A DNA stretch of 64,000 bases. It comes from Myxacorys californica WJT36-NPBG1. Its GTDB lineage: Bacteria; Cyanobacteriota; Cyanobacteriia; Leptolyngbyales; Leptolyngbyaceae. Under the pieces are notes generated by a model. The model was not told the DNA's origin, ran no database searches, and saw only the letters and a program-made list of their open reading frames with translations. The stretch lies in NCBI GenBank assembly GCA_019359315.1, contig JAHHHO010000010.1:1-64000 (forward strand), given 5' to 3'. This document shows positions 1 to 64,000 of the stretch, piece by piece (position 1 is the stretch's first letter; every line of letters starts with the position of its first letter). The position numbers and the translations under genes were made by a program.

Positions 1-43
1 GATCGTCGGTGATGGCATAGATCGCTATAATTTCGGTAAGCAT
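1..43 (-). CDS. 5' end of a probable IS transposase (cut by window edge)
   Basis: Fourteen codons read leftwards from an ATG at 43, giving MLTEIIAIYAITDD. This resembles, from memory, the N-termini of cyanobacterial IS4/IS982-like transposases, which begin with an EIIAIY-type segment followed by acidic residues. A purine-rich GGAGAGA lies 6 bases upstream of the ATG. Everything else is outside the window, so no catalytic residues or terminal inverted repeat can be checked. The family assignment is tentative. An unrelated gene start is possible. Confidence 0.4.
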   Translation of the reverse strand, partial: MLTEIIAIYAITDD

Positions 44-49
44 TTTTCT

Positions 50-79
50 TCTCTCCAAGCGTTACAGACCTTGGAGAGA
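50..79 (-). promoter_or_regulatory. Hairpin that would sequester the transposase ribosome binding site
   Basis: A perfect 10-bp inverted repeat (50-59 and 70-79) with a 10-base loop. On the minus strand the downstream arm contains GGAGAGA, the only good Shine-Dalgarno sequence for the ATG at 43. Folding would hide it. Such RBS-masking stems are known upstream of transposase genes, where they block translation of read-through transcripts. Here the structure is seen and the function is inferred. Confidence 0.45.
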
Positions 80-199
80 TTTTATTGGTTTTACCCTGCT
101 CCTGCTTCTAACTCGCAACTTGGGTTAGTAGAAGTGTCTCTGCTACGAGAGCGTGATTCAAAGTTCTAGCGCGATCGGTACATTAAAGGTCTAATCTTA

Positions 200-766
200 T
201 TAATCGCAGAACAGCGTCTCGCGGGTATTGCGCCCCGTCGTAGGATTCGTTCCCCTGGCGATGTCACAGAGTACGACTAACGCATCGGGTCTGACCTGAA
301 CATCGGTAAAATCTGCCCCGTCGATCGTTGCGCCGTCGAACTTCGCGTTAAACGCAAAGGCTCCTTCCAAGATGGCATTGGTTAAATTGGCATTCGTTAG
401 CCGTGCTGCGTCCAAGGTGCTGTTACTCAAATTTGCACCTTCAAGATTGATTCGCTCTAAATTCGCTCCAAAAAAGCTCACGCCTCGAAGATCGGTATGA
501 CTAAAATTCGCATCCCGAAGATTTGATTTTGTAAAACTTGAATCGGTCAGCACCTGTCCTGAAAAATCTTTACCAATCAAAAATGCCTTGTTGAAATCTT
601 CTGCCAAGGCAGGGGCAGAAAGTCCTCCAAACGTCACCGCCAACATTAGCGCGATTAGCGCAAAGTGCAACAGCGTAGGAACCGCACTCCGCATCTTTTG
701 GAGCAGGGTAAAGCGTTTAAAGATCGACGAAGCACGCGAGAGCAAGACAGCGTTTCTACAACTCAT
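200..766 (-). CDS. Secreted/lumenal pentapeptide-repeat protein
   Basis: A 188-residue protein with an N-terminal hydrophobic segment ending in SAPALAED, a plausible Sec signal peptide with an AxA cleavage site. It is followed by about 18 pentapeptide units of the A(N/D)Lxx type (for example LRDAN, LRGVS, LEGAN, LTNAN) between residues about 65 and 155. Pentapeptide repeats form a right-handed quadrilateral beta-helix. Exported versions in cyanobacteria are often thylakoid-lumen proteins of unknown function. The C-terminus holds two Cys (VVLCDIA and ETLFCD) that could form a disulfide. An internal ATG at 694 would give a more typical signal peptide starting MRSAVP and may be the true start. 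Confidence 0.8.
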   Translation of the reverse strand: MSCRNAVLLSRASSIFKRFTLLQKMRSAVPTLLHFALIALMLAVTFGGLSAPALAEDFNKAFLIGKDFSGQVLTDSSFTKSNLRDANFSHTDLRGVSFFGANLERINLEGANLSNSTLDAARLTNANLTNAILEGAFAFNAKFDGATIDGADFTDVQVRPDALVVLCDIARGTNPTTGRNTRETLFCD

Positions 767-889
767 TTTCGATAAGTCAAACCAAAAGGGTGATTAGCAC
801 TCATATTTGGGAATGTTTGAGACAGAGCGCGAATACACTTGGCGTAGTGAATCGTTCTGATCCTCGCCTCACAGTGCGTCTCACAATCA

Positions 890-1378
890 TTGCGTCTCAA
901 AATTCCATTTTTGATCGTACCTGATGTGGACTCCCCTACACCTTCTGATCAAGCTAACTTAGGGCTCTTAGGCGAAGCGTTTGTCGCCACGTGGCTACGA
1001 TCGCACGGCTGGCAAATTTTGCACCAACGCTGGACGTGCCGCTTTGGAGAACTCGATCTCGTCGCACAACTGCCCAAAGAAAATTCCCTGATTGCATTTG
1101 TAGAGGTAAAAACCCGCAGTCAGGGAAGTTGGGATGAGGATGGATTGCTAGCAGTCACGCCTGCAAAGCAAGCAAAACTTTGGAAAACAGCACAATCGTT
1201 TCTGGTGAAATATCCTCACCTTGTAGATTATCCGTGCCGCTTTGATGTCGCGATCGTCAAACGCCAGAGGTCTCCATCAAAGCAGTCTGTGAGGAGGAGT
1301 TCTCAGTTTAGTCAGGTCGTCGCAGGGCACGAACTCACCCTGCAAACTTACGTTCCTAACGCATTCACACAACTCTAA
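890..1378 (+). CDS. YraN/UPF0102 family nuclease-fold protein
   Basis: A 162-residue protein. It carries the YraN family core: LGLLGEAFVATWL, then RFGELDLVA and IAFVEVKTRS, which match the E-x-D...E-x-K arrangement of restriction-endonuclease-like folds. YraN proteins are widespread and often sit near rnhB or rsmI. The biological role is not firmly established, though a Holliday-junction or DNA-processing role has been proposed. The start used is TTG at 890, and the exact start is uncertain because the first 20 residues are outside the conserved core. The linker near residues 125-150 is longer than in the roughly 120-residue E. coli protein. Confidence 0.8.
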   Translation: MRLKIPFLIVPDVDSPTPSDQANLGLLGEAFVATWLRSHGWQILHQRWTCRFGELDLVAQLPKENSLIAFVEVKTRSQGSWDEDGLLAVTPAKQAKLWKTAQSFLVKYPHLVDYPCRFDVAIVKRQRSPSKQSVRRSSQFSQVVAGHELTLQTYVPNAFTQL

Positions 1379-1398
1379 ACCAGATAAGTTAAGAATTT

Positions 1399-1788
1399 CT
1401 AGGCAAGAGTTTCAGGACAGTAGCCCAACCCCTGCACAAACTGTTGACGAAACTCCTCGATTTCAACGCTATCCGGCATTCCGTGAGACACTACCGCAAC
1501 CTGATAGCGTTGCATCACTTCGACTGGAGACTGGCCTGTTTCAAGTCCCCAGAGCACCATTTGAATCCGAATCCCTGGCTGATAAGGAATGCCCAACTCT
1601 TTCATAAACGCCTGAAAATCGCCGTCTTGATCCGCATCAAGCGCGTGATCCATCTTGACTCTAACGACCCAACCGTCGATTTGGTGAATGACAGTCATAT
1701 AGCTGACGGGCAGTTGAGTTCTTCCGTGGAGAAACTCAACGATTCTCAGGGTGAGACTGGCATTCGCCAAATAGTAGAGATATTCCAT
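1399..1788 (-). CDS. Conserved hypothetical protein (cyanobacterial type)
   Basis: A 129-residue soluble protein beginning MEYLYYLANASLTLR. I prefer the ATG at 1788 because AAGGA lies 7-8 bases upstream. An in-frame ATG at 1806 would add six residues. The protein has no signal peptide, membrane segment or motif I can assign. It is acidic, with a central HQIDGWVVRVKMDH segment. It resembles small conserved proteins seen only in cyanobacteria, but I do not recognise a function. Confidence 0.65.
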   Translation of the reverse strand: MEYLYYLANASLTLRIVEFLHGRTQLPVSYMTVIHQIDGWVVRVKMDHALDADQDGDFQAFMKELGIPYQPGIRIQMVLWGLETGQSPVEVMQRYQVAVVSHGMPDSVEIEEFRQQFVQGLGYCPETLA

Positions 1789-1983
1789 AGAACTGTCCTT
1801 ACCCAAGCAAATGCTACACCTCCTATGTTCGGGCTAACCTCGAGTTTCCGGTAGGGGAGAAGCACCCGATATCCTATGGGGAACCTCACCCATATCCACG
1901 TCGATAAAATGCAGTAAACGATGAACCCGCATTCCGGCTCATCATCACTGAACAACCGCTCATGATTTAATTGGGATGTTGCT

Positions 1984-3069
1984 GTGAAGGAACCTTCTGT
2001 GGATGCTGACCAGTTACTTGCCAGTTACGACTATTTTTTGCCAGAGAAACAAATTGCTCAATCTCCCATCACGCCTAGAGATCAGTCACGTCTCCTCGTG
2101 GTGCAAGATCAGCAACAGCATTGCCATCAGGTTTTTTGCGATCTGCCCAATCTCCTCAGGTCAGGCGACCTTCTAGTATTTAACAACACCCGTGTGATTC
2201 CGGCACGTCTTTTTGGTCAAAAAACAACGGGTACCGCTGTAGAAATTCTTCTTCTAGAGGAACAGCAGCGCAATCAATGGTTGGCGTTGGTTAAACCCGG
2301 TAGACGCCTGAAGCCAGGGAGCCAAATTGTGTTTGCCTCTCACCAGGAAACAGATGTCCATCTCACTGCTTCAGTTGTGGCAAGCGATGAAGCGACCCGA
2401 GGTAGAATTTTGCAATTTGAGGTGTCGGATGGGCGATCGCTGCTAGAAGTGGTTGAGCAGTTTGGTCAACTCCCGCTTCCACCCTACATTACCCAGGCTG
2501 ACTCCCAGCCTGAACAGTATCAAACGATCTATGCCGATCGCTTGGGTGCAGTCGCGGCTCCAACGGCTGGGTTACATTTCACGTCGGAGTTATTCGAGCG
2601 CCTTGATGCTAAAGGAATTCAACGCGCCTTTGTGACGCTGCATGTCGGCGTTGGCACGTTTCGCCCTGTGGAAGTCGAAGACATCCGCCACCATCAGATG
2701 CATGGAGAATGGATTGAAGTTCCAGAAGAGACGGTGGAGCAAGTTCGGCAAACCAAAGCGAAGGGAGGACGAATTATCGCCGTGGGCACAACGGCGGTGC
2801 GATCGCTCGAAGGCGCGTCTCAATCGGGTGAACTCCGCCCCTATTACGGCAAAACAAATTTGTTCATCTACCCCGGCTATCAGTGGCGCGTTGTAGACGG
2901 ACTAATTACCAATTTTCACTTGCCAAAATCAAGCTTATTAATGCTGGTGAGTGGATTGATTGGACGGGAACGACTGTTGGCACTTTATCAAGATGCGATC
3001 GCTCAAGGATACCGCTTCTACTCCTTTGGTGATGCGATGCTAATTTTACCCGAAGCAAAGCTCACATGA
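1984..3069 (+). CDS. queA: S-adenosylmethionine:tRNA ribosyltransferase-isomerase
   Basis: QueA transfers and isomerises the ribosyl part of SAM onto 7-aminomethyl-7-deazaguanine in tRNA, making epoxyqueuosine at wobble position 34. The 361-residue protein has the family landmarks: [23 protein letters not shown] near the N-terminus, [13 protein letters not shown], the [10 protein letters not shown] segment around residue 190, [10 protein letters not shown], and a C-terminal [15 protein letters not shown]. Translation starts at GTG 1984. The gene converges on priA, and the two stop codons overlap by 8 bp (3062-3069). Confidence 0.95.
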
Positions 3070-5560
3070 GATTCATCGGATCAACATCAATTGTGAGGCT
3101 GACGGTAGAACCACAGAGCGATCGCAGGTGAGCCAAGTCGGGTAATCCAGAAACATCGGCAGCCGGAAACTTGAGCAAAATCTGCCATCGATAGCGTTGA
3201 GCGACTCTCAGAATGGTGGCAGGAGCAGGTCCCAACACCTCATACTCTTCTGAGTGCGATAATTCTGCCGCCACGCGCTCTGCGGCTTTCTGCACCGCGA
3301 TCGCGTTTCCTCCACTGATCCGAAATAGTACCAGGCGTCCGTAAGGTGGATAGTGCAGTGCCTCTCGCTGCTGAAGTTCTGCCGCTACAAACGGTTCATA
3401 CCGCTGCCGCTGCACGGCCTGAATGACTGGATGATCGGGTGAGTAGGTTTGCAGAATCACTCGTCCGGGTTCTTCGCCCCGTCCTGCTCGTCCTGCAACC
3501 TGTACTAAGGTTTGGAACGCCCGCTCGCTGGCCCGAAAATCGGCAAGATTCAGCAAACCATCGGCGGAAATAATTCCCACGAGCGTCACTTGAGGTAAAT
3601 CGATGCCTTTGGTAAGCATCTGCGTGCCGACGAGCAGATCGGCTTGATGATCGGCAAATTGGCCCAGAAGTGCCCGATGTGCTCCTTTCGCCCGTGTTGT
3701 ATCACTATCAAACCGAATCGCTTTTAATTCTGGAAACTGCCGCTCTAACTCTTGGATTACGCGCTGAGTTCCACTACCAAACTGCTTAAAGTATGGTGAT
3801 CCGCAGGACGGACACGCCTTTGGTTGGCCCTGGGCATGATTGCAGTAATGACAGCGCAACAGAGGTTTTGCAGTCTCGTGCGTGTGATGAAATGACAGCG
3901 ACACATCACAGTTGGGGCATTCCATCACATAGCCACAACTCCGGCACGACACAAACGTACTGTGTCCTCGCCGATGAATGAATAGGAGTCCTTGTTGCCC
4001 GTGGTTTTTTAGTTGACGCAACCCTTTTTGCAGCGATCGGCTGAAAATCGAGCCGTTGCGATCGCGTAATTCTTGCCGCATGTCCACCACCTCGATCGTC
4101 GGCATCGGACGATCTAAAATTCGCTGTGGCAGCGACAGATAATGTGACTGAGGCTTGTTCTCTTGTGCCGTTACCCAAGATTCAAGCGACGGCGTCGCCG
4201 ATCCTAAAATCAGCGGGCATGCTTCTAGTTCAGCCCGCCATCGGGCCACGGTGCGAGCGTGATAGCACGGTACAGGCTGATCTTGCTTAAAACTAGAATC
4301 GTGTTCTTCGTCGAGAACAATTAACCCAAGTTTGGGAAGAGGCGTAAAAATAGCCGATCGCGTCCCGATCGCAACTTGAGGCGTTCCGCTCAACATCTGC
4401 CGCCACGTATCAAATCGCTCTCCCTCGGAAAGGGCGCTATGGTAGACGCAGACTTGATGCCCAAATCTTGCCCGGAAGCGATCCGTGAGTTGCGGCGTCA
4501 ATCCAATTTCAGGAACTAGGACTAACGCTGATTGTCCCCGGCGTAAGATAGGCGCGATCGCTTGTAAATACACCTCGGTTTTCCCCGATCCAGTCACGCC
4601 ATGCAGCAGAATTTGAGCGAATCCTGACGTTTGACGAATCTCCTTTAGCGCTGACGCCTGAGCGTCTGTGAGCGATTTTTCTCCCTCTTCGCCTATATCT
4701 GGGGCGTATTCAGATCTCAACACTTCTCGCGGCTGCAAAACTAGACAGCCTTGCTGCTCCAATTTTCTTAGCGTCGGCGCGGTTGTGCGACACAGTTGCA
4801 GCAGATCCGTCATCCACATCTCGCCGCCTTGCCGCTTAAGAACTTCTAAAATCTCTCGATAACGATCGCTAATCCCTCCTTCTGTAGAAATTAGCGTGAC
4901 CGCTTGACGCAACTTGGGTCGAACATTAGCCGGAGGCTCTAAATAGCTCTCCACCACATTCGCCTTCAAAAGCTCTTGTAACCCTCGATACGCACCCTGA
5001 ACCTGACGCTGAATGAACTGCCACGAATAATCTTTCGTTTTGCTCGATTTTAGAAGAGACAGAATGTGCTGAGCCGCAGGTGATCCGGTTGTTTCGTCTG
5101 TTTCGTTTCCCAGAAGCCGGATTCGACGCTGCGATCGCGCCAGCAATCCTGGCGGTAAGGCAACCTTGACCACCTGCATCAACGACGTGTGATAGTACTC
5201 TGCAACCTGATTTAAGAGCGCCCAATAGGACGGCGGAAAAAAGCCTGCACTCACGATCGCATCGACGGATCGAATTTGATCTGCATCTAGATCGTCTGGC
5301 AAGACACTCAGTAAACGAACCGCGATACCGCCTACTTGTTGTGTACCAAAGGGCACGCTCAGAATGTCACCCACTTGAATGGCAGACTCGATTGGCAAGG
5401 CATAGGTGTAGAGTCCTTGCGTTCCTGGACAATCGACTAACACTTCCACCCAACGATTGAAGTTAGCCGCGCCTAGCTCCGCCATACCAGAAGAAGCATC
5501 AGTAGAGAAGAAGTCAAGCATACTGGCAGTCATAGACGGAATGGATTCGGAATTAAGCAC
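3062..5560 (-). CDS. priA: Primosomal protein N' (replication restart helicase PriA)
   Basis: PriA is a superfamily 2 DNA helicase that recognises stalled forks and reloads the replicative helicase. The 832-residue protein shows an N-terminal 3'-DNA-binding domain (about residues 30-130), Walker [12 protein letters not shown] near residue 320, a DEEH box ([11 protein letters not shown]), the helicase motif [10 protein letters not shown], and a Zn-binding region with Cys pairs (CRSCG, CPNC, CHYC, CPSCG) around residues 540-590. These are followed by [10 protein letters not shown] and [13 protein letters not shown]. The start taken is GTG 5560. An ATG ten codons in (MTASML) is an alternative. 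Its 3' end overlaps that of queA. Confidence 0.95.
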
Positions 5561-6384
5561 CCGTGATTCTACAGCCCTGATCGCAAATTCCGTAACGAAA
5601 AGCGGTGAGCGGCGAACTCAGGACTAACAGACAACACTGCGATCGCCCACTTCGTAGATCTCTCACATTTACTTCAAGTGGTGCAAATATATGAAAAAGT
5701 AGTGCAAGTAAACTACTCCTTCATTTTAGCGAGCGACCGAGTTTACAGAATAAGGCATCTCCGCGACTAGCGCTGTAAAATCGCAGCAACAAGTTCCCTT
5801 TGTGTTAGAAACTACTCATTGTAGTTTTGGAAACTACTCATCTTGCTTAGATCCTACTTGCTGCTTTTCCCACCATTGGTAGAGATGAAAATCTGATTCT
5901 GTATGAGAGGCTGTTATAGCAGCAAACAAAAAATAACAAAACGCTGCCGCAGCACTTTAGTTGCACGGCATACCAAAAAAAATTGGTGTCGTCGCTAGAA
6001 TCTAAAGTGATCCTGAGAATTTAAAGCATTCAAGGATCTCCATCCTGTTCTGTTAGGGAATCGAGGATTCGTCAAGTTAATCTTAACGTGTTGAACCTCA
6101 GCTTCCGACTTGAGCTTTTGATTAAAGGATCAGCAAAGAGCTAATTCTAGAAAGGCACCTGAAGGTAGATTTCTGTCTCTTTCATGACTTAACCTTTCTC
6201 AAGCGTTTTAGTTTCTTCTTTAGCCTTTTGTAGCTTGTAGATTTATGGTATCAACGTTCATTTTTTTAACATTAATCTGGATGGCTGAAATCGTTAATTC
6301 TGAAGGTACGAAAGCAGCAGAAAGTAATTCTCTTCTGAAACGAAAACTCGTTGAGTAAAGCTACATCAATAATACGGCGTTGAT
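5561..6384. other. Long leader region upstream of the sigma factor gene
   Basis: There are 824 bases without a convincing gene between divergent priA and sigC-like. The sequence AAACTACTC occurs three times (5710-5718, 5809-5817, 5831-5839). Two inverted pairings sit around it: AGTAGT/ACTACT at 5698-5717 and AAACTAC/GTAGTTT at 5809-5827. A 37-codon open frame (6245-6358) ends 26 bases before the sigma gene but has no ribosome binding site. A long untranslated leader or multiple promoters is likely. Confidence 0.5.
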
Positions 6385-7596
6385 ATGAACGAGCAAAGCA
6401 ACAGTTCTCGCACAGAAACTCTTCCCAATCGTACTTTGGACTTTGTGATTAGTGAAGCCGACTCAAATCCTGCTGACTCTCAGCACTTAGAGCCAGACAT
6501 AGATTTTTCAGAAGTGCTTCCGACTGAAGGGGACACTGACTTCGATGGGTTAGAGGGTATCGCGGACGATCTAAGTGGTACGGATGAAGTCAAGGATGCG
6601 ATCGATCAGATTGCTTCGGCTCGGTCGGCAGGATACAGCAAAACGGTCGCAGATGATGCCGTGGGCGCTTTCTTTAAAGAAATGGCACGCTACCCTCTGC
6701 TAAAAGCTGATGAAGAAGTTGAGTTAGCTCGACGAGTCAAGTACATCGTCGAGATGGAAGAGATCCAGCGACAACTCTTTCAAGAACTGGGGCGCACTCC
6801 TACCAGAGCCGAGTTAGCTGAGCGAGTTGGCTTAACCGAGCGGCAGCTTGAGAGTCGATTGCACCGGAGCCGGGTAGCAAAGCGGAAAATGATTCGCTCC
6901 AATCTTCGCCTCGTGGTATCGATCGCAAAACGCTACCTCAATCGCGGCGTGCCGTTCTTAGATTTGATTCAAGAAGGAGCGCTGGGCTTGAATCGGGCGA
7001 CCGAAAAGTTTGATCCCGACAAGGGCTACAAGTTCTCGACCTACGCTTACTGGTGGATTCGCCAGGGGATCACTCGGACGATCGCGAATGATGCCCGCAC
7101 GATTCGTCTGCCAATCCATATTGTTGAGAAGCTCAACAAACTGAAGAAAGCCCATCGCGAACTCAAGCGAGAACTGCATCGTAACCCAACTGAAGCGGAA
7201 CTTGCGCAGTCCTTAGAGCTGACTGTTGAGCAGCTTCAACACCTCCAGCAAGTTCGCCGCCAATCGCTGTCATTGAACCACCGAGTTGGGAAAGGTGAAG
7301 ACACCGAGTTAATGGATCTGCTAGAAGATGGGGATACACAATCGCCAGAGTCCCAGATGAGCGAAACGATGCTCCGCCAGGAGATTTGGGATGTTTTAGG
7401 TAACGTGTTGACTCAGCGCGAGAAGGACATCATTTCGTTACGCTATGGTCTGACTACCAGCAAGCCTTGCACCTTGGAAGAAGTAGGTGGCATGTTCAAT
7501 CTTTCGCGAGAACGAGTCCGTCAGATTCAGAGCAAGGCAATGCGAAAGCTGCGTCGTCCTCAGATTGCGGAGCGATTAAAAGGTTGGTTGGGCTAG
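6385..7596 (+). CDS. sigC: Group 2 RNA polymerase sigma-70 family factor, SigC-like
   Basis: A 403-residue sigma factor. It has an acidic N-terminal extension of about 85 residues, region 1.2 ([15 protein letters not shown]), region 2 ([20 protein letters not shown], then [20 protein letters not shown]), region 3 and a region 4 helix-turn-helix ([20 protein letters not shown]). The [20 protein letters not shown] stretch and the Asn in [13 protein letters not shown] match the SigC subgroup as I remember it, rather than the essential SigA. SigC is a non-essential factor. In Nostoc punctiforme it takes part in hormogonium gene expression. It has a very long upstream region and is followed by a terminator. 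The subgroup call is less certain than the family call. Confidence 0.8.
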
Positions 7597-7602
7597 AACA
7601 GC

Positions 7603-7670
7603 AATTAGTTTTAAGAAATTAGTTTTAAGATATGGGTTTTGAGTGACTATGTGGCTCAAAACTTATATTT
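7603..7670 (+). terminator. Terminator after the sigma factor gene, with a 14-bp tandem duplication
   Basis: The inverted repeat GTTTTGAG (7636-7643) / CTCAAAAC (7655-7662) is followed by a T-rich run, consistent with an intrinsic terminator. Just before it, AATTAGTTTTAAGA is exactly duplicated in tandem (7603-7616 and 7617-7630). Confidence 0.6.
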
Positions 7671-7691
7671 TTTACGCCTTCCAACTTAATA

Positions 7692-8189
7692 ATGTTCAAA
7701 ATTCGTTCTGCGATCTCCTCAGATGTCCCTGAGATTTTCTCGCTCATTCAAGCTTTGGCGGAATATGAGAAATTAGCTCATCAAGTCACTGGCTCGGCTG
7801 AAGCATTGGCGCTGCATTTGTTTGGTGATCCTTCCAAACCAGGTGGCACGTGTGTTGAAGCGATCGTAGCCCAATCTTCTGATCAGCTTGTTGGATTTGC
7901 CCTCTTCTTCCACAACTATTCCACCTTTCTCACCAAGCCCGGACTCTATCTTGAAGATCTTTTTGTTCTGCCCAACTACCGAGAAATGGGGATCGGTCGC
8001 GCCTTAATTACAAAGGTCGCTGAAATCGCGGTTGAACGCAACTGCGGACGCTTGGAGTGGAGTGTGTTGGATTGGAACGAAAACGCGATCGCATTCTACC
8101 AACGCATCGGAGCGACTGTTCTCCCAGATTGGCGCATCTGCCGGGTGACAGGAGATGCTCTCCAGCACATGGCGCGGCCTAAGCCTTGA
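7692..8189 (+). CDS. GNAT family N-acetyltransferase
   Basis: A 165-residue protein of the GNAT fold that transfers an acetyl group from acetyl-CoA to an amine. The acetyl-CoA binding motif is REMGIGRALI, preceded by LYLEDLFVLP. The C-terminal LEWSVLDWNENAIAFYQRIGA is typical of the spermidine/diamine acetyltransferase-like branch. The substrate cannot be read from the sequence. No Shine-Dalgarno is evident before ATG 7692, but the N-terminus MFKIRSAISSDVPEI fits the family start. Confidence 0.85.
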   Translation: MFKIRSAISSDVPEIFSLIQALAEYEKLAHQVTGSAEALALHLFGDPSKPGGTCVEAIVAQSSDQLVGFALFFHNYSTFLTKPGLYLEDLFVLPNYREMGIGRALITKVAEIAVERNCGRLEWSVLDWNENAIAFYQRIGATVLPDWRICRVTGDALQHMARPKP

Positions 8190-8249
8190 AACTCTGCCAA
8201 TTTCCCGTATTCTGTAAGTAATCTCCTATTAGTCTTGGAGGATGTGATC

Positions 8250-8456
8250 GTGGCAATTTGGGTAAATGAACAGCTTGATCCTGTTGGATTAGTCTATGCG
8301 TGCATTGCTTGCCGTGACGAAACTCAAGCCGAGGCCTGTCACCAGTCGTTTGATGACAATCTCACCGATACTCAAAAAGCAGAAGGCTGGAGCGCTCGCA
8401 TCCGGCAAGTTGACTCTTGGGATGAAGTGCCTGTCAATTCTTTAAAGCTGGACTAA
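8250..8456 (+). CDS. Small conserved hypothetical protein
   Basis: A 68-residue protein beginning MAIWVNEQLDP. GTG 8250 is chosen because the strong GGAGGA at 8237-8242 sits 7 bases before it. Longer in-frame starts (TTG 8235) would use codons within that ribosome binding site. The protein is acidic and contains CIACRDETQAEACH, with three Cys that might bind a metal or form a disulfide. There are no membrane segments. The function is unknown. Confidence 0.65.
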   Translation: MAIWVNEQLDPVGLVYACIACRDETQAEACHQSFDDNLTDTQKAEGWSARIRQVDSWDEVPVNSLKLD

Positions 8457-8574
8457 CGCTTGCGTCAGCTCTGCGGCATTGCAAGATCCCCTCAAAAGCC
8501 CTCAAAAACAAAGGCCTTGCTCTCTAACGTTTCTTCGCTTAAATAATGATAGAGAAAAACTTAGAGAGGTCGCT

Positions 8575-9252
8575 ATGTATGTCTTAATTGGGGGTGCAGG
8601 GCTGATTGGGCTGAGTCTGGCACAGCGCTTAGTCGATTTAGGACACACCGTTGCCATCATCGATATTAATCCTGCGGCCTGTCACTATGCCCGCGAGCAG
8701 TTGGGTGTGATTACGTTTGAAGGCAGTGCCGTTAGCACAGAAGTCTTGCTAGAAGCAGGCATCCGAAAAGCAGATGCTTTGGTGGCGGTGCTGCGAGATG
8801 ATGCGCTTAACCTGGCTATGGTGACACTAGCAAAACATTACGGTGTCCCACACATTTTGGTGCGAATGCGCCACCGAGATTTTGCTGGACCCTATCGATT
8901 TGCGGGGGCAACCCATGTGATCAATGCGATCGAACTGGCGGTTTCGACGATGGTTAACGTGATCGAATATCCGCAAGTCGAGTCGATCATGCACTTTGAG
9001 CAAGGACAGATTGAAGTTGTCAAACTGCCGATTTCGGGAAACTGTAACGTGGTCGGTCGAAGCGTTGCCGAAGTGGCTCAAGATCCAAAATTTCCTCAGG
9101 GATCACTCATCATTGGCTATCAGCCTCAGGCTCACATGGATCTGATGATCCCCAACGGCAGCACCATTCTGGAGCCGGAGTCAACGGTTCTAGTGGCGAC
9201 GAAACCCGGATTGATGCACGAGATCATTGATTTTATGCAGAACTGCGCTTAA
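8575..9252 (+). CDS. TrkA-type K+ channel/transporter regulatory (RCK) protein
   Basis: A 225-residue cytosolic protein with an N-terminal RCK/TrkA-N Rossmann fold. The nucleotide-binding GGAGLIGLSLAQRL and the acidic VAIIDIN at the end of strand 2 mark it. A TrkA-C domain follows from about residue 140 (VEVVKLPISGNCNVVGRSV). Such proteins bind NAD(H)/ATP or c-di-AMP and gate K+ uptake systems (Trk/Ktr). ATG 8575 has GAGAGG upstream and starts exactly at the conserved MYVLIGG. No membrane partner lies beside it on the same strand. The next gene, in convergent orientation with a 4-bp overlap, encodes a cation/proton antiporter, so both may serve ion homeostasis. Confidence 0.85.
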   Translation: MYVLIGGAGLIGLSLAQRLVDLGHTVAIIDINPAACHYAREQLGVITFEGSAVSTEVLLEAGIRKADALVAVLRDDALNLAMVTLAKHYGVPHILVRMRHRDFAGPYRFAGATHVINAIELAVSTMVNVIEYPQVESIMHFEQGQIEVVKLPISGNCNVVGRSVAEVAQDPKFPQGSLIIGYQPQAHMDLMIPNGSTILEPESTVLVATKPGLMHEIIDFMQNCA

Positions 9253-10832
9253 TCATCCTCCAATCCCAGCAATTGCTGATCGAGCGCCGCTAATCGCGAT
9301 CGCACCACGTCTTCCGACAAAATGCGCTTCCGCAGTGCGTCACTCAGCGCATTTTTCTCAGCCAGCAGCAACCGCCGCCGTACTGCTTCAAATCGAGGTT
9401 CTGCTCGGCGTCCCTTTTCTTCGCGCTGATTGTAGAAATCTCTCAGCGATCGTTCTGCGGCAGCGACCTTAACCTGATAGCCCGATCGCATCTCTTCGTA
9501 GATTGATTTGGCTAAAACACCTGCTTTAAGCAAGGTGTCTAATTCATCTTGGGCAGCTTTAGCGGTCATTAGCTGAGACTGTAATCCTTCGATCCACTGC
9601 TGTGTCGGAGACACATGCGATAGCTGCAAACGCTGCACAAACAAGGGCAAACTCAGCGCCTGTCCCATCAAAGAGAGCAGAACCACCCCAAATACGATCG
9701 CAATTAATGCCTCTCGCCCCGGTAGCGATCCCGGCAAACTCAACACCAAGGCCATCGACAGCGATCCCTTAATATTTCCAAGAAATAAAACGTGTCGCCA
9801 CTTGAGCGGTACAGGACGGTCAAACTTGCTGACAAGAGCTAAGAGCGGATAAACTGCCAAAAATCGTCCCATTTGATACGCCAGAACTGCAAGCAGGACA
9901 GCAGGCAATGTTCTCCATAAGGTCGGCAAACTCAGTTCCAGTCCAATCAGTAAAAAAATAAAGGTGTTGACGCCAAACCCGGCATACTCCCAGAAGCTCA
10001 ACACCGTGATCCGACTTGAAGCAGACACCCGGCTCGATCGCTCTAAATTGCCAATGAGCAACCCCGCCACGACAACCGCAACGACCCCTGAAACGCCTAA
10101 AAGCTGACCCAATTGAAAGGCACTGAGCGCGATCGCAACCGTCAACAAAATACTACTAAGCGGATCATCATCAGACCGGACGTACAGCCCAATGCCTAAA
10201 TATCCAAGAGCGATCCCGACGACTAACCCACCGACCATCACAACCAATAGTTCTTGAATGCCCTCAAAAACGGTGACGCTCCCGGTGGCATTAAATTTAA
10301 GGATTAAACTAAATAAAACTAGAGCAATTCCATCATTAAAGAGACTTTCGCCTTCTACAATCGTGATTAGCCGCGATGGAACCGAGATTTCCTTAAACAC
10401 TGCAATCACTGAAACCGTATCCGTAACGGCAAGAATGACGCCGACCAGTAGAGCAGGAATCCATTCCAAACTTAACCCAAACTTCAGTCCAACTGCCGTT
10501 ACCCCAGCGGCTATCACAACTCCTGGGCCCGCAAGTAACAAAATTGGCTTTAATGTGCTGCGAAGTCGGCTAATGTCAGTATTAATGGCCGCTTCAAACA
10601 GCAGAATCGGCAGAAACAGATTAATGATGAGTGAGGAATCCAATCCAATGCGACTGGGCAAAAACTCCGCGATCGCGAGTCCTGCCAATACCAAACCCGT
10701 CGTATAGGGCAACTGCAATCGACGGGACAAGAGAGCTACGATGGTTGCCACGAGCAACAGAATAATTAAAACCGTCACCAGTTCCGCAAACCGCCCTTGG
10801 TCACTTCCAACTATCGCAATTAACTGTGTCAT
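9249..10832 (-). CDS. CPA1-family cation:proton antiporter (NhaP-like)
   Basis: About 527 residues with 11-12 predicted membrane segments between residues about 15 and 410, then a charged cytosolic tail rich in Arg and Glu. Conserved family elements are LFEAAINTD, VTDTVSVIAVF (the region with the transport Asp), GESLFNDGIALVLF and SLSMALVLSLP. It would exchange Na+ or K+ for H+. The specificity is not readable. ATG 10832 is favoured because the protein then starts just before the first membrane helix. An in-frame ATG at 10886 would add 18 charged residues. It overlaps the TrkA-like gene by 4 bp at the 3' ends. Confidence 0.88.
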   Translation of the reverse strand: MTQLIAIVGSDQGRFAELVTVLIILLLVATIVALLSRRLQLPYTTGLVLAGLAIAEFLPSRIGLDSSLIINLFLPILLFEAAINTDISRLRSTLKPILLLAGPGVVIAAGVTAVGLKFGLSLEWIPALLVGVILAVTDTVSVIAVFKEISVPSRLITIVEGESLFNDGIALVLFSLILKFNATGSVTVFEGIQELLVVMVGGLVVGIALGYLGIGLYVRSDDDPLSSILLTVAIALSAFQLGQLLGVSGVVAVVVAGLLIGNLERSSRVSASSRITVLSFWEYAGFGVNTFIFLLIGLELSLPTLWRTLPAVLLAVLAYQMGRFLAVYPLLALVSKFDRPVPLKWRHVLFLGNIKGSLSMALVLSLPGSLPGREALIAIVFGVVLLSLMGQALSLPLFVQRLQLSHVSPTQQWIEGLQSQLMTAKAAQDELDTLLKAGVLAKSIYEEMRSGYQVKVAAAERSLRDFYNQREEKGRRAEPRFEAVRRRLLLAEKNALSDALRKRILSEDVVRSRLAALDQQLLGLEDD

Positions 10833-10890
10833 AACCTTGTGACTTCTATCCCCGCGATTGTCTCTACTGACCTTACCTGGTTTCATACTG

Positions 10891-10915
10891 ATCTCTATAA
10901 GATCGATATAGAGAT
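10891..10915. promoter_or_regulatory. Perfect 9-bp inverted repeat between the antiporter gene and argD
   Basis: ATCTCTATA (10891-10899) and TATAGAGAT (10907-10915) flank a 7-base spacer. It lies in the divergent intergenic region. The size and symmetry suit a dimeric repressor operator. The regulator is unknown. Confidence 0.45.
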
Positions 10916-11009
10916 TTTGATCCGCCTTTCCCGCACAGGAGGAACTCCTCTACACTGTGCATACTGAAGTTCTCGATTTTCACCTTCAATTTATTAAGGA
11001 ATTAAATCA

Positions 11010-12269
11010 GTGAGTCCAGAAATCCTTGTCAAAACCCCTTCAACGTCCAGCTCTTTCACTAAAACTGAGTTTGACGAATACGTGATGAAAACCTACGGAC
11101 GGTTTCCGTTAGTCCTAGAACGAGGACAAGGTTGCCACGTATGGGATGACCAAGGACGAGAATATCTGGATTTTGTCGCAGGCATTGCCACCTGCACACT
11201 AGGGCATGCGCATCCGGCGATGGTTGCTGCCGTTACCGAACAGATTCAAACCCTACATCACGTCTCAAACCTTTACTATGTCCGGCAACAAGGCGAATTA
11301 GCCAAATGGCTCGTTCAGCATTCCTGCGCCGATCGCGCCTTTTTCTGCAACTCCGGAGCCGAAGCAAACGAAGGTGCAATTAAACTCGCTCGAAAGTATG
11401 GGCATACCGTTCTCAATATCGAGAATCCGATTATCCTCACGGCCCAGGCGAGTTTCCACGGACGTACCCTCGCCACTATCACGGCAACCGGGCAGCCTAA
11501 ATATCAGAAGGACTTTAATCCTCTAGTGCCAGGATTTCACTACGTCCCGTACAACGATATTGCGACGTTAGAGAACGCGGTCGCGGATCTCGATCGGGAT
11601 CCGCGCCAAGTCGCCGCCATTCTTCTCGAAGGGTTGCAAGGAGAAGGCGGTGTTCGTCCCGGAGATCGCACCTACTTTCAGCGCATCCGTGAGATTTGCG
11701 ATCAAACTGGCATTCTTCTAATCCTGGATGAAGTTCAAGTCGGTATGGGCCGCACAGGCTCTTGGTGGGGTTACGAGAATCTGGGTATTGAGCCGGACGT
11801 TTTCACTTCTGCTAAAGGATTAGGGGGTGGAATTCCGATCGGGGCAATGCTGTGCAAATCCTTTTGCGACGTATTCCAGCCTGGAGATCATGCCAGCACG
11901 TTTGGCGGAAATCCGTTCGCTTGTGGAGTCGCCTTGGCAGTTTGTCAAACGTTAGAAAAAGAAAACATTTTGGCAAATGTTCGAGAACAAGGTGAGCATC
12001 TCAGATCGGGGTTGAAGCAGATCGCCGAGAAGTTTCCAACCCTCGTAGCAGAGGTTCGGGGCTGGGGCTTAATCAACGGCATGGAACTTCATGCAGAGGC
12101 AAGCTTAACGTCGGCTGATATCGTCAAAGCGGCAATGCAAGAAGGTGTTTTACTCGTTCCCGCAGGTCCAAAAGTTGTTCGGTTTGTGCCGCCTCTGATT
12201 GTAACGGCTGAAGAAGTCGAGCAGGTTTTACAGTCTATTGATGGCGCCCTTTCGACCTTATCTGCCTAA
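11010..12269 (+). CDS. argD: Acetylornithine aminotransferase
   Basis: ArgD is a class III pyridoxal-phosphate aminotransferase that makes N-acetylornithine from N-acetylglutamate semialdehyde in arginine synthesis. In the 419-residue protein, [20 protein letters not shown] is the cofactor phosphate region and [15 protein letters not shown] holds the PLP-ring Asp. The Schiff-base Lys is in [16 protein letters not shown], and [10 protein letters not shown] follows. Translation begins at GTG 11010 with TAAGGA upstream. The first 20 residues are a variable extension. Another arginine gene, argH, is at the right edge but is not linked. Confidence 0.95.
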
Positions 12270-12288
12270 TTCGTCTTATTTTTTGTTC

Positions 12289-12314
12289 TTGACAAGGGCA
12301 AGACTTGGTAGAAT
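12289..12314 (+). promoter_or_regulatory. Putative sigma-70 promoter of rpmB
   Basis: TTGACA at 12289-12294 and TAGAAT at 12309-12314, about 46 bases before the rpmB start. The 14-base spacing is shorter than optimal. The -10 shape (TAGAAT) is common in cyanobacteria, so the -35 assignment is the weaker part. Confidence 0.4.
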
Positions 12315-12360
12315 AGAAAGCTGTACGCAAAATTTGTGTTTACGCAACTCGGAGATTACT

Positions 12361-12597
12361 ATGGCGCGGAAATGTCAACTCACTGGTAAGAAGGCAAACA
12401 ACGCCTTTGCTATCTCTCACTCTCACCGCCGGACTAAAAAGCTGCAAGAAGTCAATTTGCAGTGGAAACGCATTTGGTGGGAATCTGGCAATCGTTGGGT
12501 TAAACTGCGGCTCTCGACTAAGGCAATCAAAACACTAGAGCACAAAAGCTTGGATGTATTTGCAAAAGAAGCAGGCATCGATTTGAGCCGTCTGTAA
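12361..12597 (+). CDS. rpmB: 50S ribosomal protein L28
   Basis: A 78-residue basic protein starting [22 protein letters not shown], the classical L28 N-terminus. It is followed by [15 protein letters not shown] and a C-terminal [16 protein letters not shown]. It is a structural component of the large ribosomal subunit. GGAG lies upstream of ATG 12361. It appears to be a single-gene transcription unit with its own promoter and a downstream terminator. Confidence 0.97.
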
Positions 12598-12979
12598 GAT
12601 TTTTTGCAAAACAGACCTTTTGCGATCGTTAATCTTGACGCTGAGAAAACTAATTCTCCGAGCCTGACTCAGATATTGATGCAGGTCTATATTGAAAAAA
12701 CTGGGGTAGCAGTGATAGCACTAGCCCCAGTTTTTTATTGGAAGTTTTAGGCACTAAAACTTTTCAGTCTCTGATCGAAAAGAGGAGTCAGATGGGTAAC
12801 ATGAGTCCATTCATATCTGTGCGTCAAATTTTTTAGGCAAGTTTTATGAGCGCTTTAGCTCAGATCCCTTTTTATCACTTGAATTGTAAAGCCTTCTTGA
12901 ACCGATCAAATCGCTCCGCCGTTCCCGCAGAGTAATCATTCTGACTCGTATATTTCTGGTTAACCTCAGTTCTGAGTGA
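12598..12979. other. Intergenic region between rpmB and hpsA
   Basis: There are 382 bases with one clear feature, the hairpin terminator at 12695-12736. The remaining roughly 240 bases before hpsA hold no open frame or repeat that I can support and presumably carry the hps promoter. Confidence 0.5.
12695..12736 (+). terminator. Intrinsic terminator downstream of rpmB
   Basis: AAAAAACTGGGG (12695-12706) pairs with CCCCAGTTTTTT (12725-12736). An inner AGTG/CACT pairing extends the stem. The A-run/T-run layout could terminate in both directions. Confidence 0.8.
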
Positions 12980-15900
12980 ATGAAGACAGTAGTTTTTCTC
13001 ACTCAGTCAAAATCGCTTCCGCATCGTCTCTCTCGTGCTAAAACAGCAGCCATGTCACACCGCAAACTCGCTCAAGCAATTCAGGGACTATTCCGCCAAA
13101 GTTGGAGACTCTATCGATCTCTAACCAAAACCCTCATCAATTGGATTCTCCGAACTGCACTCTCTAATCAGCGTCGAGGAAGAGTCGCAACGGCTGGTTT
13201 TGTGTTGCCAACCACAGTGTTGCTCATTCTGGTCGTGGCACTGACCGTTGGTGCGCTCACCTTCCGGGCTTACAACCGCAACACTCAAGTCATTGGTGAA
13301 GCACAGCAGAGAGTCATTTATAATGCGGCGACCCCAGCGATCGATCGGGCACGCTCTAAATTGGAGTTTTTGTTTGACTCCAACCGCGACACCCGATACC
13401 CCGGTGGTGTACCTGGTGAGAGCTTACTTTACAACATGCTGCTTAACGATGGCTCTGGTGGCATTGTCCAGCTTCCCGTGCAAGACGAGAACGGCAATCC
13501 AATTGACGCTTACAAATTGCCCGATGAGCAACGAATAGATCTTAATGGCGATACGAAAAAGGATAATGCCTGGACTTACCGTACTGACCTCGACAGCGAT
13601 GGAAAAGCAGATGCAACGGTTGTCTACTCAGTTACCTTCAAAACTCCTACTCCTCAAGAAACGCCGACACAACGAAGTACAAGTGAACAATTACTTTCCT
13701 TAAAAGACACTGAAAAAGCGGCTCAGTTAATTGTTCGCCATGGCCCGTTAAGTAATGATCTTAAAGCAATTGGCTGTGGAACAAGTAATAGCGGAAACAA
13801 CGCACCAGAAGGCGGATGGTTTGAAGATAGCAGCAATACTTCAACGCTTCTGAAAAATTTTCAAGTTGATGCCCTAGTCATTCCAGACAGCGCAAAATCA
13901 ACCGCTGTCACTCTAGAACTGCACCAAGATCGCCGCATTAATCGAGGCAACAAATGGGGAGCTTGGTTTCGTAATGATCTAGAAATTTATCCAGGTCAGC
14001 TGTTCAATTGGAACGGGGCAATGCATACCGAAGGAAGCTTAATCCTTGGCGAGAATGGCAAGCTCAATGCTCATCTGGTCAGTGGTAAAAACTCTTGTGT
14101 CTATAACCCAGCTTCTAACTCCGAGATTACAGTTACAAACTACGTCGAAAATAAACAGACGTTGTTTCAAGGTGTTGTAATGGCTGGAACAACAAGGGAC
14201 AACGACACTTCTGGATCGTCAAACATTTATATTCACGGAACCAATACCGCGAAGGCTCTGACTAATGTTAGTGATTCTGTTAAAGGCGACATTACTCCTA
14301 TTGATATTTCGATCAATCCAAACAAGATTCTGACAGAAGATGGCTATACCAATCGAAACAATGGTAACAACACTGATCTACAAACATGGGACACAGGCAA
14401 TAAATTCAAAGATTCAGACCTAGGAAAACGCATCAGAAACGTGACTGAGAAAGCGCCTTATATTGATGACCTTTACCGCGCTGACGATCGCTGGGGTCCG
14501 AAATATAGGTACGACAACAACAACAACGGGCAAATTCCTCCCGGCAAGAAAGTAGGCGACCCGATCGTTGGGAATGAATACTCTCGACTGACTCTGCAAG
14601 ATCCGCCCTCTACGGCTGTGGACAGTGAGGGTGCTGTCGGTTTAGATGGGTACTGGGAGCGTCGTGCCAGAAGCAAAGGATTACGAATTCTAGTGGGTGA
14701 AAGACTAGAGTTGGGAAATCTCAATACCTGGTTTGCTCCAAAGCAGAACTCTTCTGGAAACAATGACTACATTGAAGCAGGAGAAACCGAAGGCGATCCG
14801 TTGTATCCACCCACTGTTAAACCTTACCCTGTGCTGCCAGGAGCAACGGTAAAGCACATTGACGTGCAGCGACGGTCGCTAAGAGATAATGTGTCAGCCG
14901 CACAAGCCACGGCGATCTATCACTTCAATGTCAGCGAAAACAAAGATTACCCCGTCGCCTGTCTTGCAACGACGGCTCATCCGGGCACACCCACAACCTT
15001 ACGGCGATCGATCAACTTTTTGCCGACCAAGTTTGCAACGGGAGGCGACAAGGATATTTCAACCTTTGAGTTTCTAGGAACGAATCTCTTCGTCGGTCAA
15101 GGCTCCAACGGTTGGGAATTTAACCCGCCTGCCAACACTGCTGCCCAGTTTGAGCAAGCGATGAATTCTGATAGCGCTTTACGCAAAGCATTATCTAACC
15201 TTGCTCATTTCGCTGGCGATCCAGATGGCGCGTATCCACCTAAAACAGGCGACTCAAAGGCTCATCCCTACCCTGCCTTAACGATGTGGGGCAACTTCTC
15301 CAACTTGAGAAGAGTGATAAACAGGCTAGAGGCTGGCACTAGTTATGCAAGTCTCAGTATTGCAGATAAGACTTATCTCCAAACGGCGGCTTGTACACTA
15401 GGGGTTTTGGCGTACAACATTGATGGGATCCAGCAATTCGACCCATCTAATCCAAACAATGATTTGAAGCCAGACAGAGATCCGATCCCGGCACTGAATG
15501 CAAACGGTAGAGTTTTGTCAGATTTAGCGGCGCGGCTCTTTGGGCTGATGGATGGCGTAGTCACAAGTGCGGAAAGCGAGGTGCTGCCGAAGTCGCAGTT
15601 AAGCACCTACAACTACGACCCAAATGGCGATTATCAAGGGCTTGGAGCCTACAATCCAAGAGACTACTACAACGTTCCACCGGAAGCCTTTATTGGGGTA
15701 CTAAAGCGACAAATCGCTGCTACGACTAACTCAGATGTTGAGAACGATCCAAGAATTCGCATGGCTGAATTAATCATGCTGCACCACCAAATTCGACGCG
15801 ATCGTACCTTCGGCTTCCGACCTTCTCCCGCTTTCGGAGAGTATGTCGTCAACTTCCAAACCGGATTCTATCCCGTCTTTCCAACTGCCTGCGACCCCGA

Positions 15901-18367
15901 TGAGTTTACGTTTGGTGACAAGCTTCCCAATTTTTCTTCTGACGCCTTTGGTAATGATCCGGACGGTGTAGCTGGACGGGCTACTTCTTCAGTCGCCCTG
16001 GATGGAAAGCGAGACAATAGTAGGATACCAAAACTGACTCACAGGACATTGGGTAGGTACAGATTGGCTATCTCGCGGCTTTGCGGAACCATTGATACCC
16101 GCAACTATGTGCCCGGAGATCTCTCTGACGATAAACGAGCAACGGTGCTACCAAAGTTTCCTGCCTTGTATTACATTTTTCCAGAAGAGAGCCATTCCCT
16201 TCTTGGCAGTAACGATACAACTCGGAAGTACGACCACCGGCAGCCTGACGGCACCTCACTTCCGGGTAATCCTGATGTTGAACCTTATGTTCAAGATAGC
16301 TATGTCAAAACCACTAGCTTCACCTTCAAGAGAATTTCGGAAGCAACTCCTGGACAAGCAGGTAAAAATAGAGCGCAGTATGCACAACCTGAGTCTGGTC
16401 TAAAACTCAGCAATATCCAAGTAACTAACGGGATTAATGGCGATCTTCTACCATCTGCTGACAGTAGTCGTCCTTACTCCAGCATTCCCAAGTCGTCTCC
16501 CCCTACATGGACTTCCACTGTTCCTTTTCCACTTCCAGACCGTTCTGTTAAAGAAATTGCATTGCAGCCTAGAAGTCTAAGCGATTGGAAGTTGCCTAAA
16601 GTATCTCAACCAAGCCTTCCAGCAGGCAGTTACCCCGCAAACTTTAAAACTTCAGGTCCATCTGCATCAAGCGGTGTAAATCTGCCAACCAACTTTATCC
16701 TAGCCCCTGCTTCTGCTCAGACCACTGATAGCGCCATTGTTACAGCAGTGCCATTCCTCGATCGCGCCTTCTTCGATGGTCGTCAGTATTTACTGACCCG
16801 CACCTTAGACATCGATTTAGGAATGCTAAGAGATAACGCGGCTGGCACAGCAAATGTTTGGCTGCCTGAAAGTGGTATGGTATATGCCTTCCGTGAAGAT
16901 GCTGTTCGTGAAGATGCCATTGACCGACCTGATTCGACATTGGGTATGGATCTAACGAATCCTGACGCGTCCAAGGATCCTGCTGTTGACGCACGAGGCA
17001 TTTCAGCAAAAGCAATTGACTTCTTGCCAGATCCAGAGCGCAGAAGCCACGGATTCAGATTGCGTAATGGGGCACAAGTCAAGCGCACTGATGGTCTGAT
17101 TGACGTGAAGAAAAACATCAGAGGGCTATCATTCTTTACGGATCAGCCTGTCTATATCCAAGGTGACTTTAACCTCCATCAAGACGGCACAGATACTATA
17201 CGTGGGGAAAATATTGAGGAGTTTACACAACGACTGTTTGACTCATCGAGCAGCGCTTACACAAAAGAGGAGTTTTACAACCGAGAGACTAAAGATGATC
17301 GTTTCGCTAAACCGACTCTAGACCGTTGGCGTCCTTCAGAAATTTTTGCTGACAGCATCTCGATTCTCTCAAGCAGTTTTTGCGATGGCAGCATTGCTGA
17401 CAGCTTCATTCAGCCTGGCACTAGATCTGGAACATTAGTCCCCGACTTTATACTGCCAGCAGCAGGTAGCGGCAGCCCTCCAACTGTAGGAGCGCTCAAT
17501 GCCGATCGAACCCGTTACAACAGATTTGGTTTGTATGGTCCTGGCTGTTCCTCCAACGGACGCACGTCGTTTCACAATCAAAACCGTCCTAAGTCACCTT
17601 TAGAAACTGGTTATGACTGGGTGCGAGAAAACTCTTCTCTTGTTACATACTCACAGCGATATATATCTCCAACAGGATCTACATCTACAACACAGAGCAG
17701 ATTGGACTACTGGCCAGATTACACATCGCCCATCAAAATTTCTCGCGCTGGTCAACCTGTAGTGGCAGGTCCTCAAGCTTTAGGCAGCCAACCAACTAGC
17801 CCTACAACTCCACAGCCTGTCAACAAACCACAGACTTATGCAGGAAGAGGTCTTACATACTTCACCATCGAGGAGAAAGACAAGGGAGCGCGTCTCATGA
17901 CGCCTAGTGAGACGAGAATTAATTCCATCATTGTGAGTGGTATTCATCCGTCTCGTAAAAACCAAGGCTATGGTGGACTTCATAACTTTCCACGCTTCCT
18001 TGAGAACTGGGAAGGCGGCAAAAAGGTATTCTTCGCTGGCTCTTTCCTACAGCTTAATTTTAGTAACTATGCGACTGCACCTTTCGAGACGGAAAGGTGG
18101 GAACCGGAAAATGCGGGCGTTGAGGTCGAGAGCGAGAGCATTCCTTATTACGAACCTCCCACCCGTTTTTGGGGATATGACGTAGGACTGCTCCTTAGTC
18201 CTGCGGGACCTGCTGCAAGCCGTTTCGTTACTTCTGATAAAAATCGCAGTGAATTTTATAGCGAACCCCCTGCAAACGATCCGTACATTGCCAAACTCTG
18301 TACGGCAGTGAAGGCCAGCACTGGAATTGTTCCAGCTGGGGTCACTGTTAACTGTCCGGGTAGCTAA
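12980..18367 (+). CDS. hpsA: Hormogonium polysaccharide biosynthesis protein HpsA
   Basis: A 1795-residue protein. Near the N-terminus a single hydrophobic segment (GFVLPTTVLLILVVALTVGA) is followed by AATPAIDRARSKLEF, the hallmark of the HpsA family and similar to a pseudopilin-like anchor. The rest is a large hydrophilic, Asn/Pro/Ser-rich, probably extracellular domain with Asp/Asn-rich turns. In Nostoc punctiforme HpsA is needed for secretion or deposition of the hormogonium polysaccharide and for gliding motility. Four pseudopilin-like genes follow directly, as in the hps locus. The start is uncertain: ATG 12980 is annotated, but ATG 13052 (MSHRKLAQAIQ) looks closer to the family N-terminus. 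Neither has a clear ribosome binding site. Confidence 0.85.
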   Translation: MKTVVFLTQSKSLPHRLSRAKTAAMSHRKLAQAIQGLFRQSWRLYRSLTKTLINWILRTALSNQRRGRVATAGFVLPTTVLLILVVALTVGALTFRAYNRNTQVIGEAQQRVIYNAATPAIDRARSKLEFLFDSNRDTRYPGGVPGESLLYNMLLNDGSGGIVQLPVQDENGNPIDAYKLPDEQRIDLNGDTKKDNAWTYRTDLDSDGKADATVVYSVTFKTPTPQETPTQRSTSEQLLSLKDTEKAAQLIVRHGPLSNDLKAIGCGTSNSGNNAPEGGWFEDSSNTSTLLKNFQVDALVIPDSAKSTAVTLELHQDRRINRGNKWGAWFRNDLEIYPGQLFNWNGAMHTEGSLILGENGKLNAHLVSGKNSCVYNPASNSEITVTNYVENKQTLFQGVVMAGTTRDNDTSGSSNIYIHGTNTAKALTNVSDSVKGDITPIDISINPNKILTEDGYTNRNNGNNTDLQTWDTGNKFKDSDLGKRIRNVTEKAPYIDDLYRADDRWGPKYRYDNNNNGQIPPGKKVGDPIVGNEYSRLTLQDPPSTAVDSEGAVGLDGYWERRARSKGLRILVGERLELGNLNTWFAPKQNSSGNNDYIEAGETEGDPLYPPTVKPYPVLPGATVKHIDVQRRSLRDNVSAAQATAIYHFNVSENKDYPVACLATTAHPGTPTTLRRSINFLPTKFATGGDKDISTFEFLGTNLFVGQGSNGWEFNPPANTAAQFEQAMNSDSALRKALSNLAHFAGDPDGAYPPKTGDSKAHPYPALTMWGNFSNLRRVINRLEAGTSYASLSIADKTYLQTAACTLGVLAYNIDGIQQFDPSNPNNDLKPDRDPIPALNANGRVLSDLAARLFGLMDGVVTSAESEVLPKSQLSTYNYDPNGDYQGLGAYNPRDYYNVPPEAFIGVLKRQIAATTNSDVENDPRIRMAELIMLHHQIRRDRTFGFRPSPAFGEYVVNFQTGFYPVFPTACDPDEFTFGDKLPNFSSDAFGNDPDGVAGRATSSVALDGKRDNSRIPKLTHRTLGRYRLAISRLCGTIDTRNYVPGDLSDDKRATVLPKFPALYYIFPEESHSLLGSNDTTRKYDHRQPDGTSLPGNPDVEPYVQDSYVKTTSFTFKRISEATPGQAGKNRAQYAQPESGLKLSNIQVTNGINGDLLPSADSSRPYSSIPKSSPPTWTSTVPFPLPDRSVKEIALQPRSLSDWKLPKVSQPSLPAGSYPANFKTSGPSASSGVNLPTNFILAPASAQTTDSAIVTAVPFLDRAFFDGRQYLLTRTLDIDLGMLRDNAAGTANVWLPESGMVYAFREDAVREDAIDRPDSTLGMDLTNPDASKDPAVDARGISAKAIDFLPDPERRSHGFRLRNGAQVKRTDGLIDVKKNIRGLSFFTDQPVYIQGDFNLHQDGTDTIRGENIEEFTQRLFDSSSSAYTKEEFYNRETKDDRFAKPTLDRWRPSEIFADSISILSSSFCDGSIADSFIQPGTRSGTLVPDFILPAAGSGSPPTVGALNADRTRYNRFGLYGPGCSSNGRTSFHNQNRPKSPLETGYDWVRENSSLVTYSQRYISPTGSTSTTQSRLDYWPDYTSPIKISRAGQPVVAGPQALGSQPTSPTTPQPVNKPQTYAGRGLTYFTIEEKDKGARLMTPSETRINSIIVSGIHPSRKNQGYGGLHNFPRFLENWEGGKKVFFAGSFLQLNFSNYATAPFETERWEPENAGVEVESESIPYYEPPTRFWGYDVGLLLSPAGPAASRFVTSDKNRSEFYSEPPANDPYIAKLCTAVKASTGIVPAGVTVNCPGS

Positions 18368-18386
18368 TAGTAAGCAGGAGTCTCAG

Positions 18387-19193
18387 ATGTCATTACGCAT
18401 TACTCACATAGGCAAGGCTATAGCTCCTGGCATAGCCTTACGGCTAGCACTTCAGTTGGTTCAGCGACGAGCGGTGAAACGCTCTGACGAAGGACTCACA
18501 CTCATTGAAGGGTTAGTCGCCATAATTGTCGTCACAATTACCGTTGTCAGCATTACTCCTCCCATTTTTTGGGCAACTGGCTCTCGTGTGCAGACCCGGA
18601 GAGCAGAGCAAGCCTTGCAACTTGCTCAAGGAGAAATTGATCGCGTCCGCGCTTTGGTCGAGCGGGACAAATTTGACCTTACTAATCTGCCTCCCGATGC
18701 AGGCACCGAAGAAGAAGTCCGCGCTGGCATTGCTGCACCAAATAGCGCTCAAGAAAACAAAGTTGTGACTGCAAACCCGTCATGCTCATCCAAAACTAAC
18801 GTATCGATTCCTGATGCTCAGAATAAGTACATTCAAGTCGATGTTGATCTGGATCAGAATGGCAATTGTGACGCCGATTTTCTTGTTCAAACCTTTCGTA
18901 GTCGAGGTCTCGATGCCAATGGTGCTGCGATCGCAGCAGGACAAAAGCCCGCAGGCTTTGTGATGGGAGTGAGAGTTTACTCTTTTGTTGCTAGAGAGAA
19001 CCTGAATGCAAATAAGGGTGAGAAAGAGCAAGTTAGCCTGAAAGGAACAACTGGACTTGGCAACCAGTTGCAACGTCCCCTTGCAGTTCTTTACTCCACG
19101 ATCGTGCCCAGTAACGCCAGTACGAATATGGATCTCTATAGAGCACTCTGCAAACCTACAAATACAGATCTTCAAGGTTCACGGAAGTGCTAA
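18387..19193 (+). CDS. hpsB: Type IV pilin-like pseudopilin, HpsB-like
   Basis: A 268-residue protein. ATG 18387 has AGGAG 6 bases upstream. After a roughly 35-residue basic leader comes the prepilin peptidase site and helix SDEG/LTLIEGLVAIIVVTIT, with Glu at mature position 5. The mature part has a long amphipathic helix (RRAEQALQLAQGEIDRVRAL) and a Cys-containing C-terminal domain. It would be processed by PilD and assembled into a pilus-like secretion filament. Its position right after hpsA suggests HpsB. The letter is assigned from gene order, not from a search. Confidence 0.75.
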   Translation: MSLRITHIGKAIAPGIALRLALQLVQRRAVKRSDEGLTLIEGLVAIIVVTITVVSITPPIFWATGSRVQTRRAEQALQLAQGEIDRVRALVERDKFDLTNLPPDAGTEEEVRAGIAAPNSAQENKVVTANPSCSSKTNVSIPDAQNKYIQVDVDLDQNGNCDADFLVQTFRSRGLDANGAAIAAGQKPAGFVMGVRVYSFVARENLNANKGEKEQVSLKGTTGLGNQLQRPLAVLYSTIVPSNASTNMDLYRALCKPTNTDLQGSRKC

Positions 19194-19238
19194 ACAGCTA
19201 CATGTTTTAGAGGTGAAATTCTATCAGAGATACCAACA

Positions 19239-20279
19239 ATGTCCAGAACATTTTTTAAGCAAAGCATACTGCCACGTCTAGCAACATCAAAGCAAAAGCG
19301 AAACATGGGCTTCACGCTCATTGAGCTTTTAGTCGCGCTATTTATTGGCAGCGTGATTACGGGTGCGCTGCTGTTTATGGTCGTCAAGCTGTTAGAAACA
19401 AACCAGCGCGAGGCGGCGCGAAGCGATACACAGCGAGAAGTCCAAATGGCAGTAGACTACATTTCTCGCGATCTACGGGAAGCTGTTTATGTGTATGACG
19501 GTAACTGTCTTGTTGCTAATAGCGCTACCGTCAATACGAGCCAAGACTGTACTGGTTTACTCAGTTATCTCCCTGCACCTATTGCGGGCGGAACAAGCAC
19601 TTTACCTGTTCTGGCGTTTTGGAAAGTGGAAGATCTTCCTCAAAACTTAAAAACTGCCTGTAGTAACAACGCGACCGCTTTTTCTAGCAGCACCGCCCTT
19701 CCTGCTGCCGTAGCGGGTGTTCCCTGCATTTCTCGTCGTATGTATACTCTGGTTGTCTACACCCTTGACTGGACTGCTTCTGAAAACTGGAAGGGTAAAG
19801 CTAGGATCAAGCGATACAACCTGCCTCAGTTTACTGACAGCAGCGTAGGGGCAGCAGGAACACAGCCCACCGTGACCAAAGGCTGGCTATACCCAGCAGG
19901 AGAAAGTACAGGTTTCAACTACTGGCCCCTAGATAAGAACTATAAAGACACTTCTGGTTATCAAAGGATAGATGGTGACACCGCTACAAATGCGAACAAT
20001 CAAGTTTTGCTTGACTATATTGATAGGAATCAGCTAACTAGTGATGCTACCTGCCCTGATGACTACATTATGACTCCCAAATTGACTGTCTTCAGTGAAA
20101 GAAGAGGGTTTTACGTGTGTGTAAAGGGTAGAGAGAGTAACGGTACTTTAAACCAAGAAGTAGTTGTTCGCCTTCAAGGGAATGCCTCAGGTAGACCAGG
20201 AGTGAGTTCAAATAGTAATGTCCCACTTCCGTTAGAAACTCGTGTACTAACACGGGGCGTGTTAAACAAGAATATCTAA
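19239..20279 (+). CDS. hpsC: PilW-like pseudopilin, HpsC-like
   Basis: A 346-residue protein with the type III signal NMG/FTLIELLVALFIGSVITGA. It is followed by the pilin N-terminal helix (ETNQREAARSDTQREVQMAVDYISRDLREA), whose spacing is typical of PilW/PulJ minor pilins. The C-terminal domain is large and has several Cys, probably disulfide-bonded outside the cytoplasmic membrane. It is the third gene of the hps-type operon, 45 bases after the previous one. PilW-like minor pilins usually help prime filament assembly. The specific HpsC label rests on order and size. Confidence 0.75.
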   Translation: MSRTFFKQSILPRLATSKQKRNMGFTLIELLVALFIGSVITGALLFMVVKLLETNQREAARSDTQREVQMAVDYISRDLREAVYVYDGNCLVANSATVNTSQDCTGLLSYLPAPIAGGTSTLPVLAFWKVEDLPQNLKTACSNNATAFSSSTALPAAVAGVPCISRRMYTLVVYTLDWTASENWKGKARIKRYNLPQFTDSSVGAAGTQPTVTKGWLYPAGESTGFNYWPLDKNYKDTSGYQRIDGDTATNANNQVLLDYIDRNQLTSDATCPDDYIMTPKLTVFSERRGFYVCVKGRESNGTLNQEVVVRLQGNASGRPGVSSNSNVPLPLETRVLTRGVLNKNI

Positions 20280-20303
20280 GGCTGGCTCAACTGGGGGAGA
20301 ACG

Positions 20304-20876
20304 ATGAAAAGGCAAAGATTTTCAAAGCGATCGACAGAAGGATTCACGCTGCTCGAAATGCTGGTGGTTATCATCATGATCGGCGTGATGTTTGCGATCG
20401 CGGCTCCTAGCTGGGTGGCTTTTCTGAACAATCAGCGGGTCAACACGGCTAGAAATCAGGTCTTCGAGACCCTACGAGCCGCCCAATCTGAAGCGAAACG
20501 CACAAAAATTAATCGTGCTGTCGTCTTCGACAACAATAGCAACACGCCTAGAATGGCGACTATTCCAGTTATGGGCGATTCAATTGATACTCCTAAAAGC
20601 AATGTTCAGAACTGGCAGACTTTGGGCAACGGGGATATCAAGCCTGGGACAATCAAAATCAATTCTGTACCAGCACCAGCAAGCCAACCTTTTGATGCTT
20701 CTGTCTTGTTTGATACCTATGGCAATGTGGTTAAAACCAACAACACTGCTTTAGATACAACCAACGGGTACAAAATCGTGGTTGGAGTGGTTAGTAGTAC
20801 CAATCCTCGTCGTTGTGTCGCCATTAAAACGCTACTAGGTGCAGTGCAGGAAGGCACAGATACTGATTGTCAGTAG
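20304..20876 (+). CDS. hpsD: GspH/FimT-like pseudopilin, HpsD-like (first copy)
   Basis: A 190-residue protein with a short basic leader, prepilin site STEG/FTLLEMLVVIIMIGVMFAIAAPS, and a GspH/FimT-type mature domain (ARNQVFETLRAAQSEAKRTK). The C-terminus has a two-Cys pattern (RRCVAIKTLLGAVQEG...DCQ). GGGGAG lies upstream of ATG 20304. The next gene encodes a close paralogue sharing the AIAAPSW-x-AFLNNQ stretch and the same C-terminal pattern, so these two arose by tandem duplication. Confidence 0.75.
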   Translation: MKRQRFSKRSTEGFTLLEMLVVIIMIGVMFAIAAPSWVAFLNNQRVNTARNQVFETLRAAQSEAKRTKINRAVVFDNNSNTPRMATIPVMGDSIDTPKSNVQNWQTLGNGDIKPGTIKINSVPAPASQPFDASVLFDTYGNVVKTNNTALDTTNGYKIVVGVVSSTNPRRCVAIKTLLGAVQEGTDTDCQ

Positions 20877-20931
20877 CCTAAGATCAAGCTTGCCATCGTT
20901 CGTCTTCATTCACTTGATTTTAGATCTGCCG

Positions 20932-21543
20932 ATGCCGCTACACAATTGTCTACCGCAATTTAAGCGATTTGCCAAGTCGTATCGACGTGAAAAATGGAAA
21001 CAGCACTTCGGTAGAACTAGATTAGATCAGGGTATGACGCTACTGGAAGTTCTGGTGGTTGTGGCCATGATTAGCATCACGGCCGCGATCGCGGCTCCGT
21101 CTTGGACTGCATTTCTCAACAATCAAAAATTGACTGTAGCGCAGAACCAAGTGTTTGATGTGATGCGGCAGGCACAAATTAAGTCAAAATTGCAGCGCAT
21201 CAGATATGACGCATATTTCAGGCAATCAGGGAACAATGCTCAGTGGCTCATTTATCCAGTTAGTGAAGCTGGTGAGCTAACCGAGAGCCAACTCTCTAAC
21301 TTGTCTTGGAGTAATTTAGGCGATGGAGTGCAGATAGATGCAGAAACCACTTTGGAAAAGAAAGGAACCATCTACAAGATTCGATTTAATGATTATGGTG
21401 AAGTGTCAGGGAGGTTTGGGCGAGTCACGCTATCCCTTTCTTCAGGCGGCTCTAAAAAACGCTGCGCAATCGTCTCTAGTTTATTAGGAGCAATGCGCGC
21501 AGGAGAGAGCCACCCTGAGAAAAAAGACCCAAAGTGCGACTAA
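20932..21543 (+). CDS. GspH/FimT-like pseudopilin (tandem paralogue of the preceding gene)
   Basis: About 203 residues from ATG 20932. It has a longer basic leader than its neighbour, then DQG/MTLLEVLVVVAMISITAAIAAPS and a mature helix (AQNQVFDVMRQAQIKSKLQR). The C-terminus KKRCAIVSSLLGAM ends with a second Cys. No good ribosome binding site is visible. An upstream open frame overlapping the previous gene (from 20839) suggests translational coupling or a start that I cannot fix. The gene ends the pseudopilin run and overlaps the convergent glgB by 4 bp. Confidence 0.7.
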   Translation: MPLHNCLPQFKRFAKSYRREKWKQHFGRTRLDQGMTLLEVLVVVAMISITAAIAAPSWTAFLNNQKLTVAQNQVFDVMRQAQIKSKLQRIRYDAYFRQSGNNAQWLIYPVSEAGELTESQLSNLSWSNLGDGVQIDAETTLEKKGTIYKIRFNDYGEVSGRFGRVTLSLSSGGSKKRCAIVSSLLGAMRAGESHPEKKDPKCD

Positions 21544-23846
21544 TCTTCTGTAGCGTGCTTCAGTTCTTTGGCATTTTGCGTCTTCTGGCGATCGAGCTTG
21601 AAGATCACCGTTGCTAAGGGCGGTAAGCAAAGATCCAGGGAGTAAGAGAAATTTTGGTACGCCCACTCTTCTGTCCACTTGCCACCGAGGTTGCCCATGT
21701 TGCTGCCACCATAGTCACGAGCGTCACTATTGAGGAGTTCTGTGTAAAATCCTGGTTCAGGAACGCCAACTCGATAATGGCTATGTGGTTGAGGCGTGAA
21801 GTTGCAAACCGTCAGAATAAAATCATCCGACTGCTGATCGCGGCGGATAAATGAGACAACACTGTGCCGATTGTCGCTACAGTCGATCCATTCAAATCCT
21901 TCTTGAGCAAAATCTTGAGTATAAAGAGCAGGTTCACGACGGTAAAGAGCATTGAGGGCAGAGACAAAGTGCTTCAGCTTTTGATGAGGATCAAACTGAA
22001 GCAGATGCCACTCTAAATCGCTCCACACATTCCACTCACTCCACTGACCAAACTCCATACTCATAAATAGAGTCTTCTTGCCCGGATGGGTGAACATGAA
22101 GGCATAGAGACATCGGAGGTTAGCAAACTTCTGCCACTCATCTCCAGGCATCTTACCGATCATATTGCTTTTGCCATGCACCACTTCATCATGTGAGAGT
22201 GCCAGCATGAAATTCTCGCTATGGTTGTACCACATGCTAAAGGTGACGTTATTTTGATGAAACTGACGGAACCAAGGATCCATGTGGAAATAATCCAACA
22301 TGTCGTGCATCCAGCCCATGTTCCACTTGAGATTGAATCCTAAACCACCTACATACGTGGGCCAAGACACCATTGGCCAAGAAGTGGACTCTTCAGCGAT
22401 CGACAAGACGCCAGGAAAATAACTGAAAATAGTATGGTTCATCTGCCGCAGAAAGTCGGCAGCCTCAATATTTTCTCGACCGCCATACTGATTCGTAACC
22501 CACTCGCCTTCTTTGCGCTGATAGTCAAGATAGAGCATGGAAGCAACGGCATCGACGCGAATTCCATCAATATGATATTTGTCAAACCAGAAGAGCGCAT
22601 TCGCGACCAAGTAGTTTCGCACCTCATGACGCGCATAGTTAAAAACTAGCGTTCCCCACTCTTTGTGTTCACCCTTGCGAGGATCAGCGTACTCATACAA
22701 GTGGCTACCATCAAAGAATGCGAGTCCGTGACCGTCTTTGGGAAAGTGGCCTGGAACCCAATCTACGATCACACCAATTCCGTTCTGATGGCACTGATCC
22801 ACAAAGTACATGAAATCTTCGGGAGAACCATAGCGGGAGGTGCAAGCGTAATGTCCAACGACTTGATATCCCCATGATCCGTCAAACGGATGCTCTGCGA
22901 CTGGCAACAGTTCAATATGGGTAAACCCCAACTCCTTTACATAAGGAATGAGTTTATCTGCCAATTCTCGATAGGTTAAAAATCGCGCTCCTGGCTTTAG
23001 CTCCGACACAATGACAGCAGATGCCGTTTCTCCATTTGATAGTAGGGCGGGTTCTGTGGAGGAGGTATGTAGCCAAGACCCGACATGTACTTCATAGACC
23101 GAAATGGGCTGCGCTAGGTCGTTTTGGCGCCGCTTCTCCATCCACTCTTGATCCGTCCACGTGTAGGAATCTAGATCAGTGACAATCGATGCCGTTTTAG
23201 GACGAACTTCCTGCTGAAAACCATAGGGATCAGACTTTTCGTAGATGTGCCCTTCGTGGTTCTTAATTTCATATTTGTAGTGCGTACCTATGGTCAATTC
23301 TGGAATGAACAGTTCCCAAATTCCGGTAGATCCTTTCCGCATTTGATGCTTGCGCCCGTCCCAGTAGTTGAAATCGCCAATTACAGAGACATTGCGAGCG
23401 TTGGGTGCCCAGACAGCAAAGTAAACGCCTGTGATCCCGTTCTGAGTCGTGAGGTGCGCTCCGAGCTTTTCGTAAATTCGATGGTGATTGCCTTCGGCAA
23501 ATAGATAGGTATCAAGTTCAGTTAAGAAGGGAGAGCGGAAGGCATAAGGGTCATAAATCACGCGCTCATTTTCGCCTTCTTTAATTCGCAGCTGGTAGTT
23601 CACCAAATCGGGAGTATCGATCACGCATTCAAAGAAATGAGGATGATGCAGCGATCGCATCGGATACTCGGTTCGCTGCTCTGGAAACACGACCGTTACT
23701 GCTTCTGCATTGGGTTGATAAGCACGCACCACCCAAACGGATTTGCCATCCTGCTCACTTTGATGAGGGCCAAGAACCTCAAAGGGGTCGTGATGCTGGT
23801 TCCAAACAATCCGTTCTACCTGGTCTGGGGCGATCGTCATAGACAT
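21540..23846 (-). CDS. glgB: 1,4-alpha-glucan branching enzyme
   Basis: A 768-residue GH13 enzyme that introduces alpha-1,6 branches into glycogen. The N-terminal N1 and CBM48 modules (about residues 10-230) include YFAVWAPNARNVSVIGDFN. The catalytic barrel contains VDWVPGHFPKD, the nucleophile region GIRVDAVASMLYLD, the acid/base region SIAEEST, and ALSHDEVVHGKSNM. The all-beta C-terminal domain closes the protein. The length is normal for bacterial GlgB with both N-domains. It is transcribed alone on the minus strand and meets the pseudopilin operon tail to tail. Confidence 0.97.
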   Translation of the reverse strand: MSMTIAPDQVERIVWNQHHDPFEVLGPHQSEQDGKSVWVVRAYQPNAEAVTVVFPEQRTEYPMRSLHHPHFFECVIDTPDLVNYQLRIKEGENERVIYDPYAFRSPFLTELDTYLFAEGNHHRIYEKLGAHLTTQNGITGVYFAVWAPNARNVSVIGDFNYWDGRKHQMRKGSTGIWELFIPELTIGTHYKYEIKNHEGHIYEKSDPYGFQQEVRPKTASIVTDLDSYTWTDQEWMEKRRQNDLAQPISVYEVHVGSWLHTSSTEPALLSNGETASAVIVSELKPGARFLTYRELADKLIPYVKELGFTHIELLPVAEHPFDGSWGYQVVGHYACTSRYGSPEDFMYFVDQCHQNGIGVIVDWVPGHFPKDGHGLAFFDGSHLYEYADPRKGEHKEWGTLVFNYARHEVRNYLVANALFWFDKYHIDGIRVDAVASMLYLDYQRKEGEWVTNQYGGRENIEAADFLRQMNHTIFSYFPGVLSIAEESTSWPMVSWPTYVGGLGFNLKWNMGWMHDMLDYFHMDPWFRQFHQNNVTFSMWYNHSENFMLALSHDEVVHGKSNMIGKMPGDEWQKFANLRCLYAFMFTHPGKKTLFMSMEFGQWSEWNVWSDLEWHLLQFDPHQKLKHFVSALNALYRREPALYTQDFAQEGFEWIDCSDNRHSVVSFIRRDQQSDDFILTVCNFTPQPHSHYRVGVPEPGFYTELLNSDARDYGGSNMGNLGGKWTEEWAYQNFSYSLDLCLPPLATVIFKLDRQKTQNAKELKHATED

Positions 23847-24035
23847 GAAGCTTACCTACCTTAAAAATCAGTTGCTTAACGGCATAAAAACAAAATTTAG
23901 AGAGACCCTAGGTTAAGGATCTGTAATAAACCGTAGCAAATCATTGCAAAAGCTACAAATAATTTGGTGGCTTGTTTCTCCAATCATAGATCTGGTTTGT
24001 AGATTGTCACCAACCGCGTCCTGTTTGGCAATGAA

Positions 24036-24063
24036 AAACCCCAGTCCAGTTTGGAAAGGGGCT
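24036..24063 (-). terminator. Terminator downstream of the PSRP-3 gene
   Basis: Read on the minus strand, AGCCCC pairs with GGGGTT, with an inner TCCA/TGGA stem, and a T-run follows. The outer arms are at 24039-24042 and 24058-24061. The position, about 75 bases past the stop at 24136, fits. Confidence 0.55.
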
Positions 24064-24135
24064 ACAGAGTTTTGAAATGGGCGTTTAGCTGAAATCTAGA
24101 TAGAGCCTTTGCCAGCGATGAAGCGAGCAACCAGG

Positions 24136-24435
24136 TCAGGCGCTACCTGTGAATGTCACTTCTGGAAATTTAGATTGAGCTTCTGACATTGGGCGCTTTC
24201 TGCCCTCTTCCTGCCAATAGTTGATCACTTCAGTGGCTTTGTTAAGCAACTCGACGCGATCGACCTCGGTAATCCAATGCTTCTTTTCTAATTCGGTTTT
24301 TAGCTGTTCCCAGGCATCGTTGCGGGGCCAAAAGAAGTAGGACGTTAGGGGACTTGTCCCTTTGCCTACGACTTGATCAACCGCTAAAGCAACGTTCTCT
24401 TCTAACCAAAGAACTTTTAGAATAAACTTCGACAA
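24136..24435 (-). CDS. Plastid/cyanobacterial-specific 30S ribosomal protein PSRP-3 (Ycf65)
   Basis: A 99-residue protein starting [21 protein letters not shown]. This, with the [21 protein letters not shown] segment and [10 protein letters not shown], is the recognisable Ycf65/PSRP-3 sequence found in plastids and cyanobacteria. It is a small-subunit ribosomal protein without an E. coli equivalent. It is a monocistronic gene with AGGTTAG upstream of the ATG and a hairpin terminator downstream. Confidence 0.92.
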
Positions 24436-24505
24436 AATCTAACCTCCAGCGCAGTCCCAAGCTTGCTTATCTACAGTCTGCTATTCTACCGCACAGTTTT
24501 AGTAG

Positions 24506-25330
24506 ATGATGGAAATCTCTGAAATTGCTACAGGGATTTTTATGAACGGTTCTAGCGCGATCGTGGTCTTTGATATTGATGGTGTAATTCGAGATGTGGG
24601 AGGGTCATATCGCCGGGCTTTGGCGGATACAGTTGAGCGATTTACGGGCGGAAACTCTCGACCGTCTTCTCAAGAGATCGATGCGCTGAAATCAGAGGGG
24701 CTTTGGAACAACGATTGGGAAGCGTCTCAAGAATTAATTTATCGCTACTTTGAGGCACAGGGGCAGCCCCGAAGCGAAGTGAATTTAGAGTACCAAGATC
24801 TAGTCGCGTTCTTTCAATCTCGCTATCGCGGAACTGACCCGGAAAACTGGACAGGGTACATTTGTCAGGAGCCATTGCTGTTGGAGTCAAATTACTTCGA
24901 TGCGCTGACGATCGCAGGGATTCGGTGGGGATTTTTTAGCGGGGCAACGCGAGCGTCGGCAACCTATGTGTTGCAAAAACGGTTGGGATTGAAAAATCCG
25001 GTTTTAATTGCGATGGAAGATGCTCCGGGTAAACCTGATCCAGTGGGTCTGCTACAGACGGTTGATCAGCTCGAACCAGAAGCATCACCGTTACCTGCTC
25101 TCTACATTGGAGATACGGTAGCGGACATGTACACCGTCAGCAATGCGGCTTCCTTGCGATCAAACCGTCGCTGGATTGGGGTTGGAGTCTTACCACCGCA
25201 TGTTCACGAAACGGAAGAACGTAAGTCCGCTTATGCTCAAACCCTTTACGAGGCAGGAGCGATCGTTGTTTTAGACACGGTGCGAGATTTAACCCCGGAA
25301 CGAGTGAGCCAGCTTGTTACTGGAGGCTAA
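24506..25330 (+). CDS. HAD-superfamily subfamily IA hydrolase (TIGR01548-like)
   Basis: About 274 residues. All four HAD motifs are present: VVFDIDGVIRD (nucleophile Asp and acid/base Asp), FFSGATRAS (motif II), DAPGKPDP (motif III Lys) and YIGDTVADM (motif IV). GGSYRRALADTVE and the WNNDW segment match the TIGR01548 subfamily, known from cyanobacteria and archaea, whose physiological substrate is unknown. An alternative ATG at 24542 has CAGGGA upstream and would drop 12 residues. The 3' end overlaps the opposite TPR gene by 14 bp. Confidence 0.85.
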   Translation: MMEISEIATGIFMNGSSAIVVFDIDGVIRDVGGSYRRALADTVERFTGGNSRPSSQEIDALKSEGLWNNDWEASQELIYRYFEAQGQPRSEVNLEYQDLVAFFQSRYRGTDPENWTGYICQEPLLLESNYFDALTIAGIRWGFFSGATRASATYVLQKRLGLKNPVLIAMEDAPGKPDPVGLLQTVDQLEPEASPLPALYIGDTVADMYTVSNAASLRSNRRWIGVGVLPPHVHETEERKSAYAQTLYEAGAIVVLDTVRDLTPERVSQLVTGG

Positions 25331-26174
25331 GGAATTTTTCTAGAGCAGTCACCATGGTGGGAGGCCAACGCCGTACCGTTTTAACCCAATTGATATCTTT
25401 GTAGCGATTATCGAGTCCTACGGCAGACACCCACTGGCTTTCCGCTTCTCCTTTTTTGCCAGCGCTCCATAGAGCGGCAGTGAGAGCGGCTCTCATATCG
25501 GCAAATCTGGGATATTTCCGAACGAGGTTTCGCATGTTGCGGATGGACTCATCGGTTTGACCCGCTTGATATTGAGCGAGGGCATGATTGGCGCGGGCAA
25601 AGGCATAGTCTGGAGCTAACTGGAAGGCTTTTTGATAGTCAGCTAGAGCGATATCCCATTGTCCGAGTCCCGCTTCAGCGTTGCCGCGATTGTTGAACGC
25701 TGCTGGATCATTAGGGTCAAGGTCTAACACGTGATTGTAATCTGCGATCGCCTCCTCCCATTTCCCTAAGCCCTCTAACGCTGCGCCCCGATTGAGGTAG
25801 GGGTCAGGAGCATCAGGAGCGAGTTCCATGGCTTTGTTAAAGTCTGCGATCGCATCTTCTAGCTTATTTTGACTGACCTTTGCATTCCCTCGATTGCTCC
25901 ACACCGCAGCACTATCCGGCAACAGCGTTAGAATCTCTGTCCAATGCTGCTCTGCCGCTGCAAAATCACCCTTGTTCGTCGCATCAAACGCCTCCTGCCT
26001 GAGGGTTGAGAGTTTGCCAAAAAGCTCTTGGGCGGACGGCTGCTCGACTGGCTGCTCGGCTGGCTGTTCGACTGGCTGTTCAACCGACTCAGCCGCTAGA
26101 ACGGGTAACGTGCTTAAGCATAGACAACTCACCAGCAGAAGCACCAGGATTGACTTCAGCGATCGACGAATCAT
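25317..26174 (-). CDS. Exported TPR-repeat protein
   Basis: A 285-residue protein. An N-terminal hydrophobic segment (ILVLLLVSCLCLSTLPVLAAES) is a signal peptide with an AxA-like site, or a lipobox-like variant. A short Pro/Glu/Gln repeat (VEQPxEQP units) encoded by imperfect 12-base DNA repeats near 26040-26095 follows. Then come about four TPR units with the W-x-N-R-G-N-A pattern (AVWSNRGNAKVSQNKLEDAI, PYLNRGAALEGLGKWEEAI, AFNNRGNAEAGLGQWDIAL). Such proteins scaffold complexes in the thylakoid lumen or periplasm. No specific partner is apparent. Confidence 0.85.
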   Translation of the reverse strand: MIRRSLKSILVLLLVSCLCLSTLPVLAAESVEQPVEQPAEQPVEQPSAQELFGKLSTLRQEAFDATNKGDFAAAEQHWTEILTLLPDSAAVWSNRGNAKVSQNKLEDAIADFNKAMELAPDAPDPYLNRGAALEGLGKWEEAIADYNHVLDLDPNDPAAFNNRGNAEAGLGQWDIALADYQKAFQLAPDYAFARANHALAQYQAGQTDESIRNMRNLVRKYPRFADMRAALTAALWSAGKKGEAESQWVSAVGLDNRYKDINWVKTVRRWPPTMVTALEKFLSLQ

Positions 26175-26205
26175 GTAACACGCTCCAATAGCTAGAACAG
26201 AAAAA

Positions 26206-27411
26206 TTAGGACAGAAACGTAAGTTGGCTTTCAGGAGGTTGATAGCCCAAATGTTTCCAAGCGGCGGTGGTGGCGATGCGACCTCGCGGGGTGCGGCTGA
26301 GATAGCCGATCTGCATCAGGTAGGGTTCGTAGACCTCTTCGATCGTTTGAGCATCTTCTCCGGTGGAGGCAGCGAGGGTTTCAAGTCCTACGGGTCCACC
26401 ATTGTGTCGCTCGATCATGAAGCTGAGCAGGCGGCGATCCGTCCAGTCTAAGCCGCAGGGATCGACGTTAAACAGTTCGAGGGCTTCGGCGGCGATCGCT
26501 TGGTTCACTTTTCCGCGTGATTTCACCTCTACATAATCGCGGACTCGTTTTAATAACCGGTTGGCAATGCGAGGCGTGCCGCGCGATCGACGGGCAATTT
26601 CCTCGGCTCCGCAGTAGGTCACCGAGGTCTTGAGTAACGCAGCGGTTCTGAGGACAATTTCAGTCAGTTCATCGAGTTCGTAAAACCGCAGGCGTTGGAC
26701 TAAGCCAAAGCGATCGCGCAGGGGAGAGGTGAGCGATCCAACCCGCGTCGTGGCACCAATAAGCGTGAAGGGGGACAATTTCAGCGATTGCGTCCGAGCG
26801 GAGCTTCCTTTGCCAAGAATAATATCGACCCGAAAATCTTCCATTGCCGGATAAAGAATTTCTTCGGCAACTCGCGATAGACGGTGAATTTCATCGATAA
26901 ACAGCACATCCCCAGGCTGTAGACCCACCAAAAGCCCCATGACATCACGAGGACGCTCTAACGCTGGAGCGCTGGTAATCTTGCACTGTACTCCTAACTC
27001 GGCGGCTAGAATCAGCGACATTGTGGTTTTGCCGAGTCCAGGAGGACCATAAAGCAGCAAATGATCCAGCGACTCTTTTCTAGCTTTCGCCGCTCGAATG
27101 GCAATGTCCAAAACTTCTTTAAGATCTTTTTGCCCAACGTACTCTGCTAAACGCTGAGGACGCAGTTTTTCTTCTTGCTTGCCATGCTCTTCGGGTTCAG
27201 GGTCAGCTTGCAGCACAGCAGCGCGACCTTGATTGTGATCATTTGGGTCAAGATTATCTTGCAAGACAGCCGTTCGAGGAGATTTAGGAGGTTTACTGCC
27301 GCCAGAAGCAGTCTTCACACTCAACGGGAGTTGCCCGGACTGCGCCTCGTCAGACTTGTCTGGCTCAGGAGACTGCTTTTTAGAGGAGATAATCGCCATA
27401 ATTGAGAACAA
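26206..27411 (-). CDS. ruvB: Holliday junction branch migration DNA helicase RuvB
   Basis: A 401-residue AAA+ motor that drives branch migration with RuvA. Walker A is [12 protein letters not shown], Walker B is [10 protein letters not shown], and the sensor is IGATTRVG with the arginine finger in LRDRFG. A C-terminal winged helix includes [11 protein letters not shown] and [16 protein letters not shown]. The first roughly 75 residues are a charged, low-complexity extension absent from E. coli RuvB but common in cyanobacteria. The second ATG at 27399 (MAIISSKK) may be the real start. Confidence 0.96.
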
Positions 27412-27450
27412 TCATACCTGTAGACATTCAACCCGTAGACATTCAAAAAG

Positions 27451-28005
27451 ATGGAGATTCAGCCACAGTTTCTAGTTTCTGACCCCATTTCATTTGAGCA
27501 AGCCATTAATCTCACCCAATCACTAATGGCAGCATTACAGCACAATCGCTTGACAGAAGCAGAACTTGAAAGCATCATAACCGCCTTGGTTAAAACTGAA
27601 AACGGCGCACGGGGATTTTTCGTCACTTATCTGACTGATGAGCAGCCCACTGCCGATCAATCGTCCCCAGCGGTAGTGGCAGCACTGCGATCGTCTCCAG
27701 AGATCGTGAGTGAACTGCTGGTGAAAAATCTTGCCATGTCAGCCGCCATGATAGTAACTCATACCGGAAATCAAAACCTCGAATTAGCAGCCGGATCAGA
27801 GCGAGTTCAACGGCGAACAATTGAGTTGATCAAGCAGACACAAATTGAGGTGATTTTCGTCAAGCTAGAACAGTTGCGCCAAAGCGTAGAGACGCATGGT
27901 GTAGAAACGCCTACAGGAGAGTTCCAGAGCTTTTTGCAGCGCTGGAACTATAACGAAGCCCAACGACGAGCGATCGCACAGGTGATTTCTAGGGTCATGA
28001 CCTGA
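27451..28005 (+). CDS. Hypothetical protein, probably cyanobacteria-specific
   Basis: A 184-residue, mostly helical soluble protein. It starts MEIQPQFLVSDPISFEQ about 40 bases from the divergent ruvB start. The visible pattern is two leucine-rich helical halves with no Cys and no membrane segment. NGARGFFVTYLTDEQP and a C-terminal FLQRWNYNEAQRRAIAQVI stand out. I recognise no domain. Divergence from ruvB suggests only a shared promoter region, not a shared function. Confidence 0.7.
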   Translation: MEIQPQFLVSDPISFEQAINLTQSLMAALQHNRLTEAELESIITALVKTENGARGFFVTYLTDEQPTADQSSPAVVAALRSSPEIVSELLVKNLAMSAAMIVTHTGNQNLELAAGSERVQRRTIELIKQTQIEVIFVKLEQLRQSVETHGVETPTGEFQSFLQRWNYNEAQRRAIAQVISRVMT

Positions 28006-28045
28006 TATTCTGACAGGAATCATGTTACGTCTGGGCGTAAGTACT

Positions 28046-28083
28046 GTTTGCGCAAACCAAAAAATGTTTAAACAAATGTTTAA
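28046..28083. promoter_or_regulatory. Cluster of palindromes before the polysaccharide export operon
   Basis: GTTTGCGCAAAC (28046-28057) is a perfect 12-base palindrome. It is followed by TGTTTAAACA (28065-28074) and two copies of AAATGTTTAA 12 bases apart (28062-28071, 28074-28083). It lies 40-75 bases before the transporter permease start and is a candidate operator. Confidence 0.4.
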
Positions 28084-28122
28084 GCAAACCCACGTTTTGA
28101 GCTAGGGAAGGGGAAACACAAT

Positions 28123-28980
28123 TTGTTGAACTCTGTCAAAGCTGTCACTCGCAGCGCGGCTAGAAATGCCCAAAAAATACCAATTCTACGACCCTGGTTG
28201 GTGAAATTTGACCTGCTCAAAACTCTTGTCCAACGGGATTTAGATGCACGATATAAAGGCTCGGTGCTGGGTAACGCTTGGGCACTGCTAAACCAGCTTG
28301 CTCAGCTACTGGTCTACACCTATTTATTTTCTGTTGTTCTGAAGCTCAAATTAACGCTTAAAGGATTGCCAGCAAACGACTTTACGTTTGGGCTATGGCT
28401 ATTTGCCGGTCTCATTCCGTGGGTGGCGTTCACGATGGGATTGAGTCAAGCTGCAAATTCGGTTGTCGCACAACCAAGTTTGGTCAAGAAAGTTGTGTTT
28501 CCGCTTAGTCTGTTGCCCCTTGTGCCCATCCTTTCTGCATTTATTGAAAGTTCAATGGGCTTGATGATGCTGATCACGTTTGTCGCCTTCTCCATGCAAA
28601 CAATTCACAGTACCCTCTGGTTATTTCCCTTAGTTTGGATTCCGCAATTGCTGCTTACAGCAGGATTGAGCTATTTAGTCGCAGGCTTAACGGTTTTCTT
28701 AAGAGACATTCCGCAGACCCTTGGCGTGATTCTAAATCTCTGGTTTTACGTTACACCGATCGTTTATCCGGCAACCATGATTCCCGAAGAGTGGCGATTT
28801 TGGGTGTTTTGGCTCAATCCCATGACCGCGATCGTCGAACTGTACCGGGATTTAGTGTTAGTGGGAGAAATACAGCATTGGCAGGAACTAGGCGTTGCTA
28901 CAGGCGTATCGATCTGTATGTTCGCGATCGGAGCTACCGTCTATCGGCGGCTGCGTCCTGCTTTTGCAGATGTGCTGTAA
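28123..28980 (+). CDS. ABC-2 type polysaccharide export permease (Wzm-like)
   Basis: A 285-residue integral membrane protein with six hydrophobic segments. The LLKTLVQRDLDARYKGSVLGNAWALLNQLAQLLVY N-terminal region and the LWFYVTPIVYP signature are typical of Wzm/TagG/RfbA permeases that export O-antigen, teichoic acid or capsule on a lipid carrier. Translation appears to start at TTG 28123 with purine-rich GGGAAGGGG upstream. It is followed by the ATPase subunit 48 bases later, so the pair would form the exporter for the glycan made by the downstream genes. Confidence 0.92.
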   Translation: MLNSVKAVTRSAARNAQKIPILRPWLVKFDLLKTLVQRDLDARYKGSVLGNAWALLNQLAQLLVYTYLFSVVLKLKLTLKGLPANDFTFGLWLFAGLIPWVAFTMGLSQAANSVVAQPSLVKKVVFPLSLLPLVPILSAFIESSMGLMMLITFVAFSMQTIHSTLWLFPLVWIPQLLLTAGLSYLVAGLTVFLRDIPQTLGVILNLWFYVTPIVYPATMIPEEWRFWVFWLNPMTAIVELYRDLVLVGEIQHWQELGVATGVSICMFAIGATVYRRLRPAFADVL

Positions 28981-29028
28981 CATCTGAGTTATTGGAGGTG
29001 TGAGCGTTAGAGGAAGCAACACAACGGT

Positions 29029-30330
29029 ATGAGTGAGAGCATTATTTCTCTGAAAAATGTGTCCAAGTGCTTTAAGCGGTATGCAAAGCCTGTCGATCGC
29101 TTAAAAGAACTGCTGCTTCCTGGGAAGAGCCACGCTGACGTGTTTTGGGCGCTGCAAGACATTAACCTAGAAATTTTCAAAGGCGAAACACTTGGCGTCG
29201 TTGGTCGGAATGGGGCTGGAAAAAGTACCCTGCTTCAACTGATTACAAAGACGCTCACACCCACTACTGGAGAGATTGGTGTCCACGGTCGTATCTCTGC
29301 CCTACTAGAACTCGGAAGTGGATTTAATCCAGAATTTACTGGACGGCAAAATGTGTTTTTCAATGGTCGAATTTTAGGGCTAACACGGGCAGAAATCGAG
29401 GCGAAATTTGACGAAATTACTGCATTTGCAAACATTGGGGACTTTATTGATCAGCCCGTCAAAACCTACTCTAGCGGTATGTTTGTGCGCCTTGCTTTTG
29501 CCGTTGCGGTTAATACCAATCCAGATATTTTGATTGTGGATGAAGCGTTAGCGGTGGGAGATATTTTCTTTCAGCAAAAGTGCTTTGACCGGCTGCGACA
29601 GATGAAAGAAGCAGGCGTAACGTTACTCTTTGTGTCGCATGATTCTAGTGCTGTTTGCAAGTTGTGTCACCGGGCGATTTTGATCGAGCATGGCAGAATC
29701 GTTCTTGATGCCTTGCCTAGACAAGTCGTGGATTTATATCAGGCTAAGTTTCTTCAACAGCAGGACGTTGAGCCAGAACTGACTGAGATTAACGTTTCTC
29801 CCAGTTTCTCAACCGAAGACGGTGCCTCCTCCACCATTTCACTCACCTCAGAAGCCGTCATAATTCAGTTTGTTCGGTTTTTCGATGAAGACGATCAAGA
29901 AATCTATTCCATCACCAGTGACTCTCCGTTACAACTCTCGATCGGCATTCTCTTTAGGGAAGAGATAGATGATCCGCATGTTGGATTCATAATTCGCACC
30001 CGCATGGGAGAGGTCATTTTTGAATCCAACACATTCTGTATGGGCAGATCTATGGGTACAGTATCTGCTGGAACGCTGTTAAATGTTCGATTTCGCTTTA
30101 AGGTGCCTTTAATTCCGCAGGATTACACCATTACGACAGGGGTTTCAAGTGGCGGCGTGGGAGAGCATCAGTTCGAGCGATCGCTCGCCGTGAATCACGA
30201 TACTGCTGTCTTAAAGGTGCTTAGAAACCAAGACACAATCCTTTGGAACGGGGTTGTAAATTTGAATCCAACCGTGACGTTCTCTAAGCAAAGTAGTCTC
30301 GAAAATCAACCGTTCTCCTCTAAGCTTTGA
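29029..30330 (+). CDS. Polysaccharide ABC transporter ATP-binding protein (Wzt-like)
   Basis: A 433-residue protein. The ATPase domain (about residues 1-240) has Walker A VGRNGAGKST, a degenerate signature VKTYSSGMFVRLAFA, Walker B DILIVDEALAVGD, and an H-loop His (LLFVSHD). Residues about 270-420 form an extra beta-rich domain like the Wzt C-terminal carbohydrate-binding domain, which recognises a terminal modification of the finished glycan, often a methyl group. That is consistent with the methyltransferases that follow. It pairs with the preceding permease. Confidence 0.93.
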   Translation: MSESIISLKNVSKCFKRYAKPVDRLKELLLPGKSHADVFWALQDINLEIFKGETLGVVGRNGAGKSTLLQLITKTLTPTTGEIGVHGRISALLELGSGFNPEFTGRQNVFFNGRILGLTRAEIEAKFDEITAFANIGDFIDQPVKTYSSGMFVRLAFAVAVNTNPDILIVDEALAVGDIFFQQKCFDRLRQMKEAGVTLLFVSHDSSAVCKLCHRAILIEHGRIVLDALPRQVVDLYQAKFLQQQDVEPELTEINVSPSFSTEDGASSTISLTSEAVIIQFVRFFDEDDQEIYSITSDSPLQLSIGILFREEIDDPHVGFIIRTRMGEVIFESNTFCMGRSMGTVSAGTLLNVRFRFKVPLIPQDYTITTGVSSGGVGEHQFERSLAVNHDTAVLKVLRNQDTILWNGVVNLNPTVTFSKQSSLENQPFSSKL

Positions 30331-30343
30331 TCAGCTGACCCGA

Positions 30344-31171
30344 ATGGCTTTAGACCAATCGCTACTCAAGATAATCCAGCCCTATACGATGGTGACTCAA
30401 GACAGGTTAGAGAACCTGGCGCTCTTGGGGAAATACCTCAACACTGACCAAATTCCCGGAGATTTTGTTGAGTGTGGGGCTTATCGTGGCGGAACGGCTG
30501 CCATTCTCTCGCAATTTTTGGAGCCTTCGAGGCATCTTTGGCTGTACGACAGCTTTGCAGGCATGCCAGAGACGACCGAGAAAGACGGCGACGCCGCAAA
30601 GCAGTGGATTGGCAAATGTGTGGCGTCAGAGCAAGATGTTCGAGAAGTGCTGCAATTAGTAGGGACGTCCCCAGAACACTACACGATTCAGCCAGGATGG
30701 TTTGAGACAACGTTTAAGCAGACATTACCTCAGCAAGTTGCCCTGCTCCATTGTGATGCGGATTGGTACAACTCAGTTCTGCTGGTGCTAGAAACGTTTT
30801 ATCCTCTGATGCCCGTTGGAGGGTGTGTGATTTTGGATGATTTTGGACATTGGGAAGGTTGCCGAGAAGCCTTTTATGAGTTCTGCGATCGTCACCAAGA
30901 ACGCCCTGTTTTAGAACGGGTCGGAACCGACCAAGCCTTTTGGATTAAAGGACGCACTCATAACCGAGTGCCAATTCTCGCCCTCAACCAACCCCCAGTT
31001 CCGCCAGTCGCTCAAGCAGAACTACAAGCTTCTCAATGTCAGATCGCGCAATTGCAGTACCAGATTAGCCAGCTTCAGGCTGAGATAGAAGCCATGCGAT
31101 CGAGCAAATTTTGGCGCTTGAGAACGCAGTGGACGCGCCTAAAACAGTTCCTTTCAGCCAGTCGGCATTAA
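30344..31171 (+). CDS. TylF/MycF-family O-methyltransferase with coiled-coil and SKFW tail
   Basis: A 275-residue protein. The first roughly 215 residues are a class I SAM-dependent methyltransferase of the TylF/MycF (macrocin O-methyltransferase) type: GDFVECGAYRGGTAAIL is the SAM-binding loop, and LLHCDADWYNS with VILDDFGHWEG gives the metal-binding Asp residues. Sugar hydroxyls are the known substrates of this family. Residues about 220-245 form a heptad coiled coil (QIAQLQYQISQLQAEI). The last 30 residues carry the AMxSSKFWxLRxxWxxLK tail that recurs in the next three proteins. It is 13 bases downstream of the ATPase gene, in the same operon. Confidence 0.85.
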   Translation: MALDQSLLKIIQPYTMVTQDRLENLALLGKYLNTDQIPGDFVECGAYRGGTAAILSQFLEPSRHLWLYDSFAGMPETTEKDGDAAKQWIGKCVASEQDVREVLQLVGTSPEHYTIQPGWFETTFKQTLPQQVALLHCDADWYNSVLLVLETFYPLMPVGGCVILDDFGHWEGCREAFYEFCDRHQERPVLERVGTDQAFWIKGRTHNRVPILALNQPPVPPVAQAELQASQCQIAQLQYQISQLQAEIEAMRSSKFWRLRTQWTRLKQFLSASRH

Positions 31172-31194
31172 ACAGGTCAAACGGAGGTCAAACA

Positions 31195-32250
31195 ATGTTT
31201 AGCATGATGTCGGCGGAAGAGCGCCAGTATCTTTATGATTTTGCCAAAGAGGAGTTCACGGGACAGGGGGCGATCGTCGATCTAGGGTGTTGGCTAGGTG
31301 CATCTACAACGGCGATCGCAAGGGGGCTTCAGGAAAACAACGATCCGAAGTTACGCAGCACAACTATTCATGCGTTTGACATTTTTGAATGGGAACCCAG
31401 CATGGAGTTTATGGTGAAAGGAACTCCGTTACAGCACCACTTTTCTTCGGGAGATAATTTTTTAGAAGAATACTTGAATCAGATTGCGCCTTGGAAAGAT
31501 CAAGTCCAAGTTTATGCTGGAGATTTGACTCAATTCCAGTGGAACAATGGCGCGATCGAATTCCTGTTTGTAGATGCGATGAAAGGATGGGATCTAGCAA
31601 ACAGCATTGTTCGCATCTTTTTCCCCGCTTTGATTCCTGGAAAATCAATCGTTTTTCATCAAGATTTTTCCTACTACGGAACGTATTGGATTCACCTTGT
31701 CATGTATCGGTTGCGATCGTACTTCCAGCCGATTAAAGACATTCCGAATTCCTGGGGTATAGCCTTTCGGTACGAAAAACCAATACCAACGGAGCAACTT
31801 CAAGCCACTTATGACCTAAGGGACTTTTCAATTGATGAGATTGAACAAGCCTTTGAGTATTCTGCTCAGATCGTAGGCGAGGAAAAGCGATCGCAGATCA
31901 TTGGAGCCAAAGTGAAAGCGCTGTTTGAAGCAGGCGAACCTCAACGGGCGCATCTTAGCCTGCATCAAGCGATCGCGTCTCACATCTCAGACGCCGAGCT
32001 ATACCTACCGCTAGGATTAAGCTTTGCCGCTCAGATGATGAGCTATTCTAGCCAGTCCAGTAATGAGCAGCTAAAAACGCAGATTCAGAGCTTACAAGCT
32101 GCTCTGCAGCAGACCGATACTCAACTAAAAGACGCTCAAATCAAGGTAGACCAGCTTCATACCACCATCAACGCAATGCACCGTAGCAAATTCTGGCAGC
32201 TACAACAGAAATGGACTCGATTGAAGCGCTTCTTGGGCTTGCTATACTGA
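31195..32250 (+). CDS. Class I SAM-dependent methyltransferase-like protein with SKFW tail
   Basis: 351 residues from ATG 31195, which has GGAGG 7 bases upstream. IVDLGCWLGASTTAIARGL is the SAM-binding motif I. IEFLFVDAMKGWD and SIVFHQDFSYYG correspond to the later strands of the fold. Its best family fit is the Methyltransf_24 type, although catalysis is not proven. Residues about 295-325 are a Gln-rich coiled coil. The C-terminus ends in AMHRSKFWQLQQKWTRLKRF, the same tail as its neighbours. It probably acts on the same glycan as the rest of the operon. Confidence 0.78.
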   Translation: MFSMMSAEERQYLYDFAKEEFTGQGAIVDLGCWLGASTTAIARGLQENNDPKLRSTTIHAFDIFEWEPSMEFMVKGTPLQHHFSSGDNFLEEYLNQIAPWKDQVQVYAGDLTQFQWNNGAIEFLFVDAMKGWDLANSIVRIFFPALIPGKSIVFHQDFSYYGTYWIHLVMYRLRSYFQPIKDIPNSWGIAFRYEKPIPTEQLQATYDLRDFSIDEIEQAFEYSAQIVGEEKRSQIIGAKVKALFEAGEPQRAHLSLHQAIASHISDAELYLPLGLSFAAQMMSYSSQSSNEQLKTQIQSLQAALQQTDTQLKDAQIKVDQLHTTINAMHRSKFWQLQQKWTRLKRFLGLLY

Positions 32251-32260
32251 GTTCGGTTTA

Positions 32261-33292
32261 GTGAAATTAAGTGTGGCAATTATGGTGGCGAGTGCAAAGC
32301 AGCCTTCAGTGACAGATTTCAAGAACACTGGAGAGCGACATATTCCCGTTCAGGCCGGAGATGATATGTCGTTAGCAAATGTGGATCATATGATTCGCTA
32401 TGCCTTCACTGCCCCTTTTGTGAAAGATAAACGGGTTCTCGATATTTCCTGTGGAAGCGGGTACGGGTCGCAATTCATTGCCTTGCAAGGTGCCCGTGCC
32501 GTCGTTGGCGTCGATGTTGATGAGGACTCGATCCGGTTTGCCTCCACGTTCTACAGTCATCCTCACGTCAAGTATATTCAGTCGGATGCCCATTCCATTC
32601 CCTCCCTTGAAGACGCTTCGTTTGATGTAATTGTCTCCTTTGAGACGATCGAACATTTGCAATACCCAAGACAGTTTCTGTCTGAATTGCGTCGCCTTCT
32701 AAAGCCGAGTGGACAACTATTTATTTCGTGCCCCAACGACTACCGAGCCACACCTTGGCTCAGCCCATTTCATCTGCACAAGTTCCGGTTTAATGAATTT
32801 CGAGATTTATTTCTCAGCGTTTTTGGAGAAGGAGTTCTGATTGGGCAACACTTTGTGGTCGCGAGTTGTCTAGTCAAGCCGATCGCACCCGATTCTAAGA
32901 CGGCTTGGTTACAAGAATATAAACAATCTCTTCCGCATGATTTCTTTAATCGGCAGTATCTTGAGCATCTTTCCTCCATCGAAAATGGAGAAGGCTATCT
33001 AGCAATTCACGGCGTAGATGAGAGCTTGATTCAGAATCAGATGAGTATTTCTCAGAATGCATTTCAGATGCTGATGCGGATTCTGTGTGACACAATGCAA
33101 GCAGCTAGTCAAAGCGGGCATCTGCATCAACAGTTACAGCAGACTCAAGCCGAACTTGCATATATGACTCAAGTAGCTGCACAAGCCCAAGAACGAGTTC
33201 GAGCGATGGAAAGCAGCAAGTTCTGGAAAGTGCGTAGAGGGTGGTTTCAACTCAAACGCACAATGGGTTTACCCACCAACGAACCAAACTGA
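32261..33292 (+). CDS. SAM-dependent methyltransferase (Methyltransf_11 type) with SKFW tail
   Basis: About 343 residues. KRVLDISCGSGYGSQFIA is the SAM-binding loop, FDVIVSFETIEHL is motif II, and LLKPSGQLFISCPN is motif III. The N-terminal GERHIPVQAG segment is often seen in glycan-cluster methyltransferases. A C-terminal helix (HLHQQLQQTQAELAYMTQVA) leads into AMESSKFWKVRRGWFQLKR. The start is unclear: GTG 32261 is used, while ATG 32282 (MVASAKQ) is equally possible, and neither has a clear ribosome binding site. It lies 10 bases after the preceding gene. Confidence 0.85.
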   Translation: MKLSVAIMVASAKQPSVTDFKNTGERHIPVQAGDDMSLANVDHMIRYAFTAPFVKDKRVLDISCGSGYGSQFIALQGARAVVGVDVDEDSIRFASTFYSHPHVKYIQSDAHSIPSLEDASFDVIVSFETIEHLQYPRQFLSELRRLLKPSGQLFISCPNDYRATPWLSPFHLHKFRFNEFRDLFLSVFGEGVLIGQHFVVASCLVKPIAPDSKTAWLQEYKQSLPHDFFNRQYLEHLSSIENGEGYLAIHGVDESLIQNQMSISQNAFQMLMRILCDTMQAASQSGHLHQQLQQTQAELAYMTQVAAQAQERVRAMESSKFWKVRRGWFQLKRTMGLPTNEPN

Positions 33293-33404
33293 ATCTTCAA
33301 TCGAGAATGATAGAGTGAAGAAGCCGGAAAAGATTAAGTCTTGATAGCAAATATCAATTCATCACTTGAATCCATTTTCCGTTCAAAGTTCTACATTTCA
33401 CTCT

Positions 33405-34805
33405 ATGACAGAAGCGATCGCATGTACGATTATCACCAAAAGTCACCTAGCCTACGCTCGAACGCTAGCAGAGACATTAGCAGAACATCAGCCTGAAATT
33501 AAGTTATATGTACTTTTAGCAGATAGAGTTGACCAGTATTTTGATCCAGTATTGGAGCCGTTTGAACTGATCCAGTTGGAGGATTTAGCAGATCAACCCA
33601 CAATTCAGAAAATGTGTTTTTATTACACTCCGTTTGAATTGTGTTGTGCTTTACGAGGCGCTTTACACGAGTATATCTTCGAGAAAACATCCGCATTAAG
33701 CTGGCTGTTTTTTGACTCAGACATCATGATTTGTCATTCGTTAGAAACTCTTTTTCAAGAACTCTCTAGCGTTTCATTGCTGTTAAGTCCTCACTGTCGT
33801 TGTCCAGTAGACCTACAAAATGTAGTCCCTCATGAAACTAACTTCCTACGCTCAGGGCTGAGTAATGCAGGCTTTTTGGGCTTGCGTAGAACCAAGGAAA
33901 CTCACCGATTTATTCAGTGGTTTAAAGAACGGTTGACTTACTATTGCTTTAACGATCAAGGTCTGGGAGATCCTAGAGGGTTATTTGTCGATCAACTGTG
34001 GCTGAACCTAGCACTTCTGTACTTTCAAGACAGGACTTTTGTGCAACATGCAGGAGCCAATATTGGTCATTGGAACCTGTGGGAAAAGACGTTAGATCTG
34101 AATGAAAGTGGAAAGGTTGTGGTTGATCAAGAGCCGCTTCTTTTCGTGCACTTTAGTGGCTGGAATATTGCTGAGCCTGAACGAATCTCCGTATATAGCC
34201 CTATGTATCAGGGCAGAGCAGATGAACTATGGATCAAACTTGCGGAAGGCTATCGAGAGAAACTCTTGAAGAATGGCTATGAGCTTACAAAGGAATATCC
34301 CTATGCGTTCAAGACGTTCTGCAATGGTGAAAAAATTACTGCTTCGATGCGCCGAGATTTCTATGAGCAACTGGCTCAAGGACGTTTGGTAGGAGAATCT
34401 CCTTTTGAACGTCCTGATTATTTTCAAACCAGTGACTTTACGCTGAGAAATGTTACCTCTCTAGAGAGCGCATTAAAACAGGCGATAGAGCAGATTGAGG
34501 TATTTGAAGCTACTACACAGCAAATGAGTTTGCAGCTTCACCACACGCAAGCAGAATTTGAGCACTCTCAACAGCAGCTTCACCACACGCAAGCAGAATT
34601 TGAGCACTCTCAACAGCAGCTTCACCACACGCAAGCAGAATTTGAGCACTCTCAACAGCAGCTTCACCACACGCAAGCAAAAGTATCCGATTTACATGAG
34701 CAAGTTCAACGTTTGCATGAGCATGTTCAAGCCATGGAGAGCACTAAGTTCTGGAAGTTGAGAGCTTTTTGGTTACGAGTAAAACAAGTATTATGGGGGA
34801 TGTAA
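33405..34805 (+). CDS. Putative glycosyltransferase (GT-A/GT8-like) with expanded coiled coil and SKFW tail
   Basis: 466 residues from ATG 33405 (MTEAIACTIITKSHLAYARTL). An in-frame TTG at 33366 is less likely. The N-terminal fold resembles nucleotide-sugar transferases of the GT-A kind, with the acidic metal-binding motif WLFFDSDIMI. SGLSNAGFLGLRRT, GLFVDQLWLN and LLFVHFSGWN recall GT8-like enzymes. Residues about 390-430 are a 14-residue repeat (QLHHTQAEFEHSQQ) encoded by identical 42-base units. The last 28 residues hold AMESTKFWKLRAFWLRVKQ. It is the last of four consecutive genes with this tail. Confidence 0.75.
   Translation: MTEAIACTIITKSHLAYARTLAETLAEHQPEIKLYVLLADRVDQYFDPVLEPFELIQLEDLADQPTIQKMCFYYTPFELCCALRGALHEYIFEKTSALSWLFFDSDIMICHSLETLFQELSSVSLLLSPHCRCPVDLQNVVPHETNFLRSGLSNAGFLGLRRTKETHRFIQWFKERLTYYCFNDQGLGDPRGLFVDQLWLNLALLYFQDRTFVQHAGANIGHWNLWEKTLDLNESGKVVVDQEPLLFVHFSGWNIAEPERISVYSPMYQGRADELWIKLAEGYREKLLKNGYELTKEYPYAFKTFCNGEKITASMRRDFYEQLAQGRLVGESPFERPDYFQTSDFTLRNVTSLESALKQAIEQIEVFEATTQQMSLQLHHTQAEFEHSQQQLHHTQAEFEHSQQQLHHTQAEFEHSQQQLHHTQAKVSDLHEQVQRLHEHVQAMESTKFWKLRAFWLRVKQVLWGM
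34533..34679 (+). repeat. In-frame 42-bp tandem repeat, 3.5 identical copies
   Basis: Units run at 34533-34574, 34575-34616 and 34617-34658, plus a 21-base partial copy at 34659-34679. They are identical base for base. Each encodes 14 residues, two heptads, and so lengthens the coiled coil without changing frame or phase. Confidence 0.95.
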
Positions 34806-34916
34806 AATTTTTGATGATGATCCCAAGTTTTTGACGCTAGCGCGACCTGATAATTCTTCAGATTAACGATCGCAGGGTGCATAAATTATTTTGGTAGTTA
34901 GTTTCGCGAGGCAACC

Positions 34917-35390
34917 ATGACGACAGAAAAATATTCCGAGATTGACGTAGATGAATTGATGCAAAAGATTAAAGAAGATGTTGCCCACCGAAAACATAGT
35001 GTCTCTTACCCGATCCAAAGTAGTTCCCTAACGATCGGCACTGCACTACGACTAAGCCACATTGAGACGCTCCTTAATGCTGCCACTGAAAAATCCCAAC
35101 CCCGCCGCGATCTTCCAACCAAACTGAACCGCTTTCCACTTAATCTCAGTCGGCGATTACAGCGATTTTGTCTACGAGTTTATCATTTCCTATTCAAAGA
35201 GCAGAGAGCTGTCAATCTCTCAATAATTTATGCAATGAGAGAATCATTGGTTCTAAATCATCAACTAGCTCAACAGATTATAGATTTACAGAAACAGCTA
35301 AACGATGTACAACGCCAAGCCACTGCTTTAGAAGAACGTCTTGAAGAACCACATAAGCATCCAATTCTTGCTGAATATGACAGTCACTAA
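34917..35390 (+). CDS. Small coiled-coil protein resembling the N-terminal module of larger glycan-cluster enzymes
   Basis: A 157-residue protein. It begins with an acidic helix (EIDVDELMQKIKEDVAHRK). A central basic, aromatic stretch follows (KLNRFPLNLSRRLQRFCLRV, then YHFLFKEQRAVN), and it ends with a heptad helix (LAQQIIDLQKQLNDVQRQA). From memory, the same layout occurs as the N-terminal part of much larger methyltransferase or glycosyltransferase proteins in cyanobacterial polysaccharide clusters. Here it stands alone with no catalytic domain. An adaptor or scaffold role is inferred. It is 111 bases after the repeat-bearing gene, with GAGG upstream of the ATG. Confidence 0.65.
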   Translation: MTTEKYSEIDVDELMQKIKEDVAHRKHSVSYPIQSSSLTIGTALRLSHIETLLNAATEKSQPRRDLPTKLNRFPLNLSRRLQRFCLRVYHFLFKEQRAVNLSIIYAMRESLVLNHQLAQQIIDLQKQLNDVQRQATALEERLEEPHKHPILAEYDSH

Positions 35391-35551
35391 GGAGGGGATT
35401 TAAGCCAACATTGAGCTTCTTAAAGATTTTTAATAGTTGGAAAAAGTCCTGAGTACAGCAGCTTTAAATACTACAACTGTTACATCATTCGGTATAGTGA
35501 GACAGAAAGTTCTACAACTCTTAAATTCCGCAAGGGTATGCTCTTACAATT

Positions 35552-36640
35552 ATGATTAATGTTGCGATCCTAACGCCCTGCCTTCTTGAAAGAGATGCGG
35601 TCGGACACGATGCAATCGGTATGTGCGATGCCCTAACTAAGCAAGGGTACAATGCTCAACTTTTTGCAGAAACTTGGAGCGTTTCTACAGTTGATGTAAA
35701 GCATGCTAGCGAAATTCAAAATTTTCTTACCAATCCTTCTAGTATTCTGATTTATCACTTCTCGGTGGGCTGGGATTCTGGCTTGCAGTTGCTTCAAACT
35801 CTGGAGTGTCAAAAGATTGTCAAATATCACAATGTCACACCTGCTAAGTATTTTGAAAGCATTAGTGTAGATTATGTCAATGCTTGTCAAGCAGGCAGAG
35901 AACAACTGAAACTGGTTGCTAGTCAATCAGATGTGCTTTATTTATCTGACTCCGAATACAATGCTCGTGAGTTAGAGGCGCTGGGTGTACCCAAAGCAAA
36001 GAGTTTTGTTTTACCACCGTTCCACCGGATTGAGCAAAGCCATTATGGAAATGCTGATTTAACTGTTTTAGATCAGTTCTTAGATGGCATGTTTAATATT
36101 CTTATGGTAGGTCGTCTTGTTCCAAATAAGGGGCATTTAGCGCTGCTTGACGCATTTAATGTTTATTACAAAATCTACAACCGGAATAGCCGGCTTCTAA
36201 TTGTTGGAAAAGAAGATGAGAGGCTGGAAACCTATAACCGATTTTTGCATCGAAGAGTTGAAGATTTAGGATTAGAAAAAGCCGTTATCTTTACAGGAGG
36301 CGTGTCAGCTGAAGCGCTCAAGGCATATTATTTAATTGCTAATGTTTTCATGATTACGAGTGATCATGAAGGATTCTGTGTACCGCTAGTCGAAGCCATG
36401 TCCCTGAAGCTACCAATAGTGGCCTATGGTTCAACAGCCATTCCCTCGACCGTTGGAAAAGCTGGATTAGTTTGGGATCAGCCTGATTCATATCTTCTAG
36501 CAGGTTCACTTGACCATATTGCAAATGACGAAACCGTTCGCATTGGTTTAGGAGAGTTGGGCTGGCGACGGTATCAAGAGATGTTTAGTTATCAAAAATT
36601 AGAAGCTCGTTTTCTGGCCTTTATTCAGCATCTAGCATGA
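35552..36640 (+). CDS. Glycosyltransferase family 4 (GT-B fold)
   Basis: A 362-residue protein with a two-domain GT-B architecture. The C-terminal nucleotide-sugar domain shows MVGRLVPNKGHLALLDAF, IVGKEDERLETY and the retaining-enzyme E-x7-E motif in SDHEGFCVPLVEAMSLKLPIV. It would add a sugar from NDP-sugar to the growing glycan. Donor and acceptor are unknown. Its stop overlaps the start of the next gene (ATGA at 36637-36640), so the two are translationally coupled. Confidence 0.9.
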   Translation: MINVAILTPCLLERDAVGHDAIGMCDALTKQGYNAQLFAETWSVSTVDVKHASEIQNFLTNPSSILIYHFSVGWDSGLQLLQTLECQKIVKYHNVTPAKYFESISVDYVNACQAGREQLKLVASQSDVLYLSDSEYNARELEALGVPKAKSFVLPPFHRIEQSHYGNADLTVLDQFLDGMFNILMVGRLVPNKGHLALLDAFNVYYKIYNRNSRLLIVGKEDERLETYNRFLHRRVEDLGLEKAVIFTGGVSAEALKAYYLIANVFMITSDHEGFCVPLVEAMSLKLPIVAYGSTAIPSTVGKAGLVWDQPDSYLLAGSLDHIANDETVRIGLGELGWRRYQEMFSYQKLEARFLAFIQHLA

Positions 36641-37845
36641 ATCGAATTGCCCTCGTTGTTCAGCGTTGCCACGAGAGTATCGTTGGCGGTTCAGAAGCAT
36701 TAGCGTGGCAGTGGGCAACGCTGCTGAAAGACCACTATCAAATTGATTTACTAACAACGACGGCACTTGATTACGTTGAATGGAAAAACGTTTTGCCCGT
36801 AGGACGAGAGATTCGTGAAGGCATTTGCATTCATCGCTTTCCGGTAACGCTGATTCGTAGTACCTATTGGCATGAACTTCATGCTCGTTTGCTGCGCGAG
36901 TTTGAAAAGCATCGTTGGGTGGGAAATGACACCCCCTCAGCGGACCCGTCTAGAGAGCGCATTCTTTGGAGTGTTGCCTTACAAGAAGAATTCATTCGTC
37001 ATCAAGGACCTTTTTGCAAAGATCTCTATGCTTTTCTGAACCAACATTGGCAAGACTATCAAGCCATTATTTTCTTTACTTATTTATATCCCACTACCTA
37101 CTTCGGTGTGCCTCAGGTTCCACCTTCTAAAGTGTTCATTGCACCGACACTTCATGATGAACCTGTTGCTTATCTGTCAGCCTATAAGTATATGGTTCAG
37201 CGAGTACGATCGCTCCTCTGGCTAACGAATGCAGAGCGAGAAGTCGGTCGGCAATTGTGGGGAGAATTACCGGGAGAACTCGTATCCATGGCGATTGATA
37301 CTGAGCCGCGATCGCCCTACCAAGCCCAGTACCCGTACCTGCTTTACAGTGGTCGGATCGATCCCAGTAAAGGGTGCCAAGAACTGATTGATTTTTTCAT
37401 TCAATTTAAGAAAGAGCATCCCTCGAATGTGCGGCTAGTCTTAACTGGGAAAGACTATATGCGGATTCCCAAGCATCAAGACATTGACTTTCGAGGTTTC
37501 GTTTCATCTGAAGAAAAATTTAAACTGATGGCAGGAGCCGCTCTGTTTGTCATGCCTTCACCTTATGAAAGCTTCAGCATCGTCGCGCTAGAAGCCATGG
37601 CTCAAGGAACGCCTATATTAGCTAATGGTGTGTGTCAAGTTTTGGTTGAGCACGTTACGCACAGTGGGGGTGGAAAGATTTATAGTGACTATCAAAGTTT
37701 TGCAAATAGTATTCAAGAGCTACTTTCTGATCAACCTCAGTCAGAAGACATGAGTCGATTGGCTCAGAAATATGTTTTTTCAAACTTTACGTCTGAGAGT
37801 GTACAGCAACGTTTAATTGAGGCACTAAACAATGCGTCTAACTGA
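36637..37845 (+). CDS. Glycosyltransferase family 4 (GT-B fold)
   Basis: A 402-residue protein. The N-terminal acceptor domain begins MNRIALVVQRCHESIVGGSE, with the Gly-rich loop after strand 1. The donor domain has LLYSGRIDPSKGCQELIDFF, VLTGKDYMRIP and the E-x7-E motif in PSPYESFSIVALEAMAQGTPIL. It overlaps the previous gene by 4 bp and the next by 14 bp, a tightly packed operon. The sugar specificity cannot be read. Confidence 0.9.
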   Translation: MNRIALVVQRCHESIVGGSEALAWQWATLLKDHYQIDLLTTTALDYVEWKNVLPVGREIREGICIHRFPVTLIRSTYWHELHARLLREFEKHRWVGNDTPSADPSRERILWSVALQEEFIRHQGPFCKDLYAFLNQHWQDYQAIIFFTYLYPTTYFGVPQVPPSKVFIAPTLHDEPVAYLSAYKYMVQRVRSLLWLTNAEREVGRQLWGELPGELVSMAIDTEPRSPYQAQYPYLLYSGRIDPSKGCQELIDFFIQFKKEHPSNVRLVLTGKDYMRIPKHQDIDFRGFVSSEEKFKLMAGAALFVMPSPYESFSIVALEAMAQGTPILANGVCQVLVEHVTHSGGGKIYSDYQSFANSIQELLSDQPQSEDMSRLAQKYVFSNFTSESVQQRLIEALNNASN

Positions 37846-38761
37846 AAAAAAGAGCAGTTTCCGAGCTTGGGCAACAGCGTTGAGAAAAACGTTTATACGT
37901 TTGAAGGAAGAGCCTTCTAGCGTTTCAGACGAAGCCTTTCTAACAATGGCATATCAGGTTTTGTTTGAGCGTGAAGTTGATCCAATAGGGGTATCGGGCT
38001 GGCTTCCTCAGTTACAGAATGGGCTTCCTCGGTTAGAACTTGTGAAAGCATTGTTTAGTTCGGATGAGTTTAAAATTCGAGCAGATAGCGCTTCGCTGCA
38101 CCAAATTTTTCATCAGTCAAGATTAGAGATGGTGCAAACTCTGTTGCCCGAAGCAAAAATAATTCTAGATATCGGAGGCGCTCATCATGATGACTCAAGG
38201 GGCGCACTGTTGAATTTCGGCTACCCCTATTTGCCGGAGAAATTGTACATTGTCGATCTACCGCCCAGTGAGCGAATGTTTCCAGTTGACCATGCCCCTC
38301 ATAAGCTAAACTATGGCGATTGTGAAATTGAGTATGTCTACCGGAGCATGGCAGATTTGTCTTGCTTTGAAGCTGGAACTTTCGATCTAATTTGGTCAGG
38401 AGAATCGATCGAACATATTACTACTGAGGAGGCTGAAGTTGTCCTCGATCAGGTCTACCGATTATTAAAGCCAGGCGGAAAGTTCGCGTTTGATACTCCT
38501 AATCGTCAAGTGACTCAGCTGCAGTGCCCTAATAACTACATTCATCCAGAGCACAAGATTGAGTACTGCTATGAAGACATGATTGAACTTCTCAAGAAGC
38601 ACCACTTTAAAGTAATTGAGTCTAAAGGAGTGATTGATTTTTCTGAATCTGTTCATAGGAACACATTCATAGTAGACGAAGCAACTAGAAATCCGGGTCT
38701 AAATGACAACCCTCAAAACTCTTATTTGTTCTACATTTGCTGCGTCCGCGATGACACTTAA
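37832..38761 (+). CDS. DUF4214 domain fused to a SAM-dependent methyltransferase
   Basis: A 309-residue protein. After a basic N-terminal helix (SSFRAWATALRKTFIRLKEE), residues about 32-85 match DUF4214: AYQVLFEREVDPIGVSGWLPQLQNG, then VKALFSSDEFKIR. This domain is common in cell-surface and S-layer-related proteins. The remainder is a class I methyltransferase with IILDIGGAHHDDSRG, FDLIWSGESIEHI and LLKPGGKFAFDTPN. The fusion probably positions the methyltransferase in a glycan-assembly complex. It overlaps the previous gene by 14 bp, and its own end is followed by 122 bases before gmd. Confidence 0.82.
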   Translation: MRLTEKKSSFRAWATALRKTFIRLKEEPSSVSDEAFLTMAYQVLFEREVDPIGVSGWLPQLQNGLPRLELVKALFSSDEFKIRADSASLHQIFHQSRLEMVQTLLPEAKIILDIGGAHHDDSRGALLNFGYPYLPEKLYIVDLPPSERMFPVDHAPHKLNYGDCEIEYVYRSMADLSCFEAGTFDLIWSGESIEHITTEEAEVVLDQVYRLLKPGGKFAFDTPNRQVTQLQCPNNYIHPEHKIEYCYEDMIELLKKHHFKVIESKGVIDFSESVHRNTFIVDEATRNPGLNDNPQNSYLFYICCVRDDT

Positions 38762-38883
38762 ACTAATTCAATTTAAACTAATAATTCAATACAGTTCAAT
38801 TTCTTTTCGAGTTAGGGGCTGCTTTCTAGCTACAGTGTTCCCATAGTTTTCATTGCTAAAAAGTTTACATCGCAAAGAGACAA

Positions 38884-39849
38884 GTGCAAAAAAAAGCTCT
38901 CATTACAGGATTAACAGGACAAGACGGTTCGTATCTAGCCGAATTGCTTGTCGAAAAAGGATACCAAGTCTTCGGGCTGGTTCGTCGATCGAGTTCTGGC
39001 AACCTCGATCGCATCAATCACCTTGCTGATAAAGTTGAGATTCTCTCTGGCGATCTCCTCGATCAGTCCTCGCTGATGGACGTGATCACCGAATCTAGTC
39101 CAGACGAGATTTACAACTTAGCGTCTCAAAGCTATGTGCCTCTATCCTGGACTCAGCCTGCCTTGACAGCAGAATATACTGCCTTGGGGGTATCTCGTTT
39201 ACTCGAATCAATTCGACGCTGTAAACCGGATGCTCGGTTTTATCAAGCCTCTAGTAGTGAAGTTTTCGGGCAACCAGACGAATCACCTCAAACCGAGCAA
39301 ACCGCCTTTCGTCCTCGTAATCCCTACGGTGTCGCTAAAGCTTACGCCCACTGGATGACCATTAACTACCGTCAGAAATATGGGTTGTATTCCTGTTGCG
39401 GCATCACTTACACCCACGAATCGCCTCGCCGAGGGACAGAGTTTGTGTTTCGCAAGATTACTCACGCCGCTGCCATGATCAAACTAGGCATGAGCCAAGA
39501 CCTTAAACTTGGAAATCTTGATGCTAGGCGAGACTGGTGTTATGCCAAAGATGCCGTTCATGCGATGTGGTTTATGTTGCAGCAAGATAAACCTGATGAT
39601 TTTATTATTGCCAGTGGTGAAACTCACTCTGTACGGGAATTAGTGGAATGCGCCTTTCGCTGTGTTGGCTTGAATTGGGAAGACTATGTTTCTGTTGACC
39701 CATCCTTCTATCGACCGGATGAAACCGTGCAGTTGGTCGGATCGATTGACAAAATTCGCAAGCAGTTAAACTGGCAGCCTCAATACTCCTTTGAGGAGCT
39801 TGTAGAGTTAATGGTTGACCATGATCTGAAACGATTGAGTGAGAAGTAA
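38884..39849 (+). CDS. gmd: GDP-mannose 4,6-dehydratase
   Basis: Gmd converts GDP-D-mannose to GDP-4-keto-6-deoxymannose, the precursor of GDP-fucose, GDP-rhamnose and related sugars. This 321-residue short-chain dehydrogenase has the NADP motif ALITGLTGQDGSYLAELL, the SSSEVFGQP region, the catalytic Tyr-x3-Lys in NPYGVAKAYAHW, and HESPRRGTEFVFRKI. It is shorter than the roughly 370-residue E. coli enzyme but normal for the short bacterial group. Translation starts at GTG 38884. No fcl (GMER) or rmd partner lies in the window, so the next step must be encoded elsewhere. Confidence 0.93.
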   Translation: MQKKALITGLTGQDGSYLAELLVEKGYQVFGLVRRSSSGNLDRINHLADKVEILSGDLLDQSSLMDVITESSPDEIYNLASQSYVPLSWTQPALTAEYTALGVSRLLESIRRCKPDARFYQASSSEVFGQPDESPQTEQTAFRPRNPYGVAKAYAHWMTINYRQKYGLYSCCGITYTHESPRRGTEFVFRKITHAAAMIKLGMSQDLKLGNLDARRDWCYAKDAVHAMWFMLQQDKPDDFIIASGETHSVRELVECAFRCVGLNWEDYVSVDPSFYRPDETVQLVGSIDKIRKQLNWQPQYSFEELVELMVDHDLKRLSEK

Positions 39850-39921
39850 TGATTTTGACGTTTTCTTAGGCAGTGAACCAACTGATGAGAAAATTAGAAA
39901 CGTTGTTTTTCAAAGTTGCTG

Positions 39922-41112
39922 ATGCTCAAAATTACCATTGATGCAACGCCTGTTCTGCCGAAACCAAGCGGAATTGGGTTTTATGTGGTGAATTTAATTC
40001 GAGCATTAGAAGAGATACGATTAACGCAGGAGACGCAAGAGGAGTTTGCGCTTGATATTATTTATCAAATTAGTCTAAAAGGTTGGCTCAAAGGTAACTT
40101 TTCGTGCCCAGAACCACTTAAAGAATTTAAAGGGCTGCGGCTATTTCCACTGCCTGTAAAAGCATCTAATCTTTTCATCAAGTTTCCTCAATTATTCTTG
40201 CCCTATTTTGAAGACTATTTTGGCTTTTCAGACATTTTTCATGGAACGAACTACACGGTTTTTCCATTTAAAGATAGTAAGAGGGTTTTATCAATTTATG
40301 ATTTAACGTTTGTGAAGTACCCTCAGTTCACAAATTCCACTGTTAAAGCCTATACAGAACGAGTCAAACGATGCCTTCAATGGACTGACTTGGTGTTAAC
40401 AATCTCTCAGAGTTCCAAGCAAGATATTGTTGAATTATTAGGGGTACCACAAGAAAAAGTTTTTGTTACCCCGCTGGCAAGTCGCTATTTGGTTGAAGAT
40501 GGAAATCGGTTAGCGCAAGGCATACCTTTGAAGGAATCGCTGACCGATACTTCTGTAGATTACGATTTTTCTAAACCCTATATTCTATTTGTGAGTACGA
40601 TTGAGCCTCGCAAAAATATTGCGACATTAATCGAAGCGTTTGATTATTTGAAGGAAAAATATCACCTTGAGCATCAACTGGTGTTGATTGGGCAGAAAGG
40701 CTGGTTGTACCAATCGATCTTTGAACGGATCGCGCGATCGCGCTACCAAAGCGACATTCATCACCTCAGTTATCTCTCTGATGAACGAGTCGCGTTGTTC
40801 TACTCAAAAGCGGATGTTTTTGTTTACCCGTCTTACTACGAAGGGTTTGGCTTGCCCGCGCTAGAAGCGATGACGCTGGGTGCGCCAGTTGTCACAACAA
40901 ACACGTCCTCGTTGCCGGAGGTGGTAGGAGATGCCGCGCTGCTGGTCGAACCAGATGCAATGACTGATTTAGCGGATGCAATTTTGCAAGTGGTTAGCAG
41001 TTCTTCGTTGCGAGATCACTTGATTGCCAAAGGAAAAGAACGAGCAAAACTATTTTCTTGGAACCATACTGCAAAAGAAACGCTAAAAGCTTATAGACTT
41101 CTAATGTCGTAA
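39922..41112 (+). CDS. Glycosyltransferase family 4
   Basis: 396 residues from ATG 39922, two codons after an in-frame TTG. MLKITIDATPVLPKPSGIGFYVVNLIR is the usual N-terminus of mannosyl- or rhamnosyl-type GT4 enzymes. The donor domain has ILFVSTIEPRKNIATLIEAF and the E-x7-E motif in VYPSYYEGFGLPALEAMTLGAPVV, then NTSSLPEVVGDAALLV. The linkage with gmd makes a GDP-sugar donor plausible, but that is inference. Confidence 0.92.
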   Translation: MLKITIDATPVLPKPSGIGFYVVNLIRALEEIRLTQETQEEFALDIIYQISLKGWLKGNFSCPEPLKEFKGLRLFPLPVKASNLFIKFPQLFLPYFEDYFGFSDIFHGTNYTVFPFKDSKRVLSIYDLTFVKYPQFTNSTVKAYTERVKRCLQWTDLVLTISQSSKQDIVELLGVPQEKVFVTPLASRYLVEDGNRLAQGIPLKESLTDTSVDYDFSKPYILFVSTIEPRKNIATLIEAFDYLKEKYHLEHQLVLIGQKGWLYQSIFERIARSRYQSDIHHLSYLSDERVALFYSKADVFVYPSYYEGFGLPALEAMTLGAPVVTTNTSSLPEVVGDAALLVEPDAMTDLADAILQVVSSSSLRDHLIAKGKERAKLFSWNHTAKETLKAYRLLMS

Positions 41113-41128
41113 CTCTTCTCAATTTATT

Positions 41129-42199
41129 TTGTCTGGTCAACTCTTGGTTAATTTATCTTTTTTAGCATCCAAACCAACAGGACATACGGTGTATGCTAAG
41201 AACCTTTTGACCGCCTTAGAATCGCTTAATCCAATTCTGTTAACAGGAAAACTCTTATCAAACTTTCGGTGTTATCAAATTTCCGATCAGCTAACTCCGG
41301 ATCAGGGTACAAAAGGGCATTTTTCACGCCTTCTTTGGAATCAGTTTAGCTTGCCTAAAATTTATAAAGAACTTAAGGCAAATTTGCTTTTCTCGCCGAT
41401 CCCTGAAGCGCCTTTATCTTCAAATTGCCGTTTTGTGGTGACGCTTCATGATTTGATTCCGCTACGATTTCCGCGTCGAACCTCGCCGCTAACATCCTAC
41501 TTCCGTTACTATATTCCACAGGTTCTAAAGCAAGCAGAGCATGTATTGTGTGATTCGGAAGCGACAGCAAATGACGCCTTCAATTTCTATCAAATTTCTC
41601 ACCGAAAAATGACAGTCGTTCCAATCTCGTATGATGAAGCTCATTTTCGATTTCTAGACTTACCGACTCAAAATTATTTTCTCTATGTTGGTCGCCACGA
41701 TCCTTATAAGAATTTAGAGCGTCTGATCGCGGCTTTCGCAACGTTGCCCGATCAAGAGTACGAACTCTGGATTGCCGGATCGCCAGACGATCGCTACACT
41801 CCAATCTTGTTAGCCCAGGCAAAAGCATTAGGCGTGGCAAATCGGGTCAAATTTTTGAGCTATGTTCCCTACGCAGAGTTGCCGAGCTTGCTCAATGGCG
41901 CGATCGCACTCGTCTTTCCTAGCCTCTGGGAAGGATTTGGCTTACCCGTCCTCGAAGCAATGGCGTGTGGAACGCCCGTGATCACCTCAAATCTCTCGTC
42001 GATTCCTGAAGTTGCCGGTGATGCCGCCATATTAATTGATCCGTATGATTTAAGCGCGATCGCAGACGCTATGCACAAGGTCACGGTCGATTCAGGACTC
42101 CGCGCTCAGTTAAACCAGAAAGGACGCGATCGCGCGACGCAATTTAGCTGGCAAAAAACCTCTGCAACAACGGCTGACATTCTTAGGCAGTATCTTTAA
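41129..42199 (+). CDS. Glycosyltransferase family 4
   Basis: A 356-residue GT4 enzyme closely similar in layout to the previous one. The N-terminus is [22 protein letters not shown]. Then come [16 protein letters not shown], the donor-domain loop [20 protein letters not shown], and the E-x7-E motif in [23 protein letters not shown]. It starts at TTG 41129, 17 bases after the preceding stop. Its stop overlaps that of the convergent EamA-like gene by 4 bp. It is the last gene of the polysaccharide run on this strand. Confidence 0.9.
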
Positions 42200-42564
42200 T
42201 CCTTGGCCAGAAGGAGAACAACACCACAGATAATAAACGCCATCCCAAACACTCGCACAAGCGGAATCGACTCGCGAAATACAAAATGACCAATTAGCAC
42301 CGAAAAAATGTATTGCAACGCAACTGCTGGAGCTAAAACGCTGAGCTTCACACGAGTCAATAACAAAATATACAACACTGCTCCAATGCCGTAGCATGCT
42401 AGTCCTATCACTAGTTCGGGTGTGGTTGCAATGCTCACGACATGATTGAAAGCATTGCCAGCCGTTAGTTTGCCGAGTTTGAGAGCGCCCGTTTTCAAAA
42501 AAAACTGTCCGCTCACACCCGCAATCAGTGACAGGAGAAATAACAGAAACTCTTGAACAGACAC
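42196..42564 (-). CDS. Small EamA/SMR-like membrane protein
   Basis: A 122-residue protein with four hydrophobic helices and almost no soluble part. The first helix contains GVSGQFFLKTGA. The last two carry VALQYIFSVLIGHFVFRESI and GMAFIICGVVLL, typical of EamA/small-multidrug-resistance-like proteins. It resembles ArnE/ArnF-type subunits that flip undecaprenyl-linked sugars more than EmrE drug pumps, which would fit the neighbouring glycan genes. The functional assignment is tentative. Confidence 0.75.
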   Translation of the reverse strand: MSVQEFLLFLLSLIAGVSGQFFLKTGALKLGKLTAGNAFNHVVSIATTPELVIGLACYGIGAVLYILLLTRVKLSVLAPAVALQYIFSVLIGHFVFRESIPLVRVFGMAFIICGVVLLLAKD

Positions 42565-42608
42565 AAACTATCCTTCAATGCGCTACATTTCATCAGTTTA
42601 CAGCGACA

Positions 42609-43664
42609 CTAAGAGTTCCTTGGGTAGAGCAGGATTTTGTAGGTCTCTGGAGTCGGCGCGATCGCTTGATCAACAGCCGCCGCTAATTCCTGAAGCGGAT
42701 AGCGATCGCTGATCAAAGCATCCACATCGATTCGATGATTAAACACAATATCTGCTGCCAACGCCTGAACGCGGTAAGACGAGCTGTAACTGCCCATCAA
42801 ATCAATTTCGCGGCGATACAAAAGATTTGGATTAATTGGAATTTCTAATTCATCGGGAAACTCGGCAAAAAAGAGAATTTTTCCCCCTTTGCGGGTACAG
42901 TCCAACGCTTGGAAAAAGGCTTTATCACTGGGAACGGCGAGCAGCGTGACATCTGCGCCCATGCCGCCTGTCATCGCCTGAATTTTATGGGACAACTCTG
43001 GATCACGAGCATCGAAGGCGGCTTCTGCGCCGACACTGATCGCTTTTTCTATGCGAGATGGAATTAAATCGGTCGCGATCGCCCGCGCCCCAAAATGCTT
43101 CACCAACATGATGAACATCAGTCCGATCGGTCCTGCCCCAGTCACCAGCACCGTTTGCCCCGGAGCAATTTGAGCTTTCTTCACCGCTTTGAGACAGCAG
43201 TTGGTTGGCTCGACAAAACTTGCCTGTTCAAACGTCACATCATCTGGAATCGCGATCAAACCGCCATTTCGCACAATATGACCGGGAACGTTCACATAGT
43301 CAGCAAATCCGCCGCCACTGGGCGTAAAGCCAGCCGTTGTCGTGACGTTCTTGTAGACATCGCACATCGAAAAATTCTCATTGAGGCAGTAAGCGCAGTG
43401 CATACACGGAATATGATGCAGCACCACCACGCGATCGCCCACTGTCCAGTGCTTCACTTGGTCACCGACTGCCGCGATCGTACCCGCCATTTCGTGCCCA
43501 AAAATTCTGGGCGGCTGATAGAGCGGGTACTTGATTTTTTTGATGTCAGACTGGCATAACCCAACCACGCGAATCTGCACCAATACTTCATCATTGCCAA
43601 TCTCAGGTAACGGCACGTCTTCGTAGCTGAGTTGGTTAACGCCTCGAAACACCTGCGCTTTCAT
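42609..43664 (-). CDS. Zinc-dependent medium-chain dehydrogenase
   Basis: A 351-residue MDR-superfamily oxidoreductase. Catalytic Zn ligands lie in VGLCQSDIKK and FGHEMAG. The structural Zn site is the four-Cys loop CMHCAYCLNENFSMC. VLVTGAGPIGLMFIMLVKHFGA is the NAD(P) Rossmann motif. It is of the threonine/sorbitol dehydrogenase type and would oxidise an alcohol or polyol. The substrate is not readable. It is divergent from the FAD oxidoreductase gene, with 82 bases between the starts. Confidence 0.88.
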   Translation of the reverse strand: MKAQVFRGVNQLSYEDVPLPEIGNDEVLVQIRVVGLCQSDIKKIKYPLYQPPRIFGHEMAGTIAAVGDQVKHWTVGDRVVVLHHIPCMHCAYCLNENFSMCDVYKNVTTTAGFTPSGGGFADYVNVPGHIVRNGGLIAIPDDVTFEQASFVEPTNCCLKAVKKAQIAPGQTVLVTGAGPIGLMFIMLVKHFGARAIATDLIPSRIEKAISVGAEAAFDARDPELSHKIQAMTGGMGADVTLLAVPSDKAFFQALDCTRKGGKILFFAEFPDELEIPINPNLLYRREIDLMGSYSSSYRVQALAADIVFNHRIDVDALISDRYPLQELAAAVDQAIAPTPETYKILLYPRNS

Positions 43665-43746
43665 GTGAATTTCTTGAAAACTCCTTTGATAGTGACTGTA
43701 CCATTAGCTGTTGTTCTGTAGCGGTTGGTTTGGGTCTTTAAGACAT

Positions 43747-45543
43747 ATGCAAATTCTTCAGACAGATGTTTTGGTGGTGGGTGGTGGTACCGGAGGGACA
43801 GCCGCCGCAATTCAAGCGGCTCGGCGAGGGGCCAGCACCATTTTAGTGAGTGAGTTTGCTTGGCTCGGCGGAATGCTCACGAGTGCAGGCGTTGCTGCGC
43901 CAGATGGCAATGAGCTAGAAGCCTTTCAGACCGGAATTTGGGGTGCATTTCTGCGATCGCTCGAGCAGCGGCAGGCAGGCGGACTAGACAATGCTTGGGT
44001 TAGTTTCTTTACGTATGAACCCCGCATTGGAGCAGAAATTTTTGCCGATTGGGTGAGTGAACTTCCCAACCTCAAGTGGATTTCAGGTCAGACTCCTGTA
44101 GAAGTTCTGAAAGAGAGTGATCCTTCGGAGCTTGGCAAAGCCAGTCGCCTCATTGGAGCCCGGTTTCAGGATGTGACGGTCTACGCCAAGATTACGATCG
44201 ATGGTACAGAGTTAGGAGATTTGCTGGCGCTCGGCAACATTCCCCATCGCTGGGGCTGGGAGTTTCAGTCAGAGTGGAACGAGCCGAGTGCGCCCGCTTC
44301 TCCCAGTGCTTTGACAGAACGTTATCCGGTACAAGCGCCGACTTGGGTGGTTGTGCTCAACAAGTTTGAACAAGACGCACCCCCCATTCCGGCTCCTCCA
44401 AATTATGACCCGGAGAAGTTTGTGGGGGCTTGGGAGAAGTACGGAAGCGATCGCTTCTTAACGTATGGGCGCTTACCTAATGATCACTTTATGATCAATT
44501 TTCCGGGTCGAGGCAATGATTACGGAGAAGGCGTAGAACGGCTTATTTTATCGAATACGCTAAAAAATCAATTCCTTCAAGAGGCGCTTTGGCACACTCA
44601 AGGCTTTGCTCATTTCATTCAAACTCACCTGGGTCGGCGCTACGGTTTAGCAGAAACAGCATTTCCTAACGAATCTGGGAGTCTAGGGGGCGGGGCATTT
44701 GCGCTGCATCCCTACTACCGCGAGAGTCGTCGGCTCATCGGGCGAGTCACTGTTCGAGAACAAAATATTTTGCCGCAAGGTGCTGTTGCGCCTCTACCCA
44801 TCGCCATCACCGCTGAGGGCTGCGAAACCGTAGAAACTTGGTGTGAAGCGATCGCGATAGGCAACTACGCCAACGACCATCACTACCCAAGCGGCGACAT
44901 TCCGCTCAAGCCGAAATCGATGCGCTGGGGCGGACGCTACACCGGAACCCCGTTCACCATTCCCTATGGCAGTCTCGTCTCGGCTACCGTAGATGGATTT
45001 TTGGTATGTGAGAAGAATATTTCAGTGTCTCACATTGCCAATGGGGCAACGCGGCTACAGCCGCTTGTGTTAGGCATTGGACAAGCGGCGGGGATGGCAG
45101 CGGCACTCTGCATTGAACAGAATTGCCAGCCACGAGACTTACCTGTGCGATCGCTACAAAACGCCTTGATTGATGATGCGATCGCGCCTGCTGCCGTCAT
45201 TCCCTTGCTCAACCTACCGCCTGCTCATCCTGACTGGCGATTCTGGCAACACTATTATCTCAATAACCCCGAAAGCTACCCCACGAATGGCTACTGCCCC
45301 CTCTCTCCCCACTCTGCACCCCGCACCGCTTATCCCACGTCTATTGTCTCTGGCATCTTTCAACGGCAGTCTGACCAATCGTATTGCCTGACTGTGGAAA
45401 ACACGGATCACCCTTGGTCGCTCGTCACGCTCAACGCCAAGATTGACGCACAGCTTAAGCAGTATCCGACCGAGCAATCACTGACCCTTTCTGGTAGAAT
45501 AAATAGCGCTGGACGTTGGCTTTGCGTAGAATCTCTTGGTTAA
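43747..45543 (+). CDS. FAD-dependent oxidoreductase (FAD_oxidored family)
   Basis: 598 residues from ATG 43747. The N-terminal dinucleotide-binding motif is TDVLVVGGGTGGTAAAIQAA, followed by EFAWLGGMLTSAGVAAPDG, characteristic of the PF12831 family. Near the C-terminal side SVSHIANGATRLQPLVLGIGQAAGMAAAL forms the second FAD contact. Members are uncharacterised or act on sugars and their derivatives. The protein lacks a clear signal peptide. An in-frame start 12 codons upstream exists but precedes the conserved N-terminus. Confidence 0.88.
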   Translation: MQILQTDVLVVGGGTGGTAAAIQAARRGASTILVSEFAWLGGMLTSAGVAAPDGNELEAFQTGIWGAFLRSLEQRQAGGLDNAWVSFFTYEPRIGAEIFADWVSELPNLKWISGQTPVEVLKESDPSELGKASRLIGARFQDVTVYAKITIDGTELGDLLALGNIPHRWGWEFQSEWNEPSAPASPSALTERYPVQAPTWVVVLNKFEQDAPPIPAPPNYDPEKFVGAWEKYGSDRFLTYGRLPNDHFMINFPGRGNDYGEGVERLILSNTLKNQFLQEALWHTQGFAHFIQTHLGRRYGLAETAFPNESGSLGGGAFALHPYYRESRRLIGRVTVREQNILPQGAVAPLPIAITAEGCETVETWCEAIAIGNYANDHHYPSGDIPLKPKSMRWGGRYTGTPFTIPYGSLVSATVDGFLVCEKNISVSHIANGATRLQPLVLGIGQAAGMAAALCIEQNCQPRDLPVRSLQNALIDDAIAPAAVIPLLNLPPAHPDWRFWQHYYLNNPESYPTNGYCPLSPHSAPRTAYPTSIVSGIFQRQSDQSYCLTVENTDHPWSLVTLNAKIDAQLKQYPTEQSLTLSGRINSAGRWLCVESLG

Positions 45544-45677
45544 GCAGCGTTAGTCTCAAAGCACGTCATCTCCAACTGGGCAAAGCTACTGAATTTAAGC
45601 GAATTCAGGCGATTTGTCCTGACGCATTATGGAATTGTCTGAATCAGGAACTATATCCTTGATTCAGATTGAATTCT

Positions 45678-45872
45678 ATGCGTGTTCAAACTTCCTTTGT
45701 GTTAGCAGGTTGGTTTATAGCTTCCGCGGTTTCTTCGGAGTTCCGCACAGCGGCAATCGCAGAATTTTTTGCGATTCAGTTTTCCTCCTCTCCGTCCAAT
45801 CAATCCAATGTAGCCAATCTGTCCCAAAAGAGTTATCTTGACCACCGAGGAAGCGGACGAGTCGAAGCGTAA
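45678..45872 (+). CDS. patX: PatX-like RGSGR peptide precursor upstream of hetR
   Basis: A 64-residue frame. The N-terminus MRVQTSFVLAGWFIASAVSS is a short hydrophobic stretch like an export signal. The middle is Ser/Asn/Gln-rich and unstructured. The C-terminus is DHRGSGRVEA, with the exact RGSGR pentapeptide at 45846-45860. RGSGR is the PatS/PatX pattern-forming signal that binds HetR. PatX genes are known as small ORFs with an export signal and a C-terminal RG(S/T)GR, lying upstream of hetR in filamentous cyanobacteria. All three properties are met here, with hetR starting 408 bases downstream. No strong ribosome binding site is seen. The TTG at 45669 would add three residues. Confidence 0.82.
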   Translation: MRVQTSFVLAGWFIASAVSSEFRTAAIAEFFAIQFSSSPSNQSNVANLSQKSYLDHRGSGRVEA

Positions 45873-45987
45873 TAGTCTTAAATTCTAGCGTTAACTTGGC
45901 GTTTCTCAAGCTAACTTGAGTAAGTTTTGTTTAAGCTGCTCGTCCCGTTAAAATTCCTCCAGTTTAGCTAACAAAGATGAATAGTTC

Positions 45988-46029
45988 TACTAGCGGATGT
46001 AACCTTCAAAAAGATTACATCCGCTAGTA
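45988..46029. repeat. Perfect 15-bp inverted repeat between patX and hetR
   Basis: TACTAGCGGATGTAA (45988-46002) and TTACATCCGCTAGTA (46015-46029) are exact reverse complements around a 12-base loop. No T-run follows on either strand, so a simple intrinsic terminator is not obvious. It may be a protein-binding site or a stable RNA hairpin. Confidence 0.85.
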
Positions 46030-46161
46030 AAATGGGCGAACATTAAGTTCATTCCTGTTCACTCCTTGCTTCATCGGGAACGCTATGAGATGTAGAAACA
46101 CCATTGATAAATAGAATAAATAGAAGTTACTTCGTTCTTCATTCCTGAGCGATCGCTTTTG

Positions 46162-46167
46162 TATAAT
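46162..46167 (+). promoter_or_regulatory. Possible -10 element of hetR
   Basis: The consensus TATAAT lies 114 bases before the hetR ATG. No good -35 hexamer is found at 16-18 bases upstream, so this is a weak call. Confidence 0.3.
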
Positions 46168-46220
46168 TTGACTTTTAAACTTAGCTTCCACAGGAGTAGA
46201 ACTGTTATTGTATTGACTAA

Positions 46221-47186
<966 letters not shown>

Positions 47187-47343
47187 AATCAATCAAGCCT
47201 GTGCTTAAATCTTAAGCAAGCAGAGCCTAAATCTGAACCAAGTGTCTTGAAGATTTCTGCACAAGGGGAACTCAATTCTTCTCTCTCTAGTTAACACTTC
47301 AAAGTGACGGACTAATCGTGTGACGAGCCTACAACTGAGAATG

Positions 47344-47407
47344 TTAAAAGCGTTCATGCGTCATCTAAATTTCGATCTCACTTAGATAACACAATGAACG
47401 CTCTTAA
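47344..47407. terminator. Long nested hairpin between convergent hetR and htrA genes
   Basis: Outer arms AGCGTTCAT (47349-47357) / ATGAACGCT (47394-47402) extend by TTAA/TTAA past one mismatch. The inner arms are ATCTAA (47363-47368) / TTAGAT (47382-47387). It sits between two converging genes and probably ends or insulates both transcripts. Confidence 0.55.
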
Positions 47408-47419
47408 TGCTTTCCCGTC

Positions 47420-48676
47420 CTACGCATTATTGTTTTGCAGTTCCGCCGTTTTGACGCCTAACTCTTGTGTTTGGTCGCCCCGACGAACTTGCACCTTCAG
47501 CGTTTGCCCTAGACGGCTATTCTCTACGATCGTTTGCAACTGATCGGCTGTCTTAATCGCTTGCTGATCAATCTCAGTAATCACATCGCCTCGACGAATT
47601 CCAGCCTTCGCTGCCGGAGTATTGGGCAACACTCGCACGACAATTACCCCATCGATTTCGGGTACGGTAAACGCTGAGTTTGGATCGCTGTTGTTCTGTC
47701 TAGCAATCTCTGGAGTCAGGGTTGTCATCTGCACACCCAGATACGGATGAGGAATCTTTTCGCCTCGCGCTAAGGCATCTTTAACTGATTTCGCCTTGTT
47801 GATCGGAATCGCAAAGCCAATTCCCATCGCATCCGCCCGAATTGCGGTATTGATGCCAATCACTTCTCCGCGATCGTTGAGTAATGGCCCTCCCGAATTA
47901 CCGGGATTAATGGCAGCATCCGTTTGAATAAAGTCTAATCGCTTATCCACCAATCCAACCTGAGCGCTAGAGCGGTGCAGGGTACTCACAATGCCCAGCG
48001 TCACCGTATTATCCAAACCGAGCGGATTCCCCACTGCGATCGCCCAATCCCCAACGCTAACCTCATCGGAATCAGCCAATGCGGCAAACGGCAAATCGGT
48101 TCCGTTAATCTTCACAACGGCTAAATCACTGACATCATCCGAGCCGCGCACCTTTCCTTCAAATACCCGTCCATCCTTTAGCGTCACCGTGACTTTATCA
48201 GCTCCATTGACGACGTGCGAGTTGGTCAGAATGATGCCGCTTTGATCAATCACAAACCCCGATCCTTGTCCGCGCAGAATTTGCTCGCTCGGTGCTTGAG
48301 GAAACACATCCTGTCCAAAGAACTGACGAAAGGGGTCATCAAACATCGGATTTGGCATTGCCCGACGGGTCACTGTTCGCTCCGTATCAATCCGAACGAC
48401 TGCCGTTCCCACGCGCTTCACCGCATCAGCCACAAAACTTCCCCGAGTCACGGCACGCGGAGTAGCTTGAGCCATTTCAGTTAGAGGTTCAGCAGCCACA
48501 GACGGAGTGAACCCAAATGCCAGCGCGATTGGCAAAGCCAAGTTCCAAAGGATCGTAAGACAGAGTGCGGCAACCCAACGAACTTCACGTCGCCAGTTTC
48601 GTTGGAGATGAGCAAATCCCATCGCCTCCAGCCAATCCCAATTAAAAAAGTTTGAGCGTTGCATAGCCTTCTTCAT
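47420..48676 (-). CDS. HtrA/HhoA-type periplasmic serine protease (Deg)
   Basis: A 418-residue S1C protease. An N-terminal membrane segment/signal ([22 protein letters not shown]) is followed by the trypsin-like domain. It holds the catalytic His in [12 protein letters not shown], the Asp in [12 protein letters not shown] and the Ser in [11 protein letters not shown]. One PDZ domain is at about residues 310-405 ([20 protein letters not shown]). Cyanobacterial homologues HhoA/HhoB/HtrA degrade misfolded envelope and thylakoid proteins. Which of the three this is cannot be told here. It is divergent from the metal-sensor gene, 183 bases apart. Confidence 0.93.
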
Positions 48677-48818
48677 AAGCCTTTGACAATGCTAGTTGAC
48701 TCACGCTCGCAAAAACGTAAGCCCCAGCAAACCCCATCTCTTTTATCGTAAGCAGAACAATAATTCTTGTGCTGGTAGAGATTCCCTCACCCGGAACCGC
48801 ACCGTTTTCTACCATGCA

Positions 48819-48839
48819 TTAAGATCATAACTATCTTAA
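48819..48839. promoter_or_regulatory. Inverted repeat just upstream of the CsoR/InrS-like gene
   Basis: TTAAGAT (48819-48825) and ATCTTAA (48833-48839) flank a 7-base spacer, 21 bases before the ATG at 48860. The position is right for autoregulation by the repressor. The regulator is inferred. Confidence 0.4.
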
Positions 48840-48859
48840 GTAATCCGCACAGACGATTC

Positions 48860-49216
48860 ATGACAACCTCTGAACTTCCCGGCAAGCAAGAAGAACTCAA
48901 TCAGATTCCAGAACACACTCATGACGCTCACGATGCGGCTCATTCTCACACCCACAGCGAAGAATCAGTGCGGCGGCTAGTCAATCGTCTCTCTCGAATT
49001 GAAGGACACGTGCGGGGCATCAAAACGATGGTTCAAAACGATCAGCCATGTCCTGATGTCCTGGTGCAAATTGCCGCTGTTCGAGGTGCGTTAGATCGAG
49101 TGGCACGCATGATTTTAGATGAGCATTTAACTCAGTGCATCGCTCGCGCTGCCCAAGAAGGCAACATTGAAGGAGAAATTGAAGAACTCAAAGCGGCGCT
49201 TGATCGGTTTTTGTAA
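48860..49216 (+). CDS. CsoR/RcnR-family metal-sensing repressor, InrS-like
   Basis: A 118-residue all-helical DUF156 protein. After a His-rich N-terminal tail (HTHDAHDAAHSHTHSEE) comes RLSRIEGHVRGIKTMV, the DNA-binding helix of the family. The metal ligands are Cys in DQPCPDVLVQIAAV and the His-x3-Cys in LDEHLTQCIARA. The C-H-C set plus the N-terminal His residues resembles InrS, the Synechocystis Ni(II) sensor that represses a nickel exporter. A Cu(I) sensor (CsoR) is the alternative. No efflux gene lies next to it, so the target is elsewhere. Confidence 0.85.
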   Translation: MTTSELPGKQEELNQIPEHTHDAHDAAHSHTHSEESVRRLVNRLSRIEGHVRGIKTMVQNDQPCPDVLVQIAAVRGALDRVARMILDEHLTQCIARAAQEGNIEGEIEELKAALDRFL

Positions 49217-49314
49217 TGCGACGATCGCAAAGGGCGGCTCCAAACAGTCGCCTCTAATGAACTGCTACGCTGCTGCTAAGACGTGCCTTTCTGGCTAAAG
49301 GTTGCGCCCGCTTC

Positions 49315-49971
49315 TTAGGCTACGCCTGCAAATAGGGTTTCAAATGGCTGTTGCGGCGCGTCCGGGGTTGCCACAATTTCGACAATCTTATTTTGGGATT
49401 TTGGCTCAAACACCGATTCCACACAAACTTGAGCCACCTTGGTTCGAGGAATGCTGCCTTCCGATAACGTATCCGCCGACGACATGACGATCGCATTGTC
49501 GTTGTCTTCGTTCTTCAACCCACCCGGACGCACGATCGTATAGGTCAATCCACTGCGCTGAATATATTCCTCCGCTTGCTTCTTCCACACCAAAATCAGC
49601 CAAAACAGATTCAACGGATGAAAGAACCGAGACGTACAGAGCGACGAGACGAAGACAAATTGCTGGACTCCGTTAGCCTTGGCAGCATCGACGAGATGCT
49701 TTGTCCCCTCATAATCCACTTTATAAGGTCCCGTCGGGTCAAAGCTCGGACGCGCACCTGTTGCGCAGAAGACAACCGTTGCGTCTGCGATCGCCGCTTT
49801 CAAATCCGACTTCAACACATCGCCTCTCACCAGTTCAACTTGCGAGGGCAGAATGGCTCGTGCTGAATCTGCATCTCGCACCAGTGCCCGGACAGGAATA
49901 TCCCTTGCCACCAACTGCTGGACAATCCGACGCCCTGTTTCTCCGGTTGCCCCTGCTACAAATGCTTTCAT
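49315..49971 (-). CDS. Atypical SDR-family NAD(P)-binding protein
   Basis: A 218-residue protein with the N-terminal glycine motif MKAFVAGATGETGRRIVQQL. VRGDVLKSD, VVFCATGARPSFDPTGPYKVDYEG and FVFVSSLC follow, and TIVRPGGLKNEDND lies near the C-terminus. The active-site Tyr-x3-Lys is replaced by a KKQAEEYIQ segment, as in atypical SDRs such as Ycf39/Tic62-like proteins. In photosynthetic organisms these often act as NADPH-binding chaperones or sensors rather than classical dehydrogenases. It is a single-gene unit on the minus strand. Confidence 0.85.
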   Translation of the reverse strand: MKAFVAGATGETGRRIVQQLVARDIPVRALVRDADSARAILPSQVELVRGDVLKSDLKAAIADATVVFCATGARPSFDPTGPYKVDYEGTKHLVDAAKANGVQQFVFVSSLCTSRFFHPLNLFWLILVWKKQAEEYIQRSGLTYTIVRPGGLKNEDNDNAIVMSSADTLSEGSIPRTKVAQVCVESVFEPKSQNKIVEIVATPDAPQQPFETLFAGVA

Positions 49972-50382
49972 ACGACTTCTCGCTAAACTTGTTCGACTCT
50001 TGTTTTCGCCCGAATCGATTCTCTTAACATCTGATGAAGGGTAGAGGTAGAGCAGATTTGAACAACATCCGGCTTCTGCCTTTGTCTTTATAGGGTTTGC
50101 ACAAAAGTTCGTACTTTCTTAAAATACATTTCGTAATCATTCGGTAAAATGCATTTCGTAATGATTCGACAGGCTTGATCGATTAGAATCGAGTTTCGTG
50201 CCGATTTCTACGGATAAGGCTAAACCCTCCGAAAAAACCGTCTCAGAAATCACCGCACCACTGTGCCACTCGGTTTAGTTTGTATAAACTTTCAAGGAAC
50301 GCGATCGCTCAAACGTGAAGCACTAGATACCTTCAGGGAATCTTGGATCAAGACCAACGGCGTAAACCAAGCAAGAGAGAGC
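49972..50382. other. Divergent intergenic region with a 24-bp tandem repeat
   Basis: This region lies between the SDR gene and the DUF1997 gene. Its main feature is the two-copy repeat at 50120-50168. An open frame in phase with the DUF1997 gene extends back to 50263 but lacks an obvious start or conserved sequence. Confidence 0.45.
50120..50168. repeat. Two 24-bp direct repeats, period 25
   Basis: TAAAATACATTTCGTAATCA (start of copy 1, 50120-50143) and TAAAATGCATTTCGTAATGA (start of copy 2, 50145-50168) differ at two positions. Each ends with TTCG. Spacing of about 2.4 helical turns suits tandem binding of a regulator. Confidence 0.6.
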
Positions 50383-51081
50383 ATGCAGTCCTCACCAACC
50401 AACTCGTTTTACGAAGCTTCGCAGAATCGTCAACTGACTCACACTGCCGATCACGGTTTGCACTCGATCTCCACCAATTGTCCATCCGCTGAAGGCGCAA
50501 GTTCAGTTGCACCAATCGGGCCAACTGAATTTCGGAGCCACTTCGTGGATTCAATGGAAATGGGTGCCGATGTGCAAACTGTGGCAAAGTACCTTGATGG
50601 GCATTCTGAGTGGTTTCGTCGCTGCGCCCACCCAATGGTGGTAGAGTCGATCGGCGCGAACAGCTATGCGATGACCGTTGGGCGGTTTGGCGCATTCGGC
50701 TACGATATTGAACCGAGGATTGGACTAGACCTACTGCCTCATCAGGAAGGCGTGTATCGGATTGAGACGGTTCCGGTTCCAAACTACACGGAGATTGGCT
50801 ATGAGGTGGATTTTCGCGCCGCGATGGAGCTAGTTGATCTAGGTAACGATACTTCTGAGTGGGCAACAACCCGAATTCAGTGGCAATTAGATCTTGCGGT
50901 TGTCATTCAGTTTCCAAAATTCATCCATGCTCTGCCAGAGACGCTGATCCAGCGCACCGGCGATCGCGTTCTTAATCAGGTCGTTCGGCAGGTCTCCCGC
51001 CGCTTAACTCACAAGGTGCAAGAAGATTTCCATGCATCTCATTGTCTCCCCCTGCCAAAACGAGTTAAAAAGCGACGCTAA
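50383..51081 (+). CDS. DUF1997 family protein
   Basis: 232 residues from ATG 50383, which has an AAGAGAGA stretch just upstream. The conserved core runs from TEFRSHFVDSMEMGADVQTVAKYL through EWFRRCAHPMVVESIGANSYAM and FGAFGYDIEPRIGLDLLP to RIQWQLDLAVVIQFP. This is the DUF1997 pattern shared by cyanobacteria and plant chloroplasts. Some members of the wider fold bind lipids or tetrapyrroles, but the function is not established. The C-terminal tail is very basic (LPKRVKKRR). A strong terminator follows. Confidence 0.85.
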   Translation: MQSSPTNSFYEASQNRQLTHTADHGLHSISTNCPSAEGASSVAPIGPTEFRSHFVDSMEMGADVQTVAKYLDGHSEWFRRCAHPMVVESIGANSYAMTVGRFGAFGYDIEPRIGLDLLPHQEGVYRIETVPVPNYTEIGYEVDFRAAMELVDLGNDTSEWATTRIQWQLDLAVVIQFPKFIHALPETLIQRTGDRVLNQVVRQVSRRLTHKVQEDFHASHCLPLPKRVKKRR

Positions 51082-51085
51082 ACTG

Positions 51086-51113
51086 AAACCCTCCAAGCGA
51101 CCTTGGAGGGTTT
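51086..51113. terminator. Bidirectional terminator between DUF1997 gene and petJ
   Basis: AAACCCTCCAAG (51086-51097) and CTTGGAGGGTTT (51102-51113) form a perfect 12-bp stem closed by a CGAC loop, with flanking A/T. It serves two converging genes. Confidence 0.85.
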
Positions 51114-51141
51114 ATTGTCAGGGTTTGTTGTCAGACGGTAC

Positions 51142-51477
51142 TTACCATCCTGCTTCGGCTTGCTGAAGCACGTACTGAGCAACTGCCTTAACTTCAGAAT
51201 CGGTCAATCGTCCGTCAAAAGCAGGCATTGCATTTTTGCCATGAGTCACCTGTTGTCTTATCGCGTCTATCGAGTTCATCGCATACTTTTCAAGGGCTTC
51301 TTTTCTCAGCGTTTTGTGAGAAATAATCACGTTGTTGCCACCAATATGACAAGCTGAGCAATTGGCGCTAAAGATGCGCTGTCCGTCGGGCGCATCCACC
51401 TCGGCAGAACTCGTTAGAGGGAAGAGAAAGAGCGCGATCGCAAGGCAAATGGCTAATGGCAGCACCACGACTCGCAT
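51142..51477 (-). CDS. petJ: Cytochrome c6
   Basis: 111 residues from ATG 51477 (AAGGA 8 bases upstream; a TTG at 51495 is an alternative). A signal peptide ends at about PLTSSAE. The haem site is CSACH, and the axial Met lies in KNAMPAFDGRL. Cytochrome c6 carries electrons from cytochrome b6f to photosystem I, or to cytochrome oxidase, in the thylakoid lumen. It replaces plastocyanin when copper is scarce. The plastocyanin gene is next upstream on the same strand, 131 bases away. Confidence 0.95.
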   Translation of the reverse strand: MRVVVLPLAICLAIALFLFPLTSSAEVDAPDGQRIFSANCSACHIGGNNVIISHKTLRKEALEKYAMNSIDAIRQQVTHGKNAMPAFDGRLTDSEVKAVAQYVLQQAEAGW

Positions 51478-51625
51478 CGATAAAATCCTTTGCAAAATAA
51501 TTCTCCTCTCTCAACCGCCAACCAGAAGCGTAATACCTTGTTAGATCCCTATTCTATGACGGGAAAAGGAGGTTCTGGCTATTGATGAAAGAGGAGATGA
51601 TTGAGTCAAATGGAGACTTCAAGAA

Positions 51626-52036
51626 CTATTGAACGATCACTTTACCAACCATGCCAGCACCCCGGTGAGGCAAGCAGTAGTAGGAGTACTCACCCGGAGG
51701 CGTGTCCGCCGGGAAGTTTACTTCAAAACTCTTACCCGCGCCTTCTAAACCTTTGTGAGACAGCTTAGCGGCCAAATCTTTATTCCCATCAGGAACTTTA
51801 GCACTGTCAAACACAACGTTGTGAGGCGGCAAGCTACCCACCTGCCACTGCACGGTATCACCAGGCTTGATGGTCACAACAGCGGGATCAAACACTAAAC
51901 CTTTTGGGGTTCCCATCTTGACATTGTAGGTTTCTGCTGCCGCAGGAGAAGCAGCCCAGAAAAAGCTGCTGGCGATCAGCATAACGGCACAGAATGCCAG
52001 TGAAATTCCTCGAAGAACAGAAGAAATCGATTTCAT
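51626..52036 (-). CDS. petE: Plastocyanin
   Basis: A 136-residue precursor. A twin-hydrophobic signal ends at SPAAAET. Mature plastocyanin begins YNVKMGTPKGLVFDP. The type 1 copper ligands are His in LPPHNVVFD and Cys-x2-His-x4-Met in YYCLPHRGAGM. It shuttles electrons between cytochrome b6f and photosystem I. Its adjacency to petJ suggests copper-dependent switching, as known in other cyanobacteria, but no operator is evident. Confidence 0.97.
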   Translation of the reverse strand: MKSISSVLRGISLAFCAVMLIASSFFWAASPAAAETYNVKMGTPKGLVFDPAVVTIKPGDTVQWQVGSLPPHNVVFDSAKVPDGNKDLAAKLSHKGLEGAGKSFEVNFPADTPPGEYSYYCLPHRGAGMVGKVIVQ

Positions 52037-52158
52037 AATGGTCTCTAGAACGAGTGGTTCTCTAACTTCTTTCGATATTTTACAGCTTGTCGTACTTTAT
52101 CAATGCAGAGAGTTTCTGCAACTAAAGCTTAAATAGCTTAAATCTACTGAGCCTGCCT

Positions 52159-52671
52159 CTAAAACTGATCAGTTCCCCAGCCGGGCGCAACTTGGGCTGC
52201 CCGCAGAATAAACCCAGCCAAGTGTTCGGCTTGCGATCGCGAGAGCCAACTCTCCGGGACTTCCCGGCAGTAAATCTCGTCTTCTGTGCCGTCATAGCTC
52301 ATTGGACGCCGCATATAAGCAACGAGCCGTTCAATCGTATCTCGCGGCGGCGTTGCCCCTTTTAGCGCCTCTAGCGACAACGAAACAGGTGGATTGGGTA
52401 ACGTTGATCCGCCAACATGACAATTGGTGCAACTTGCGCCAAAAAGTTTTTTCCCTTCGGTGATGTCCTCTGCCGAAAACAGGCGCGTCTGCCCTTGATC
52501 GTCAAGCGCCAGCGGAATCGGCTCGGTCACTTTTAAGTAATAAGTAACGTAGGAATCAGCCGCATAGACCGGACGGCTGACCAGTGCCAGTCCCAAACAA
52601 ACACAACAAAACACCGCGAAACCACGGAGCAAAAGAGCAGGAAGCCAGCGCAGAGTTTTGTGAATCAGCAT
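52159..52671 (-). CDS. psbV2: Cytochrome c550-like protein (PsbV2)
   Basis: 170 residues from ATG 52671. A signal peptide ends at SRPVYAAD. The haem site is CTNCH. The sequence around it (ITEGKKLFGASCTNCHVGG, then ALKGATPPRDTIERLVAYM) parallels PsbV. The C-terminus differs, with an extra Cys (EIYCREVPESW) and GWGTDQF. PsbV2 paralogues are usually encoded right behind psbV, as here, 26 bases downstream. They bind haem but have an unclear role in photosystem II. An extended start at 52725 would overlap psbV. Confidence 0.88.
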   Translation of the reverse strand: MLIHKTLRWLPALLLRGFAVFCCVCLGLALVSRPVYAADSYVTYYLKVTEPIPLALDDQGQTRLFSAEDITEGKKLFGASCTNCHVGGSTLPNPPVSLSLEALKGATPPRDTIERLVAYMRRPMSYDGTEDEIYCREVPESWLSRSQAEHLAGFILRAAQVAPGWGTDQF

Positions 52672-52697
52672 GGAGCAATGGTCAGCAAGAGAACGAA

Positions 52698-53189
52698 CTA
52701 GTAATGGATTTTGCCGCCGCCCCACTGGTCGCCGACAACTTTGGGCTGGAGCAGAATGTGTCCTGCGATCGCAACAAGGTCCTTGTCGGTGAGGTTTCGC
52801 ATTTCAGGGAAGGTATCTTTGCTCTTGATGCTCGGATGCACTTCCGCAATCGAGGTAGACCCATCGTAGCTGGTGGGATCTTTCATATAATCCACCAACG
52901 CTTCGATGTTATTGCGAGGCGGTGTTGCCAAGTCAAGCGCTTCGGGGTCAAGCCCTACGTTAGGATCGGTTTTGGTGACACCACCCGCGTGACACTGGGC
53001 GCACGCATACTGAAATAGGCGCTTACCTTCTTTGACCTGCTTCAGGCTCAACACCGTAGTATCGCCTGCATCATTGACTGGAACGGTGCGAAGCTTAACG
53101 TCTAATTCGGCAGCATTTACGCCTTGTACAAAAACTTGAAAGGCAAAAAAGACAGTGGCTACAGCAAGCCAAAGGCATCTTTTAAGCAT
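52698..53189 (-). CDS. psbV: Photosystem II cytochrome c550
   Basis: 163 residues from ATG 53189, which has AAGGAG upstream. A 26-residue signal ends at QGVNAAEL. The haem site is CAQCH in GKRLFQYACAQCHAGG. LATPPRNNIEALVDYMKDPTSYDG and the C-terminal KVVGDQWGGGKIHY are diagnostic. PsbV is an extrinsic lumenal subunit that stabilises the manganese cluster of photosystem II. It heads the psbV-psbV2 unit and was probably duplicated to give the next gene. Confidence 0.97.
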   Translation of the reverse strand: MLKRCLWLAVATVFFAFQVFVQGVNAAELDVKLRTVPVNDAGDTTVLSLKQVKEGKRLFQYACAQCHAGGVTKTDPNVGLDPEALDLATPPRNNIEALVDYMKDPTSYDGSTSIAEVHPSIKSKDTFPEMRNLTDKDLVAIAGHILLQPKVVGDQWGGGKIHY

Positions 53190-53507
53190 GGTTCTCCTTA
53201 AATGTGGCTCAGTTACGAATTTCACAACACAACAGTCGATAATGGCAACCCCAATTCTCAAGGCACTGTGACCCTCAAGACATTGCCCCTTAAGACACTG
53301 CGCTTTGAGGAAGAGGCACTAGCCGTAGATTCATCGCTCGGTAAAACCTTCACCATGAGAACGGCTGATAGCGAAAATAGACTTCTTTAATACCAATATC
53401 ACGTCGTTGTGACAATCCTTAGCCCAATTTGTAGAAGAATGAAGAGATTCTCAGAAAGGGCGGCATGGAAAGAGGCTCTCTTCCCTTCCTATGCGATCGC
53501 GAATTGA
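53190..53507. other. Region between accD and psbV
   Basis: There are 318 bases upstream of psbV and downstream of accD. Apart from the AAGGAG ribosome binding site next to psbV I see no gene, hairpin or repeat that I can defend. Confidence 0.4.
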
Positions 53508-54446
53508 TTAAAGAATCGAGTTGGGGGCAACCGCAGTCAGCGTTTTGATGCCTGGGATCTGACTTCCTCCGGTATGAACCGGGAGAACGGTGGGTTGATG
53601 AAGCCGAATTAACTGAGCCAGTGTCTTCTTCAACTGAGTGCGAGGCACGATCGCATCCACAAAGCCATGCGCTAACAAATATTCAGACGTTTGAAAGTCG
53701 TCGGGGAGCTTTTCTCGTAAGGTTTGCTCGACAACCCGACGTCCCGCAAAGGCGATCGTCGCTTTCGGTTCTGCCAAAATGATGTCTCCTAACATGGCAA
53801 AACTAGCGGTGACACCCCCCGCCGTCGGATGGGTTAACACTGGAATATAGAGCAAACGGTTAGCGCGATGCCGTTCTAGTGCCCCAGACACTTTCGCCAT
53901 TTGCATCAGGCTCAACATGCCTTCCTGCATCCGTGCTCCCCCAGAGGCACATAAAATTACCACTGGAAGCCGTTGCTGAGTTCCACGCTCGATCAGCCGA
54001 GTCAGCTTCTCACCCACAACTGAGCCCATGCTGCCACCCATAAAGCGGAAGTCCATGACGCCCAAGGCCACAGAAGACCCTTCAATCTGTCCAATTCCGG
54101 TTTGCACCGCATCGGTGAGACGAGTTTTTTCCTGAGTTTCGCGCAAGCGATCGCTATAGGCTTTGCGATCGCGAAACTTAAGGGGATCAGTTGGCATCAA
54201 TCCTTCGTCAATGGCAACCCACGTATCCGCATCGATTAATTGACTAATGCGCTGATCGCTCGCAACTCGCATGTGGTGATTGCACTCTAGGCACACCATT
54301 TGATTCAGTCGCAAATCTTTGGTGTAGGTGAGGACGCTACAAGCTTCGCATTTTGTCCACAACCCATCTGCAATCTCCCGTTCTTGCCCGTCGGGGACAG
54401 AAGACCCTGATTTTTGTCGATTTGCAAACCAATCAAAAAGTGACAT
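53508..54446 (-). CDS. accD: Acetyl-CoA carboxylase carboxyltransferase subunit beta
   Basis: A 312-residue protein. An N-terminal zinc ribbon ([11 protein letters not shown] with CLECNHHMR) precedes the crotonase-fold carboxyltransferase domain. Key stretches are [38 protein letters not shown] and [19 protein letters not shown], which form the acyl-CoA and carboxybiotin pocket. With AccA it moves the carboxyl group from biotin to acetyl-CoA, the first step of fatty acid synthesis. It is monocistronic here with a long upstream region. Confidence 0.97.
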
Positions 54447-55328
54447 AGTAACTGTGTTCCTTAGTAGTAGTGCAGGGGACTAACGACATAAGAGGTAAAG
54501 ACGGTCTGATCAGACAAGAGTGCCCATCTCAGGCGTTTTCTCGGTGCTTTTTCGATTAGGTCTTTTATCTTCTATGACCAACCGCGTCGTTATGATTTCA
54601 TCGATTACTGCTTCACCAAATTAGAGTTCGTAAATTAGAGCCTTGCACCGAATTCTAGAAGGAATTTGGTGAAGTTTGCAAAAAAATTTCTAAAACAGCG
54701 TGCCGAAACTGCAATCTCAGATTAAAACTTTTTAAGACAAGACGTGTAAACACTTGAAGTCTTTATTTGTAAAAACATTTTTGTTCTTTCGCTCAATTGA
54801 CCCAAGGGAGCGATCATTTAACGGAGGAGTCAGGATTTACATCATCAAGCGGAGTGTTGCCTTCTAGACTTTAAGCTTGAGCGAACACAAAAAGTCCCTC
54901 CATTTTGGAACGTTTAGGGGCAGGTTGTAAGATTTGTGAGCAATCTGTGTTCTGGCGTTCTGTGTGTCTACTGCTTAGGTATTTGCAGACCGTTAGAACC
55001 TCAGAAACATCCCTTAAAGAAGTTAGAGGGTCGTGGTGTAAACCCATTAATCAGCTTCGAGTCCGTGTCAGACGCGACTGTCCAACTACGGGTCTATAAC
55101 AGCCTCAACGTCACCAAAATTATGAGTATTCCTCCTGGTATTTCATAATTCCGCTTAGGTTTTCCTATTTCTCGTGAGCCGCTTTGACGTGCAAGAACCA
55201 AGGCGCGGTTAGCCTAATTTCAGAATGCTTGCATGTGATACAAAACACACTCTGTTGTTCTCAAAAAAATCTGGGAATTCTGAACCTGGAGCGCACTTTA
55301 GCAGTTCGATGAGATTTTGACTTTTCGT
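54447..55328. other. Gene-poor 880-base region between accD and the squalene/phytoene synthase-like gene
   Basis: No convincing coding frame. Visible structure: the 12-base palindrome GTCTGATCAGAC (54504-54515), and perfect 12-base arms CTTCACCAAATT (54611-54622) / AATTTGGTGAAG (54663-54674) around a 40-base loop. The motif AAATTAGAG is repeated at 54619-54627 and 54632-54640. Two short overlapping frames at 54905-55148 have no ribosome binding site or recognisable product. Confidence 0.5.
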
Positions 55329-56378
55329 ATGAGTACTTTGTCACTATCCCAATTAGTTGGTTCCTCGCACTATCTTGCGATCGCAGATGATGCCCTCAAG
55401 GACGAGGATAATGCCGCTTGGGTGATGGAGCTAGAGTTAGAGGTTCGGCAAGAATGGATTGAGCGCATTAGTTGGATTCGGCTGGCGGATCGGTTAGCTG
55501 AGAGTGATCTCCTAGACCCTCATGGTTCTGAGTTTCAGCGCTTTCAAGACGGTTGGAAGTGGCTGATGGCAACGGGTCAGGCACAGCCTGTTAGCGGGCA
55601 TCGGAAAGTCTTTGAGGCCATTCGCGATCGCTGGTTTTGTAATACTGAACCTGTAGATCAGCTATCCATTAGCTCGTGGAATCGTTACTTAAACGCGCTG
55701 GAGCGCTATCACCACAACAACAATCTTGTCTTCGACACCCTCGATCAGTTTGAATCGATGCTAGAGGAACTGGCAGCCTCTTTCTTTCAAGTATTACCCT
55801 TTCTGCCAGCTCACCAGCGACGAATAGTCGGCGCGTTTGGCATGGTGGATCAGTTTTACAACATTCTGCGTGATCTTCGGGAAGACGCCAAGCAAGGCAT
55901 TTGTTATCTGCCGACGGAAGTACTCGATCGCTTTGGTGTCAGTCGTACCGAAATTCTCGAATTGCGAGCCTACAATAATCCGGGCTACCGCTCCATGATG
56001 CAATTTTGGATTTATGACTATTTGCCACAGTTGTATCGTAAAGCGTATCCCTTTATTTTGTCGCCCGATCTACATCCTTCTTGGCAAATGCTGCGGGATT
56101 GGTCGCTGAACCGCTATAAGCGAATCGAGCGGATACTGCGTCGATGCGACTACGACTACACAAGATTTCCGCAAGTCTACTGGCAAGAAGTTCAACGAGA
56201 TTTGGTGTTGATCCTGCCAGCGAGATTTGGCAATCCCTCTTATTGTCATCTTCCTAAAGGAGGAAATAGAGGATATTCAACAAAATTAACATCTATCTCT
56301 TCTCTATCTCGCAAATGCAAGCTGTTTCAGTTCGCCAAGCAAGAGCCTAATGTTTTGATGGAGTTTGGCTGCGGTTGA
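55329..56378 (+). CDS. Squalene/phytoene synthase-like protein
   Basis: 349 residues from ATG 55329. The region FGMVDQFYNILRDLREDAKQG, followed by ICYLPTEVLDRFGVSRTEIL, corresponds to the second Asp-rich motif (here DLRED) and following helix of head-to-head prenyl synthases. The first motif position reads WIRLADRLAESD, an Asp-x3-Glu instead of the usual Asp-x3-Asp. The N-terminal 100 residues are not typical of phytoene or squalene synthase. The family would condense two prenyl diphosphates, but activity is uncertain. The last roughly 35 residues look unrelated to the fold. Confidence 0.7.
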   Translation: MSTLSLSQLVGSSHYLAIADDALKDEDNAAWVMELELEVRQEWIERISWIRLADRLAESDLLDPHGSEFQRFQDGWKWLMATGQAQPVSGHRKVFEAIRDRWFCNTEPVDQLSISSWNRYLNALERYHHNNNLVFDTLDQFESMLEELAASFFQVLPFLPAHQRRIVGAFGMVDQFYNILRDLREDAKQGICYLPTEVLDRFGVSRTEILELRAYNNPGYRSMMQFWIYDYLPQLYRKAYPFILSPDLHPSWQMLRDWSLNRYKRIERILRRCDYDYTRFPQVYWQEVQRDLVLILPARFGNPSYCHLPKGGNRGYSTKLTSISSLSRKCKLFQFAKQEPNVLMEFGCG

Positions 56379-56391
56379 AGTTTGGCTGCGG

Positions 56392-58113
56392 TTAATAAGA
56401 TGTTCCTGACTTGCGGTGCAAGACGGCAGTTACGCCTTTCGCTTCCATGACTTTGCCATTGTTCACCTCGGCATAAAGCAGCCAATGATCACCGCATTCC
56501 ATTCGGTTTTGAATGGTGCATTCGAGGTAGGCCAAAGCGTCTAGCAGAATTGGGCAACCATTGGCGGCAGGTTCCGTGTTGAGGTCGGCAAAGCGATCGC
56601 GGCTAGGCTCAGCTGCTTTCATAAAAGCGCGATGAAGCGGCCGATCTTCTCGGAGAATATTTAGCACAAACTGATCACCAATGTGATCGAGCCAGCCTTC
56701 CACACGCGATTTTGCGATCGCAACGGTAACTCCAGGCGGATTAAAGGTCGCTTGGGAAATCCAAGACGTGAGGAATCCATTGGTTCGTTCGCCTTGCTTA
56801 ACCGTTACCACACACAACGACCCAACCACGCGACCTAAGGCTTGTTCAGTACGGTCGCTCTTTGTTTCAGTCACAAACGATCGCGGTTCTCGAACTTTCT
56901 TCGTTTTACGCAACACCTGAGCAAACTCTGCCCCCGCTTGCTCTGACTGCTGCAACACCTCGTCTGTCGGCTTGAATTTCACGCGAATCGTGTCAAATCC
57001 AAACGTATAGCCTGCATCTTGAAGGCGGTTTTCAACGAGATCGATCGCTTCGCCGCTCCAGCCATAGGAGCCAAAAACGCCTGCTACTTTCGTTTTTGAG
57101 GCATTAGAGAGGACTAAACCCAGCGCTGTTTGAATTTGTGTCGGGGCGTGTCCTGCCAGCGTTGGAGTGCCAATAATGAAGCCGTCGCATCGTTCTACAA
57201 CCGCTGTCACATCAGATGGCTCAGCAAATTCGCAGTTAACCGATTCAACAGTAATGTCAGAGTCCGTGAGTCCTTTGGCGATCGCTTGTGCCACACTGGC
57301 GGTATTTCCATAGGCAGAAGCGTAAAGCAAGGCGACAGAACGTTCTTGGTTTTTCTGCTCATCGCACCAGTTGCGATAGTCTAACAACAAGCGGCTGCGG
57401 CTATAGCGCACAATGGAGCCATGAGCAACGGCGTACATCGTGGCAGGAAAAGTTGAAAGTTCTGCGATCGCGTCTTCAACCTGTTTAGACTGCGCCGCGT
57501 GCAGACAGTCGAAGTAGTAGCGACGATCTTCGTCTAGCTGCTTCCAGTGTTCATCGAAAATAGAATCGTCGCAGACATGCGAGCCAAAGAATTTGTCCGT
57601 ATAGAGAATTTGGGTGGCTGGATCAAAAACGCACAATTCATCCACCCAACGCGGAGTAGGCACGAAGGCGAATTGCAAAACATGTCCTTTGCCCAGATCG
57701 AGAGTGTCGTCATCTCGAACAATTTGAAGTTGGAGATGATGGTTTGGAAAAGCCGTTTTTAAGGCATTGGCAGCCGGCTTAGAGCAAACGATCGTGACCT
57801 GCGGTGCTAATTCGAGCAGCTTTTTGAGCGTTTCAAGGCGATTTTGATTCACGTGGCTCAAAATCACATAGTCGAGCTTTTGAAAGTACTGATGTTGATG
57901 TAGTTCGTGTACAAAAATATCTGTGAAAGACGAACCCGGCGGATCGATCAAGGCATTTTGTTCCGCTTGAATCAAATACGCGTTAGCGGTCGTGCCTTTT
58001 TGCCGCGCGTATTCGATCTCAAACTTGAGCCGATCCCAAGTGCGCGATCGCAGCACTTGTGTATCGGCACCGATTTCGGCAATTTGCACGTCTCTGGGTC
58101 TGGAGTCTGACAT
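56392..58113 (-). CDS. flv1: Flavodiiron protein Flv1-type, with degenerate diiron site
   Basis: 573 residues from ATG 58113. Its order is a metallo-beta-lactamase-like domain (about 1-255), flavodoxin-like domain (ALLYASAYGNTASVAQAI) and a C-terminal flavin-reductase-like domain (GSLCVVTVKQGERTNGFLTSWISQ), as in cyanobacterial Flvs. The canonical H-x-E-x-D-H motif reads SHVNQNRL, and YTDKFFGSHVCDD also departs from it, so the iron site cannot be conventional. This is the known Flv1 pattern. Flv1 works with Flv3 to reduce O2 to water behind photosystem I. flv3 lies directly upstream. Confidence 0.88.
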   Translation of the reverse strand: MSDSRPRDVQIAEIGADTQVLRSRTWDRLKFEIEYARQKGTTANAYLIQAEQNALIDPPGSSFTDIFVHELHQHQYFQKLDYVILSHVNQNRLETLKKLLELAPQVTIVCSKPAANALKTAFPNHHLQLQIVRDDDTLDLGKGHVLQFAFVPTPRWVDELCVFDPATQILYTDKFFGSHVCDDSIFDEHWKQLDEDRRYYFDCLHAAQSKQVEDAIAELSTFPATMYAVAHGSIVRYSRSRLLLDYRNWCDEQKNQERSVALLYASAYGNTASVAQAIAKGLTDSDITVESVNCEFAEPSDVTAVVERCDGFIIGTPTLAGHAPTQIQTALGLVLSNASKTKVAGVFGSYGWSGEAIDLVENRLQDAGYTFGFDTIRVKFKPTDEVLQQSEQAGAEFAQVLRKTKKVREPRSFVTETKSDRTEQALGRVVGSLCVVTVKQGERTNGFLTSWISQATFNPPGVTVAIAKSRVEGWLDHIGDQFVLNILREDRPLHRAFMKAAEPSRDRFADLNTEPAANGCPILLDALAYLECTIQNRMECGDHWLLYAEVNNGKVMEAKGVTAVLHRKSGTSY

Positions 58114-58344
58114 AAGGAATGAGGGATGAGAGGAAGGGCAATGCCCCGCTATTAGAGCAGAGCGCAACTCCGCAGGAACCGCGAGGAGGGATGGTCTACA
58201 GCAACGCGATGCGAGAAGAAGTAGATGAGGGATAAGGGATACAACTCAAATTACACTTGTCAAATTACACGTCCGCATTTCATCCCCATTTGCGAAGCGT
58301 TGCCGCAGGCGTCCCTTATCCTTCGTCCTTACCTTAGTAGGGAT

Positions 58345-60084
58345 TTAGTAGTGATTTCCCACTTTCCGATGGTGAACGGCAGTGAGAGCATCCGATTTAG
58401 CAACTCGTCCGGCATCCACTGTACTGTAGACAATCCAGTGGTCACTGCATTCCATCCGGCTTGCGACTTCGCATTCTAGATAGGCGAGGGAATCCGCAAG
58501 AATTGGAGAACCGTTATTAGCAGGATAGGTTTTGACGTTCGCAAATCGGTCTGCGCCGGGGGCAAAGCGCTTTAAGAAGTGCTTCATCAAGGGCTGATAG
58601 TTACCTTCTTCCAAAATATTGAGAACGAAGCGATCGCCGACTCTCATGAGTGACTCGATCGCGCGGTCTTTGGCCACGGCGATCGTAAACCCCAACGGCT
58701 GGAAACTGGCTTGAGACACCCAGGATGCTAACATCGCGCTGGTTACTTCGTTCTTCTTGGCGGTGATGATGTAAAGCCCTCCACTTAAGCGTCCCATTGC
58801 TTTATCGAGATCGCCGTCCAGAGATTTCATTTGTTTTACAGCGCGATCGCGGGTCAGCCATTGCCCCAAGTCTGTGCCTGCTTCTTCGCAAAGCTGATAG
58901 GTTGCCTCGGTCGGATCTGCCTCGATTTTGATGGGAGCAAAGCCTTCGGTTAATCCCGCTTCCCGAAATTGGCTGCGAATCACATCCACCGATTCTTCAT
59001 CCTCGCCTGCCACCTCAAACAGCCCGATCGCTTGCTTTGCATTTGCCGCTGCCAGAATTGTGCCGATCGCAGCTTCAGCTTGATCGGCGAGTTCACCTGA
59101 TTGAGGCGGCATTCCAATCACTAATCCGCTTGAAAGTTCGACCAGTTCGCGCACCTCGTGGGGTTGGGCTTCTCGCAGATCTAAAACTTCAACCCCAACC
59201 CCTGTTTTGAGAATGCCATCTGCGATCGCGTGGGCTAAGCGATCGCCGTCTCCGTAGCCACTCACGTAAAACAATCCTACCGTTTTGACAGATTTGGCTT
59301 TGGTTTGGCTCCATTCTTGGTAGCGCCCAACCAATTCTTTCACGTTGTAGTACAAGAGCGGGCCATGACCGGTTGCTACCATTTTCACTTCGGGAAGCTC
59401 CCCAATGCGTTTGATGGCAGACAGCACCGATCGGGCGTTAGGAGCCATGAGACAATCGTAGTAGATGCGATATTCCTGCTCGATCAGGTCTAAATCTTCG
59501 TCAAAGGTGCGATCGTCGCAAAAATGCATTCCAAAGGCATCGCAGGTGAAGAGCGTTTGCGTTTTCGAGTCGTAGGTAAAAATGGTGTCGGGCCAATGCA
59601 AATTTGGCGCAGACACAAATTCCAATAAATGACCATTGCCCAAATCTAAGCGCTCTCCGCTTTTGACCAACTGGCTCTTGAAAGGTTGATGAACCATACT
59701 GTCAAGAAACTGAATGGCGACTTTTGCGCCCACTACCGTAATGTTTGGATTCAGTTGAAGCACGTCTCGCACCAAGCCACTGTGATCCGGTTCGGTATGG
59801 CTAATGATCAGATAGTCGATTTGCTGCGGATCGATTAGCTCAGTTAATGTATCCAGGTACAGATCCCGAAACTTCTCATGAGAAGTATCAACGAGGGCAA
59901 CTTTCTCACCTCGAATCAAGAAGGAGTTGTAGGTGGTGCCGTTTTCTAAGGAAAACTCAATATCAAAACGATCGCGATCCCAATCGAGGGAGCGAATAAC
60001 GGTTGTGTCTGAGGCAATATCAGCAGTTTGAAGGGTGAGTCTGCGCTTTGATCGAGCAGTGGGACGATCGCTGAGTGCTACCAT
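58345..60084 (-). CDS. flv3: Flavodiiron protein Flv3-type, canonical diiron site
   Basis: 579 residues with the same three-domain layout: beta-lactamase-like diiron, flavodoxin (FYVSGYGDGDRLAHAIADG) and flavin reductase (GGLYIITAKKNEVTSAMLASWVSQ). The diiron ligands are intact: ISHTEPDHSGLV gives H-x-E-x-D-H, AFGMHFCDD supplies the next Asp, and ATGHGPLLYYN the last His. With the neighbouring Flv1 it would form the NADPH-dependent O2-reducing enzyme protecting photosystem I under fluctuating light. The 231-base gap between the two suggests either an operon or separate promoters. Confidence 0.9.
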   Translation of the reverse strand: MVALSDRPTARSKRRLTLQTADIASDTTVIRSLDWDRDRFDIEFSLENGTTYNSFLIRGEKVALVDTSHEKFRDLYLDTLTELIDPQQIDYLIISHTEPDHSGLVRDVLQLNPNITVVGAKVAIQFLDSMVHQPFKSQLVKSGERLDLGNGHLLEFVSAPNLHWPDTIFTYDSKTQTLFTCDAFGMHFCDDRTFDEDLDLIEQEYRIYYDCLMAPNARSVLSAIKRIGELPEVKMVATGHGPLLYYNVKELVGRYQEWSQTKAKSVKTVGLFYVSGYGDGDRLAHAIADGILKTGVGVEVLDLREAQPHEVRELVELSSGLVIGMPPQSGELADQAEAAIGTILAAANAKQAIGLFEVAGEDEESVDVIRSQFREAGLTEGFAPIKIEADPTEATYQLCEEAGTDLGQWLTRDRAVKQMKSLDGDLDKAMGRLSGGLYIITAKKNEVTSAMLASWVSQASFQPLGFTIAVAKDRAIESLMRVGDRFVLNILEEGNYQPLMKHFLKRFAPGADRFANVKTYPANNGSPILADSLAYLECEVASRMECSDHWIVYSTVDAGRVAKSDALTAVHHRKVGNHY

Positions 60085-60211
60085 GTCTGCCTCCTAGAAG
60101 GGGTGTACCTTACTTACATGTTAAGGAATATTGCTCGTATTTTCTTAGTTTTTCGCGTTTGGCCCGGTTTTGTAAAGTTTTAATACACAAAGGGACTCAT
60201 AAGTTTTTTAT

Positions 60212-60976
60212 ATGAACGAGTGGCTTGCGCTCACGATTGGTAATTCTCGCTTCCACTGGGCACTGTTTGAGGATGAAACACTGCGGCAGGTTTGGGATGC
60301 TCCACCAATGGATGTAGACGTTGTAAAAGCCTTCATTGCTAATCCTAAAGGGTTTGTGCCGCTTTCAAATCAGATGGCTCTACCCGAACTTTGGCTGGCT
60401 TCCGTCGTACCCAAACAGAGTAAACCTTGGACAGCCTATTCCCAAGTCAAGGTCATCACACTGTCTCAGATTCCGTTGTATCAGGTTTATTCAAGTTTTG
60501 GAGTTGATCGGGCGCTGGCGTTGTGGGGCGCGATCGCAACCTATGGCAGTCCCACGTTGGTGATTGACTGCGGGACTGCTATGACTTTTACGGGAGCCGA
60601 TTCGCACAACAATCTGATCGGCGGCGCAATTTCGCCAGGATTGAGGTTGCAGTTTCAGGCGTTGGGACAGAACACCGCCGCGTTACCTAATTTAGATACT
60701 GAAACGATTTCAGACTTGCCGCCGCGCTGGGCGCGAAACACGCAAGCTGCGATCGCGAGTGGAATTTTGCAGGGTGCAATTGCGAGTATTCGAGACTTTG
60801 TTCTAGATTGGCAACAAAGATTTCCAGATAGTGCGATCGTCATGACCGGAGGTGATGCAACGCTACTGTGTAGAATTCTGAACCAAGAATTACCCGAAGT
60901 ATCAAGATTGATCCACTTAGACTTAAATTTAGCTTTTTGGGGAATTCGAGAGATTAGACGCCGTTCGAATGGCTAA
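60212..60976 (+). CDS. coaX: Type III pantothenate kinase
   Basis: A 254-residue member of the ASKHA-like CoaX family, which phosphorylates pantothenate in the first step of coenzyme A synthesis. The P-loop-like motif is LTIGNSRFHWALF (the usual leading Asp is Thr, as I recall in cyanobacterial CoaX). LVIDCGTAMTFTGAD is the second motif, GGAISPGLRLQFQAL the pantothenate region, and IVMTGGDATLL the adenosine motif. Translation starts at ATG 60212. It is divergent from flv3. Confidence 0.93.
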   Translation: MNEWLALTIGNSRFHWALFEDETLRQVWDAPPMDVDVVKAFIANPKGFVPLSNQMALPELWLASVVPKQSKPWTAYSQVKVITLSQIPLYQVYSSFGVDRALALWGAIATYGSPTLVIDCGTAMTFTGADSHNNLIGGAISPGLRLQFQALGQNTAALPNLDTETISDLPPRWARNTQAAIASGILQGAIASIRDFVLDWQQRFPDSAIVMTGGDATLLCRILNQELPEVSRLIHLDLNLAFWGIREIRRRSNG

Positions 60977-61130
60977 CTCAAGATATATTCCTACTTTCCA
61001 ACGAACTTGCCCTTTAACCCACGCTAATATCTCACCCTCAATCCGAGGTGCGAGGCGAATCTTGCCAGCACTTGCAGGATCAATAGCACTTCACTTTTCC
61101 ATGGTTAAAGTCGTATTCTATTTCCATCGG

Positions 61131-61409
61131 TTAGGCAGTTTTCTGGTTACTATCCTGCTCAATATGACGACGCAACACTGAATTAATTAGCGCCTTGTAC
61201 TCTTCGCTTTGCGATTGAAACCATGTCATCACGTCCGGATCAAGCTGAACTAAGTTCCTAGCTTGATCCGCTGGAACTCTTAGCACTGCCTTCTCAAAAA
61301 ACTCGTCCGTCAAAGGTGGAATATCAGAATAATCAATTCCTTCGTCTGACATCGATTCCAATGCTGCCCAATTAGTACGAGAGGTACTGCTCAAATCGTT
61401 TTCGTTCAT
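61131..61409 (-). CDS. brnA: BrnA-family antitoxin
   Basis: A 92-residue protein. The segment TDEFFEKAVLRVPADQARNLVQLDPDVMTWF fits BrnA antitoxins, whose C-terminal ribbon-helix-helix (YKALINSVLRRHIEQ) binds DNA. It would neutralise the toxin encoded just upstream and repress the operon. Its start overlaps the toxin gene by 38 bases (61372-61409), indicating coupled translation. Toxin-then-antitoxin is the normal BrnT-BrnA order. Confidence 0.85.
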   Translation of the reverse strand: MNENDLSSTSRTNWAALESMSDEGIDYSDIPPLTDEFFEKAVLRVPADQARNLVQLDPDVMTWFQSQSEEYKALINSVLRRHIEQDSNQKTA

Positions 61410-61650
61410 GTCGATTTGCCCGCCGTGCTGAAATTACTCGGATTACGTCACCTTGCCGCTCTGTCCAAACAACGATCGCTATACCGTTGCCTAAAAAGCC
61501 GATTCCAATCCATTGGTCTTCACTGTAATCAAAACGGTTATCCAACTCAATCAGCATTGAACCCTCAAACATTTCGGGAACATCCGCAAAATCAATTTCG
61601 TGTTTACGAACATTTTCTAGATTTTTCGCTTCGTCCCACTCAAACTGCAT
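61372..61650 (-). CDS. brnT: BrnT-family ribonuclease toxin
   Basis: A 92-residue RelE-fold toxin. The N-terminus FEWDEAKNLENVRKHEIDFADV and the C-terminal RVISARRANRHERKRFEQYL are characteristic of BrnT, including the conserved Arg/Ser-Ala-Arg-x-Ala motif near the active site. It would cleave RNA when free of BrnA. It forms a type II toxin-antitoxin operon with the overlapping downstream gene. Confidence 0.9.
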   Translation of the reverse strand: MQFEWDEAKNLENVRKHEIDFADVPEMFEGSMLIELDNRFDYSEDQWIGIGFLGNGIAIVVWTERQGDVIRVISARRANRHERKRFEQYLSY

Positions 61651-61695
61651 GGAGACCTAACGCTGCCGATTGAACTACCATAATTATCTCGCATC

Positions 61696-61941
61696 TCATC
61701 CTGCATTCCAACCTGGGAAAATGTGATGCAACTGGTCTTCCAGATTCCATCCTTTCGGGCGCTGCTGTTCATCGAACCAAGGTGTTCCTTTTTTTAGCCA
61801 CTGCTCACGATATGTTGGAGTGTCATCGCAACCATATTCACACCCACAACAGATGCAAATTTCATAAGAGTAGCGAACCTTTTCTTCATCGACGCCTTCT
61901 AGCCAGGGCAAACCACAAATTGGACAGTTAAATATTCTCAT
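61696..61941 (-). CDS. Small Cys-rich (zinc-ribbon-like) hypothetical protein
   Basis: An 81-residue protein. Two Cys clusters are visible: CPICG at residues 6-10 and EICICCGCEYGC around residues 28-39, enough for one or two zinc sites. The spacing and YSYEICICCGCE resemble bacterial Cys-rich CPCC-type small proteins often found next to toxin-antitoxin or immunity genes. The rest is Trp-rich. No function can be assigned. It lies just upstream of brnTA on the same strand. Confidence 0.65.
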   Translation of the reverse strand: MRIFNCPICGLPWLEGVDEEKVRYSYEICICCGCEYGCDDTPTYREQWLKKGTPWFDEQQRPKGWNLEDQLHHIFPGWNAG

Positions 61942-62040
61942 ACTGTAAGAATTGCTTGGTTCTTAAGCATTTGCTTGTCCCCTCACAAATAGCTTTGAAA
62001 CATAATCCTCACCATTTATATCAAATCGCCCAGCTAGAAT

Positions 62041-62514
62041 TTAAGCAACTGTTGTCAACCCCGCAAAGTAGTCTTCCAACTGTCGCTGATGGTCGTGTGA
62101 CAGCCGACCTTCTGGTAACTGTCCCGGCGAAAATGCTTGCACATCAATCACTTCTAGCGGATCTGTGACTTGCATCATGCCCCTTGCTTCAACCTCAACC
62201 ACAATGCAGATCGAATGCATTCGAGGATCGCGATCGGGCGCAGAATACACCCCAACCAACCGTCGAATTTTCGCTAACTCTAGCCCGGTTTCTTCTGCAA
62301 GCTCGCGCGCGATCGCAGTAGGCAAATCTTCGCCCCAGTCCACAATGCCACCCGGAAGACCCCACAACCGATTATCCCGTCGCTGGATTAAAACAAGTTT
62401 CTCATCCGGCAAAATCGCAATAATACTAGTTCCGGTCACAGGATGTCGAAGGATGACACCCAGAACGTTTTGGAAAAAATGCCACAACCAACGCATAGAT
62501 TCAGGAAATAACAC
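62041..62514 (-). CDS. NUDIX hydrolase
   Basis: A 157-residue protein. The Nudix box is GGIVDWGEDLPTAIARELAEETGL, matching G-x5-E-x7-R-E-U-x-E-E-x-G-U, preceded by RRDNRLWGLP. It would hydrolyse a nucleoside diphosphate linked to another group. The substrate is not readable. The first roughly 20 residues (MLFPESMRWLWHFFQNVLG) are hydrophobic and not part of the fold. ATG at 62496 may be the start. Confidence 0.88.
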   Translation of the reverse strand: MLFPESMRWLWHFFQNVLGVILRHPVTGTSIIAILPDEKLVLIQRRDNRLWGLPGGIVDWGEDLPTAIARELAEETGLELAKIRRLVGVYSAPDRDPRMHSICIVVEVEARGMMQVTDPLEVIDVQAFSPGQLPEGRLSHDHQRQLEDYFAGLTTVA

Positions 62515-62627
62515 CGCAGTCGAGACTGATGCTTCAGAGCGTGCAACCGATCAGTCAGAATGCGAGGAACATCTATTCAACCGCAACTTTGATAGAACAC
62601 CACACGAGCCGCTAAACATTTAAGCCC

Positions 62628-63071
62628 TTAAGTTAGATCTTGCAGAAGTTGCGCTGCATGAAGTTCAGGCTTAACTTTCTTGTAGATTTTTTCAATCGTA
62701 CCATCTGGGCTAACCACAACCGTATTTCGGCTAGTGCCCACATATTCTTTACCCATAAATTTCTTTAGTCTATAGCTATCGTAAGTCTCCGCAACTTTTC
62801 CACCTTCATCCGACAAGAGTGGAAAAGGCAGATTGAGCTTATTGACAAACTTTTCGTGAGACTTAGCATCATCGGTGCTGATGCCTAAGACAACGACATT
62901 CTGAGCTTGAAAGTCGGCGTAAGCATCGCGAAAGGCACACGCTTCCTTGATGCATCCCGGCGTGCTGTCGCGCGGATAGAAATACAGAACGACTCGCTTA
63001 CCTTTGAAGTCAGCAAGATTGACAGGCTGCGTAGGTATCGGGCAGGATGAAACTGGGAGCAGGGTCGCCAA
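62628..63071 (-). CDS. Peroxiredoxin of the BCP/PrxQ group, N-terminus displaced by a frameshift
   Basis: As read, 147 residues. The peroxidatic Cys is in PRDSTPGCIKEACAFRD, with the resolving Cys five residues later. FKGKRVVLYFYP and KKFMGKEYVGTSRNTVVV complete the thioredoxin-like fold of bacterioferritin-comigratory-protein/PrxQ enzymes, which reduce peroxides using thioredoxin. The first 16 residues (MATLLPVSSCPIPTQP) do not fit. The normal N-terminus (MPLQIGDPAPSFILPD) is encoded in another frame from ATG 63084, so a small indel lies near 63030-63040. Either this strain makes a shortened protein or the base is a sequencing error. argH ends just upstream. Confidence 0.8.
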   Translation of the reverse strand: MATLLPVSSCPIPTQPVNLADFKGKRVVLYFYPRDSTPGCIKEACAFRDAYADFQAQNVVVLGISTDDAKSHEKFVNKLNLPFPLLSDEGGKVAETYDSYRLKKFMGKEYVGTSRNTVVVSPDGTIEKIYKKVKPELHAAQLLQDLT

Positions 63072-63084
63072 TTTGAAGAGGCAT
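63010..63084 (-). other. Displaced N-terminal segment of prxQ (out-of-frame)
   Basis: From ATG 63084 the minus strand reads M-P-L-Q-I-G-D-P-A-P-S-F-I-L-P-D-T-Y-A-A before stopping at TGA 63012-63010. This is the expected start of PrxQ/BCP (IGDxAPxFxLPD). The main gene continues in the next frame with PVNLADFKGKRVV, leaving 10 bases where 12 would be expected between LPD and PVNL. Confidence 0.75.
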
Positions 63085-63091
63085 CAGAAAA

Positions 63092-64000
63092 TTAAGAAGA
63101 GGCTAGACGTTGTTTTGCAGATTCTAGAGCGCGGTGGATTTGGTCAAAGCCTGTGCCGCCGAAGCTATTGCGAGCGGACACCACTTGTTCTGGTGCGATC
63201 GCGGCATAAATATCTTCTTCAAAGGCGGGATGGAGTTCCTTCCACTGATCAAGCGTCAGATCTTTTAGGAGTTTATTTGCCGCTAGAGACGTTTTGACGA
63301 CTTTACCGACTAAATTGTACGCCTCACGGAAGGGAACGCCTTTGGCAGCTAAGTAATCGGCAACATCAGTCGCGTTTGAAAAATCTTCTGCCACCGCTTC
63401 TTGAAGCCGCGCTGTTTTAAACTCCAATCCTTCGCGCAACAAAATGGTCATCGCTTCTAGACAGACCTTTGTGGTTTTCACGGCGTCAAACAAGGCTTCT
63501 TTGTCTTCCTGTAAGTCTTTGTTGTACGCCAACGGTAAGCCTTTCATCAGCACAAGCAGGGCTTGCAGATGTCCAAACACGCGACCTGTTTTGCCACGCA
63601 CCAATTCGGGCACATCGGGATTCTTTTTCTGCGGCATGATGCTAGAGCCTGTCGCGCAGCTATCTTTGAGCGTCACAAAGCTAAATTCTTGAGAGGCCCA
63701 TAAAATGACTTCCTCAGACAAGCGGCTCAAGTGAACCATGATCAGGCTTGCCGCGCAGAGAAACTCGATCGCAAAGTCGCGATCGCTGACGCCATCTAAG
63801 CTATTTTCATAAACGCTGCTAAACTCCAGCAATTGCGCGGTGTAATGACGATCGATCGGAAACGTCGTCCCTGCCAACGCTCCAGACCCAAGGGGCGATC
63901 GATTCACCCGCTCATAGATTTCACCTAAGCGCTGCCAATCTCGATCCATCATCTCAAAATAGGCGAGGAGATGATGCGCCAAACTAACTGGCTGTGCCCG
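63092..64000 (-). CDS. argH: Argininosuccinate lyase, C-terminal part (runs off right edge)
   Basis: The reading frame stays open to the window end and covers the last roughly 303 residues, starting [18 protein letters not shown]. Diagnostic regions are the catalytic signature [23 protein letters not shown] and [14 protein letters not shown], followed by the C-terminal [18 protein letters not shown]. ArgH splits argininosuccinate to arginine and fumarate, the last step of arginine synthesis. The N-terminal third is outside the window. The stop is 7 bases before the intact-frame prxQ start. Confidence 0.97.

Follow-up and report, generated by a model that had tools for sequence, protein, structure and literature searches.

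We identified an open reading frame of 64 codons directly upstream of hetR in the window, i.e., the whole 64,000 nucleotide stretch of Myxacorys californica WJT36-NPBG1 DNA that was analysed. We consider it very probable (about 85%) that this frame is patX of a Myxacorys-type member of the Leptolyngbyaceae and that its product acts on HetR, with an output other than heterocyst spacing. The gene is a real but ordinary member of the known PatX family, and the pairing of PatX with HetR without heterocysts has already been published; in filamentous cyanobacteria it is described as established (Elhai and Khudyakov 2018, as cited in PMC7761841 and PMC11298460). Beside this established pairing, an inverted repeat in the patX promoter and the tandem-motif PatX proteins of some relatives look less familiar. 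The features of the locus are as follows.

45617..45622, + strand: TCCTGA box, DIF1-like, 61 nt before the ATG and one base from TCCGGA
45638..45668, + strand: perfect inverted repeat, TCTGAATCA-N13-TGATTCAGA, where the -10/start region of the patX promoter is expected
45678..45872, + strand: patX coding sequence, 64 aa (open reading frame; NF047413 match; intact orthologues upstream of hetR in relatives)
45693..45737, + strand: putative export signal at the N-terminus, a hydrophobic stretch of residues 6-20 (Kyte-Doolittle maximum; MR.QTS start)
45846..45860, + strand: RGSGR codons (CGA GGA AGC GGA CGA), with residues invariant and codons varying over 76 loci
45985..46032, + strand: strong hairpin in the patX-hetR interval, probably the terminator of patX (15-bp perfect stem; fold z = -4.25 for 45870-46060)
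46281..47186, + strand: hetR, predicted receptor and regulator (NF009718, 550 bits, cut-off 489; PDB 3qod/4hri, E<1e-150)
46938..47168, + strand: HetR hood domain, peptide-binding (PF18460 HetR_C; contact residues present)
47420-48676, - strand: serine protease of the HhoA/HhoB/HtrA family, convergent with hetR (520.8 bits, cut-off 450)

Results

The patX frame and its product

An earlier note on this DNA had described a 64-codon frame ending in DHRGSGRVEA, 408 bases before hetR and on the same strand, and re-reading the open reading frames and coordinates bore out both statements. The frame opens with ATG, closes with TAA and encodes MRVQTSFVLAGWFIASAVSSEFRTAAIAEFFAIQFSSSPSNQSNVANLSQKSYLDHRGSGRVEA, with RGSGR at residues 57-61 of 64 and a His codon (45843-45845) directly before it; the hetR ATG follows at 46281. 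The description of the N-terminus as export-signal-like stood with one qualification. The hydropathy maximum (Kyte-Doolittle) does lie within the first 25 residues, but the stretch is modest: a coarse 15-residue scan gives 1.37 and the highest value is 1.55, weaker than the family median of 2.17 (upstream RG[ST]GR ORFs). Its MR.QTS start is common to the nearest relatives.

The NCBIfam model NF047413 (heterocyst_PatX) matches the frame from model position 1 to 67 of 69, at 21 bits (E=4.4e-4). This is under the curated cut-off of 30 bits, which is a tool threshold and no biological criterion, and model-based annotation would therefore leave the gene unnamed, in agreement with the remark in the note that such short genes are easily left out of annotations. 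Apart from this cut-off the protein has the make-up of PatX: a C-terminal RG[S/T]GR, small size with a hydrophobic N-terminus, a DIF1-type box, hetR in the same genome, and both ends kept in relatives while the middle is not. The proposed match to PatX in size, position and architecture is thus supported by the end-to-end NF047413 match, the orthologues and the promoter box.

The locus resembles the PatX type represented by asl2332 of Anabaena PCC 7120 (Elhai and Khudyakov 2018), which is likewise small, with a hydrophobic N-terminus, HRG[S/T]GR near the C-terminus, a DIF1-like box shortly upstream and hetR in the genome. It differs from that type in its TCCTGA box, where the heterocyst-former loci examined carry TCCGGA, in having no GTAN8TAC in the patX-hetR interval, in its three-residue tail and in the position of patX directly before hetR. 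We also considered PatS, which shares the HetR-binding pentapeptide (PatS6, ERGSGR), and rejected it, since PatS proteins have about 13-17 aa and no export signal, whereas the window protein has 64 aa and a hydrophobic N-terminus; PatS itself has 17 aa and, in published accounts, no export signal, and is limited to some heterocyst-formers. HetN also contains RGSGR, but it is a full-size enzyme-like protein whose size and context are not comparable to those of the window PatX.

Conservation upstream of hetR

Loci with hetR were gathered from relatives and from named genomes, duplicates were removed, and 110 distinct loci had at least 900 nt upstream. A small RG[ST]GR ORF lies on the same strand within 1.5 kb upstream at 76 of these 110 loci and on the opposite strand at none (0/110). 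With a looser de-duplicated set of 125 loci, RG[ST]GR was found in 90, and 28 of 29 scrambled motifs in four loci or fewer; the remaining one, GSGRR, was found in 32 because it overlaps RGSGR-R. An RGSGR frame upstream of hetR is therefore more than chance. Across the 76 loci there are 100 motif copies, in which six Arg and four Gly codons are used and vary freely, His or Tyr precedes the pentapeptide in 84, and the only residue change within it is one S to T; as the search itself allowed nothing but S or T at that place and held the remaining residues constant, what is informative is the variation in codons together with the strand contrast. Heterocyst-formers or Planktothrix and Laspinema strains account for many of the 34 loci that lack an upstream match, and when the PatX model was run on nine named genomes, of which eight have no patX within 2 kb of hetR, every one gave a match above the cut-off.

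The nearest relative within the genus, Myxacorys almedinensis A (Leptolyngbyaceae), has an intact patX orthologue encoding MRAQTSVVLSGCLIACAIAG...YLSHRGSGRIEG..., which agrees with the window protein in its start and its HRGSGR block, while the middle differs in length and sequence. Over the 12-codon block round the motif the two Myxacorys genes differ by three synonymous and three replacing changes, and HRGSGR has none of the replacements. The M. almedinensis protein scores 13.0 bits against NF047413, lower than the window protein, and would likewise go unnamed by the model. The note had proposed looking for a conserved pentapeptide with an unconserved middle, and had named a broken frame or lost RGSGR codons in close relatives as evidence to the contrary; the hetR-upstream regions of relatives show this pattern, and at the orthologous loci the frame is intact and the residues are kept.

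Several relatives carry PatX precursors with 2 to 8 tandem copies of RGSGR in ORFs upstream of hetR (L025, L031, L046, L047, L051, L082, L121, L134). One repeats AYRGSGRVET five times with small changes (L031), and another has eight copies whose codons differ synonymously between copies (L025); from their sequences, such proteins look like multi-copy prohormones. A PatX-like ORF with three RASGR and three RGSGR also occurs away from hetR (L202:1407-1757, contig C4 of genome G007), with a TCCGGA box upstream, in a genome that has a single-motif patX beside hetR as well (L021).

The patX promoter

Elhai and Khudyakov are said to have reported in 2018 that the DIF1-type box of PatX lies within about 69 nt of the start. 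TCC[TG]GA was present within 330 nt upstream of the motif at 75 of the 76 loci, and in the 330 nt after the motif at 16. In PMC7377430 the DIF1 box TCCGGA is centred at -35.

The inverted repeat lies in the stretch that separates the TCCTGA box from the start of patX. Its consensus in relatives is approximately TCCGTATCA...TGATACGGA, and the two paired differences from the window keep the symmetry. Over 43 sequences 73% of the cells pair, compared with 21-38% after shifting one arm by 1-3 columns, and the covariation score was reached by one of 500 shuffles, which is support and no proof, as these are related sequences and one of them supplied the structure. Two relatives (L011, L014) are without the repeat. 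By analogy with mapped DIF1 promoters, transcription would begin between the arms, a position that speaks for a DNA site rather than an RNA hairpin. A search of Rfam returned one sub-threshold plastid match lying across the repeat (E=0.86), which is not meaningful.

The inverted repeat at 45638-45668 is a possible regulator site. No HetR site (GGGN5CCC) or NtcA site (GTAN8TAC) was found in 45.5-46.3 kb, with window-wide counts of both at chance level, and generic scans for sigma-70 promoters and terminators also remained at chance level.

When the pattern of box and left arm was searched over 58 genomes it marked mainly patX promoters, with scattered single matches at a rate similar to that of the reversed control. 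The promoter pattern alone located hetR-unlinked patX genes near position 1500 in two genomes of one genus (L187, L188), neither of which has patX beside hetR. A second full patX-type promoter, with box and GTATCAG arm, was observed near position 1500 of L173 (genome G005); no RGSGR frame was found within 450 nt of it, and it is perhaps a patX remnant.

We regard it as possible, albeit with more doubt than confidence, that the start-site inverted repeat is where a dedicated dimeric regulator, or else a leader hairpin, controls patX in non-heterocystous lineages, a layer not known from heterocyst-formers, and that in some relatives PatX is additionally a tandem 'prohormone' that releases the HetR-binding peptide in up to eight copies. 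Neither the inverted repeat nor tandem-motif PatX was met in the portions of the literature examined, a scope that excluded the 2018 PatX paper.

The HetR receptor

The genome has a single HetR match. In the hood-PatS6 structure (PMC4649674), Glu253 is indispensable, the N-terminus of the peptide is held by Glu254 and Asp256, its arginines are bound by Asp270 and Asp278, and Arg223 lies at its C-terminal carboxylate. Mapping through the structure alignment showed that the window HetR keeps R223, E253, E254, D256, D270 and D278 (Anabaena numbering), which in the 298-aa HetR fragment are R221, E251, E252, D254, D268 and D276; R221, E251, D254, D268 and D276 are invariant among 13 aligned HetRs. 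The R-x-L-E-E-L-D residues that the note had read in the hood are present there as RVLEELD, and all six residues that contact or read the peptide are kept, hence signal and receptor appear, from these sequences, to be matched. Arg223 reads a free C-terminus, and so the VEA tail behind RGSGR should need to be removed.

Neighbouring features

The counterpart of the patX-hetR hairpin in M. almedinensis is followed by TTTT, which makes the hairpin probably the terminator of patX, and as judged from sequence it probably separates the patX and hetR transcripts. Among 80 named hetR loci a gene for an FAD-dependent oxidoreductase lies upstream of patX in 28. None of the 80 (0/80) has an HtrA-type gene beside hetR, and the published peptidase is PatP; the protease at 47420-48676 was rejected as a candidate PatX peptidase on these grounds.

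Discussion

No nifH match above the cut-off was found in the genome (best 224.7 vs 394.35 bits); the best match is presumably the related ChlL protein. The strain is therefore presumably no nitrogen fixer and makes no heterocysts, and the likely role of the PatX-HetR pair is not heterocyst patterning.

The gene, its conservation, its promoter and the receptor residues are observed here, and the later steps are modelled on Nostoc. There, according to PMC12756182, PatX is exported and cleaved by the peptidase PatP (Alr1666), and HetR is bound by HRGTGR (estimated KD 88 nM), which blocks its DNA binding. By analogy, the window patX would be transcribed from its own promoter (TCCTGA box), with a transcript that probably ends at the hairpin before hetR, and PatX would be exported via its hydrophobic N-terminus. 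An extracytoplasmic peptidase would then cut it to an X-RGSGR hexapeptide, here HRGSGR, with the C-terminal VEA removed; the hexapeptide would re-enter the cytoplasm, either of the producing cell or of its neighbours, bind the HetR hood and stop HetR from binding DNA. Such a circuit would most likely steer other filament behaviour or physiology, rather than the spacing of heterocysts.

The closest described arrangement is that of the non-heterocystous Leptolyngbya sp. BL0902, where patX is also immediately upstream of hetR (GFS31_32390-32400), but according to PMC11298460 the two genes are apparently co-transcribed there, whereas in the window a strong hairpin lies between them. The same paper reports deletion transcriptomes in which PatX was not seen to oppose HetR, and its authors call the effects of patX basically or largely hetR-independent. 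These data count against our main reading, as do the sub-cut-off NF047413 score, the weak N-terminus and the absence of a HetR or NtcA site nearby.

The BL0902 data give reason to consider that PatX is real but mainly HetR-independent in this lineage, e.g., as an exported peptide with another receptor, its position next to hetR being historical. For the shared genes of groups 2 and 3, the patX-hetR double deletion behaved like the patX deletion and unlike the hetR deletion (PMC11298460), and patX lies away from hetR in at least two genomes. The peptide-contact residues of HetR are nevertheless conserved, with the five named above invariant in 13 HetRs, and what is conserved in PatX is precisely the pentapeptide that binds HetR, and we therefore hold HetR-independence to be unlikely. 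Still less likely, and in our view very improbable, is a decaying and functionless patX relic in a strain without heterocysts. The lack of nifH above the cut-off, the low model score and the weaker hydrophobic stretch would suit a relic; the frame, however, is intact in both Myxacorys genomes, the HRGSGR residues are unchanged despite synonymous changes while flanks and middle diverge, and the promoter box and inverted repeat are retained.

That RGSGR merely fell within a chance open frame has hardly any probability left. Short ORFs are common in the interval, and [HY]RG[S/T]GR occurs at three other places in the genome, all in frames without the PatX layout, including chance HRGSGR frames (L194, L197). 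At the hetR loci, however, position, strand, frame, promoter and motif are kept in most relatives, the opposite strand has no RGSGR ORF and nearly all scrambled motifs are absent; the orthologues refute this explanation.

Taking the window frame as a patX gene that acts on HetR, the locus adds a clean PatX-HetR pair in a strain without detected nitrogenase. The cut-off of the current PatX model misses members from Leptolyngbyaceae, and the TCC[TG]GA box combined with the inverted repeat is a practical finder for patX genes overlooked by protein models or lying away from hetR.
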